From contig WIXG01000107.1 in assembly GCA_009869945.1 (NCBI GenBank), positions 62,001-126,000 on the forward strand: a DNA stretch of 64,000 nt, written 5' to 3'. Under the pieces are notes generated by a model that saw only the letters and a list, made by a program, of their open reading frames with translations, was not told where the DNA came from and searched no databases. Both the position numbers and the translations under genes were made by a program. Source of the stretch: Mesaphorura yosii (taxonomy: Eukaryota; Arthropoda; Collembola; Poduromorpha; Tullbergiidae). Positions 1 to 64,000 of this stretch are shown one piece after another (the stretch's first letter is position 1; the number at the start of each line of letters is the position of its first letter).

Positions 1-372
1 AAGAATCACGGAACACCTGACAATAATCAAGGCGGTGGTGGTGGTAATGCAAATAATACTAATTTCCATCATGGTAATGGAATCTACAACGGCTCACCAC
101 AAATTATTGTCTCTTCTGCTCCAGCAGGATTTCCAACGCATTTATCATCATTAGCATCGTATTATTCACAGCTAAATCAGGTTCAAGGCATGCATGCTCC
201 TGGAGCAACTCTCACACCAAGCCTAGCCCACATGGCTCAGTACGGACAGTTGCCAGGTGGCCAAAACCCGTACACATCCATTGGGCACCATCAACCAAAT
301 GGCACACCGACCACCGCAAATGGTACAGCTTCAGCTAACGATTTTAGAAGGGCTCTCCCAGTCATCTTTTAA
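1..372 (+). CDS. 3'-terminal coding exon of a low-complexity, transcription-factor-like protein (5' partial)
   Basis: The frame is open from base 1 and closes with TAA at 370-372, giving 123 residues. Composition is rich in Gly, Asn, His, Ser and Pro, with a run of five Gly near the start and no folded domain visible. It ends in the basic-hydrophobic tail FRRALPVIF. Disordered tails of this kind are common at the C-terminus of developmental transcription factors (Sox, homeobox and similar families). The DNA-binding part would lie left of the window, so the family cannot be named. The large gene-poor region that follows also fits a developmental regulator. The whole frame from base 1 looks coding, so the ATG at 190 is probably internal. 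Confidence 0.6.
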   Translation, partial: KNHGTPDNNQGGGGGNANNTNFHHGNGIYNGSPQIIVSSAPAGFPTHLSSLASYYSQLNQVQGMHAPGATLTPSLAHMAQYGQLPGGQNPYTSIGHHQPNGTPTTANGTASANDFRRALPVIF

Positions 373-905
373 AACTGACTTGTGTCAGGTTTTTAATGTG
401 CGTTTTCTTTCTATCAAAAGGCTTTACCATTAAGATGTAGCATTATAGCGAACTTTAAGCTACTTAAGACATTGGACGTCTGTCCTACCCGAAAGACGAA
501 GGATGTTTCTGTTCTAATTAACGTTAAAATCGGCTGTTCTACAGACACTTTGAATGTAGACACATTTTAGAGCAAATAATTAGTTTTAAAATTGAATCCT
601 CATAAAATATAGATTGTTAAGTATTTCGTAGTCGAGCGTAATTTATTACGTAGAAATTACTAGTTGCTACTTGTCTACTTGTTCGTTGTTCCTAAAGTTA
701 AACTCTGTAGGCAAAAACTGAATGGAAGTTTGAGCCCAGCCTACACATTAGTTCCCGAAGCGTACTATAAAGTTGTTAGTGTAAATAAATCGATTGTTGT
801 AAGTAATGAGTAGGCCTGTTCACTCTGAATTACGCAGTCTAATATTAATGCAAGTGTACAGTGTAGTTCTGTAATAACAAATAAAATTTGAATAATGTAA
901 AAAAT
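373..905 (+). other. probable 3' UTR of the left-edge gene
   Basis: AT-rich sequence with stops in all frames directly follows the TAA at 370-372. An AATAAA hexamer lies at 880-885, so cleavage around 900 is expected. Confidence 0.5.
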
Positions 906-3900
906 TGCGTGGTACTTTTTTGAAAATATTCAAATATAATTTTTATTGTTATTATTATTCCGTTTCCTATTCATTTAGAAAGTCATTCGGCATTATTTCC
1001 AATTCGTCGTTGTACAATGATTGTAGCGTAATTTAATAAATTTATCACTGCTGCTGCAAAAGGAGTCAGCTAACTGTGAATTTTTCAGCTTCGAAATTTG
1101 CTCGTGTCATCATCACGCTACAAGTATTTTCCAACCGAGCCCACAGAATAATACAAAAAACAACTGAAGCGTTAAAATTACAAAAATAGAGTCAACGAAT
1201 AAACACAATGGGATAAATGACTCTGGTTCTTCGTACACGTACGCTTTGAAAAGGGTGGAAACAATGGGTGATGAAGAAAAAGGGTGGAGCCTCACTTTGA
1301 AACTTAAACTTACTTAACGTTGCATGAAGTTACTCAACTCAACACGCATTGGGAAAAATCTATAAGACAAGTTCTCCATTGTGCTCGAGCTCCAAAAAAG
1401 AAAAGAATGAGGAGGTGTCCTTTTGTTCTCCGACCGAACAGAATTCTATCTTCTCTGCGCCTTGACTGCCTCACGTGTGCATTACAGTCTTATCTTTGAT
1501 TACATCCACTCCGCTCTCGTCCAATTGTTTTCGTTCTCAATTCTCCTGCATTCCGTGAGTAGCGCACGCACGGCGAAACAGAGAATGTGATACCAATTGA
1601 ATTCGCACACGGCATTTCGTGCCAGCTGCTGCTCCGTGAGTAACAAATGTTACACTACTTTCTACAACCTGAAACGCTGCGCTGTCACACAACTCCATGC
1701 CGCATTCCCATGTAGCAATCCCGAAAACCATAAATGCTTACTGATTTCCAAACGGCAGTGTTTTACTCAATGTCCATGATGGAAAAGCCACGATTACACG
1801 AATAGAATTAATGGTAAACCAGACGCTTGGTGTAATTAGTCGAGTCGTGCGTTTGCAATTAACACAGAATAATTTGTTTTTTTTTGTGGTGATCACGGTC
1901 AAATTGTTTTCGTTTTGCAAGTATCCATTTTAAATGAAAATTAACTAACTCCACACATATTTGGACATTCCATTCGAGGCGCTATGCTTGGTTCTCTGAA
2001 CGGCAGAAGATGTAAATCCCTGCCGCTCTCGCACTGATCAGAGTACAATCGAAAATCGGCAGAATTATTCACCGTAAAATCTGCTTGTCACTCTGCAACT
2101 GTGCGAGCCTGTGCCTGTCGGTACGTTGTTGCGCGGCATTAATTAATTCAAGCACTCAGCGTCTAAACAACTGTGTCGCCAGCTTCATGTGACACCATCC
2201 AGGGTAATAATTCTTGCTACGGTTGACGGTTGACCAGTCGCAGACTGATGTGAGGAAGACCCTCTGAATTTACGCAAACAAAAGAATTACTGTGGATGAA
2301 ATTGATGACATCAGATGGATAGGAGATTACCGAGACAGATAGGCTCGACTAGCCGTATGTCTCCTCTCCACGGCCCCTGTATGATAAAGGAAATTTTTTA
2401 GAAGCACAGCAGCACCGCATGTTTGCTTGTTTTCAGATTGCTCATCACTCCGTGAAAATGCTTTCGCCCTTTTTATATTGGAAACACAAAAAGCTCTTTC
2501 CTCATTTCCGTGAGGTAAAAATGCACCAAGTAATAACGAAGAAATAAGAACGCTTAGAACATCAGACGCTGTACGTATTCTTTCTTGGCAAAACACATCT
2601 TTTGATACTGGCTCTAATTTTTTTTATTCAAGATTATAATAAAAGACAACACAAGAAGTTATTACTCGTGTGTGGGCGAAGGCGTACGCGTGCTCTCACA
2701 CATGAGCTTGAGTCCGGGCATGGCATTACTGAAACATATTGTCAGGCTATACTTAATTTAGCCTCAATTTATTATTACGACCTCGAGTTGACTTCGTCTT
2801 CTAATTATTCGCACGAATTGAATTTACAATTTCCATGAATCGAGCCAACAAACAAATAACAAGCGCAGAAGAGGAAGTCCAGTTGTTATTGTATTGCCTG
2901 TGCCCAATCATTACTCTTATGCTCCCCATTGTATCATTATTGTCATGCGTGTTCCATATTGTCATTGTCACGTATTTTGTCCTTTGCAGGACCTGGCGAT
3001 TAAATTTAAATTTTCGCTGCAAAATAATCCCACTTCCAATACGACAGCCCTGCACTGATATTTGCCTGGGATACAGAACAGAATGAATTATATTCTTCAG
3101 CAGCTCACTAATTCTAATTGTACAAAACATTTCATTATTGCGATCATACCGAACAACAACAACGCACAGCAGAGCACAGAAAGCATAAAAAGTGGAGCCT
3201 ATTGAATGGCAACCATGCAAAACATAATGCGGGCAAAGAAGATGACGATGACGAGACGAGGACAGCGATGAATGTCGAATTAATGTCGGTGGACAATGCG
3301 CGTAGCTGTTTGTGTTGTTGGTAATACCTTTTCATACTCCACATGTTACACATTGTAAAAATATCATGATCATGATATTGTATAATGAAATGAATTTGTT
3401 CTTGGCTTAACTTTTTTATGTCGAGCACTTCATGCGACCAGACGACAATACGAGTTCTTATTTCCTTCTATTTACTCGCTGCCTGCCAGCCAAGCACTTG
3501 TGCATTCGATGACTCGGTGACGAAACGACACAGACAAAGACGAGGGGCTGCAGCAGTCTGCTGCGGTGATTGCAAATTATATTATTTTGTGTGTGTTTTC
3601 AGAGGAGACAAACAAGAACTCAACTGCTGAATCGCACGCACAAAAGGCGGATTAAATTCTTGAAATGCTGAATGGGAAAGAAAAACTAAACTTGTACTCG
3701 CATTATGCAAGAGACAATATGGGAATCGAGATTCTTTTTTGCGAGAAAATTATGTGCAGCACCACAGAAAGGAGTTACTCAATCATGAAAAACGATTATT
3801 TGAGTATTAAAATAAAATGAAAACTTTGCGTTTGCAGGGTATTTGAGTTGGAAGCAAAGGAGCGGCCTTTGCGGACTGTTTCTCCTACTTTTCACCAGAC

Positions 3901-4966
3901 TGTCGCCTAGATAACACTTTATCTGCTGGGATCAAACTTGAAGCATGCAACGTTAATTAGTAAACGTGCTAACTGAAGTATGCGGGAAATTGAACTCGAT
4001 TAGTTGAAGTCCTCACCTAATGGAAGTTGAAATAGCTGGACAATAGTTAAGTTGATGCAACAACAACATTCTAAGCCAATCCGCTTGACACATTTAGCAC
4101 TCCGTATGCCTCGCCCGCTTTCCTACTGGTGCTGCTAGCAGGCGAATGAATCACTTGAGCTGAACTTCAGGCCTGGATCGAAGAGATTGATCTTTGCAAT
4201 ATGTTCCACGCCTATTGTTGAGTCTGAATTCAATTCGCAACGGATGGATGGACAAAGTTTAAAAGAATGTGAGGAGAATAATGGAGAGAAGTCTCCATTC
4301 TGTTTGGCACAAAAGAGGAAGAAGAATGGACTTGATAGATAATAATGAGGTTTTCCTCAATAAGGTTTATAAAAACGCATTTGTGTTAAGTGTGATTTGG
4401 TGGATACTGATGCCTGCCTGTCCTCGAAGGAGAAGGCACAGTGACAATGGCTCAATGCCTTCTCACTCTTGTTTTACGTTTTATCGCGCCCAAAATGAAC
4501 TTGATGAATAAGGCGAGAAACGAAGGATGAGAACGCGCTTCGAGGCTCACAATTCAAGACAGGGCTGACTGATACTACTATTTTACTCTTTCCATTTGCC
4601 ATTGTTAATTTATTTTATTCCCATTCTGGCCCTTATAAAAGAAATTTCTTTTGTCATCTCCTCCGCGTCTTCAGTGTCAATGTTTGAGGAGAGAATAATG
4701 AACAAACTTGTATAAAGGATTATTAAAGTCTTCTGTCTGAGGATTGCCTTGCTGAATTTGAGCTTTTGAGCAAAAGTCCGCCAAGCCAAAATATGGAAAA
4801 CAATGCCTTTTAATATTCGGCACCAATCTTTGCACACGCGGTTCGAACGAATCATTGCAAAGAATCGCTGAGTTTGAAACTAGCCATGACAAATGGCGTC
4901 GACCGCCAGTGCTTTGCGCTAAGGCTTAGAGTTAATATAATTCAATTGTCAGTGCAATCGTCGCCA

Positions 4967-5014
4967 ATAGTTTGTGCATATGTAACTGCGTCCAGTTACA
5001 TATGCATAAACTAT
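4967..5014. repeat. near-perfect inverted repeat (22-bp arms, 4-nt loop)
   Basis: The left arm 4967-4988 and right arm 4993-5014 are reverse complements over 22 positions with one mismatch, which would be a G:U wobble in RNA. They are separated by CGTC. Both arms contain CATATG. Nothing around it looks coding. It could extrude as a DNA cruciform or fold as a short RNA hairpin. It is shorter than a typical pre-miRNA. Confidence 0.75.
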
Positions 5015-8000
5015 CCTTGCATGTCAGCAGTGCTATCTTACCGCTATCGTAACTGCTAGGTCTTTCCCACCTCATTCAAATGTTTCCAACCGGCATTACG
5101 AATAGCAATGCGAATAGCGCTTGACTTTGATGTGGGCGAATTCACTGAGCGTTAGTGCTAATGCCACGAGGCGATACTAAATACTAAATAGAGTCGTTAT
5201 TGCACTGACTACTGACAGCTCCTCTTCTGGTTAACATTTTTATACCACTGCTTTTTATGTTATCCGGCGCGGCTGCTGCATTTGAGCGCGTTAATTTATT
5301 ATTCCATATTGCCCGTATTTAAATGCATTTAGACACAAGCGCACATAATAGCCCAGGCGATGTGGGCCATTGACCAAAACGGCAGTTTGAATTGTTCACG
5401 ACTCGTGCACTACGCTTGCACTCTGCATTGTGTTGCGCTTTCAACCTTTCTCTCACGCTAATGTGATGAATAAAAATGCCCCGCGTGCTCCCGCAGCAGT
5501 CGTAATTTACGTGCAGCTTTTTACCATCCAAAAAGTCATAAAAAGCGGAGGGTTGAACTTTATGCAAAAACTGTTGACAACAGACTACGGGACAAAACGA
5601 ATGATGAACATTCTCCGGCATTGATTAATAAGCCTGACCTGGCTGGCAAACTGAGTTGACCTGAAATATTGGCTATAAATATAGTCATATTATTGAAATC
5701 GTGTTGAAATCGCTTGTGAACTCAACATAACGTGCTCTGAGAAGAGAGAACACAAAAATCACTGCAAACGTGATGCACGAATTGTCGGAGTCGTGCGACG
5801 TGTTTCACTCAGCAAATCATTCACTTCGCAATTCCAGGTCGAAAACACATTGAAGGAACACTTGAATCAGAACCAAACGATGTTAAGAGCATGCATCATG
5901 TGAAATGTGAACAGCGAACACGAACCAAGCGCGCTGGCATTGTTATATAGTGCTGTTTCTCTTTTTTCGTATTATTATAGTTTACAATGGATTGCATTGA
6001 TTGGAAGTGTATTTACTACAATAGTCGTAGTTTTGTTAGACAAACTTTCACTCACTTCTACAACGGGGAAAGAGTTCACTTTATTTTATTTTTTATTTCG
6101 TCGAGCATTCACTGCAAGTCGAGAGACAGAGAAAGGAAGAGGAAAAAATGCTCTAAAATACACATAAAAAACAGTGCTCGTAGTCGTAGCTGCTGGAGAA
6201 AGAAAGCACCGGATTCAGTACGAAATACAAAAGTTCAACAGCCAATATAACAAGTGCATAGCAAAATAGAACCCATCAGAGGAAAGGAAATCGGAATAAT
6301 AACATCCCAAGAATGAACTCAAGAAAAAGAATAACGACAGAAGCAGCAGCGACAGCGCCCACCACACACGAGAAGAATAAGGAAACGAGTGAAACTTTTT
6401 GTGTATTCTCCGTGGAACGGATGTCAGTTTGATTTCTCTTAAAATACAAAACAGGAATAAAAAGGCCAAGTGGGGTATTTGCGAGCAAAAATAGAAAAAT
6501 GCGCTCGCTCGCTGGAACACACGAATATGAATCAATGCATTGTGTTTTGTGCCGATGTCTGCTATTTTACTTTGTAGATTTGTACTTTTGGCCTGTTATT
6601 ACTGCCGTAAGCCGTAAGTGTGCCATGCGAGCCTCAGTCTGTTTCTGTTCTTATTTCTCTGCTTTGTGTTTGGATGGAGAAAGTTTGTAAAGAAAAAATA
6701 TAACAATAATAGTAACAGGCATTTTACTGCGTGGCATGCATAAAATAGGAGAAAGCACGGCGGAGGAGTTCAGGAATTTTGGGGATTAAATGTCTATTAT
6801 GGCTTTTAACGGCCAGGGTCGTCTTCGCATGCCAAATTACTGTGTAAGGCGTATTTAATGTCAGCCTCACGGTGAAAGTCTTGTCTATCAGTCTGATTAC
6901 GTTGCTGATATTTTCATGAGTTCTGTGTTGACTTTAATTACGAATTGAGTGGCCTTACAAGGAGAGAATCATTTTTATTAGTACTCACAAGTCGGGAGAA
7001 TGCTTGCTCAACCATATAAAAACTTAGAACCGAACTAAAACAAACCTTTATTCTTCCAACACTCCAACAAAAGCGGAATTAAAACCCTTCTTGGCAAAAG
7101 AAAGAATTAAAGTATACTTGAAAAACTTGGCCTTGTTTCATATTCTTCCATTCTTTCTGCAATTTGAATACCATTCGCGAGCCAAGACTTGGAGAGCTGT
7201 CTGAATGAATGCAAGAATATGCGGGCCTCAAAATGAAAGCTAGAAAATGAAAAGAATGCGAAAATGCGAATAATACGTCTAAAGAATGGGAACGGAACAA
7301 AAAATTGAATATTAAAAAGAAAGAAGGCAGAAGGCGTGAATATTCCTGTAATATTTTTGTCATTTCTATTCTTATTTCCACATTATTCTCACTGCGCTTA
7401 CTATTTTGATTTCTTTCGCGTTATTCTTAACACTCGCGCCCTAAAGAGATTATTCTTTCCATTTCTTCTTCGGCGCGCTCTTCTCTTCGTATCTTCTCTT
7501 TTGCGTTTTAGCTTTGGGCTTATTATCATTATTCTATTATGCTTGGATTCTTTCATTATACCATCGCACCCAACCGGACCCTGTAATTATTGGACAGCAG
7601 CGGGCTGAGAAGTTTGAAGATTTACACCGACTCAGAAATTGATTATGGCGCATTGGGATTTGGCTGTAATTGAAATGTCCACTAAGCGCCAAGTAGTGTA
7701 GCTCATTGTGTAATGAAACCCGTGAAGGGTGAAAGGGGTTGAAAACGCGAAACGCGTGAATGAAGAATGGGAAAGTTGCACGGTACGTATTCATAACGCA
7801 TCACGCGCGCACTAGATTCTAAGTCATGCAGGGCTTTTTATCATACTCCGCATTGTGACTCTGATTTGTGTGAAATAAGATAATAGCAATATTGTACGTG
7901 GCACATAGCAGAATGGAAATGGGAATGAGTAGAAATGCAAGCAACACTTCAGACCCTGTTTCGAGTCTGATCTCATCCCATCCTCATCCATCTCATAATC

Positions 8001-11000
8001 ATCATCTTTTCTCAGTTTCATTAGTGTAAATGCGGAATTGAATAAAAGATTAGGAAACCACAATGCGAGAATGTGGGCTAGATGCGATGATGAGAGAAGA
8101 ATGGATTCGTTCAGAAAGAGAATGTCGTCCCTGAGTGTGAAAGAGGAAAGGAGAAAATAGTCTAAATATGTTTTTAAATCCATAAAAATTCTCCGCATTC
8201 GCATTATGACATTATCATGAGAGAAGAGAAGTAAAAGTTAAGCCTTTTGCCTGAAATTAAATGCAGATGAATGAATACGTAAATGACTGAATGGCAAACG
8301 AGCCTGAGCCGAATCCAAAGTAAATTCATTGTATGTGACAGACGTGGTCCAATATGAAATACGTGATAATCACGCCGCGCCACGCTGTTACAATACAGCA
8401 CAATAGGTTTCTCATTATTATCAAATAAGAACAGGACTGGAGTACGCGAGTGCGTAGAGTTCTAAGCGCTTGAGTCTGACAAAATGTGCTCACAATGGAA
8501 TATTAGTGTTCAGAGATGTGTCATATTGTGTTGCAATATTATTATAAGTTTATTCATCCTACACTCACTAGGATTGTTCCACGCAGAACTTCACATCTCA
8601 AAATGTCAAGTTCTTGAGGTGATCTGAATAAGCCTTTCTTCACTACTTCTGCTTCGCTTTCTCTTTGTGTTGGTGCCATTGTTTCAAAGTTCCTTTTAAT
8701 TTGGTCGTGCTTCGATCTAAACTAGACTACGGCTTCGGCGGGTGTGGCATAAGCAAAGACTGTCTTCCAAAAGGAAGACGACTAAATTAATCAATCTTTC
8801 TAAAACTTGCCGTAATTCATGCTTTAGAACGTTAAAACGTAGTTTGGGAGAACTGCCACAAGGTTCTTAGTTCACACGTTCACGTGCACAATCGCCACAT
8901 GAGCCCGAAGCCCGTTGATTTTCACATTTTAATAAACATGATTATAATAATTTCGAAGCTGTTTGCGCCAGACAAACAACCAACAAAAGTGAGAAGAATA
9001 ACAATTCGTCGATAAATACAAAGTACGACACAAGAACATCATTATGGGCTTTGTTATTGTTGTGGAACCTATTATTGGTACATTGTCATAGATTAGCACT
9101 GAAGATTACCTCTAAATTTTACATGAGCCGCATTCAGAGCACAAAAGGATCGAGGACAACAATGGGGAGCTACCAATGGAGAAAGTGTGGCCGAGAGAAA
9201 TAGTGTCAACATCAGGTGTTTGTCGCGAGCGTGTTCCCTGACGCGCCTGACGAGCTGCCTTACCTTCTCTTCCACTATGCGCCTATGCCCTGTTAAACTT
9301 ATGAATACTTGAACAATGCGCGAGTGAATTCAAGCATTTACTCCGCGCCAGTTACAATGTATTGCCACTTCATGCATTCAATCAATTTATTGCATGAATA
9401 AAATATGAAAGCGCTTTATGCCACTGGCGTAATCTTTATTGTTCATCTTGCAACGAGGAGGCTTATTATTTCCGATTTTGAACGTGTCTTGAGTTCTCCT
9501 TCGCATTATTTGATGTAATACATTAGCGCAATGTTCGGAGTTTGACTGAATCAATTTTCAACCTGCGGAGACGATCGAGTGGTCAAATGGCAATGACTCT
9601 TTAAAGTCTGTCTGTGAAAACTGTGAAAACTTTTGACATTAAGCAAAGTTTTCTTTTCCAGAAATATTGAAGTTAGAAAGATGCCCCACTCGAGTGCTCT
9701 TGATGATATTGATGACTGATGATATTTTCTTTCGCATACTTTGAAAGTAAGCAATGAAAAGTGACTTAATTTTATCGTTTGACAATCAAATACTCAGAAT
9801 AACAAAAGACTGGCATTCTCTCTGTGTCTACGGTTGAGAGAAAGAAATGGAGTGACAATTGACTATCTCGTGCGTATTTTTCGCTCTTGAGTGAAATGGA
9901 TTTTTTGATATTAACTTACAATCGCTCAATGCAAGTACGCGCGGCAGAATGAATTGTTGTTGAAGCGATCCAATTCTTTTCCAATCGATTCGCTGCCCTG
10001 TTCCCATTCTTTCTTCTTTTTTACTCTCATTATTCTTGCTATTTTTAAATTGTATTCTCACATTGATGCGGCGAGCACAATGCGAGCCGTGGAGTACCTA
10101 TGCTGATGGTGGCGGTGGTGTGTCCATTGTCCTCGTTTCAGTAATTTGAATCAGTCAACTGAGACACCTGTAAAACTCTCTCTGTCTCTTTCGACGTCGC
10201 ATTATTGCCTTCATTGTCCGCTTGTAATGCACTCTGAAGAATTCTCTCTCTTTTCTTGTCATTATTCTCGTCTCAACATTATCATTATCGCCATCAATTA
10301 TACCAACAATACTGCGTACAATTCTAATCGAACGCCAAAGTGATATCGCTTCAACTCTTGCTGCTTTGTAAGACGAAAGCAGAAAAATATTTTCGAAAGA
10401 ATTCGTTTCTACGATTCATTAATTTCTAATTACATTCCACAGAACGACGATGGCAAGTGAACGCCAGGCAGGCAAGGCTTTAATTTGCGAATGCTGCGAT
10501 TTCCACTTGATTGGTCAATTCTCCTTGTTGCATACATGGTGTGTGTTCCAACTGTTTACTAAAAATCTGGTGTAATTCTTGTAGTACATGTGTACAAATT
10601 AGCGTATTACATAATTAGCATGCGAAATCTGAATTTATTCATCGATTTGGTAAAATCATCAGATGAATAAAAGAACAGCAGCAACGACATATGTCAGCTG
10701 GGACACATGCACATGTGGCGCTGTGGTAATCATTTGGTATTCATTTCGCGGTGCCAGTGTCAGTGCGCAGCATGCAAAAGACCAGCCGGGTCGCAGCCAG
10801 TCGTTTGTGTGGCTTCTTTCCTTTGCCATCGCCATGTCACGATGTATTTCCATTGCCTAATGAAAGATGGTTTGGTTTTTAACATGAACCGAACAATATG
10901 AACTCTGAATTTATTATTTTACATTTCAAAGAGGAATTTTAAAAAATATTCACGTTCACGACGCATACACGCATATTAACAACAAATTCATGAATAATGT

Positions 11001-12273
11001 CGCTAATAATAATATTTGTTCTGTTCAGAATGTGATAAAGGGGAGAAAGGACCCGCGTGCACGACACAACAGATGCCTTTTCATGCTCTAAACGGCGGCG
11101 GTACAGCACCAACGATTCATGGGACTAATAAATTAAGTCATAAAATAATCATCACTCAATTCAACTCTTTGTCCCATTCTTGCTCGCGGATTGCGTATTC
11201 ATATCAAGAAGCCTGGCGTTGTTACATGCACACAGCACACACACGAAATTTACATTTGAACCTAAAAAACGCTTCTGCTGATGTGAATCGTTTTTTGTTG
11301 TTTGTGGCTCGTTTGATATTATTAGCAATTTATCACAGCTCACAGCAGAACACAAAGTTTCACAAAAGAAGACATCAAACTCTAGCTCGGATTGATTTCA
11401 TTTCACGCGCGTTGCGTCGCTAATATTTCATTTTAAAGTTTTATTTCGGACCCTCCCTTCCCAAATGTATCATTCACGTTTTAATATGATTTAAGCACTT
11501 TTAAAATGGGACTAATGGGTTGTGCTAATGCGAGTGTACGCATGCGGGTTCTTTCTTCTGGGGCAGTGAACAATGAAATTGAATGTTTCAAATGTTTTAT
11601 AGATTACATAATAATTCAATTATTGAAGACGTGTGGCGTCCGTATTGAATCTTGATTAATCCATTCTCTTGCCATCGCCTAACTGTGGGGATGTGGTCAC
11701 AATTCTTCTATTATCCATGCAATAATGGTAACTGCTGTATGAAATGTCCACGAAAAATTTCGGTCAAGGGAATGCGGCTAGAAATTCGGAAATCGGATTA
11801 GGATATATTCTGCTTCACAGTGCTTGCAGAACGGTAGACTTCGTACACAGATGCGGTATTGGCGCATCCTCATGTAATATTTGCCGAGCTATCGTTTATT
11901 TTAGTCAATCATCGCTCCACTGCAGCTTTCTTCCAAAATTGTAGTGACGAGAGTATTGTGGCATAGCACATGGTCACGGAACCGAGTTGCGGAAGGTCCG
12001 GTCCAAACGTTGGGTATTGGCGACCAGTTATGAGTTAGACTTGTCGTTCGTTGCCGGTATTTATGCGACCAGCAGCAGACTTTGAGAGTAGCGGAGCTGA
12101 CATGCAGACTCATCTCTTGACAACGTTTAACTTGCTGAACATATTACAGGACTCAGCTCCGAGCAGATGTTGCTAGTGGGTCGGATCGCCTCCTTGAGTG
12201 GTAGTGTAGTGGTAGTTATACTAGATTCAAAAATTGTTTCGCCAAATTTCTCATTCAATTACATTCACACAGG

Positions 12274-12340
12274 ACGACACCGGTGACCTCTTGAAGCTCT
12301 TCACAATCGCGGATTATCAATCAAGAATCATTACTTCTGG
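12274..12340 (+). other. possible isolated exon (acceptor and donor visible)
   Basis: A CACAG acceptor precedes about 67 bases that are open in one frame and end at CTG|GTAAGT, a strong donor. It lies 0.5 kb upstream of the first MIF gene on the same strand. It could be a 5' UTR exon of that gene or a chance pair of splice signals. I cannot attach it to a protein. Confidence 0.2.
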
Positions 12341-12840
12341 TAAGTGCCGGTCAAACATTAATTTTTCGTTGCAAGACACGGCGAATGGTACCAGTTGAGA
12401 TCGTCCTAAGGTGACAAACTGATACGAGGCCATAGAACCGCCCACCATTAATGATCCTGGTGCATTAGAGCGTTTCGATAGAACGTTGGGTAGAATTTCA
12501 GATTCCATGCGGAAGATCACATTTGATTCTCAGGAATTCAGAAATATAGAATAGTAGAAACCTTTTGGGGTGTTTGTAAGGTTGTCAGGTTGTAAACGGT
12601 GGACTTTGGACGGCCTTGAGCCAGTAACCAGTTCGAGTTACTTTGACCTTGAGTGTGATAGTGGATTATGTTCGCAACCGCAAAAAATTGAAGGCTAGTT
12701 AGCTGCACAATTTCTAAGGAATAGTAGTCAGTTGCATAGTTTCGTTGCTCGGATCCGATGGAATTCAAACCTATATTCAGCCTGCTCTAGTAATCTTACT
12801 TTTAATTTACAGTAAAAGGCGCTAGTAGTAACTGACGAAG

Positions 12841-13284
12841 ATGCCACACCTCAGGATCGAGACAAACATCCCAAAGAGCAAAGTACCCGCTGGTGCGGCG
12901 AAGGAGCTGATAAAGGTGATTTCGAGCTCCTTGGGCAAGCCCGAAAATGTAAGCTCGTCGCAATAAATTACCGGTACACTTTTCAAAATAATATGATAAT
13001 AATAAATGGGTACTCCGGTTCACAAATAGTACTGCTGCGTGACAATCATCCCGGATCAAATCATGGTCTTCGGAGGAACTGAGGAGCCATGCGGGCAAGC
13101 CATCCTGATGTCGATTGGTCAATTAGGCGTAAAGGAGAATATTAAGCATTCAAAGGCCATATTCGAGAAGGTCAGCCAGCTCTTGGGAATTCCGGCAACG
13201 AGAATGTACATTCATTATCAAGATGCAAAGTCTTCGGAAGTGGGTTACAACAACACAACATTCTACGAGATTTTCGGTGGTTAA
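12841..13284 (+). CDS. macrophage migration inhibitory factor-like tautomerase, copy 1
   Basis: Two exons, 12841-12948 and 13030-13284, joined in phase 0, encode 120 residues, the usual MIF length (about 115). The product begins Met-Pro; in the family Pro-2, exposed after Met removal, is the catalytic base of the phenylpyruvate/D-dopachrome tautomerase fold. Family landmarks include VPDQ-like IIPDQ, FGG, an EPC segment, SIGQLG, and a C-terminal VGYNNTTF block like the VGWNNSTF of vertebrate MIF. No signal peptide is present, as is normal for MIF, which is secreted unconventionally. MIF proteins act as cytokines and tautomerases; in arthropods, roles in immunity or feeding are known for some species. 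AATAAA lies at 13427-13432. A diverged copy follows about 0.85 kb downstream. Confidence 0.93.
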
Positions 13285-14128
13285 GCGCTGCTTGATTAAC
13301 TCAAGAAATCGGAACGGTCATAGCAGTACATTCTTTGATTTGAGTAGTAAATTCAAGTTCTATGCAAAATAGTGCTATATTTTTGATTTGTATTAAGTGT
13401 TAATGCAGCAAATGGAATTTTGATTCAATAAAGAATTTATTCTGCCATATATTGAGTCTGATGAGCGTGCATTGATGGCCTTCCACCTTTGGTTTGCTTT
13501 GCACGAATTACAGATCGAAAGTGGTCATGCGAAAAATTTGAGTTATGTAAATACAATACACATGATCTGATGGTACGAACGCATGGATCATAGCATGTCA
13601 CGAATAGGTCAGTGCCAACAGTGGCAAGCCTAGAACTCTGATCTGTGGGCTCTGCGTGAGTAGCGAGAAAACCACAAATTGTGGTCAAAGTTGCACACAC
13701 TTGCCACACGATGCTTTGGACCTTGACCTTGGCTTATGATAATGTCACTTGCCGTAATCGGAAGATAAGTGATGCAATCTTGTACACTGTGCTGGCTATC
13801 AGTCATAAATACCAGACTCACATTGGGAATTTAACTTAAATGTAGCATGCTACACAGCTGATAATTATAACAGAATCACGGTACTCGCTACTGATTCGCA
13901 GCACTCTTCCACACACGTTATGTAAGTCTGGTCGTACGTAAATACAGCGCATTTAGCACGTGATATTAGCACACAAATTAGCATCCCGTCCGCAGCAAAA
14001 ATTAAAGTAGGCGAAATAAATAATTGTATGCTCAGTAGTATTCTGTTCTCGGTCCACTCGCCTGCCTTCGTGATTCAACCCTTTTCTAGACGACGTGTAC
14101 CGTGTTCTCATACTTGAAGACTTGCACA
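13285..14128 (+). other. 3' UTR of MIF copy 1 and spacer to MIF copy 2
   Basis: The first 150 bases are the 3' UTR, ending after AATAAA at 13427-13432. The remainder presumably holds the promoter of the second MIF gene. No gene is seen. Confidence 0.5.
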
Positions 14129-14675
14129 ATGCCATATTTTCGCCTGGACACCAATCTCCCAAAGGACAAAATCCCATCCAACTTTGTCAAGGAACTGATT
14201 CCAGTCATTGCCACATCATTGGGGAAGCCCACAAGCGTAATTTACACACATATTAAATATTCAATTGCTAAGATTCCGCAGATGTGAAGAAAAAAATCCA
14301 ATGGAACGATCCGCTCGCTTTCTCACTTAATTTTTTTAAATTAAATTTTGATTTTTTACCTAATTGATTTTATCAGTTTACGGTAAATATTTCGAGATTC
14401 ATACATATTGATTCCTGATATCCTGCTTTGTCCAGGTCACATGTGTTCAAATAGTTCCTGATCAACTCATCCAATTCGGGGACGACGCTTCACCATGCGC
14501 AGAGGCAACACTGATGTCCATCGGGAAATTAAGCCGTGAAGAAAACGTGAGGCACACAAAGGCCATATTTGACAAGGTTACCAAAGACTTGGGAATTTCT
14601 CCTGCCAAATTTTGCGTCCGATTCATCGATGCGAAACCCGAACACATTGCTCATGATGGAAAAGTACACGAATAA
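14129..14675 (+). CDS. macrophage migration inhibitory factor-like tautomerase, copy 2 (diverged C-terminus)
   Basis: Exons 14129-14236 and 14436-14675 join in phase 0 to give 115 residues. The intron falls after residue 36, exactly as in copy 1, so the two genes are tandem duplicates. It starts Met-Pro (Pro-2 tautomerase base) and keeps IVPDQ, a SPC segment and SIGKL. The last 20 residues depart from the family: the conserved (V/G)xxNNTTF block of copy 1 is replaced by EHIAHDGKVHE. In known MIF structures the C-terminus helps hold the trimer, so quaternary structure or activity may differ. AATAAA lies at 14797-14802. Confidence 0.88.
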
Positions 14676-16291
14676 GAAGGACCAGGAGACCGAATCAAGC
14701 TATGCTACTAAGTACATCGAATATCATTCAGAATGTATACTCGAGTCAAACAACCAGGTTACATCATACTGACTTCCGCTGAAAAATTCGTTTAGAAATA
14801 AATACGTAGAAATGTTCACTTCCCGGTACGGGCTTGTCCTGATTTTAAGTGCATATCACTATTATTTAGACACGTCACCACTAATAATTTTCCAAGAATT
14901 GCTCGGATTCGAAGAAGGGTAAGCCCTGTGACCTGTGACCAATGCCCTGCAAGCTCTTCTCACTGACTCGCAACTTTTATAGCTTCCAGCAACGAATATT
15001 ATTTCAGGCCATGCATGTCATATTTTCTAGCGCTGACTCTGTTCATTATCTTTCGCTTCACACTTCATTCATTGACATGACTAAGAACGGAGTACTAGTC
15101 TACTGCTAAGATATGTTAACGAAGCAATTTATATCCAGAGGCCTCAAACTTCATTTGATTTATAGTTGGATTGAGGTACCGCTCAGTAACACGCAGTTTA
15201 ATTACGCTCGCCTCGTTCCATCCTGCCTTTTGCCTTAGTGTGTCTCAACTTTTATGGTGATTTCAGAACTCATAAAGATTATCTAACAAATGACTAGACT
15301 CTCCATGTAAAAGACCCACGATTAGTACGATACAGGTTTATTTTATGGGGTTTGCTGCACTCAATTTAATTTTGTGTATTTAGTGTCTAAATGGAAGGCT
15401 AGACACGATTGCCACTAGAATATGAATAACATGATCACAAGCGTTTGCTTTATCCACGTAATGATGCATAAATACGCTCTCTGCATTCAATCCACTCATT
15501 CCACAGTCAGTTTATTTATACAAAGGCCAAGTTGGCACTTAAAATGCACCAAAATGCTCTGCTAACTGCAATGCTGCGTTGGCAGGAGTATTACTCATAG
15601 GACATAGCCGTAATATTTAAAGTATATTTCATCTGACACGACGCCGCCTTAGATTTGATCATTTAACGAAGCTCAAGCCCAGCTCACAAACCGTTGGATA
15701 TCATTGCACGCTCTGATTGACATCAACAGTGGAGAGAGATACAGTTTGAGATCTCAAAGCTGTAGTAGGTGTTGAACCAGCAACCGTATCATTTGGGTTA
15801 TTTGCCTTTGCAATTTTATAGTATTTTAGTGCAAATATCTTTGCGCGCTTGTGTTTGTTGACGACGGGAAGGACGGAAGGGGTGTTTTCATTGGATTTAA
15901 ATTGGACTGTGGTAATTTCTCATTGAGGCAATTGACTTCTCTTTGAAAAATAACCTTCATGTATTTCGCGTCTCTTACTACCTGCAGGTAAACACAGTCT
16001 GGAAGCTTGATCGCTTGCAAGAAGTGAGACAGTTGTGATAAAAGGTCTTTCGGTGCTATTCGTTCTGTCAAGTGTTTTATGAGGGGGTTTTGAGAAATGA
16101 AGCAGTATTCCGAACATGTGCTTTTTATTTACGCGCTGTTTGACAAAACCTTGCCAAAAAGACGGTCCTCAAATCTTTGGGTCAGAATGCGTAAGTCCCT
16201 TGCAATACCTTGCATATCGGTTTCGACCCTTTCAGCCTGAAAGCGGAAAAAACGATTGGATGATGCTGTCTCTTATGCATGGTTTTATGAC
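14676..16291. other. spacer between MIF copy 2 and the next gene
   Basis: It begins with the MIF copy 2 3' UTR. No supported gene is visible in the rest. A donor-like GTAAGT at 16192 and an acceptor-like TTTCAG ending at 16235 suggest a spliced 5' UTR for the gene starting at 16292. Confidence 0.45.
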
Positions 16292-16904
16292 ATGCCAGAA
16301 AAGAGATTGAGAAAGATCTTGGGACGTAAATCTCCCGTCTCAAACGTGGATTCGGCCATCGCTCGTGCATCCAAGTTGAGCTTGACAATCAGCAAAAGCT
16401 TTAACATTTCTCAGGGACCACAACTCAGCGATGACAAGCACAATCAACTTAAGGAAATCATAACCTCGTTCTTGAACAGTACGTACGCGTACTCGATAAT
16501 ATAAACTTTTAGTTAGAGCTGTCTTTTAAAATACATTATTGTGAAAATTAGATGGACGCCGTATCTCCGAATGCACTTCAAGGCCAGCCAGGAGAAAGAA
16601 GGAACTGATCCGTGCTTTGCTTCGAAAAACAGTCGAAGAGTGGAATCGTTGCCTGTTGGAAATTAATGCCGCTTGGCTGAAAGGCTACGGACACATTTAT
16701 CACGACCGCGGAAAACCCAGCTTATTGGATAGAGCGAGCGCTACCTCCTTATTTAACGAGTTCATTGATTGCCACCTAATTTCTTGCAAAGAGATGCGTG
16801 AGTCAGCAAATGCGATTAAGTCAGTATTTAATGGAGACAGGTGGAATAGTGGAAGTGATAGAGGATCCAGAGCTTGCAGTTTTAAATTGTCGGAGGAGGC
16901 TTAA
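16292..16904 (+). CDS. small two-exon gene of unknown function, 179 residues
   Basis: Exon 1 (16292-16478) ends at a GTACGT donor and exon 2 (16552-16904) follows a TTAG acceptor; the phases match and yield 179 residues. The frame is closed upstream by TGA at 16238-16240, and the first ATG after it is at 16292. The protein is basic at the N-terminus (KRLRKILGRK), predicted largely helical, with no signal peptide or membrane segment. An RRKSxxP-like Ser/Arg patch followed by helices and a conserved-looking VEEWNRCL helix loosely recalls the Dsn1 kinetochore subunit, but this is too weak to name it. AATAAA is at 16997-17002. It converges on the hydrolase gene on the other strand. Confidence 0.55.
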
Positions 16905-17148
16905 TTGTATCGAAATCTGTCTCTTCTTTCCAGTCGCAACCCTCACAAATTAATATTTTATGTCATGTATTTTAATTAGAGTAGTTTTCGTTCCGTAATA
17001 AATTTTTTCATGTTTTACAATACGCCATGTATTTGATAAAATAGACTCTTTTATTGCAAAGCACCTATTTGATTCATCTTGAACACAAAACAAAATTTAA
17101 CTATTGCCGTTAAAAGGGTACAATCAATATGTTAGCAATTAGAAAATT

Positions 17149-18352
17149 CTACACTTCCAGAAATTCGTTAATGATTGGGGCTACGAGTTGCGGGTCATTC
17201 AAATGGAAGTGATGTGTACCAGGTATGCTATGGAATTCGACTAATGGAGCTGTTTTACTTATGTGGTCCACTGTCTGCATGAACTTTTCTCGTAGTTCAT
17301 AATCGTTTCCTGGCTCGCCTTTAATGACACAAACGGGGCATCTTATTGCTGCTCCAATATCCAAGGTTTGCGAATCGGAAAATTTGCCCAGAGCGGTAGG
17401 CACGGTCACACGTAAATCATGAGTGAATGAGTACCTTCCGTCTGGCAATCGAGCAGCTCCTCTTTTAAGCAATATTTTGCATCCTTCTAGGTTGATGCTT
17501 TTCCCACGGCCAAGATAAGTTTTCTCCAAAATCTCATCATATGTGTAAGATGGTGGCGGAAGACGTTTGTTCAGTTTTTTCTCGACGCTGAGCAATATAT
17601 CGGCGGCTTTTCGCATCAGAATGACCGGATCGCTGCCAGGAATTGGTCTCAGATTGTCGAGTGCAATGTATCTGTCCACGTATCTAAAGTGCAGGGCAAG
17701 AATTTAGAATCTTGGGTCTCAAAAAGTAGATCTGAGAAATGTGTGTGGATTTTGATTTCTGATCATTACTACTTACTCCGGAAACAACCCTGAGAAAGTG
17801 TAGCCGGCAATTGCGCCCATGGAGTGGCCAAGCAGTGTCATCTTTGCCCATCCGAATTGCTTAAGCGTTTTAATCATTCCATAATAACAATCTATTACAG
17901 AGTCGTAGTGAGTACTCGTTGTATGGGAGGAGTACCCATGACCGGGGTGATCCAGCGCCAAAACCTGCATCCCAGGCTTGATAATAAGAGGTATCAGGGG
18001 GTCGAAGGAGCCGCAATTATCTAGCCATCCGTGTAAACAAACGATTGGAGAATACTGCTTCGCGCAGCCTGATGCAGGTTCAGCCTGCCATAGTTTACCT
18101 AAATTCAAATACACAAAAGATTGAATAATTTTGAAAGCTACACAGTGAGTGGGGTAAGTTTACGGCACCTGCCAGATGTCCATCAAGTTTTGCAATTTGC
18201 ACCTCCTCCACTTTGTACTTGACTCCATCCTTCGATGTGGACGGATTTACTGAACTCGTAGAATTCTGACGACTGCTTGTGCCTGCACTGAATGTCTTTG
18301 AACACCGGTGAGCAATTTGGAAATTAGTGAGTATTCGATTTACTCGAATCAT
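17149..18352 (-). CDS. SERHL: serine hydrolase-like alpha/beta hydrolase (SERHL / kraken type)
   Basis: Three exons on the minus strand (18352-18169, 18098-17777, 17683-17149) join with matching phases to 346 residues. The first 50 residues are Arg/Ser-rich with few acids, like a mitochondrial targeting peptide. The fold's landmarks follow: the oxyanion-side HGW segment (CLHGWLDN), DHPGHGYS, the nucleophile elbow GHSMGA, and a late GTHHFHL segment supplying the catalytic His. Length and motif order match the SERHL/kraken family, predicted carboxylester hydrolases of unsettled substrate and peroxisomal or mitochondrial location. A minus-strand AATAAA (TTTATT on plus) is at 17050-17055. Introns are about 70-95 bp. 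Confidence 0.9.
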
Positions 18353-18795
18353 ATTCGAAATATTTGAGCACTAAAGTAGTAAAAGTCGTTAGTCTTGAGG
18401 AACCTTTTGCGAAGTTTAAAGTAAATAGCTTTAACTTTATCTGTGCACGTGCTATCTAATGTATGAGCAGTCGATTGGTGATGAAATTATAAAGTCTCAC
18501 ATGTTTCGCAGTTTTGAACGTCAACATAAAGCGACGGTTTGCCGGTTTCAAAGTCCAAAGTCACATTTCAACGTCAAAAGATCATCCATTCTCATTTTCG
18601 TATGACGGAGATGCGATCTCGTCTCACTCTTACTGGAGCTGGCTTCAATATCAATTGAACCAAATATATTATGATCGATTTTATCTAATGAATCCTACAT
18701 GCCTAAAGTCCGGTCAATTTGAGGAGAGAATCAATTCACAGAATTGGGACAGGAAACAGGATCATATATATTGTATGTCAAAAGTAAAGCAAACA
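18353..18795. other. spacer between the hydrolase start and the GH30 gene stop
   Basis: It contains the hydrolase promoter side and the GH30 3' UTR. A plus-strand frame of 114 codons (18514-18858) runs through it but resembles nothing and overlaps the GH30 coding end, so I do not call it. Confidence 0.45.
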
Positions 18796-21491
18796 TTAGA
18801 ACTGGCAAACCATGAACAGCATTCCAATAAAAATCAGAACACGCAGCGAGCCGTTTGATATTAATGAATTCAAACTTCCTGAAGTGGTAGTGGAAAGAGT
18901 TGTGGTAGGAGGTGTAGTCGAAGACGTCGGGCTGGTTGTTGTAGTTGGGGCAGTGGTCGTAATCGGCAAATCACCACTTTTATGGTGCAGCACCACGTCG
19001 TCAACGTAGGCAGTGGTCGAAGTGGCCACCGATCTAAAATATATGGCAACCTCAGAACCTTCGTACGCCCCAAATTTGAATCCGTACGGCTGATATCCAA
19101 TCCCATTGCGAATCGCCACCTCCTTCTGCTGAACTCCATCGACTCGAACACCCAAAACTGTCCCTTGGCCACTCGAGAAACACCAAGCCGTCAAATAGTA
19201 ATATCCTGTAACAGGCGCTGTAATATTTTGATACAACCCTACTGCAATATTCGATTTAGTCTCCACAAAGCCGCTAAAGTCTCCGTTCCAGGACAAGGAG
19301 CCACTAATGCCTCCCGTACTTCCTTCCATCGACCCGATGACCATCCACGGATTGTTGTCAGTCGCATTGTTCTCGAAGTCGCTGTTTAGAATGAGGTTTG
19401 TCTTTGGGCTGAGTGCAACACCTGCAAAAACGAACGTTGTAATCGATTTTGGAGGCGCCGTGTACTCGAATGCGGAAAATGCCATGTCAGGTGGTGGGAC
19501 ATCGGCATTTTGTTCAGTCGACGATGTTCGCGTAACCGATATTGTTGTCTCTTCTGTTATACTGAAGAGATTCAAATCCAGCATTGCAACAGGTGTATTG
19601 TCACCGTCGTTGACGAGAACAAAAACCTGTCAAACACGGAGGTGATAGATGTACAACAGTAATGACAAAACTTCTCATTTACCAATGTTTTAGTGGCATC
19701 ATCATACGCGGCAACTGCCTTATCGTTATTGATGTGGATGTTTGAAAATCCTGAATACAATAATGTCATTTAACGCAAGCAGTAACCATTGCCGGAAATA
19801 GTTTCAAAACGCTAGTTGCTTTGCATCTGTAATGTCTAGCTGTCTTACCTTTCTTGATGTACCGGCTGAACTGCATCATGGAATAGTAGCCATTATGGTA
19901 CTCAATGGTATCGAGCGTTGGATTAACGTATGGGACTCCGAGCAACCCCCACTCTCCAATGTCCTCCATAACTTGCCAGTAAACTAATGAAAAATTTGGC
20001 TTATTTCAACTCGGGCGCAACGAAAAGTGACAGAATTGAAGTTACCCCAAGCTGACGGAAGTAATTTTTTGAAATCTCTGACAATTCGATTGGCAATCTC
20101 CAAACCTTGACTCATGTCATCCAAATAGCTTCTTGCCCAGCCCCTTCGAACAGATGTAAAAGTACAGCAATAAAAGGGCAGAGACCGTACCGTGCTTCAT
20201 TCATGCTTGAAAATATGAGGAACTTACATTTCATCCATCCATAACCGATGTCCAGCGATTAAGGCTTCCTTCCTCAGCAAATCTCTCCGGTTACTGTTCT
20301 CATTTTGATCCCAGTAACCGTGTACATTCACCTTCTCGATTAAATTTGTAATGCCGGCGTCCTTGAAGTACTTCTGTGTCCCTGTCGCGGTATTGACTTG
20401 TGTCTCGTCAGCAGTTGTAATCTTAACATAGTCCATATTCCTACTTTGTAGACTTTCATGAACTCTCTTCACAATTTCGACCATCACATCGCGTCTCAGG
20501 TTACAGCCCTCTTGCGAGGTGAAATCCGGTCCAAGCCAACCACCTGGAATAAATACACCTTTGATAATCTGATGTTTGCACGGCGCATGCTCAGTGTGCT
20601 TCAAACCAATTCCTCCTAATCCAGACGGTTCATTGAAGGGAGCATACGTTTCAAATGTGATGTCCCACTCATCATGAAAATGACGAATCACTTCAGTTGC
20701 ATACTCCGCAAATTGAGTAGCATTGCTTGGGTCCAAATTGTTATGGACGAGACCTCCGAAGAAGTTTCCATTTGAACATTTGCTTTGCGTCATCCTGGGA
20801 AAAAAGAGCATGATGTAAAGTATGGAAAAGCGATAAGCAATTGCCAGCAAATTCTCACCAATCAGGTGGACTATTGGAAAAAGCTTCGAAAGTGTCGACG
20901 CCCAGCTCTTTGGACCGTTGCAGAATGCGCCGCTGAGTTTGATCTCGAGTCCCTTGTATTACACATTCATCATTTAAAAATTTGCTATTGTACAATTTGT
21001 GTTTGGATGGGCTTACGCACAATCGAATGACAGATCTGGGCCATCTTTGTACGATTCCGTCTTGGCTCCTGGTCTATACTCACCACAAGTTGTTTTTTCA
21101 GGAGTTGTGCCACCAATGACATACCGAACAATGTTAAGGTTGAGTCGATCAGGCTGAAAATGAGATTACATTCTAATGTGCCTGCGGCAGGTCGAGTTTC
21201 TTGTTGACCGTGCTTACAGAAAACAATTCCGACATGACCAAGTCCTGAACATCTTGAGGGTGACCACCAAGCCTGTCTGCCCACCAGGCCAAACTGGTTC
21301 CCCATCTAATTATTAGCCATGCGTTTAAGACCGGTACAGATTATATTGGGGGAGAACGTAGGAATTCCATACCCTTCGAAGTTTGGAACCAGCACCACTC
21401 CAGGATCAACGAAGGAGGTTTCCTGAGCAGATAATGGCCTGACACTGCAAACAAGGAACACCTGAACGAAACAAAACTTGATCAAACTCAT
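18796..21491 (-). CDS. GH30-type glycoside hydrolase with carbohydrate-binding-like domain and GPI-anchor-like tail
   Basis: Nine minus-strand exons join in phase: 21491-21373, 21305-21218, 21153-21021, 20952-20859, 20794-20228, 20143-20046, 19983-19849, 19750-19683 and 19626-18796, for 710 residues. An N-terminal hydrophobic segment ending in LSAQ is a signal peptide; I chose the ATG at 21491 over 21551 because it puts this peptide first. The catalytic domain carries FEGWGTSLAWWADRLGG, LNIVRYVIGG, the block TFEAFSNSPP, the acid/base motif APFNEPSG and the nucleophile motif LWMDEMGWA, all as in fungal and bacterial GH30 enzymes near endo-beta-1,6-galactanase. A beta-sandwich-like domain follows (LILNSDFE start, YVDDVVLH end), then a Thr/Ser/Pro linker and a C-terminal hydrophobic stretch ending MLFMVCQF, typical of a GPI signal. 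Likely secreted to the cell surface (gut?) to cut plant or fungal polysaccharide. The substrate is not certain. Confidence 0.88.
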
Positions 21492-23376
21492 GCTGGACAG
21501 CTTTGGAGGAAAAGTGAAACTATTCGGCGTGCTCTGTTCAACTGCGAACATTTTTCACGAGAACTGAACCTGAAATTGTCGCATTCATCAAGTATTGTTT
21601 CGAAATCCGGAGTTTATCTATTTGCAATCAAGTAGTTGTTCAGTTTGACGAATCAAGTATGCCAAAGTGTTTTTGCAAGTCCAAGTATACTGCCCGTATT
21701 CGCTCATATCCCAACCTTCATCCACCAACCAACCGCCCATTATGCTAATCTAGAAGCTGTCATTTCTCAGTTTCAGTGCACTTAATTGGTGCAACTGATT
21801 TTGACGGGGATGCCCTCTTAGTCCTCTTAATGAGGACATATTAATTACTGATTATTTATTGACTGCTGCATTCGATAAATTCGATTCAGGTGTTGTCGAC
21901 TTTATTATGGAGTGGCGTGCCCAATGGCAAAGATTTGCCATTGTATTGGTATATTTAGTGATATTTATCGATAGTCTTTTGTAGTCTTTGTGAGTGATGT
22001 GATCTTGGTATTATGTAATGAGAATTATCCAGAAAGTGTAATAAACTAGTCGCCAGATTTGCATTCCGTTGTAACATCCGGCCCAGTACAGTGAATAACG
22101 GAAGAATCTGCCACTTTCATTCTCACTCTTTCACCACTGGCAGTGTCAAATAACATAACACATTCACTCGGGTCCTCATGACTCATAGCTCAGAGTCAAA
22201 GAGTCCAACGTGTCCTTCGTCGTCAGCATTTATGTCATGGTAAGATGACAGAAGTGTCAATGACTGCATAGGTTTCGTAGTCAAAATTGCTTAGTTTGCT
22301 GATTTCTGTAAATCGTAAACCTAATTTCCGCAGATACGCGTTATGCGTGCGCTCATTGCCCTTTAGACTAACGCAAAGTAGGTACAACATAAACCCTAAA
22401 ACCAAGCCTTCAAGTTAAAGATGATGACCTCATACATCTCTTGCGTTTGCTGCATGTTGGTTGAGGCTTATGCATTTTTAATGAGTGAGCACATTAAAGA
22501 TGTACAACAAAGCCTTAATTAGCAACTTTCTATCCTGCAGTTAAAACAAACAGTTTTGTATGCTTTGACTAGAAGCTGCAAGAGTGTGATCTCACAGGCT
22601 CCACTCGGAGAGCCAAAGACTGACAGTTGTCTCTTCTTCGTGAACGTGACTGTGTGCATTCATTGAGTTTGGGTCCGCTCTGCTTCTGAGTTAAAAGTTG
22701 AGATCGATTTGCTATCAATCGACTTTAGCCTGAACCTGTTCCTGGAATACAACGCACAGGAAATAGATTTGGTATCACACAATTACTCTTTTTATTTCCA
22801 GAAACGGGTCCGATTACGTAGCGCAGATCACGAAAGCTCATTTCCCAACTCACCCCACGAGCAAAATCAACTCGGTCGCTGCTCTCATGACTCACGATAT
22901 TTTTAGCAATACAAGGTAGTGGCACTGGTATCACCGAATAACACTATGTGCAAGATAACCCGTAATCTCTAATAGCACTACTCTGAGATTTTGGTCCCGA
23001 AGAACACAAACCTGCTGTATTGGATTATTGATTGAGGACGAGGAAAATGTGAGACACAGCACGCATGGTGGACCGCACTCATTATGCAACATGACGAATA
23101 GTTATGCCGTGGACAAATATACTCACAACCTGGATTCGTTATCAGTGAAAACGAGGGAATACACTGAACAGGAAGGATTTTCACAGGATTAATGTGCGTT
23201 GAGTCGTGTGGTTGATCTGCTGATCCTGTTTATGTGAACTAAATGTGTTCCACTTTTGTTGTTGGGAAGTAACCACGAAAGGCGCACGGTGCTCCCAGCA
23301 ACAGCCTGCCCTCAAAATACTATCTGCACGCATCATTCCAGTTTCCTGTGTTCCAGAGTCCTGAAAGGAGGTGAAC
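21492..23376. other. divergent intergenic region between the GH30 gene and the transporter-like gene
   Basis: About 1.9 kb between two divergent starts. No supported gene was found. Promoters and 5' UTRs of both neighbours should be here. Confidence 0.5.
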
Positions 23377-25082
23377 ATGAGTTTCTCCGAAGTGGAGATG
23401 GGCCTTCCGCCCGTCAATGAAGTTACATCACCGACTCCATCTTCGCTTCAGCAGCAACAGCGACGACTGCTTCCAAGCTACGAAGATGTCGAAACTGACA
23501 CACCGCAGTCATCTTTAGAAAGAATCTCAAGTGTGCCACCTATTCCACCACACTCGGGTGGCTGGGACGACAATGAACCACACCCGAATGAGAACGACAG
23601 ACTCGATGTCTTCAGAGTTCCACCAACTGCTACCAAACCCAGCGGTAGGAGAGCAGCTCCGGCTTCGCCGTCGCGAGGGACATTTGCAGAACAAGAACGA
23701 GTCTACTCGCTTGAAGAAACAGACGACTCCGAGGAGCCAGCAGAAGACGACATTTCACGAGCCAGAAAATATGGCGGTTTTGTGTTGATTTTGCTTCCAG
23801 GAGTGTTTGGAGCCCTTGTGGTTCAGTTCATCAAGTACTTGCTGGATTTCCATCATGTCTACGTCCTTGCGCTGTGCGTGTTTCAAGGAATACTGTGGCT
23901 ATCAGTATTTTTCGTTGTTTACACAATTTACTGGATGAAACGAAATCCTTTGGCGAGTGTATCATGCAAAAACAAAGATGGCTGGAGAAATTGCATCGAA
24001 ATTATAGTGAGTGTTTTCTACTTTTTCCCTTTACAATGTAAATCACAAATTCTTAATCAACTTGTCGTTTAGGTCTTGAGTCTATTCGCCAGCTGCGCTC
24101 TCATTTTACAAATTGTGTCCCTCCTTCACATCGATATCACCATCTCATTGGCGATATCATTCAGCCCACTGGTATTCGTGGCGATGATCGAGCACATTTC
24201 TTTGCAAAAGAAGTTTCCGTTGGAATTGCTCGTGACTTCACTGATTGCCTACTTGGGACTTGTACTATTGAGCCTGAATGTGGTGACAACTTCTGATGGA
24301 GGGCTACAACGGAATTTGCTGGTGGGTTAAGTTAACACAAAATTAACTACTTTAGCAAAGTCAAATCTGATATTTCCAATATTCCATTATGAATGGGCAG
24401 GTAGGGATTGGCGCTGCAATCGGAAGCATGACACTCGCAATTCCAGCCAGCCTTCTTTTATCAAAGCTGAGACGCAAGCAAGTTGAAGACAGCGTGACAG
24501 CCGTCAATTTTGCATTTACTGGAACAGTGATAAGTCTACTTTTAATGGGAGCGTATTTATCATTTGGTGCAAGTTTCTCAGCATATCCAAAGCCATTTGA
24601 AGCACACCCAGGACTTATTGCTTCTCTCGTGGCATTCGTTCTCTGCGGAACACTTTTCCAAATATTGGACTCCATTTATCGTGGCACAAACCCAAGCACT
24701 CCGGCACCACGCATTATTCTGATGTTGTCGACCACGCGCATGGGAGTATTTGTCTTCTCGGGTGTCTGGGAAATTCTCAAGCGTGGCTTCTATCCGGGCT
24801 ATTACACATTCCCATCCGTGTTCAGGTAACCGAATATGGAAATCAACTTTCTCGTTCGCACACGTGGAACACGCAAATTGATCGTGATTGTTTTGTTGTT
24901 GCGTACGTAGTATTTTCGGAGTAATTCTACTGATGATTAGCTGTGGACTAACGGTGGGCTATCAATCTTGGTACAAGCAAGTTATCATTTCTCAACAACA
25001 AGAAAATAAGGACAAGCCGGTTGTAATTGGAGAGCCATTTTTTGCATTCTTCCCGTGGTTGTTTAGTAGATCTTTTATTTGA
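23377..25082 (+). CDS. 10-TM membrane protein, drug/metabolite-transporter-like
   Basis: Exons 23377-24006, 24073-24321, 24401-24825 and 24911-25082 join in phase to 491 residues. The first 130 residues are hydrophilic, rich in Ser, Pro, Glu and Asp, and presumably cytosolic. Ten hydrophobic segments follow, beginning with FVLILLPGVFGALVVQFI and ending with SIFGVILLMISCGLTVGY, the layout of DMT/EamA-type carriers. I see no signature that fixes the substrate. GTG at 23371 precedes the ATG at 23377, which I take as the start. The gene may also have a 5' UTR exon. It lies between the GH30 gene (divergent) and the chemoreceptor-like gene (same strand). Confidence 0.75.
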
Positions 25083-25583
25083 GTTGGGCACCAAGGGTAT
25101 GACGTGTGCAAATTTTATTACATAGCTTAACATGATACATGTACAAAGGCCAAAACGTTTCCTTGTTATCGAGCTTTTCACAGAAGTAAATACTTGACTG
25201 ATGTTGTCTGTATTTTATTTTCTATTTATATGAATTTATATTGACATATAATCGGCATTTAGCGGCATTTAAACTTTAGGCGATCACGTCTATCATCGAT
25301 GCCCAAAGTGTTAACAATGGGGACATTTTGAGACATACGTCACTTGATCACGTGTCCACGATCTCCGGTGAAGTCCGAAATAATGACAGGGTCAAGCGGA
25401 GTATTATGTCTTACTTATTTTGGCATGTCAGACGTTCAAAATTTGGAAATTCACCAGGAAATCCAGTTCGATTAAAATGTTTAGCCAGCGAAAGATCTTC
25501 AGAGTTAGTACCATTTTAGTTGCCTTCTTGACTCACAGTAAATTCTGGAAGTGGTTTAAAGTAAGAAAAAAGGAAAGTCTGAA
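25083..25583 (+). other. spacer between transporter-like and chemoreceptor-like genes
   Basis: About 500 bases of AT-rich sequence holding the 3' end of the upstream gene and the promoter of the next. No gene is seen. Confidence 0.45.
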
Positions 25584-26858
25584 ATGGAAGATCTGTCGGA
25601 GGCGTTGTTGTTTGACCGCGTAATCAGATCGGAAGGTTCTCGTAAAGAAGGAACTCCGAGACGAGCTGACGACAAACTGCTTGGAAGATTTCGATTGGTG
25701 GTACGGGTTTGTCAAATGTTCCAGGCAATTCCTTACGAATGGGATAACGAAACGGCCAGGCTTCAATTTCGATCCAAGTTTGGTGTCTACTTATGGGCTT
25801 TTTGTATATCAATTGATTTCTGCCAGAGACTCACAAGAACTGTTCATGCATTCTCCACTCTTCTGACCATTGAATTTACGTTTATCGAATTCCTCTACTC
25901 TGTATTTCTTGCATTCACATTTGTATTCTCATATGGAGAGCAAATCAACGTCATCAAATATCGCCATTTGTTGCTGGACCTTTTCAATCAAGTTTTGAGC
26001 GTGGAAGACAGACTTTCGAGAGGTATCCATAAATCAACAGTTATTAGTCAATTCAGTATTCTGATATTGAAGTTTTCGGTTTTAGAATATTTGCAAGTGC
26101 ATGCCACGGAAATCAGCGCAAGATCGCTGCGGAAGTTGAATATGGTTGTCAGTCTCCTTTGCTTCATTGCGCTCTTACAACCAATAATCCAGTTGAACTA
26201 CTTGATCAGTCCGCAAGCTCTAAATTTGGCTTATCCCAAAATTATGTCCTGGGTCAATCCTTACCATCCTGTGTTTTTATTCTTGGTCCTTTGTGAAGCA
26301 TTAACTGCCTGCACGGGGTGGTCAGTCTCGTTCTTTCAACTTCTCTACATTTTCAAATACATTACGTTCCACTTATTTTGGGTAGGTTTCATTCAACGTG
26401 AAGGTTGCATCTTAAATCTTCGTGATAAGTTCAAAATTTATAGAATCCTGTCTTTGCTTCGCGTGGTATTCATGGAAGCGATGTTCCAAATTGCGTGTCC
26501 ACTCAGCGCACTGCTGTTGGGCTGTTTGATATCTTCGTGTCTCTTCACAGTGATAAGATACCACGCTTTCTTAAATGCAGTGTCAGTTTCAGCAATGTTT
26601 TGCTTAGGAACCGCAGCGGCGACGGTTTTGTACAATGCGTTCCAGTTGTTCGCAAAATATCACGACCACGCTCAAGCATTCATTCATCAGGGAAAGTCTG
26701 TATGCTGCACTGACGGATACTGTAAAAGGACTTTCCGCTCATTACAACCAACCTCCGTCAGCGTTTACCAGTTCGTTCATTTTGAGTCAAGGACATTCTG
26801 TCAAATTGTTAAACATTATCTAGAAAATACAATTTCCCTTTTGGTGTTCCGGTGGTAG
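25584..26858 (+). CDS. intronless 7-TM chemoreceptor-like protein (gustatory receptor superfamily-like)
   Basis: One uninterrupted frame of 424 residues. A short cytosolic N-terminus leads into FQAIPYEWDNETARLQF and then about seven hydrophobic helices. The C-terminal part has a basic loop (CKRTFRSLQP) followed by a last helix, with spacing like that in arthropod gustatory/odorant-type receptors, where a basic RSxxP segment precedes the final helix. The P-Y-x-W-[DN]-x-x-T-x-x-L block is a pattern I associate with the expanded receptor-like families of springtails. Substrate unknown; it would be a plasma-membrane protein of sensory cells. Lack of introns contrasts with its neighbours and may mean retroposition or simple ancestral structure. 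AATAAA at 26926-26931. Confidence 0.65.
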   Translation: MEDLSEALLFDRVIRSEGSRKEGTPRRADDKLLGRFRLVVRVCQMFQAIPYEWDNETARLQFRSKFGVYLWAFCISIDFCQRLTRTVHAFSTLLTIEFTFIEFLYSVFLAFTFVFSYGEQINVIKYRHLLLDLFNQVLSVEDRLSRGIHKSTVISQFSILILKFSVLEYLQVHATEISARSLRKLNMVVSLLCFIALLQPIIQLNYLISPQALNLAYPKIMSWVNPYHPVFLFLVLCEALTACTGWSVSFFQLLYIFKYITFHLFWVGFIQREGCILNLRDKFKIYRILSLLRVVFMEAMFQIACPLSALLLGCLISSCLFTVIRYHAFLNAVSVSAMFCLGTAAATVLYNAFQLFAKYHDHAQAFIHQGKSVCCTDGYCKRTFRSLQPTSVSVYQFVHFESRTFCQIVKHYLENTISLLVFRW

Positions 26859-27900
26859 CTTTCAAAAAATTAAAATTAGGTTCGCTAGTTTTCTTGACTC
26901 AAGTATACTAATGCGGGCTTTATGCAATAAAGTTGCTAATATACGTTCTTGCTTCAACGAAAAAGCCTGTTTTTGAATGGAATCATGAATTCGTTTGAAT
27001 AAATTAAGACCAATTTCAGAATTCCACAACTGCTCAGTTTGTGTCGAAGCGATGCAGATCTTTTTCGCAGTTAAGATTCTGAGAAATAATCATTCAAGAA
27101 TTTCCTTACTAAAATCCAACTCTAGTTTAAATTCCAATCCACAGGAATCGAACGGAACGAGTTTTCCAGAATCGAAGAGTGCGAGCGTTCGTATTTCTCA
27201 GAATCTCCGAACCGGCGCATGTTTCGATTGTAGACGTAATTGGACCGAAAATTCTGAAAATAAGGAACGAATATGTATGGCATGAATGGGAGGCGTGTTT
27301 TCTTAGAAATTCGACTTGCATCTTTTCCTTGAGAGTCAAAGATAACAATACGGTGATTCCTCTTTTTATATAAACCAATCTGCCATGCAATCTGGTGCTA
27401 ATGATGAGTCAGATCTCGTACTGCTCGCTGAAGACTTGCGTAAAGCAACTACAACATTATAAAATTATGCACATACCTTTGCGGCCTGCGACTCTGTTTT
27501 GCCTGTGCTATACACATAACGAGCTAATGAATTGTATTTACACCACAATTGTAAATACACCATTCGAATGTCTGCTTGAGCGTCCGAAGCATATAAAAGG
27601 CTTTGTTACTCAAGTGAACGATTGTCACAACAAACGTTACACATCGTGTCAGAGATCATTTCATCACATAAAAGTTGAATACGTTTAGCGTAATTAATCG
27701 CTGTTTGTGAAAAGTAAATGGATTAGCATCAATTTGTACTAGCAATCCGCATAAAACTCTAAGCAAGCGTCGTAGTAGGCAATGTGAAACTTCAGTAGTA
27801 TAAACCAAAGTTCTCAAAACCACGTTGGTGAAGTGCACACATTATCAAACAAAGTTGCCTTATTTGGATTTGTGTTCCAAAGTGTGTTATCCAAGCTGAA
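26859..27900 (+). other. spacer between chemoreceptor-like and chitin-binding genes
   Basis: 3' UTR to about 26950, then roughly 950 bases without a supported gene. Small frames (for example 26995-27285 and 27395-27688) show no family resemblance. The chitin-binding gene's promoter should be near 27900. Confidence 0.45.
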
Positions 27901-30900
27901 ATGAAGAGACTGCGTTATAATTACTTGGGCCTTATTCATTTTTTCAATTCGTCGTTGTGGGTAACAGGTGAGTACAATTCCTTCTAATTAAGTGACGGCA
28001 GATTGTAACAGAAATCTCAGCATTGTCATACCGTAGTTGTACGCTTTCTTAATTGTGTGGATTTAAAATTCCAATTTTATTAATGATACGCACAATAATC
28101 GAAATTGATAACTTGAGCAGATATTAAACTTGACAGCAAAACTTTTCGCTTTGCACGTCTCGTTACGCAGGACCGACCGTACACAACGTCATTAAACCTG
28201 AGGAGAACAATTTCTGACATCATCAATTAAGCGATAATCATCTCCATTAGCACTTCATTATGCACATGTACATTCTTGGTAAGCCTAATGGAAGTGAACC
28301 AATTCAAGATAACGTACGACAAAAACGATTTCGTCAATAAAGAGCAGAGTATACGGAAAGGAGGAAAGGAACAGCTCTTTGGAGTCCACTTTTTATGCCG
28401 AGCTTGTTGTCTGTTGCATTAGTCAGAGTTCCCGTCTGGAATCTTCGTCTACGTCATTTTGCGTTACATCAAACGCAATCTGGTTCAAAAAAACAATATT
28501 TTGTCAAAACAAGACGTAAATACTCGTACTCAAAATAATCTATCTGCGTTTTAAATTGGTGATCGTTCACTTGCTTACAAGTCAAATTCCCAATTCACCA
28601 TCTTGGATAAACCAAACGTTAATGAGTGATGAGAAATTCGAGGCCGACAGAGACTACAGACTGCACGAGTGTTTTCCTCTTTGAGTTTATAAATATTTTG
28701 ACAAACGTTAGGAACACGTTTTTTCCTACCGACATTATTTTTGGTCACGCGAATTCCTTATGTCAGTGTCAGTGACCACGGTTTGTTGCATGACTGTAAT
28801 TCATTACCGATTATAATTTTAGTACCCTTTAATATTACTTTAATATCCACTTTCACTGTTAAAATAATTCGGTAATTAGTGTGAAAGTACTCAAACGACC
28901 AATCAACTTTGAAATGCCAGCACCCCAAATTCTACCTGAATTGGGTGGTTTAGCCTGACTCAACTGTTTACAATTAATTGCATTGCATTCCTGAAATCTT
29001 TATCATTAATCAACTCTGTGTCGACGAATGCCAGAAAAACAACGCACGCGAAGATTAAATTGAACCCGGATATACCATCGTCTTTTAACTTGCACTGAAC
29101 CCATATCACATGTGCGTTATGAGCCCGCGTGCAGCCACGCCAACTCTCTCTTACTAAAATTGATGAGCCACGAGTCGACGAGTCGTCGTCCATCAAGTCA
29201 CGACCACTGTTTCGTCTCTTACTCGTACAGGACTATCATGCATGCATTTTTTACGTCTGGGTTAAAAAAGTGCTGAAATATTTGAGTTGAAGCGGATGTA
29301 CAGCAGCGCAATTAATCTTAATTCTAATTGCTTGCCATGATTTTATTACGATGCAGATTTATCGTAATTTAATTAGCCTTGAAGGTTTGGGTGCTGTAAT
29401 CCTCCTTCTCAAGGCGTGTAGCATGTCCATAATTGCACCTGGATCGTGAGTTGAGTAATAAGCTCCTAATTATGACGTTGCTCTTTTCTATGATCGAATA
29501 TCTCAGAGTTTTCTATTTGTATTTGCGAATGGTTGTGCACACGCGTAAAAACAAACGAAAAAATTTGTTGAACATCCGTTTAGCGGACACTGCAATGCTT
29601 TCTGTTATCGTGATGATGATTTCATGTTTCTTTGATTTTATTGCACCACAAATCCTGCTCCGACTCTTGCTTTCTATGGTTGAAATTGTAACTGTTTACC
29701 ACACATTCTCTTAGCGGAGCGGGGTCAAAGTCATATGCTAAACTGTACACAGATTACGTGCATCAACGACAAAATTCTTCGCTCAGACAAAAAGAAGATC
29801 CTTCACCAACCAGTTTTTGACATTGAAGATGAATCCTGTCCCAACCAAACAGCCTTGCATTGTTTTTGCGCGACGAAGGCTTCCAGCACAATAAAGTAAT
29901 TAGCAAACCAGAGCTGAACGCTCAGCAATGGTAGATCATGATTAATTTAGTTGTCGTATGATGATTTAATCCCTTGCCGGTCACTACACATTGAACAGTA
30001 GTGCCATAATTATTACACATCGCTATAATTACATCTGAACAAATGTAGCATGACCCAAGTACATAAGCGACTGACTACGGCACACGTCCAGAATGTAATT
30101 ACATCGTTCGAGACGTTGACGGCTGGTCAAGATCAACAATAGCACAAAAAAGAAGGAATTTCTGTATCCGTTATATTATAACAAGTCTGAACTTAGCCTA
30201 GGTTGTAGAATCGTGAGTCGTGATTTTTCTTAAGCGTTAAACTCCGGATTATGCACTGAAAAACAAGACTCTTTATCTGTTGACTTGTTCTTTTGACTTA
30301 TGATTCGTGTTGAATTAATTGAATTATCTCTGTCGGATTACCTCATCTCATCATGAAGGGTTCTTGCTGCTGCTGGAGGATTGAACTTAATAATTTATGG
30401 ATTAAGCAGGCTGAGCTTTGAAAAAATCAATCGTTTCACTTCGTGCTCATTTAAAGTTAGGAAAAACTTGTAGCTTTTTCTGAACTGTAATCTCACTTGA
30501 TGAATTGATCCTGTTCGCATAAAATTGGAATTACCCATGCCTGATTTAAGATCTTTCAACACCGAAGCGTCGAGCCGTCGCGCGTGATGTAGACGGCACG
30601 TAATAAATTATCTGATTAAGTCCTGATTTTTTGTGATTTACAGTTCTTATTGTGCGAGTCGGGTGCATCATAGAAGCCCAAGCACATCCCACCAATTCAC
30701 ACGCTGGGGTCGCTGTCGAAAATCCGTATTCGCTCCAGGATGAAGGGGTCAACCCCTCCACCCTTCCTGACCTGAAACGGAATCAGTTGGCAGGCTCGAA
30801 GCGCTTTGCAGCCGCGAGGAGTTTGAAGAAGGATGAGAATACCAGCCTTAGTTCAGAATCTGGCAGCGAAAACGTTGACAGTTGCTACGAAAAGAAGGAT

Positions 30901-31443
30901 GGCTACTACCCGAATCTGAGTTCCGGCTGCAGCGGTTACTATTTCTGCGCAGCCGGATACCAAATCAGCTACGTGTGCGCTCCAAACACGTTCTTCAACG
31001 GCGAAACGTGTACGGCAGATTACAAATGCGAAGGTGCAAGTTCCTCGACCGTGAATCCCTGCCAGAATCTGGCGAACGGTTACTATCCAATGAAGCAAAG
31101 TCCACGGAAATATTTCTACTGCTACCATAGGGCCAAAGTTATTGAATTGAGTTGCAGCGAGGGGAAATACTATAGTCGGAACGACAAAGCTTGCATGACA
31201 CTTGCCACTTCGTCGACGCAGGACGACCAGCAGCAATCAAACTTGGTTACAGACGAGAAACAAAGTTGCGTCAACAAGCGAAATGGCTTCTACACCATCC
31301 TGAGCTCAAACTGTAGTAAATACTATTATTGCGTGCAAGGCGAGAAGACGCAACTAGAATGTCAGCCAAACTACGTCTTTAATGGTCAACTTTGCGTGGT
31401 GAGATCTCAGTTCAGCTGTCCCAGCAGAGGCAACGCCAGGTGA
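27901..31443 (+). CDS. secreted protein with three CBM14 (peritrophin-A) chitin-binding domains
   Basis: Exon 1 (27901-27967) and exon 2 (30644-31443) join in phase 1 to 288 residues. The join produces one continuous hydrophobic signal peptide, split by the intron, ending near CIIEAQA; this is the main reason for accepting the 2.7 kb intron. Three cysteine-rich modules follow, each with six Cys and the aromatic YYxCxxG-type core: about residues 105-145, 160-205 and 230-285. Three-module secreted proteins of this kind (Gasp/obstructor type) bind chitin in cuticle, trachea or peritrophic matrix. Asn-Cys-Ser and similar sites suggest glycosylation. AATAAA is at 31735-31740. Confidence 0.85.
27968..30643 (+). 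other. large intron of the chitin-binding gene
   Basis: It starts GTGAGT and ends TTTACAG. A 93-codon frame at 29433-29714 encodes hydrophobic stretches but has no recognised relative, so I leave it uncalled. No transposon ends were seen. Confidence 0.5.
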
Positions 31444-32047
31444 AGCGTCTCGGACGGTTGCATTTCGATTAACTGCATTAAATTATTGAATTTGGTACTT
31501 CACAATGAGCAATGTAACATCGGTCAGAAAGCTGAAGCTGACCTGCATCAGAATGTCAACTGACAACGATTAATTCCCGTAATGGTCTGAAGAGTGAATT
31601 TAACTGCTGTACACTATTTTTGGTTCCTACTAAATATAGTAATATAACGTAGCTGTACATATTTTGGTATTCATACACATGCATGCGAGATCAGTTTAAT
31701 CTCCAATTCTTGTATTTTTGTGAGTTTTCAATCGAATAAAGAGCCACCTAATCGTCATGATGCACAGATTGTCATTCACAATTTGAGTCGGCCAACCATC
31801 CGAAAAGATTCTGCGAGAAGCGTACCCAAATTTGCAACATCAGTGAAAAATATGATTAAGGAGCACAAGAATTTGCGATTAGTGAACATAAGACTGACAA
31901 AGGTTCAGGCACTTCAGGGAGGAATATTCTTCAGGGCGCACCCAACTCCATTTAAAACAACCCCAACCAGCAGAGCCTTCTGACTAGGGATTTCTTTGCA
32001 CACCAATGGTCCACCACTGCGAATTGGGACAACAGAAAATAAAGATA
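31444..32047 (+). other. 3' UTR of the chitin-binding gene and spacer up to the mariner element
   Basis: AATAAA at 31735-31740 marks the gene's end. An 87-codon frame at 31720-31983 overlaps that signal and lies just outside the left terminal repeat of the element. It resembles no family that I know. Confidence 0.4.
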
Positions 32048-33200
32048 CAGGCTGAGCTTTCCTATTTTGGCCACTTGAGACAACGTGTTATTTTGAGATC
32101 GCACGGCGCAAAAGATTTGAAGCCTCACTGAGCAGTACAGACTATGCTCTTGAACCGACTGCAAGTTCTTTGTTCCGAATATTTTGTGAAAATGATTACA
32201 AAAACAACCGGAAGTAGAGGTACTGGTGAAATTGTTTTCCAACGATAGACTCTTACAAAGATCTATCGTAGCCAAAGTCAAAGAGTTGGGATTCACTATT
32301 TCCAAGTCAGGCGTGGCTAATATAGTCAACAGCGTAGGATATCGTCGAAATCACAAATCAGTTAGCCTTCCTTCACCGGCACAAAAGCAACCATACAAAA
32401 TGGCCACTAAAGCTATCATTCGGCAGGTTGACTTAATGACACAAAAAGAGAACCCAAAGAGCCAGCGATAAATTACTAAGCAGTTGAAGACTTCTCAGAC
32501 AACCCTGAAGAACATCATTCACAAGTACTTGAAGAAAAAAAACAATCGAAAGACTGCTGTACATGCATTGCAATCTCGTCATGTCGCAAATCGTAGGACA
32601 AACTGTAGGAAGCTGTATGAGACCCGGCTGGCTGGAAAAAAGTCAGAATACGCTGTGACATTGGATGAAGCCTTGTTCTACGTCCACGATTCCAAAACAG
32701 CAAGGCCCATTTACTGTACCATCGAACCAGAATTTTCGTCATCAGAAGTCTGTAAAGTTTAGTGCAGAGTTCATGGTGGTTGGCGCTATGGCCGACCGTG
32801 GGACTGTGCCCTTAATTGAAGTTCCCGAAAAAGTGAAGTTTTCTGCACTATGACGCCGCCTCCTGGCACACGTCGAAGAAAACCGCCGCCGAAACGCAGA
32901 AATTCCAGTCAAGAGTCCCGACACAAGTCCAATTGACTTTTTTGGCTTCGGGGTCCTGAAACAGAAACTTACCCGGAAGAGGGTCTCCACCGCTGACGGT
33001 GTCTAGAAAATCCTCCAGAAGGAGTGGAATTCATTAACTCAAAAAGAAGTCGATAAGGTGTTTGATTCGTGGAAATGGCGCCTACGAATGGTTACTCAAA
33101 TGAAAGGAGAGTATATTGAGCAAGTCAAAAGTATTCATCAACGTAAATTGCGCCTGTGAGGTAGGTTTTTGAAGTTGCCAAAATAGTAAAACTCACCCTG
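32048..33200 (+). mobile_element. degenerate Tc1/mariner-superfamily transposon
   Basis: The ends are inverted repeats: 32048-32077 on plus and the complement of 33171-33200 agree at 25 of 30 positions and both begin CAGG.TGAG. The left end is preceded by TA, the expected target duplication; the right end is followed by CA, so that copy has decayed. Length is 1153 bp. Inside, a transposase is broken over several frames. It keeps a helix-turn-helix-like segment near 32280, a catalytic region with TLDEALFYV (about 32662), YDAASWHTSKK (about 32847) and SPDTSPIDFFGFG (about 32920), matching the D..D..D order of the superfamily. The internal stop codons and frame changes mean it cannot encode an intact transposase. 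Confidence 0.82.
32226..33159 (+). pseudogene. mariner transposase remnant
   Basis: Transposase-like sequence is readable in pieces in different frames (32226-32471, 32484-32762, 32665-32853, then about 32900-33159). Stops occur at 32469 and 32851, and frame changes occur around 32690 and 32860. The N-terminal first DNA-binding helix set seems missing, consistent with an internal deletion (element 1.15 kb against about 1.3 kb for full elements). Confidence 0.75.
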
Positions 33201-33313
33201 CATTTAGGTGAGGCATGCAGAATGCCAATAAAATTCGCACCTGTCGGTTACAGCGTTCTTTCCAACAGTTGCAGAAGAAGTCAAAGTGGTCAGAATAAAA
33301 ATTTTGCGAGTTA

Positions 33314-34395
33314 TCACAAAATCTCACCTAAAATTCCAATGCAGATGACACTCGGATGGGCAGCAATTTCAATCTCAATATCAGCATCAAAATGAAGGTT
33401 TTTGCAGCTCGCTTTGTCGATGATTGGCAGCTCTAAAACTTGTAATTCGTTTGCATATGCTTTCGGGTCGTGCCCTATTCCTGGCCCTTGCGATTTCGTG
33501 TAACCCCAGCCTGATATCGTGCATGTTCCTAAAACATACGCCAAACCAAAGTCAATGCAGCTTTGTATGCTCAATCTCACGTAGCAGGTACTACACATAG
33601 GATACGTACTGCTGTATCTACTCTTGGAGTTTGCCATTTTGATCATTTGCACTGCCTTGTTGATTAAATAGGGTTTGTCGACCTTGATCACAGCAATATC
33701 CGTTCCGACAGTCAAGTCGAATTTGGGATGCAGGATGAGTTTCTTAATTTTTCGAATTTGCTTCGAACCTTCCTTTTTTGATAATTATGTTCTCCGCGCA
33801 GCGTGAACAGTCCTGGCGAGAGACGATTGTCGAGCCCGTTGAAAAAGCAATGCGCAGGAGTAACGATGAGTGGCTTTGACACGAATGACCCTGAAAAAGG
33901 TTATAAAGAGCGAACACGAAAATATAGATTTAATGGATCTTATACACATTGATGTCTTTACGACTTTCCACTTCAAACGATACCATTGCGTCCTTACTCG
34001 ATGGCAATTCGGAACGGAAACTGATGCAAATCCGACTTCCATTAACAATTCTTGCCCCAGCTTGTGTGTCGAAAAAATCCTCGGCTTCCTCGGTGCCTTC
34101 TTCTGCCAAGCACATATGAGCTTAGTATGAACAATGCTTTCGAATGAATCATTGGAAACTGTCCGAACTGGACTGTCTTGGAAGGATTCGTACCTTCACC
34201 TTCTGCTACTTCTGCAATTGGTATAGACGATGGCAAAGCGGATGAATTCAAAGGATGGTCCATTGCAAGAACGCAACCCAGAATATCCACGAAGAAGAAA
34301 CCATAATACTGTGTACTAATCAGAGCAGCAAAATTTATTTCAGCCAGACCGTCACCAGCAAACTGCACCACAAGGAGTAAATGCGTAAAGATCAT
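33314..34395 (-). pseudogene. trypsin-like serine protease, damaged and lacking its C-terminal catalytic serine region
   Basis: Minus strand. Exon 1 (34395-34194) encodes a hydrophobic, secretory-like N-terminus; the next begins at 34102 and contains the activation site ARIVNGS. A later exon has TPAHCF with the catalytic His, and GTDIAVIKV with the catalytic Asp, followed by TCTISGWG and up to CIGIL. Between the His and Asp exons the reading frame shifts twice in compensating fashion (near 33815 and at the A-run near 33778), as if one base had been gained and one lost. No GDSGGP-type block was found before the mariner element begins at 33200. It is therefore probably a pseudogene truncated around the insertion. 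A sequencing error could explain the frame changes but not the missing end. Confidence 0.7.
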
Positions 34396-35031
34396 TCTAC
34401 CCAGTCAGACTATGGACAATCTGCCTACTGTTTAAGCAGTCGAAAAAGTGCCGAGCAGGTCGCGTCATTTCCTTGTTGACTGAAAGCTTAGTCGGATAGA
34501 CGAATTTATGTACGAAGAATGACCTCCAGCCAAGAAAGTCAGGGAAATGCCGCTCCATGATTCTTTGACGAATGAGACTTACTCTAATGCATACCTGCAC
34601 GCGCTAGTCTCCGTCATTGCTATTGTTGTAAATGCAAGTGTTCAATCTTTATTTGCTTTAAAAAATACTTCCTCAGATCGCATTGAACACAAATAATAAA
34701 ATATAAGGGCGGAAATTCCATAAAATAGCATTCCTTACTTAAAATATTTTAAAAAATTATTCTGAAGCCGTTGTATGCATACATTTAACATTATGATTGG
34801 AAACTATTGGAAATAGAAGGTCGACAATTGGAATAAGTTCAAGCCCAACTAAAATTGAGTATCACAATTGTTTCATTTGACTTTGCCGTTCAGACACTTT
34901 AAAGCGCTTTGATTCCATCAACTGTATACCCAGAATTACATCTGAAGAACGACAGATTTTTTTCAGTTCTTGCGGGTTCTGTGGCTGGTGTGAGAGGCTT
35001 TCCAGGTTCTGGTGCTTGACTCTGTCGAACT
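34396..35031. other. spacer between the broken protease and the MARCH gene
   Basis: Holds the MARCH 3' UTR with a minus-strand AATAAA at 34648-34653. No gene is seen. Confidence 0.45.
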
Positions 35032-36061
35032 TTACACGATAATTCGACTGGTGTCGGATTCACTTATTTCCAGTTCTGACGTTGCATGTAATTGGTTAAT
35101 GTTGTGGTCGTTTCCTTCCATATTTATTGTAGTCGATCTTCCACCAGGATTTGTTGTGCCTTCGCTGACAGGAATGTAATTTGTTAACGGTTCCAGCCGG
35201 ACGTGCTGGTTTGTGCCTTGCCATTGTGCACAAACGCTCACATGGAATCTGAAGGATAAGATTCGTATTAAAATATAGTTTAGGAAGTGAAAAAATTGTT
35301 GAGTCTGAGAGCCCACCTTAAAGTTACATGGCACCAGGTGAGATAAACTGCCAGGAGAAAGATGGCAAGAATGATCAGTCCAATGGCTTCCCAACGCTGA
35401 CGAATGAAATACTGATGCGCTCCGAGCACGCAAAGGTACGTGGATATCACCAGCAGCGGTGTGAGCAGAAAGAAGCAGACAATATCCGCGATTAAATTGC
35501 GAACATTGTACTGGTTTCCAGAATCTCTGAAGTACTGCAAAAATTAAAAAGAATGACGAGATTAGCTATTGCCAATTTGGAAGAGTACCGTAATGGTTAA
35601 ATGCATAATAATATTACATGTGCACATACGTCAAAGCATGATCTTGGTTCTCGTAGTGTTTTGTATGTAAATTTGCATAACTCGCATTTATCTGAATTTG
35701 ATGAGGTTAGCCAGTGTTCCAAGCATGTTGCGTGTATTAAACCGACTGAGCCCGTGCACCTACATGGTGCCAGTAACTTCTCATTGGTGTCACCTGGTTA
35801 AAATATTTGTAATTCTTCGAATTCACATCGAGTCCTTATGATAGCGTTACCTTCATGACATATTCGACAGATTCCGGAACCGGAGCCCGTAAGTGAGACA
35901 CTGGGCGACAATTTGCTCTGGTTTGGCGATTTCGCAGAGTTCCCTTCGTTGGACGGTGGCGGTGGTGGGGCCCACTGGTGAATGGCTAGGATGTTGGGCA
36001 AGTTATCCGGCTCAATTTTTGTGACACTCAAGATAGAAACAGTGCTGAGTGTTGTATCCAT
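35032..36061 (-). CDS. membrane-bound RING-CH ubiquitin ligase (MARCH2/MARCH3 type)
   Basis: Four minus-strand exons (36061-35851, 35793-35630, 35534-35317, 35248-35032) join in phase to 269 residues. The RING-CH zinc site spans exons 1 and 2: ICRICHEG, PCRCTGS, HATCLEHW and CELC supply the C4HC3 ligands. Two transmembrane helices follow, starting after FRDSGNQYNVRNLIAD, a segment close to the YFRDPGNQRNVRNL region of vertebrate MARCH2/3. The C-terminal 70 residues are hydrophilic. Family members sit in endosome and plasma membranes and ubiquitinate membrane receptors to control their traffic. A proline run precedes the RING. Confidence 0.92.
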
Positions 36062-36847
36062 GATCTTGGCAGGCTGTATTCTTGATATCAGATAAGTTGA
36101 GACGACAGACGACCCACCACCACTCTCACACTACCTGCTCTGCTCAGTTTAACTTTGGCACGGCGGACGGCGTGCTTCAGACAAGATTAACTAGGCACGT
36201 CATCAGCTTAATTACTTTGACGTTAAAGGCATAATTTTAGAGGTGGGCCTGCAAACTTGCTGGCTAGTCGTGGGAAGACTAGACTAGGACTTGACTACAA
36301 GGCTAGAAATTAAGAAGGTATGTATATGTCATGGGCAAAACTAGCTGCTTGCAAGCTGTTAGCGTTGATGCGTATGCTGACTAAAAATAACATAACTTGT
36401 CAATTAGTCAGGTTGCACGGTGCAGAAAGTAGATGCGACGCAGTAGCCAGTAGCAGGGATCACGCAAATGTAGAAGGTGGATTCTTGCATCTCGTTAATT
36501 TGTGGTTTTCAAGCTTCTTAACAAACCTCAAGGAAGGAGTTTCAAGCTAAAAATTAGACTCCTAATGCTAATGTGCTGACTAATAGTCTAATCGCGTAAG
36601 CTGAATATGGAAATAATGCCTTTGTATTTCTTCCACTGCGTCTCGCGTTGTATCAGATACGCTTGATGTAGGACTAATGGAATTGAGATCACCAAGAAGT
36701 GTCCATTCAGTTCACAACTGGCTGGTCGATGGAATGATGGGACAGAGTTTTTATTCATGGAAATCATCTTTTATTTAAATTATGAATGCCACGAAGAATA
36801 AGTTAGTTCAAACTGTGTAAATGATGCAGAAAATGTATTCACGCAAT
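36062..36847. other. spacer between the MARCH start and the hexosaminidase stop
   Basis: Promoter side of the MARCH gene and 3' UTR of the hexosaminidase (minus-strand AATAAA at 36770-36775). A 76-codon plus-strand frame at 36320-36550 has no recognised relative. Confidence 0.45.
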
Positions 36848-39751
36848 TCACCAGTTGTTGTAACAAAATCCCCATATGTAGTGGCAAGCTTCGGGCAAAA
36901 GCGTGTCAGGTTGAAGCCCACGTTGGACCAGCCGATCGCGATGAAGGATCAAGCGCGGAAAGGCACGCCTAGGCAGCTGACTCGGGTTACTCCATAATCT
37001 CTCTGCAGCAACAGCTCCCCTTGGCCACAATTTCATGTCCATATTGTGCTTGTCAACCTTAGAATTCATGCTTGATGTTACTGCGCACTCATAAAGGGGA
37101 TATTACGATGCTGCAATTCTTACCTTTTCCGACCACAAAGCCGCCAAACCTCCCCAAATCCTTCCAGAATTCAGCATTTGGGTAGCATTCTCAGCCCCGA
37201 CATGGGATGCAACAATTTCAAAGATGTCGTAAGCGTAGATTTCCTAAAATTTCGCATCTGGTTAGAGTGTTCTTGCAAAAGCCATGTTTATGGGAGTATG
37301 ATAATGTGAGAAAGGCATACCTCCCAATGATTCAGGGGAACGGTCGAGGAGTTACCACGCCAAGGTCCGTATCCATGATCCAAGTACATGACATCTTTGT
37401 TTGACATTATCACCGAGTATCCTTCTAAGAATATTTCACGCATATGCGCCTCTGGATCGTTCCCTACAATAAAGACGCCAAGAATTATACACGCTAACAC
37501 GACGCACCTGACTGTTAATGATAAATTTACGACTCACTTTCGTGCCAAATATGAATGGTGTAATCATCAGGATTCGCATATTGCCTTCCAGTGCCTGTCA
37601 TTTCGGATGTCCATATAATAGCCTTGATTGGCTGCCCCTCGTTTGCGTCCTTCAGTTTCTGGAGTGCTGAATTTTGAGAAAGCGTCAGTAATTACAGTGG
37701 CAGAACTCAACAACTAGCTCTACTTGCATCTTTCTTGAAAGTGTCCCCACAAGTCCATCATTGATGAGTTCTGTTGATCCATCCAATCAATCAACTCAGG
37801 GTACTTCTCCCAGCATTTGAAAGAAATCTCATCATTGCCCATGTGAAAGAGGTCACGATCAAATACATCCAGGTAGTCTTGGAATAGCTTGCCTAGTATT
37901 GTTAATTAAAATGTGAATCAAAGGTACTCGTATACGGTAGGATAGAAGGTTAAACAAACCTAGTACTTCTAACGTGTTGTTGTTGATTGGATTCAGTTGC
38001 CCCTAAAGTAGAGTATAGAGTCCGGATGTACGATTAAATTAAGTAATGAATCATGATTTGACAAATTGTTGACTTTTTCTTACACAAGGAGGCTGGATGC
38101 AGTAGTCCACGTACGGCTCTGCATTGACGCACAACGAAAGTTCCCCCAGTCCCTCAAGCGGTCCCCATTGCCAGCCATTTCCTGCATGTGAAGGTGCGTC
38201 TAATTCGGGGATTACTTTAATTCCGCGAATGTTTGCGTAGGTGATGAAATCAGCGATGTCCTCTGGTCTGTAAACTTTGTTCTTGCCAAACGTGCCGTAT
38301 TTTGTCACCTGCATTGTCGGATTGTGAATTAGAGGTGGAAGCTGAGGAACAATTCTCAGAACATAAGTCGCTAACCTGCGGGACGCGCTTAGACATGAAA
38401 GGAATTGAATTACTATCCGAAAGATGCCAGTGAAACATATTCAATTTGTTATACGCCATTCCGTCAACCATTCTTCGCAGGTCCTCGAATGGAATGAAGT
38501 TTCTTCCCGTGTCAATGAGAAGCCCTCTGAAACGGTAGGTCGGTTTGTCGCTAATGTCAACTTCATTCACGATCTGCCCATTGATGTATGACGTAAGATT
38601 TAATTTATGGAATAATTCACATTAAAGCCCGAATATAACTTCTAACCTGTAAAAATTCGGTGTCCTCATCGTATGCCATTAACTGAGTCAGCGTTTCTAG
38701 CCCGTGTCGCAGACCAAAATACGTGATTCCAGTTATGTAGACTCGAACGACAGTTGGATCGTCCGGATTACTCTTAAATCACAAGAACTGAGTTAGCACC
38801 GTTCCGTGTCGTTGAGTATATCAGTTTACTTGTTGCTTTTGGATCGTCATTGTGTATGACTCGTCCGTGTCCAGAGTGACTTTTGTGTCCCTGTTTATCA
38901 CGAAGAGGGCAAGTTCAACAATATTCTGCTCTCCATTCCAGGCTCGTGGATGAATCCTGCTTCGGTTCACGGAAAGCGGCGAGTCCGCCATACCCAAGTC
39001 GTACAGCTGGCGAAGATCGGCAAAAAATTATTGAAAGCACTTACAAGGACGAGGATCTAGTTAAGTTTAGGAATGTTACCTTGTTAATGTGTCCTAACGT
39101 GATATTAGCCGCTTCGTATACCATGTCCGTAACATCCTGCGAAGGTGCGATGACCGAGTACACTCTGACATTGCTCGGAATAAAAGGCGTGGTTTCGCTT
39201 CCAAGTTGAGTCTGAAAACAAGACAACACTTGAGCTTTGCAGGTATGTGCCTATGCTGGAACGGTCCTGAATATGATTTTAAAATTTGAGCTTCGAAGCG
39301 AGCGAGTGTTTCTCACCCTAATTGATGGATATGGCCAGAGAGCTCCGTACGTATCACATGTCAACCCTGGATTAAGTACACGAAAAATTTTGATAAATTT
39401 GAGCCAGCTGGTGCCAATTAGCGCAGCTTACTTACAGCACACTTTCTCGGGAAGTCTCACAGGAGCATTCGGGTCACTGCTGTTGTACGACGATCTTCCA
39501 CAGGACCGATAGTTGTGAATAGTGTTGACATCGCACGAGTACGTCCAAATCGGATCCCTGTGATCAAGAGATTGTTGCTAGTTTCAAATGTGGGTCATCT
39601 TCGGATGTTTCACTCACCAGAATCCCGGTGGATCGTCTCTGACGCCGGGAATCTTGGCTACGAGCTCATTGCTGCTGGTGAAGGTCAAAGCAACCAATAT
39701 ACAAAGGAATGAGACCAATGAGGAGTACGTGCCATATAAGGCTTTGGCCAT
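36848..39751 (-). CDS. GH20 beta-N-acetylhexosaminidase (chitooligosaccharidolytic / fused-lobes type)
   Basis: Fourteen exons join in phase to 657 residues: 39751-39618, 39557-39436, 39366-39317, 39211-39080, 39006-38830, 38772-38647, 38573-38376, 38308-38084, 38002-37960, 37892-37728, 37666-37538, 37463-37321, 37243-37124, 37057-36848. An N-terminal signal peptide (LVSFLCILVALTF) targets it to the secretory route. TYFGLRHGLETL, RGLLIDTGRNF, HWHLSDSNS and PSHAGNGWQWG mark the TIM barrel. The catalytic Asp-Glu pair sits in HMGNDEISFKCW, where the usual second Gly of GGDE is Asn. It removes terminal GlcNAc from chitin oligomers or N-glycans. One intron (37727-37667) uses GC rather than GT as donor. 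Confidence 0.93.
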
Positions 39752-40951
39752 GATGGGCAACTTGCTACACGACACGACTACTCTTTTGTTCTGTGGATGC
39801 TGATCCTTATCCAGCGACTGACCCCAAAATCATGAATTCGTCTCGCATATAAATGTCTGCTAGACACAGGTGCTTCGGAATGCATCAATTCCCTTATGAA
39901 ATAAAATTGCAATAACAAGGTTCGAGCCTCGTGCATGCTCCAGGTAAAAAAGTTCTCGAGCGTCAACCCGCATTGATGAGATCAGAAATTTCACGCTCGC
40001 TCGAATCACCTTCAAATGCATTTTCCATGTAGTGTGGTTTTAAATCTTGCTTGCTGTTACTTGTTTACCATTAATTATGTCGAGCCCATTAGTTCTCTTC
40101 AACTCGCAATCACCTAATCAGCAGAAAACACTTAAGCCCTTCAAATTGTCAATTATTGATAACGATTGACTGACAATTTAATGAATTTTCCTTGCGATTG
40201 TTTCGTGGAATGGGTCGAGTTGTGTCAGAATGAACTATCGTATCATATTCATTTGTACCTCTCACATGCGCAGTTTGTTTGTAAGTATCCAGCAGAGCTA
40301 GCTTCGTCATCTCTTTGTCTCGTTCTTATTGCATTGCGACTGGAATGAGACGACTGAGAATTAATGAAATCTCCTCTTGCATACTTCGCATGACTCGCAT
40401 CTCATTCACTGGGATCAAATGATTCATTTGGTACTTCGTTGATAAACCACATTCTTATTAGTCTGAGCATAAAACTCTGTGGCCATAAGTTTGGCCGTGA
40501 ATTCTGTCTATCAAGCATGACATTCGGGGTCACGGTCACGTCTCAGCCGAGTTGAATGAGTTGAGCTTTAAAACGCAAAACGCAGTACATGGCAGCGGTA
40601 AACATTGTACAAAACATCTTTGATTCATGTGAATGTTATGTAAATATTGATACTTCTAATTATGCTTTGTTCACATGCGTCTTGTTCTGCCAATGGCCAA
40701 TTGCATGGAGTTCATCTTTATCTGGCAATGACTCACTCACGGTGTAATGTAATTCATTCAATTTTTTATTCGCTGTCTCGAAAAATTAAAACTATAATTG
40801 GAGAAGGCAACTGAAATTTCGTAATACACCTGCGATTTTCGTGTGTTAAAAACTATTTTGGTTGGAACAAAGATGTCAAGTCAACTAAACGCAAGCATTA
40901 TTCTCGTACTTGACGGTCCATTTGCAGTAGAATCAAAACCAAAATTACATG
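39752..40951. other. spacer upstream of the hexosaminidase
   Basis: 1.2 kb with no supported gene. It should contain the hexosaminidase promoter and the 3' UTR of the protease-like gene to its right. Confidence 0.45.
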
Positions 40952-42343
40952 TTAACTCGTTGAATGTGTTCTCCAAATCCAATCATGGAACTGAGCGATT
41001 TCGGTATACAATCCAGGAAGCTGGAGTCTACAGCCAAATCTGCCAGCAAAACATCAACTCGGTGTATGAACGTCGTTAGATAGTTTGCTGTTGCATTGGG
41101 TTAACACAAAATTACCCGGAAGAAACGACTCCGCATAGGTATTTCTCAAGTTTTTTGCGGACCGTTCTTGAGCAAAGGAGTGGGCCACCGCTAGCACATT
41201 ATTACAAGTTCAAGACCATTGCATTTCTGCCAAGTTAAAACGGTAAAATATAAATACATGTCCCCCTGACATGAATCTTTGCCTCCACGAGGCATTTCAT
41301 CAGCGCACAAGATGGTTTTCGGCGGTTTGTCCAAGTCTAATAGCAAGAATGCAAGCGAAAGCAGGCACACAAGTCAGAATATGAACGTTGTCAACTCAGA
41401 TAAACGGGTCTTACTAACTGCCTTCGATTTTTTCTTGTTTTCAAAGACATCTTTGTACTTGACCTCAACATAGTGCTTATCACATTCGGGTTTCGGAACA
41501 ATAACAACGTCCACGGTAAGGAGTACGTCCGTGGGCTTTCCATCAGGAGCAGAGGCTTTTTTCACCGATGTGCTTCCCCATTCATTCAGCTTTGGCTTGC
41601 CTGATAAATAAAAAATTAGAGGTTCGGTCTTGGGACTCAGTTTTGGAACGCAGCCCCGACCTGCCGATTGAGTGCCTTTCTGTGGAATCGGAACTGGTTC
41701 AACAAAGTCGTTAAAAGGGAGATTCTTCTCAAGTTCAACGACGGCGACATCGTTGAGGTACGAGAGTGTCTTTGGCTTAAAATCGGGGTAGAGGATCACT
41801 TTTTTCACCGGTATGACTTATGCATTTGGACCCGGCTTTTTTAAATCAAGGGATCCAGGGTAAACTTCTCTCCAGTTTCCATGTCCTCTAAACAGTGAGC
41901 TGCGCTAATGCTGTTAAAAAATTAAACAATCGCTATTCATGCAATGTCAGTCGTAGATTTACAATTTGAATACACGAATCTCTCCATAAAGATCTCTCCG
42001 CCACAAAACTGTAAGCTGCTTCCTTCATCATCGCCTGAATAAGAAAAATGCTTTGTGACTTCAACACGTCGGACGTCTATTAAGCCACTAATTGCTAGGA
42101 TATAAGAACTTCGCCTTTCATCGCCACTCGACCACCGACCACCTTTATCGATTTGCCAATCTCTGGGTTTAATCTGCAATAAATTAAGGCTGTCAATACT
42201 TGTTTGCTACGTAAAAAGGCGAGTTTAAGATTCTTACTGTTTCCAGACCCCGCACTTGCCATATGATGGACAATTTGAACGGCTGATAGAATCAAACCTC
42301 ATTGGCCTCTTCATGTTGATCGAGCACTATTTGCTTCCGCGTC
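40952..42343 (-). pseudogene. trypsin-like serine protease, probably inactive or broken
   Basis: Minus strand. A short Cys-containing N-terminal exon reads CPSYGKCGVW, then KVVGGRVAMKGE at the activation site, FCGGEIF, ISAAHC with the catalytic His, LNDVAVVELE with the catalytic Asp, and GGKDSCQGD. After an intron (donor ATGTATTT near 41240, acceptor CTAG near 41181) the domain continues GGPLLC, then YLCGVVSSG, and a last exon with PGLYTEIAQFHDWIW ends at the stop 40952-40954. So the whole S1 domain order is present. Against function: frame breaks after KGE, around the His exon and in CLEDME, a stop before VKKVILYP, and a splice join that reads GD-Ile-GGP where the nucleophile Ser should be. 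It is a pseudogene or a heavily mis-sequenced protease homolog. No intact signal peptide was located. Confidence 0.68.
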
Positions 42344-43020
42344 CGGGTTCATGCGCGAAAAGAAGTTCATTCGATAATTTCGATAACAAAAGTTTCATTT
42401 CGCCTTTTCGATAAGATGGAGAGCAAAGCCTCAATTCACACAAATGATCGGGGTTAAATTAAAAGATCAGCTATAAATTGGGAAAGAAATGTTGCGTAAA
42501 ACTTCATCCTGATGTAGTAGAATCTACACCCCTTTCATCCTAGACGCTATCATTCATGAGGAGACTCTAAGTTCTATTACACGAAACGGCGAAGGTATTG
42601 CAGTTAATAAATCATTATCGTGGATGCCAATCATGTCCTTCCGCCTGGAACTGGATTTTTTTCCGGTCTTTTTCAGTTGTCGTGAGAAACGATTGACCAA
42701 ACTTGGCAAACTTGTCCATGTGTATTGTGCTCTGTTTCATTCATGCCACTTGCCACTCCTGCTGATGCCACCAAATAAACCAGAGCAAATAGACTCAGCA
42801 TAGATTCAGGACAAGAGTGGCTACGTACTCCTTGACAGGCATAGATTCGAAACAAAGCACAATTACACATACTCATTTAAAAATGTGTTCCAACGCACCA
42901 AAGCCAGTATCGGGTCTGTGCGACAACACTTGCGATGATGCATCTAAAACGCCGACAACTTGTATAAATGGATTTTACTCGGATCGGAACAACGGGCCTC
43001 TCCCGCCTTGCCAAACTCGG
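42344..43020. other. spacer between the protease remnant and NME7
   Basis: Divergent region. The open frame 42817-43032 that runs into the NME7 start has no resemblance to NME7 and is probably 5' leader. Confidence 0.4.
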
Positions 43021-44773
43021 ATGGTAATGTAGTGTCTATTTGTGGTAGTAAATTCTCAAAGCATATCTTGAGGCAATGCTGATTCTTTAGATCGAGCCAG
43101 ACAAGCTCATTTTCATTGTGGAATGGTACGATCGTGAAGCTGAGCTCGTGAAGAACTTTAGGCTCATTTTCTTCACTGTGGATGGAACAACTGAAATTGT
43201 GAGTTTCGTGTTATTTTGGCAGGCTCTAATCGTGTCGAAAACCTTAATCTTCCATTGTACATTAGTTGGATTTGATCAAAGGATGCCGATTCCTAAAGCG
43301 AATGAAGCTGAACTCTGTCACTCTGGAAGAATTGTACATTGGAAACGTCCTCAACATTTACTCCCGGGCCATGACCATCACTGAGTACTGTGACAGTTGT
43401 ACTTCCCAATACATGCAACCTAAAACGGAACGGTACTGGCGGTACCTTCCTTATTTGAAGGATGTGTCAACTAAACTCAAGACTCAATTTCAGAGCTTTT
43501 TTACTGGTCAAACCCGAAGCAGTTGAAAGACTCGGCTGCATTTTGCAATCCGTTGAAAAATGTTTCCGAGTTATTCGGGCCAGAATGGTAAAGCTGAGTT
43601 TTGAAATGGCTTGCAAGATTTATGAGAACCATGAGGGCAAGGACTATTTCTCGTAAGTTTACTTGTGCAATTATTGCGTCCCAGATTGAGTCGAAAGAGA
43701 GTATTTCTCAACAGGACACTCGTCAATCATATTTCATCCGCTCCTGTGATTGCCTTCCTTCTGGTGGCTGAAAATGCAATTGCAAAGTTGAATAATTTGG
43801 TTGGCGACGCTGATCCAGCCGACGCCAAACTGAAGACTCCCTTGTCTCTCCGAGCGCTGTATGGTCAAGACTTCATTCACAACGGGTTTCATGTGGCCGA
43901 GAGCCGGGAATGTGTCACTCGGGTACGGAACTCCATTTAACATGAGACTTTAATTAATGTTAATTTCTATCAGGATTCGGCATTCTTCTTTGGACAAACA
44001 CGCGCTGATCTTCCCTGCATCGCCCCAAATACGGCTCTCCTGAACTGCACTACTTGTTGCGTCATCAAACCACACGCTGTGAAGGAAAGTATGTAACCGC
44101 TATCAATAACAGCGTACTTTGCCTGGTTTAATGAGAATTCTCAATTTACAATTTCAACGTTTATGTTGGTGCTAGAGTTGGCCGGTCGCATCATTTCAGA
44201 TATTCAGAACTGTAATTTTAAAATTACAGCACTTGAACTGTTTTATCTGGACCGGGCCCGTAAGTAGAATTCCTGAACTTAATTTCTCGTTAGAAGCAGC
44301 CGGTAATAATTTGAAATACTGTTTCAAGATGCGGAAGAATTTTACGAGATTTACAAAGGCGTAATGGGAGAATACTCGGTACCAAATAACCAAGTGGCCT
44401 ATCTGCTTAAAGATGATATAAAAGTTATCTTCTGTTTACGGTTACAGGATATGACACTTGAACTGTCATTGGGCCCGTGCTATGCACTTGAAATTTTTGG
44501 CTGTTCTGAGGACACACCCAAGAACTTTCGCCAAATCGTTGGACCACATGATCCCGTAAGTACTTGAACAGGAGAGGTTCAGTATTCAGTACTGGCGTTC
44601 AATCTAGCTACATTCTCGCGGTTTAGGAATTGGCACGTCAAATTCGGCCACAGACGCTCCGAGCACGCTACGGATTGAATAAGGTTCATAACGCTGTTCA
44701 TTGCACTGATTTGCAAGAAGATGCTCACATGGAATTGGAATATTTCTTCCGTCTTCTTCCTCGGAAATCTTAG
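43021..44773 (+). CDS. NME7: nucleoside diphosphate kinase 7 (DM10 plus two NDK domains)
   Basis: Ten exons join in phase to 392 residues (human NME7 has 376): 43021-43023, 43091-43198, 43266-43432, 43494-43652, 43685-43922, 43974-44088, 44176-44259, 44329-44378, 44448-44555, 44627-44773. The DM10 domain opens with FIVEWYDREAELVKNFRL. NDK domain A begins LLVKPEAVERLG and has the His region LYGQDFIHNGFHVAES. NDK domain B begins CCVIKPHAV and ends with NAVHCTDLQEDAHMELEYFF. NME7 is a component of the gamma-tubulin ring complex and an inner protein of ciliary doublet microtubules. The start is placed on an ATG that is the last codon of a first exon, by analogy with vertebrate NME7, whose DM10 follows the start closely. 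AATAAA is at 44848-44853. Confidence 0.92.
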
Positions 44774-45370
44774 GACACCAATCATAAAAAGGCGTAGAGA
44801 TGAATCAAGTGAAATGTTATAAAAGTGCAATCCTATGCTTTGGGAGCAATAAAAACCGCATTTGTGGTATCATGCTTGAGTGCAGTCGATTCTTCTCGTA
44901 CGACTATTCGAGTTACAATCGCGGCTTCAGTTAAAATGAGAACCACCCGCTAGCCCAAAGTTTTTCGACGAAATTGTAATTTACAATTACAATTTACTAT
45001 CGTCCATTAACTTTGTGCCAGCCGCCAAGAAACAACTGCAAGGGACTCAAGGCGCTATTGACAACGCAAGAAAGTCAATATGTCTGAAGAAGATATTAGA
45101 ATTATCGACCAAGCATATGCGAGTAATAAAATGGATTCTAAAAGAGTGCATAGAACCTCTAAAGACTCCCGGCTTCTTATTAATCAAACAACTCAAACAA
45201 GTCGATTGAAACATCGTCGCGAGTTGGAGAAACATTTTTTGTACTTACACAGCTCTTTTTAATTGTGAGCGCTGTAGACCGAAACCCAAATTCTAAACAT
45301 CTTGAACACCCAAGCATATTGAAAGTCCATTCACTTTCACTGTCCGCAGTGTGTAAAACAATACGCGAGC
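44774..45370 (+). other. spacer between NME7 and CCDC39
   Basis: About 600 bases. A 60-codon frame beginning MSEEDIRIIDQ at 45080 has an acceptable start context but no recognised relative, and could be an upstream frame in the CCDC39 leader. The sequence 44973-44991 contains an imperfect AT-rich palindrome. Confidence 0.4.
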
Positions 45371-48300
45371 ATGGCGCAAATGAATCTTGCAGTGATGTTA
45401 TCCAAGCTCGGCTGGGGTTCCGGGTTTAAGCTTCCAATTGCTGACGAAGAAAATAAGAGGCTTGAAAAACTGGTAACCATTCCTGAGTCTTGATCCGAAC
45501 TGAATCATTGACATTGACACTTGCATTCTTTGTATGTTCTCTCAGCTGGAGAATGAACAGAGACGGTGCTTGGAACTGCGAGCTCAAATAACTGAAGAGG
45601 CAAAGGTCAAAGAGAATCTCAAGCAACACTTGGGACAGGTGACAACTGAGATAGGAATATCACGTGTAAGCGAAAATTCGGACCACGCACTCACAACCAA
45701 CAAATAACCTACTGAGGTTGCCTTGGTTTGTTTGCATGAATATTTTAGAAACTGTTGGAGTCGAAACAAAGCACGGTGAACACAGAAGAAAACATTCTGG
45801 CACTCGAAGAAAGGCAAGATCACAATTTAACTAAAGAAATTAAGCAAGTGAAACGTCACTGTGCGGACATTGAAGACCGAAATGAGTCCATGCAGGTTAT
45901 TAAAATTGATATGCCAGTAAACCACGATTATTTGCCAACCTTGACCTCTGATTTTAATGTCTTCAGAGTGAAATCACTGCACGACGAGCAAAGATTGATG
46001 ACGACCGATTCAAATTGCTTGGCGTGGATACGGAGTCTCAAGAATTCAAGAACGCCCTAGACCAAAAGGAACAGAACATTTCGTTTATTCTACAACTGAC
46101 GGATGTTGATGAACAAGTCGTGAAGGTAAACTATTTGGTGTCTCGACATTCTTGCGCGGCTATTCATGATGACGTACTATTTTCTGCCTCATAGGATTTT
46201 GAGATTAAGTATCAAAAGTATGGCGAGCAACAAGCACTCATCAAGCTTGAACTGGACAATACTGTTAAATTTACACAAACACTGGATTCACAGTATGAAA
46301 GAGCCTGCGCACAATATCGACGTGCTAACAAAGAAAGAATCCAAGCTTTGGATTTGTGGACAAGCACTCTTGAGTCCCTAACAAAGCGTGATGCCGACAT
46401 TCGAGTGATCGGGCAGGTGAATTGAAACGAACACTATTCGAAGTTTGCGGCAGCAGAGTTTTGTATAGCTCACAACGCTTTAGAATGCATAATCTTGAAT
46501 TTTGTGATTGTGACAGGAATATGCTCAAGTAATTGGAGCATGCCAACGAACTATGGATGTAGTCAGCCGTAAGCAAGACATTCTCCAAGTACGCCAGGCT
46601 AACACTGAAAGCGTTGAAGCTCAGACAATCCTCATGGATGGAACATTAGCCCAATTACGGAACGACATTCCAAGAATGATTGAGTTTAGGCACAGACTAA
46701 CCGATGAAATTGTAGATCAGCGAACAGTAATCACAGCTGCGAGTGACAATATTAAGGAATTGCGACGAAAAATCAAGCAGCTCGAGGAAGAAGTTAAGAC
46801 AATCGATCAACGACTGGAAACCGCAAAATCAGACCTGCTCGAAGTGCAAGAACGATACAAATTCACACAATCAGACATGCAATCAATCGAATCTAAGATG
46901 AAACAATTGGAAGGTATGATCATTGAAGAGGAGGATAAGGAGGATGAGTTGGTCAAAGAGATGGAGAAGATGAGGAAACTGCACTTTCACAAATCAAACG
47001 AAGCGTCTGCAATGAACAGAAAGCTGTTTGACGTTGAGTTTAAAATCAAAGCGAATAAAACAATGTACAACAATTTGCGAGACCAAGCGAAGAAGGACTT
47101 TTTGGAAGTCCAGCGCAGGAAACATTCTGGGTTTGAACTGGAGCTACGTGTTATGGAAGCCGAAACGCAGTACAAGACGTTGGCTTTTCCGAAGGATTTG
47201 GACTCAGCAGACGTGGCGACGTCGTATTTCACGTCGGAGACCTTGGCGAGATTATGTGAAAAGTTAAGCGACGTGACAAAAGACAAAACTTTGATGATGA
47301 GTCAGAAGGGTCACCTGGAAAACGTTTCGCGACGCATTTCAAGTGAAATGGCTGCAGACTGGGAAGGTCGGCGTCTCCTTCAGGCAGCCCTTTTTGCTGT
47401 AAGGCAAGAGAAAACAAGGTACGGACTTAATAATTTCGAACCTAGAAGCGAGTAAGTTTTAAATTCATTCATTGGCAATTGAAACTGACACACAGGCTGG
47501 AGTGTGAACTGGCAAAGACCATCAAAAAGTCGAGACAACACGAAACTGACAACGTCCTGATTAAACTGCAATACCGCAAGTTCAGCCTTTTCGCGAAGGA
47601 GCAGAAAAACAAGATCCTTACCCTGGAACAGCAGCGTTTGTATCTACAAATGGTAAGTCGGTTGATTCGGTGGCTGGCAGCTTTATGAATAACACACAAT
47701 GCTATAATTTACACCCCAATTTTAGGCTGCAGCCGAGAGACGTCTTGAAATCGACAAGCACAAAGCACTTTTGCGTATAAAACTGCATGGCATTAACGAG
47801 GAGAAAACACGGAGAATATGTCAAAGAAATGAGGTGATATCAGAAGTCGAAAGGCGCAAGAAACGGTAAGCGCAGAAATTCTCACGTTACCCCAAGCGTC
47901 GTAGTATTACCCATTCATGGTTTCTCACAGGTATGACATCATTATGGCTTCCCTTGCCTCAACGGACGACCGAGAAAACCAAGACTTCACCGAAGCGTTT
48001 TTAATCCTTAAAAATGCACAAGAAAGGGAAAGCACAAAGCGCGAAGGAGATTTATGGGACAATCGGGTGAAAGAAGCTGAGCAAGAAGTCATGGCTATCC
48101 AGAATACGGTGGCAGTGTTGGTGGGATCAAACCGCGCCTTCAAAGAAAGCCTCCAGCCCATTCGTGAATCAAGTAAGTCATAAATGCTATAATTTATGTA
48201 GCATTGCTTCAAAGTTTAGTATATTTCTTTTGATCTTCACAGCCGAAGAGGGAATCAAGATGCAGGAGCTTGAGCACACTCAGCGTGAAGCCGCAGTTAG

Positions 48301-49082
48301 GAAACGTAGGGCCGAAAAGCTGCAGCGAGAATTAGCGAAGCATTGCGCAAAGAAGGAATCCGAAATTTATCAACTCACGCAAACAATCGAGGTATTGGCG
48401 TCAATGGCTGAAGACAAAAAGTACGAACTGAATTCAGTTATGGTGGAAATCGCAAATCAAAAGGCCAAAATAGACAGAGCTAACAAAGTGGCTGCGAAGC
48501 TGGCACGTGACTTGGGGAACCAAAGCGACTTTGATAAAAAGTTGATTGAGGCTGAGCTGCAACTGCGATGTGCAAGAGAGAAATTCGGTGTAAGTTTGAA
48601 TGCCAACTTTGGAGTGATTCATTTTCCGACTGCCTAAAATTTGAACTCTTGTCTAGTTTGCCCTGCAAACACTGGACCGAGCTTTGTCCGTTCAGCCAAA
48701 GATGAGAGACGCTGTCTCCGACTACTTGCGACAGAATCCACTCTTGGGGGACGTAGCCAGACGCCTATCTTTACAAGGAAGGTGCACAGATTCAACGCCC
48801 GGATCAGGAACAGCAACACCGCACCATCAGTATTCCAAATACGCGTGCGATGAGCGCAGGAAATCAGCTGAAACAATTTATAAGCGAAACCAACGATTTT
48901 TTGCCAGCAAAAGCGCAAGTGCTTCGCCGTCTCAGACGAAAATTGCAAGTCCAGGTGCGTCGGTCCGCAGCGGTTCGGGTCGACCGGTCCATGAAATCGA
49001 CACCGCTCAGTTGGAAGCTAAACTCAAGGAGTTGCAGCATGAATCTCAAGAGAGTGAGTTACTTCTGCAAGCGCAAGACTAG
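45371..49082 (+). CDS. CCDC39: CCDC39 (FAP59), axonemal 96-nm ruler coiled-coil protein
   Basis: Eleven exons join in phase to 987 residues (human 941): 45371-45472, 45546-45665, 45749-45895, 45967-46125, 46195-46416, 46517-47418, 47496-47652, 47726-47865, 47931-48172, 48243-48589, 48657-49082. The N-terminus WGSGFKLPIADEENKRLE matches the CCDC39 opening W.dGF.iPvAnEENk.L. Nearly the whole protein is predicted coiled coil; the late block LKNAQERESTKREGDLWDN parallels the human IKAAQEKEELQREGD region, and the tail is Ser-rich and disordered. With CCDC40 it sets the spacing of inner dynein arms, radial spokes and nexin links on motile cilia. It lies directly after NME7, another doublet-microtubule protein. 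Its stop is 147 bp from the ENDOU stop on the opposite strand. Confidence 0.94.
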
Positions 49083-49229
49083 ATTGGATTGCAGATTTAA
49101 TTTATCTGACCTTTGGGAAAATTGTGATCAGCATGCAGATGTTATTGTACGACACTGTTCATAAGACTTGTGATATTTCTCATAATGAACTGTCGCAAGA
49201 CTCATAATTGCATGAAAGCCGTCCGACCA

Positions 49230-50609
49230 TTAATTCTTCGTACCGGGCGGGATTACCGTATACGAAGTTGACACAAATCTTGTTAACGTTGAATGCGTAT
49301 CGGTTGTTGGATACGTCTGAAGAGTCAACGGAACTCCGTTCAGACGCACTGGACAGAGAAGCTCCGGTCGCACATTCCAGCAAACGGTGTAAATTGCAAG
49401 TTCAAATTCTGGACTGGTTCCTATAAACCCTCCTCCAATTGGCTTTGAATGATCGTGCCACACGAAATTGTTCGTTTCCATTACGTATCCTTTCTGAAAA
49501 CGAACTCTCTGATCAGCACGCTCATTTCATTCGTTGAGGACAAATGAAAATCTTACGCCGCCCAAGTCCAGGAAATTAGCTGCCACAGTTCCACTTGTCA
49601 AGTTGCCGCTCGCTTCTTCAAGATCATAATAAACCCAATTGTGAAATCCCTGCACTATGCCATTGTACAGTTCCCCGGCAAAAACATGCTCGAAACCTGA
49701 AGAACTCAAATATCCGCCTCCACGATTGAACAGACCAAACCAAATTCTCGCAAAGTGGCTTCGTCCAGATGGGTAGCCGTTTTCTTCCAGAAACGCTTGG
49801 GCTCGCCGCATGACGGGTGTGGCGAAGACGGCATTCAAGAAGTCGTTTTCCTCAGTCAACTCTTCCGGAGTTACAACTTCCGGGATGCTTGCATTCGCAA
49901 CGTAGTTATCAAGCAGGGCAATCAGTTTCGAAAAGGTGGGCCCTTGGTATGCCATCGGATCCACGGCAAGTAGTCTTAATGATAACAGTTAGCCAGACGC
50001 TTATAGTGAATAGAATCGTGACTCTCTGCTACAACTTACGGGGTCGAATTCAGATGAACAGTGACATATTCGGCCACATTATTAAAGTCCAGTGCCAGAA
50101 GTTCTTCCGAGAGCTCTGACAGCTTGTCATTTGACACGCCTAGAAGCAAGTTTCTTTATGGAACATTGTGGGACGGCGTCCCACCATAAATTACTGAGTA
50201 TTCTTACCGCATAACTCATTATAATCTGGGCAGCAGTTCCTATCTCCAATACACGCTTTATTGCACTGGCAAATGGCGCCCGGAACATCCGCAGCCTCAC
50301 ACTTCTCGGAACAAGTCTCAACGCACAACTGCTCATAATCCAAACAGCAATCTCCAAAGTTCTGACAAACGGAATTGCACTGGCAAGGAGCATTTGGGTC
50401 AAGAACTGCACCGCATCTGTCTCCGCATGACGAACTGTTTCGAGCGTCACCGTACACTGTTATTATTAAAGCTTATTATTAAGCTAAGTTATTTACTTAT
50501 TATTAAATCTACCGAATAAATATTTACATTAATATCATTTAGCCTTACCTGCAGCAGCAGCACCAGACGCGGTTGAAACCAGAATTGACAACAGAACAAC
50601 GTACTTCAT
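49230..50609 (-). CDS. ENDOU: EndoU-family endoribonuclease with two somatomedin B domains
   Basis: Five minus-strand exons (50609-50549, 50456-50208, 50139-50040, 49974-49557, 49493-49230) join in phase to 363 residues. A signal peptide (MKYVVLLSILVSTASG) is followed by two eight-Cys somatomedin B modules, then the XendoU catalytic domain. Catalytic candidates are the His in GFEHVFAGE, the His in GFHNWVYYD, and the Lys of HSKPIGGGFIGTSPEF, a segment shared with vertebrate ENDOU (KPVGSTFLGTSPEF). The family cuts single-stranded RNA at uridines with Mn2+ and leaves cyclic phosphate ends. Secretion plus somatomedin B modules matches vertebrate placental protein 11 (ENDOU). Confidence 0.93.
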
Positions 50610-51193
50610 GTTGCTGTTAGTATTGTGCAAGCCTGTGTCAATGTGTCGTCAAATGTGAACTGACAAAACACGATGACAAAGTGAAACAGAAGCTAGCGAC
50701 TCACCGAATGTCGATGTCGAACAAATTGGTACTGTTCAAATGTTATCTTGATTCATCACAATGCTGTTTAATTGTTGTGTGTTTGTCTAATGGGCGCCGT
50801 ACTAATAGCTTCACGAATTAATCGAACCCTCTACATTATGGAATTATCAACATGTTCATCATGATGATGATCAGAATGTTCTCATCTGAGACAAGATTAG
50901 ACCAGACTGTGCTCTCCGTTTTGGTGCTTGAAACGGCCAATCCAGACAACAAAATTTATTGAAAATTCAGCTCTCCAACTCGATGCACCCCACCGTGAAG
51001 GAATGCAAACTGATAGTTGGCTCAAGTTTTCACCTGGCAGATATTTGCCAATTGACGCAGACTAGCGACCCTGATATGCCGAATGTCATTGTCAAGTACA
51101 TTGCTTCATTAATGCAATGTAATGTAATGACGAAGCAAAAGTCAAGTGCCCCAATCAGTTCATACCAGCTTCAGGAAGTCAACACAATGCATT
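50610..51193. other. spacer between ENDOU start and VPS35L stop
   Basis: ENDOU promoter side and VPS35L 3' UTR. A minus-strand AATAAA lies at 50955-50960; another overlaps the VPS35L stop codon itself (51193-51198). Confidence 0.45.
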
Positions 51194-54100
51194 TTATTCA
51201 CCACTTATTCTAGCGAGCAGCGATTCCAATTCTGGGCGATTATTGGTTTGACTTCGTAGAAACTGTAAAACTTTCAATAAAAACTTGGGGTCATTATTTT
51301 TCTTAACTAAATTAAATATGTTAGCGGCCAGATTTTCCATTCGTGTCAAGTCGCCCCAATTGACCAACTCCAGAAAAAGGTCCAAACCCAACTTTCCCTG
51401 ATAGGTCAAAAACTGCTAAAATGGTTTGACTGACGGATGTCACAATTTTTAAGACTAATCTTTTACCTGTTTCTTGTACTGCATTGAATCCCCAAGGACT
51501 TTAAGCTTATTCAATAGTTCATTCAATAATGTCGACGAGATTGAGTTAACATCGTTCAGAAATTCCTCACTTCCACCATAAAGTGAGTCATTCGCATCAA
51601 CTTCAAAAATTCAAAACGGGTTGAATAGAAATGAATTAGATTATTAAGGAATCACAATATTCTTCAAGTGCGTACCTCCAGAAAAGTGATACAGGTATTT
51701 CTCTTGTGAGTACGCGCCAAGCAAGCCGAGGGCGTCAAATAAAGTCTGGGATGAATTCCAATCAATAGTTACGAAACCCTTGAGTAAATACAGCATCGTT
51801 TCTTTCGGATTGTCAGGAACAGCAAGTAACGTGCTCAGCTGGAACAAACAAGAATGATTACGATTAACTATTGCACGTGCACCACGAATTTCATTTCCCA
51901 TTGTGCATCCGAACAATGCAGCGACAGCTTACGAGATTGGAGATGTATGAATCCAACACGGCTTCGTGACAATCAACTTCAGCTCTATTTTCGTTCAAAA
52001 CGGTAATGGCGGCTTTTAAGCAGGCGTCACCTACGAAAACATATTCTCATTATGATGAGGTCAGAACCTAGAAGTGGTTAACAAAGAAGCTCCAATTTTA
52101 CCTTGGCTAATGCAGTGATTGGAATATGCGATTTGACTAGCTAATAAATACAGTTGTAGCTGCGAGTAAATACTCTCCAACGATGGAATCGTGATAAAAG
52201 CGTAGGCGACACAGGCAGAAATGAACCCTTTCGTTCTTTTCGTGTGATGTCCATCAACTAGAGAACGAACTTCCATGGCGAGTCGACAAATACACTAGTC
52301 GAAGTTGAGAAGATGTGGCATTAATTTCATACAACAAGAATTCCCAAATCACGGTCTAACCTGAATCAGTTCGGTAACGACAATGTCGATATTCGTAAAG
52401 GCACCGCGAGCGTCATCGTAAAATTCCAACAGCTTTTCGAAATCACGCCCATAATGTACTTTCAACACGAAACCACAAATGAGATGCCCAATTTGTTTCA
52501 CTTCGTCGATTGGAGTTAAAGCGCTATTACGAAATGATCACGTAACTTTAGAACTACTCGTTTCTAGTACTATTACGGAAGTTGAACGGTCAGACCTACT
52601 CGACGGAATCATGAAGGGTAGTGGCCAAATGCGTCAATGTGCTGACCAGAAGAGAATCATGCACGGGCTGTGTGTTCTTAGAATTGAAGGTAGACAAGAC
52701 ATTCTTCGATACATCCGGATTTAACATTGTCACAAGTTTCAGGAACTTATTCTATTGGAATACAAATATTAGCTAGGACAAAAGGCAAGATCAATAGTTT
52801 GGCGGCTCACCATGTACAGTAGATTTGTTATGTCGCTTAAAGTGAGCAACTTCTCGACAATGTTAGCGAACATTCCGTGATACATTTCTGCGTCACGGTA
52901 TGTTACACGACTTAAAATATGCTCCAGGAACTCGTTAATTGTATCGTTCTGCCATATAAAAACAGACAGTTGGTTTTCAATAAAGACGCACATTGATGTG
53001 AGTCAATGTGCTTTCTGTCTCTTACCCCAAAATGCTTGACGAGAAATTCGACCCAGACCTGACACACCGACAAATACTCTTCACGATTTTGCAGTTTCTT
53101 GATTTCAGGCCAGACGCGACCCCAAATATCTTTTACCAGATCCTGGTGTGAATCAGTAACAATGAGGCATAAACCCAGATTTTGAAGGATGCGTGACAGA
53201 TTTGACTCCAGTGTCAGCGTCATGTCCAAAATTGAAATGCACTCCTCGCTAATGAAGGAAGGTGGGAAGGTTGAAAGAACCGACGACATCAACACCGACT
53301 TCCAGCTACAAGTATAAATTCCAGCCATGAATTAATTATCTCGAAAAGCATTTTCAGTAGAGCTTACAAAGGAGGTAGGCTTGAAACCAGCTGAAGTGTG
53401 TAATGAAGGTGCTCCCCGCGATGCACTAAACATTGAAGGATCCACTCAACGCCAGGCAGTAACACGCTCACGTACGATTCCATGGAGACTTTCGACTCGG
53501 ACATTTGGCGAGAGTTTCTGAAGTTATCAAGAACCTAAAACACAACGGTTATAATGCCGCTCCTGGAAGTTGGTAAAGAAATACATCTGGATCTTGACGT
53601 ACTTGATCATGGAGTAGAAGCAAATCTTGAAAACACTGCATGTAGAGTTCCTTGTGGTCTGGAATTAAGTCCATCGCCACACGGCAAAGGTAGCATCTAC
53701 CATTCATGTTCACATTCGAATTAATGTCGTCCACTCCATAGGATGAGTGCGAGTGCGACGAAGCCGACAAGCAGCTACATCTTACCTCAAGTACACGGAA
53801 ACAACAGGATCCCCAATTCCCCAAACACTGCTGAGCAAGCGTCTTAGAATCACGCCGTAATCAGGGCTGTAATTAGAAAGAACGCTTGCAATGTAAACAT
53901 TACCATGTTATGTCGAGGATTTGGCGTCTAGCAATCTTACTTTGGCGTAATGAAGGAATACGACTTCAATATCGCCAACTCAATCACGACTCTTGGTAAG
54001 AGTTCTCGTATCGAGCCGACCTTAAAGAACCAATTCTTGCAAGTTTCCTTTGCCACTTCTACCGAAAGTGTGTCACTATAATTTACGAACACATTAGAAC

Positions 54101-55241
54101 ATCGCTTATTACCTAACATCAGACATTGTAAATTCTGCAAATTGCAAAGTTACCTTTGCTTCCCTTTAAGTCGATTGTACACCATTAAACCAAACTTGTC
54201 AAAAATGTCAGTTATAATGACAAACTTAGTTGGATAGAAATATACGACCGATGAATCGCCGAGTAATTTGCAGCACTGCAAAACGAAAAACATGTTCATT
54301 GACCCTGGTTGAGCGCAACAGAAATTTTATTTTTTCTCACTTGTATAGCAATTTTGAGGGCATTTACACGAAGGTCGGCATTCCAAGCGTCTGAGAGTTG
54401 CTGGTCCAATTGATTTATCTATAGAAAATCGTCTATCTCAATAATTTTAGCAATAATGAAGGTTTTTGACTGATGATTTACCTTTGCTGTGTATTCTTCC
54501 TGGCTTAGACCACCAAAAAATTGCTTCGATCCGGTATCGACGTCAAGCTGCTCAAGACGATGTAAAACTTTCTCGCTCACCCCGTGAACTTCTCCTGAAT
54601 GCAAGATTATCGACATCATAGCTGGCGCGCTCTCAATAAGTATCATGCGCAAGGTCACAAACCGCTTGATTCTCCTGAAGTTCCTGTCGGACCGTAAACC
54701 GAAGTCGTCAGCGACAGCTTCTCTTGGGTTGTAAATTTTGTTAAGATAGAATGCTTCTTAACACTCCAAGGCTCGAATGTATCTTTTGTGGATCGGTATA
54801 GTAGCGATCCTTCGGATGTATTGACCATGTGACCAATTCCCTGTGTTTCTGCCACAGCCATTCTCGTCAAGGGGTCCAAATTTTGGATTGATAACAGGTC
54901 CATTCCATTCAAGGGATCCCTCGCTTGAAGGATTAATGCCTGTGGGAAAATTTAAAACGAAGCTTTGTAGCATTCTGTGCATGTCATGGCCATGTCTAAT
55001 GCATCACGCAAAGAACAAGCTTTTGACATTTGATTAGAATATTAGAAATGAACAACTTACGCTTTTAACTTCCAGCGGATGGTTTTGGGTTGTCTCCTTT
55101 CGGAGTACATTCTTAAATTTCAGCTTTCTCTTGTAAGCTTTCTTGTCGTTGAACCTAGATTCCAATAATTACATTGTGTACGAATTGATTAAGAAGCGCA
55201 GCTGTAAGGGTCTTGACAACTGCTTACCACTGATACGACAT
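51194..55241 (-). CDS. VPS35L: VPS35-like retriever complex subunit
   Basis: Minus strand, many exons (I resolved the first four in full: 55241-55228, 55154-55061, one from about 54948 to 54662, and one from about 54588; the rest only in part). Conserved blocks in order: [13 protein letters not shown], the helix [65 protein letters not shown], the central HEAT-like repeats, [19 protein letters not shown], and [12 protein letters not shown] near the end. All match the animal VPS35L (C16orf62) family. VPS35L with VPS26C and VPS29 forms retriever, which returns integrins and other cargo from endosomes to the plasma membrane. The first coding exon is only 14 nt (Met-Ser-Tyr-Gln and two bases). 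Confidence 0.9.
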
Positions 55242-55884
55242 TTTCCTTCGATGCTGGGAGTGGGCAGGCCGCCAGGGTGAGCAGGTAATTGATGAGTAAA
55301 TTAACGAATACTGCCACTTTACGCCTGCGATTGACTTGAAATTTTGCGTGAAATGAGATGTAATTCAAGCAAATTCTCGCGGCGTGAGAGGCAAAATGTC
55401 AACACTGCATTTCCATTGTCCCGGTTCAGAAGGCCTACCTACAAGAAGACAATCAATATCAATACCACAATGCTGATGAATTTATTCATGCCAAGTCAAG
55501 TACATAGTCGAGTTTATTTTGGTTGAATTTTGATGTTCATGACTCTAATTCGACTCCGCTTCTCGTTGCAATTTGAGAGTGGGCGTATGTACGAATTGGG
55601 TGTGGATGGACAATACAATGAACTGAATGCAATTTCCAATCATTTCAAGTACAAAAAGTAAGAAGTTTATTAATCATATCATTCAATACCACTTAGCCTG
55701 TCCACCTTTATAAATACTCTTCCATAATTCCGCTGCACGCTAGTCTATGACCATGCACAATTTACAGTTAAGTCCGTGAACACAATCAAAACAGTTCATA
55801 AGAAGCCAATTCAATGGCTGTACAAATTAGTGCAATACGCGATAATCATAGCACAATTTTCAATTTTCCTAATCTAAGGGTTAG
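55242..55884. other. spacer between VPS35L start and JMJD6 stop
   Basis: VPS35L promoter side and JMJD6 3' UTR (minus-strand AATAAA at 55666-55671). No gene is seen. Confidence 0.45.
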
Positions 55885-57213
55885 TCAGTTATGCCGCTCT
55901 CGAGAACTTTCTCTTGACTCGGGTGATTCAGTTCTTCGATTCTTAGTCGAATTATTCATTCCATTATCAGGCGACCGAGACCCGTGCCTCCTTCGCTTTC
56001 TTTTCTTCTCGTGCAAGCTGGACTGCCCGCTGTCATCTGCGTCCGACTCCGAACTAGATGAATTGGAAGAGCTCGATGAACTGGAAGAGTCGCTTGAGCT
56101 ATCTGAGAATATTCCGCTGTGTGTGGTTACATCCACATCATCAGCTTGAGCAGCCAAGTCAGGATGCTCAGATTTCAGAATCTGATACCATTTCTTTGAC
56201 AGTTTAGGTCTGCCTCGAACTGTTTTGTGCCACACAATGGGGAAGTTAGTCCGCGAACAGAAGTTCTGCGTGACAGCCACCGTCATGTCCAGATTCAAAA
56301 CCACATGCCACCAGCCTCCCGGTACAAACACGGTTTCTCCCGGTCTCTGTAATATTTCTAAAGGTGCGTACTCAGAAGGCCACGATGGAAGTTGAGTCCG
56401 AGGATAGATAACATTGAACCAAGTAATCGCTTCATCTTGTTGCTTCCCACCTTCCGCAGATGTCACCTTGATTAACTCTTTGGGTGTAGTTGTGGGAAAA
56501 AGGCACCACCTTTTATGGCCTTTGACAAGAGCGTTCCAAGCACTTGTTCCTAGTGGGTCAATATGAATCCCGGTTCCACTTCTTGGAGGTCCCATTACAA
56601 ACCATCGGTATGGCGGCCGTCTTCGCTCCCCAGAATATCTGAATAGGTCGTCGCGAAAGTAGACTGGAACAGTGAAGTCGTCCAGAAGTCGGTTTCGCCG
56701 CGGGTGTTCTCCAAAGCTGCTGTCGAAAATGTACAGAGGGCTGTCGTCCCTCGTAGTCCTCATGTACTCAACGAAATATCTCATTTTCATTTTGACACTG
56801 TATCCATCGTTGTCTTCGCCACATTTAAACTTTTGGTTTCGATACTTCTTAGCCAGACGCTGTAGGGTCCATTTATAATTTGCTTTCCATTCGTCTTGGC
56901 ATCCCGTGATGACTACTGGGCGGTATTGCGATTCATACTTCGCAATAAACACTTCAAGTGACGTGTTGTGGACGCTAATTCTTTCAACTTCGGTAGATTC
57001 CTTGAAAGATGATAAGGAGCAATCAAAAGTCTCAAAGTACCGATGTTCCACCCAAGCATTTTGAGATTTCAACTCCGGTCTGGCTCTTGACTTGGCATCC
57101 TTAACTTTCCGTTCCAGTTTTCCAGAAGTTTTGTCCGTGACAAGCTCCTTCTTGCTGCTACAAGAGCTTCCAGCGCCTGCATCTTCAGCTTTGCATGTGC
57201 TAAGATTTTCCAT
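55885..57213 (-). CDS. JMJD6: JMJD6 bifunctional lysyl hydroxylase / arginine demethylase
   Basis: A single coding exon, 442 residues. A basic N-terminal region contains SRARPEL, then the block [20 protein letters not shown] and [16 protein letters not shown], which are nearly identical in animals. The Jumonji iron site is H-x-D in GIHIDPLG and the distal His in GGWWHVVLN. The C-terminus has a long Ser/Asp/Glu run and basic RKRRRH-like nuclear signals. It is an Fe(II)/2-oxoglutarate oxygenase of the nucleus that hydroxylates lysines of splicing factors such as U2AF2; arginine demethylation is disputed. The frame is open 21 codons further to 57276, but a TTTACAG at about 57250 suggests that part is leader and intron, so I start at the ATG 57213. 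Confidence 0.95.
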
Positions 57214-57779
57214 GAATGTTTGGTGAAAATTCCAAAAATTCCAATCAACCTGTAAATATATTTTGTACACGCTCATTGCAAAGTAATTTTTTTCGGTGAG
57301 CGGAATTGATTAAAAAATTGAAAGTATCTGTAACATGTTACATTACCCGCTTGCAAGAAGTGGTTTGAAATCTCCTGCGACTTCTTAGTCTAAAACACCT
57401 CACTTAACTAATTAAATCAGTTAACGGACACGCTCCTCGAGAGGGATACTGGCAAGGTCTTTGACTTGCCTCAATCGATTACGCATAGAACGAATTGAGG
57501 ATTTGAATTTCCAGAAACTTCTTTGTTTGCCGCAGTTTACGTTATGTCTCATCTCAAACAGAACGAAATGAGAGCATTGGATGTATTCCCAAATTCGGCG
57601 AATACTCCATTTTTACTATTGGTATACAATGAAATTCTAGGTCATCAGTTAGCCAAAGTGATAAGAAGAGTGATAGAGTGAGAGTAAGAAAGCAGATGCA
57701 TATTTGAAAGCTTTCGAAGGCAAAATGATTGTCGAGTTCGTAAAATTCATTTATTAAAACTAATTAAATTCCACTGGTA
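57214..57779. other. spacer between JMJD6 start and mitochondrial EF-G stop
   Basis: JMJD6 leader and promoter, then the EF-G1 3' UTR with a minus-strand AATAAA at 57750-57755. Confidence 0.45.
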
Positions 57780-60783
<3,004 letters not shown>

Positions 60784-61491
60784 CTTTTAACAGACGCACA
60801 ATCACTGGACCTATGGCCGCAGGAACTGTGCTCTCTTCGACGGTCGCCCCTAGATCGGCACGCTTTGCCCTTGAACTGATTGCGATTCACGTGCCGTTCA
60901 GGTGACCGGCTGGGATCTATTGTCCTGAGTCCTGAATGAGTCAGTATTCGTCATCAGCGCACCAAGCAGACCAAACTTAACTAACTAGGTAACAATCAAG
61001 TCAATCTCTGTACTATTGATAGGCCCAGTCTCGTCTCGAGTCTACCGTGCAACTCAAACTCGTTCAATTTACCACGAGCACTTCACACGTGCTCTCACTT
61101 TCGCCCAAACCTAGTTCTTCTTCGTATATACTTGAGTATTTCTAAATACACATTCGGCGGCAAATTTCAGGTGGAAAGACTATTGATAGCCTCGAAATGA
61201 AAACAAGTGCCGCAGTGTCCCATCCTCAGTTCGATGCAGTGCAGTAGAATGTATGGCGAGTTAATGGAGTAATAGTATTTAGTTGTTACATGTTACTTAA
61301 TTTAATTAAATTACTTGTTAAGACTTTATAGTGTTAGAGGGGAGGAGGAGCAGGGTGGAATTCTGACCAGGATTCAAGAAAGGGTAAGATCAGTCCGTTT
61401 ACCACTTGTCCAGTCAGTGCCAGTAATTATAATGGCTGTTTATGATGATGGATTTGGTCAATGACAGGAATCGTGATTTCGTAATTGCATC
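60784..61491. promoter_or_regulatory. shared divergent promoter region of GFM1 and the HP1-type gene
   Basis: 708 bases between two start codons on opposite strands. I can see no named element with certainty. A GA-rich purine run (GGGGAGGAGGAGCAGGG) at about 61339-61355 lies in the part likely transcribed as the leader of the HP1-type gene. Confidence 0.4.
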
Positions 61492-62861
61492 ATGGACCTG
61501 GACATTGAAAGTGGTGTGGTTGAGGTGGAAGTTATGACATCAAATGAGAATGAGAATCACCCTACAGGACAGAAAGAAGTTGACTCTCTTGAAGGGAATT
61601 CACTACCAGTTGGTATTCTGAAGACTGATAATATAAAGACCAAGAAGAAACGAAGCAAGTCCAGTGTTTCTAGCAAAGGGAGCACTGTAGCTAAAGCTAA
61701 AAGCGTAGTATCCGTGGATCCGTCCCAAACCTCGTCGCAATACTATGTGGAACGCATTGTTGATAAGAGACACAAATGTGGACGAACTGAATACCTGATC
61801 AAGTGGGAAGGATATCCCTCGTAAGTGCCTTGTGTCGCTTGTATGATTCGTACGATAATCCTGATGATTTCTTGCAATCTACGATCTCTTCTATGATATG
61901 GAATATGGTTACCGATCGTCTGTGTTATTATCTGTTGTGCTTATAAAGTCTCATCTTATACAGGTCGGACAATACCTGGGAGCCGCATGAAAACATATTT
62001 TGCCAGAAGTTGGTGGATGAATTTGAAGCAAAACGGAAGGCAAAACAGAGGGAAAGTTTTCCGAAGAGAGTCGAGAAAAAACCGGAGATAAAACTGAATA
62101 CAAAGAAAGTTCGCCAGTTATACAGCGCTAGCTCCTCAAGCTCCGAAGAGATAATCACAAGAAAGAAAAAGCGTGACGGAGATACAAAAAAATTGAAAAA
62201 ACCTGATTTGAAATCGAATATACATGGGGAAAATGACAATGCGCACCAACGCTCACTTTCAACTTCAACCACGAAGCCACGGGGCGGAATTTCTGCCGAA
62301 GGAGTCAAGAAGGTTCCGCCGCCACCAAAAAGAACGGAGATTGATGTGAATGCGTTTTTAAAGGCGAGAAACTATGCCATCAGCCAGGTGAGTAGGGCAT
62401 TCCTACCTTGTGATTCGGAAAACTAGTAAGTACTCTTTTAAATTTGAATAAAATTGTTTAGGCAGGTGCTCAGACAGGGTTTGATCGTGGATATGAGCTC
62501 GAAGAAATCGTAAGGAAACATTTACTATTTCAGCCGTGAGTCTTTCATCATCTCAGTATTTTTTTGAATTGTAGGTGGGTCTGAGCAAGACAACAACTGG
62601 TCGTCGGTTCTTAATCAAATGGAAAGGGGTTAGTACCAAATATACTCTGAACTTCTGCAAAGCGAAGTTCAGTCCCGATAATAATACGAAATTCCATGCC
62701 TGTTTTCATAATGCTAGGTTGACGATCTCGAATTAGTCCCTTGCTCTACTTGCAACAAGCGTTGTCCTCAACGAGTCATCCGATTCTACGAAGAAAGAAT
62801 CCACTTTGCCAGCGACTCAGAAAATGATTCATGTGATGAGTTTTGTGAGCCCGAACATTGA
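61492..62861 (+). CDS. HP1-type heterochromatin protein with chromodomain and chromoshadow domain
   Basis: Five exons join in phase to 332 residues: 61492-61820, 61964-62387, 62462-62509, 62575-62628, 62718-62861. The chromodomain begins YYVERIVDKR and includes LIKWEGYPSSDNTWEPHEN, the aromatic cage that binds methylated histone H3 Lys9. A long basic hinge (KKxRKKK-type clusters) follows. The chromoshadow domain runs from GFDRGYELEEI to RVIRFYEERI, the dimerisation surface. HP1 proteins usually have about 200 residues; this one is longer because of about 85 residues before the chromodomain and a long hinge, more like Drosophila HP1-type variants. The C-terminus is acidic with several Cys. AATAAA at 63171-63176. 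Confidence 0.92.
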
Positions 62862-63638
62862 ACGCAAAAGCCTATAAACGTGGACGCTCAATTCTCAAGC
62901 CTGCTATTCTCTGCATCTAGCCGGACCATCGCACCGGCGCTGACTTGGTCGACTGTCGCTCTATTAATAGTTAGGAGTAGGAATATTATCTTATCTCTGG
63001 GTTGACAAGTCTAGAAAAGTCTTCAAATCCAGATGTGTTCTACTTACTGAGTCATTAAGCAACTGTGTGTTCTTGTAGGTTATAACATTAAATATTGAGT
63101 TTGTCCTAAGAATTGTAATGGCAAAAGAGAGTATTACTTTTTGTTATGTTAATTATATTGAAATTCCTGGAATAAATAATTAATTTGTTGTCGAATGGGG
63201 TTGATCACTCACCCACATATTATGTTTTGTTTGTGCTCTTTCAGAATTCAGAAACTGCCAAAGGAGTTTAACAAGGAGTCGAAAGATTCGACCCGATTTT
63301 TAAAATGCAATGCGACGCCATATCAGATCAGAATCGAATGAATGAACATGGTTCCCTGAGCTACCTAATCAATCAGCATAATCAGCAAGCACATCTCTAA
63401 AGTTAGAATTTCCTTACTCGATTCCAGTGCCTCATCCCTGACAGACAAAAGCTCAACTCATCTTTGTCAGGTGCAGCACTCGCGGTTAGATGACAGGAAA
63501 GCTTTGTCAGTTGAGACAGGGCCCGACAAAATCACAATTAAATCTGCAATTAGAATTAGAAGTTTCGAATAACTCAAAAATCGATCATCAAGGGTCACAT
63601 TATCGTTCATTGGACTCTCACGCGTACGCACCGCCAAC
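62862..63638 (+). other. HP1-type 3' UTR and spacer
   Basis: 3' UTR to about 63195, then about 440 bases leading to the start of the right-edge gene. No other gene is seen. Confidence 0.45.
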
Positions 63639-64000
63639 ATGTCAGTCTCGGTATCGGAGCCGGACAAAGCAGGATCGCGTAACTCATCCTCCTGTCACAG
63701 CAGCGGTAGGAAGCGACCCCAATTAAACTCTAGAGAGATTCCACCAGAAGTCCGGTATGTCGTCATTCGGCAAAGTGTCATGCTCTGTCTGGTTGTGCAA
63801 CCTTATTTCGTGTCTGTGTCGTTGACCTGTCCAAGCGCTTCACAGACTCAATTACCATCGCGAAGTTCCCATCGAGCGCTTAAAAGCTGCAACTCCCAAG
63901 CCTGATGGGTATCTCCCTCCAACCTTTTTGCCAAGATGGCCAACCATTCCTCTAGATGCCAAACTCCCAAGAATGAAGCTCCCGAGCGATTTGTACATTC
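63639..64000 (+). CDS. first two exons of an unidentified gene (3' partial)
   Basis: Exon 1 63639-63754 starts ATG and ends CG|GTATGT; exon 2 starts at 63846 after TTCACAG, and the phases fit. The spliced frame stays open to the window end, giving about 90 residues. Exon 1 is Ser/Arg-rich and polar; exon 2 reads EVPIERLKAATPKPDGYLPP and then a Pro-rich segment ending KLPSDLYI. No family is recognised. The frame continuity over a good splice pair is the main support. Confidence 0.5.

Follow-up and report, generated by a model that had tools for sequence, protein, structure and literature searches.

The genome of the springtail Mesaphorura yosii appears to contain a functional-looking, domesticated enzyme of glycoside hydrolase family 30, subfamily 5 (GH30_5), predicted to cut beta-1,6-galactan, a reading to which we assign a probability of roughly 0.68. 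The gene lies in the window, by which we mean the whole 64,000-nucleotide stretch analysed (C107:62001-126000; contig WIXG01000107.1, 218 kb). It is complete on the minus strand, running from an ATG at 21491 to a stop codon at 18796; the first-pass annotation of this DNA had these limits right and gave no strand.

The gene had been described as interrupted by eight short introns, and indeed joining across eight introns of 56-98 nt, all of them GT-AG, leaves one open frame of 710 aa (Table 1). Pairwise alignment with a second copy in the same assembly (see below) reveals 21 residues that the window protein has between NEPSGLGGI and GGWLGPD and the paralog lacks. In the DNA this insert is exactly 63 nt long, starts with GTTTGA, ends with TTTATTCCAG, is in frame and contains no stop. 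Because the paralog lacks the 21-aa stretch, and because the stretch is exactly a 63-nt GT...AG segment, 20544-20606 is probably a ninth intron, which would make the product 689 aa long and the introns nine in number. The 689-aa protein was used once the insert had been recognised; the Pfam, PDB, host-paralog and first viral searches used the 710-aa version. A signal cleavage site, ..LSA/QET, was placed by eye in the product of exon 1.

Table 1. Features of the GH30_5 gene, in window coordinates.
Feature	Position	Strand	Remarks
Exon 1	21373..21491	-	start codon, signal-like stretch (about 21426-21491), start of GH30 domain (..FEG)
Exon 2	21218..21305	-	WGTSLAWWAD..
Exon 3	21021..21153	-	donor GTGCGT picked to retain a conserved Trp; paralog spliced at same column and phase
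Exon 4	20859..20952	-	..SNSPPDW
Exon 5, first part	20607..20794	-	acid/base Glu200 at 20629-20631 (NEP)
Probable ninth intron	20544..20606	-	63 nt, in frame, stop-free; no counterpart in paralog protein
Exon 5, second part	20228..20543	-	Gln218, Tyr284, RRD motif, nucleophile Glu312 at 20230-20232 (DEMG)
Exon 6	20046..20143	-	
Exon 7	19849..19983	-	Trp348 and Trp357 of subsites -1/-2
Exon 8	19683..19750	-	
Exon 9	18796..19626	-	end of GH30 beta-sandwich, carbohydrate-binding-like domain, linker, tail, stop
C-terminal beta-sandwich domain, carbohydrate-binding-module-like	18982..19398	-	
Thr/Ser/Pro linker, 29 aa	18883..18969	-	
Putative GPI signal	18799..18882	-	region of small residues, brief spacer, then hydrophobic end LRVLIFIGMLFMVCQF

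The class of the enzyme was assessed with Pfam and the PDB. The Pfam scan of the window protein returned PF14587 (E = 2e-15) and, up to E = 1, no match to PF02055, the GBA1-type family. The closest solved chain was 24td (E = 6.9e-46), and 3clw (E = 3e-4) was the sole other chain up to E = 1. The matches to PF14587 and 24td rule out chance for the GH30 identity, and the motifs from which a catalytic domain had initially been recognised, FEGWGTSLAWWAD, NEP and DEMG, are all present. The further claim of a microbial-type GH30, as opposed to a GBA1-type one, agrees with the Pfam result and the closest structure. Animal glucosylceramidases of the GBA1 type are also GH30 enzymes, and several are encoded in the host genome, but the window protein differs from them in Pfam family, and membership of GH30_1 was rejected on the missing PF02055 match. 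The GBA1-type genes of this assembly seem to be multiplied, with 21 PF02055 matches on nine contigs (C622, C787, C31, C584, C236, C88, C86, C459 and C1001).

The chain in 24td is Sa16Gal30A, described as a secreted GH30_5 endo-beta-1,6-galactanase of Streptomyces avermitilis, whose catalytic pair and subsite -1 are given as N216, E217, Q229, Y294, E320 and W350 (PMC13431644). All six are identical in the window protein and in the paralog; in the former, N199, E200, Q218 and E312 are among the equivalents, so numbered. Retained, in other words, are both catalytic Glu residues, the Asn preceding the first of them and the Gln (Q229 in 24td) that serves galactose recognition. At subsite -2 the stacking residues W350 and W359 are kept, while D354 is Glu in both copies and P355 is Asp in the window protein and Ala in the paralog. 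The secondary galactobiose site keeps R300, R301 and D302 and is changed at S297, G299 and W341, the last being Lys339 in the window protein and Asp339 in the paralog. That site, with its Trp341, is proposed in the description of Sa16Gal30A as a GH30_5 feature conserved in several members, not as the definition of the subfamily (PMC13431644). Elsewhere, K114 of 24td is Lys in the window protein and Arg in the paralog, and two of the six 24td residues that surround a bound glycerol, W165 and N186, are retained. W222 lay outside the mapped part of the chain.

Judged by its sequence, the window protein is a member of GH30 subfamily 5. It shares with Sa16Gal30A the subfamily, the Glu pair, the Asn, Gln, Tyr and Trp of subsite -1, the stacking Trp of subsite -2 and the RRD motif; it differs in lacking the secondary-site Trp, in having Glu for Asp354 and in adding a C-terminal binding-like module, a linker, a tail and host introns. 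Since the catalytic and subsite -1 residues are retained, the activity is likely to be that of an endo-beta-1,6-galactanase, and its preference could be a shifted one, given the changes at the edge of subsite -2.

The other parts listed in the first-pass annotation, namely a second beta-sandwich domain, a Thr/Ser linker and a hydrophobic C-terminus, are likewise all present in the window protein. The second domain matches no Pfam family, and in the host genome it was found only in the two GH30_5 genes. Among the best 80 bacterial loci it occurs in one, from a Nakamurella sp. metagenome-assembled genome (MAG; locus L072), where two copies follow directly on the GH30 domain (E = 7.7e-11); the next-best match among the 80 has E = 0.05. 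At full length the Nakamurella protein matches the window protein with E = 2.6e-100, the top score among ten genomes searched. It is like the springtail protein in carrying the second domain after the GH30 domain, but differs in having two copies of it, in being bacterial, in containing one in-frame stop and in having neither linker nor tail. The stop is a TGA, at about 379, in the deposited MAG contig. With the second domain of the paralog alone as the query, nothing below E = 1 was found in the 80 loci, the Nakamurella locus giving E = 2.7, and the whole paralog aligns with the Nakamurella protein through residue 621. The tie between this domain and Nakamurella depends on the window copy, and the Nakamurella row has an unusual residue make-up. 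Taken alone, the second domain occurs at E = 1e-6 in 34 of 394 actinobacterial genomes, that of Nakamurella included.

A profile built from four copies of the second domain was compared with solved chains. It matched 8xmz (E = 1.5e-7), 8ic1 (E = 1.3e-5), 8hhv (E = 1.4e-5) and, over part of the domain, the CBM61 chain 2xom (E = 4.2e-5); five further chains followed at E = 0.25 or worse. An AlphaFold model of the domain is rich in beta-strands, with a mean pLDDT of 71 and residues 1-16, 23-26 and 32-40 under 50. The fold search with this model placed the porphyran-binding module 8xmz first, then the endo-arabinanase entries 8ic1 and 8hhv, with the galactan-binding CBM61 2xom tenth, at TM scores of 0.62-0.70 to a model of that mean pLDDT. 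Of the 201 fold matches at E = 0.001, the best 50 include many unrelated proteins; the fold by itself therefore says little. A fair guess would be that the domain binds galactan or arabinan.

The paralog is encoded at C118:61930-64282, on another contig of this assembly, 204 kb long, where joining across six introns gives 622 aa, 49% identical to the window protein (304 of 615 aligned positions). Every one of its six introns matches an intron of the window gene in both alignment column and phase, and the window gene has two more. Two nearby ORFs combine leucine-rich repeats with a TIR domain, the nearer of them some 3 kb from the paralog, and one more ORF has the repeats only. The first two, within C118:50000-59499 (L024), are Toll-receptor-like.

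Both copies start with a signal-like hydrophobic stretch but their other ends differ. In the window protein the second domain is followed by a linker in which 25 of the 29 residues are Thr, Ser or Pro, then by a small-residue region and a hydrophobic end, with no charged tail, whose Kyte-Doolittle hydropathy reaches 3.09 over 11 residues. The paralog ends directly after the second domain, with neither linker nor tail. A GPI signal combines an N-terminal signal with a small-residue site some ten residues before an uncharged, hydrophobic C-terminal end. From its hydropathy, a putative GPI anchor on the window copy is plausible. The GPI-like tail suggested at first fits the window protein by hydropathy and is not common to both copies. 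Tail and second domain share exon 9, so that neither a gain of the tail here nor its loss in the paralog would have needed exon shuffling.

More distant relatives were sought in bacterial and archaeal genomes, where the scan gave at least 597 pattern matches and at least 564 GH30_5 relatives. The best 80 of these (at least 564) relatives all have bacterial titles, with top identities of 36-38%. In one actinobacterial class a relative at E = 1e-30 or better is present in 30 of the 394 genomes sampled, the Nakamurella genome again included. Two scans of viral contigs, with 7 and 42 pattern matches, yielded zero relatives.

Two trees were calculated, in which GH30_5 was represented by bacterial sequences and the springtail pair. 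For the first, 116 rows were reduced to 43 by removing those above 68% identity, and the outgroup consisted of a host GBA1-type gene and a further host-assembly GH30 gene, on contig C1001 (see below). The second had 44 rows, comprising 41 of those 43 and three PF14587 rows intended as an outgroup (L167, L168 and L169); in it 24td is the sole characterised GH30_5 member. The window protein and its paralog join at 100/100 in both trees, on a long branch (1.17-1.22). In the second tree GH30_5, springtail pair included, is split from L167 and L168 at 100/100, while L169 fell inside GH30_5. The pair itself may lie inside GH30_5 or at its base: the best second tree groups it with L167 and L168 at a support of 14/0. 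None of the five groupings of the pair tried in six AU tests was rejected (p = 0.08-0.50), whether with GBA1 (0.28), with GBA1 and C1001 (0.501), with the Nakamurella protein (0.365 in each of two trees), with a Streptomyces group (0.080) or with a larger group (0.101). Rooting on the GBA1-type and C1001 genes was dropped, since their branches are too deep (5.45 and 4.27 changes per column at the ends of the first tree, lengths that the program warns about) and the AU tests did not separate the placements; the nearer PF14587 outgroup likewise did not fix the place of the pair. The trees identify the enzyme class, not the donor. Of the microbial origin proposed in the first-pass annotation they uphold membership of GH30_5, at 100/100, and not nesting inside microbial sequences, as the AU tests reject no placement.

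Contamination of the assembly by DNA of a fungus or bacterium could be argued from the relatives outside the host genome, which are bacterial in scans that covered prokaryote genomes only, and from the presence of other contigs that are possibly foreign, such as C1001 (GC of the stretch 0.51) with its fungal-type GH30 xylanase. Against this, the gene has eight or nine short introns and sits on a 218-kb contig, flanked on one side by an alpha/beta hydrolase ORF and on the other by ORFs with CBM_14, GH20, JmjC and GTP-binding elongation-factor domains. These are the five of ten scanned window ORFs with a Pfam match above cut-off; four have none, and one has weak coiled-coil matches only. Local GC and GC3 resemble those of nearby ORFs, the GC3 of the GH30 gene (0.47) lying within the range of eight of them (0.38-0.58). 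The intron-sharing paralog on a second long contig, near Toll-receptor-like ORFs, also argues against contamination, which we therefore reject as hardly credible: the introns are of host type and the gene belongs to an arthropod genome, as had been supposed. A second way to dispense with a microbial donor would be for GH30_5 to be an old animal family, inherited vertically, retained by springtails and elsewhere either lost or not yet sampled. The long branch of the pair would suit this, as would a position beside the outgroup and outside the sampled bacterial GH30_5, which is not rejected. However, the host GBA1-type genes match PF02055 and the window protein does not, and the passages on GH30_5 in the galactanase papers name enzymes from bacteria and fungi only (PMC13431644, PMC12751061), the plant enzyme being GH5_11 and not GH30_5 (PMC12751061). 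Vertical descent is to our minds distinctly improbable. A microbial donor, whether a bacterium or a fungus, is the natural inference.

The substrate is a separate matter. The protein may be a GH30_5 relative whose specificity has shifted, say to a glycan of the host or to some other beta-linked galactan, with a non-digestive role at the cell surface. The replacement of D354 by Glu, the change at P355 and the loss of W341 would fit such a shift, as would the difference between a putatively tethered and a free copy and the origin of the nearest solved relatives of the C-terminal domain, in enzymes or modules directed at different galactans and arabinans. A shift sits less well with the retention of the six catalytic and subsite -1 residues, the galactose-selecting Gln among them, and the springtail diet is reported, in the relevant part of one account, to take in litter, pollen and algae (PMC12198962). 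We regard a shifted substrate as rather unlikely.

On the preferred reading, that of a domesticated endo-beta-1,6-galactanase, the window copy would cut the beta-1,6-galactan chains found in arabinogalactans of plants and algae, presumably in digestion and perhaps at the surface of gut cells, as first proposed, and the paralog would do the same job in solution, freely secreted. Partner activities could be supplied by GH43 genes, a family that includes arabinofuranosidases and exo-galactanases and has 13 matches in the host genome, 11 of them above cut-off, on seven contigs.

Several other features of the assembly deserve mention. Chitin_bind_4, a family we take to be a marker of arthropod cuticle, has 66 matches in it. 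Contig C1001, 13 kb long and with a GC of 0.51 in the part fetched, carries an intronless GH30 gene of 465 aa (L022:5497-6894, minus strand) with a ricin-B-lectin ORF near it; among solved structures it comes closest to the GH30 xylanases B and C (6iuj, E = 1.7e-89), making it a second microbial-type GH30 in the assembly, acquired or foreign. Isopenicillin N synthase (IPNS) is encoded at C420:5766-6945 in three exon-like pieces, 54, 70 and 61% identical to the fungal enzyme. Beta-lactam genes including IPNS are reported, in the part of the source dealing with their distribution, from several Collembola, from no other hexapod analysed there and from the nematode Plectus sambesii (PMC10531068). 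Together, the IPNS gene and the cuticle-family matches speak for a springtail host, in line with the first-pass guess. At 93.0 Mb in 1127 contigs the assembly is small for a springtail, five assemblies listed in one source, which we take to be of springtails, having 166-381 Mb (PMC8138834), and no COX1 match was found in it.

Acquired carbohydrate enzymes are familiar from springtails. Folsomia candida is credited with 809 foreign genes, 229 of which have CAZy domains (PMC5490193), and its FcAraf43 (PMC9460274) is, like the present protein, an acquired springtail carbohydrate enzyme with a signal peptide, but it belongs to another family, GH43, has another chemistry, that of an arabinofuranosidase, and is described in the sections concerned without any tether. 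The main text of neither the Folsomia candida (PMC5490193) nor the Holacanthella genome paper contains the term GH30. In another study GH30 is one of ten families whose size changed across arthropods, with no subfamilies given in the passages concerned (PMC11543626). Microbial-type GH30 genes have been described in other animals, as GH30_3 in whitefly and as GH30 xylanases in plant-parasitic nematodes; the former is of subfamily 3 and the latter are xylanases, unlike the springtail GH30_5, as far as the account of them goes (PMC11800479). Our literature search, which covered titles, the starts of abstracts and selected passages, found no animal GH30_5 or endo-beta-1,6-galactanase gene. What appears new is thus the animal member, the GH30_5 subfamily and the springtail habit of acquiring carbohydrate enzymes being already known.

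If the enzyme is active, it would add one more target polysaccharide to those that a soil animal can digest for itself. The two paralogs, which share introns but end differently, would moreover offer a direct view of how an acquired enzyme becomes membrane-tethered.
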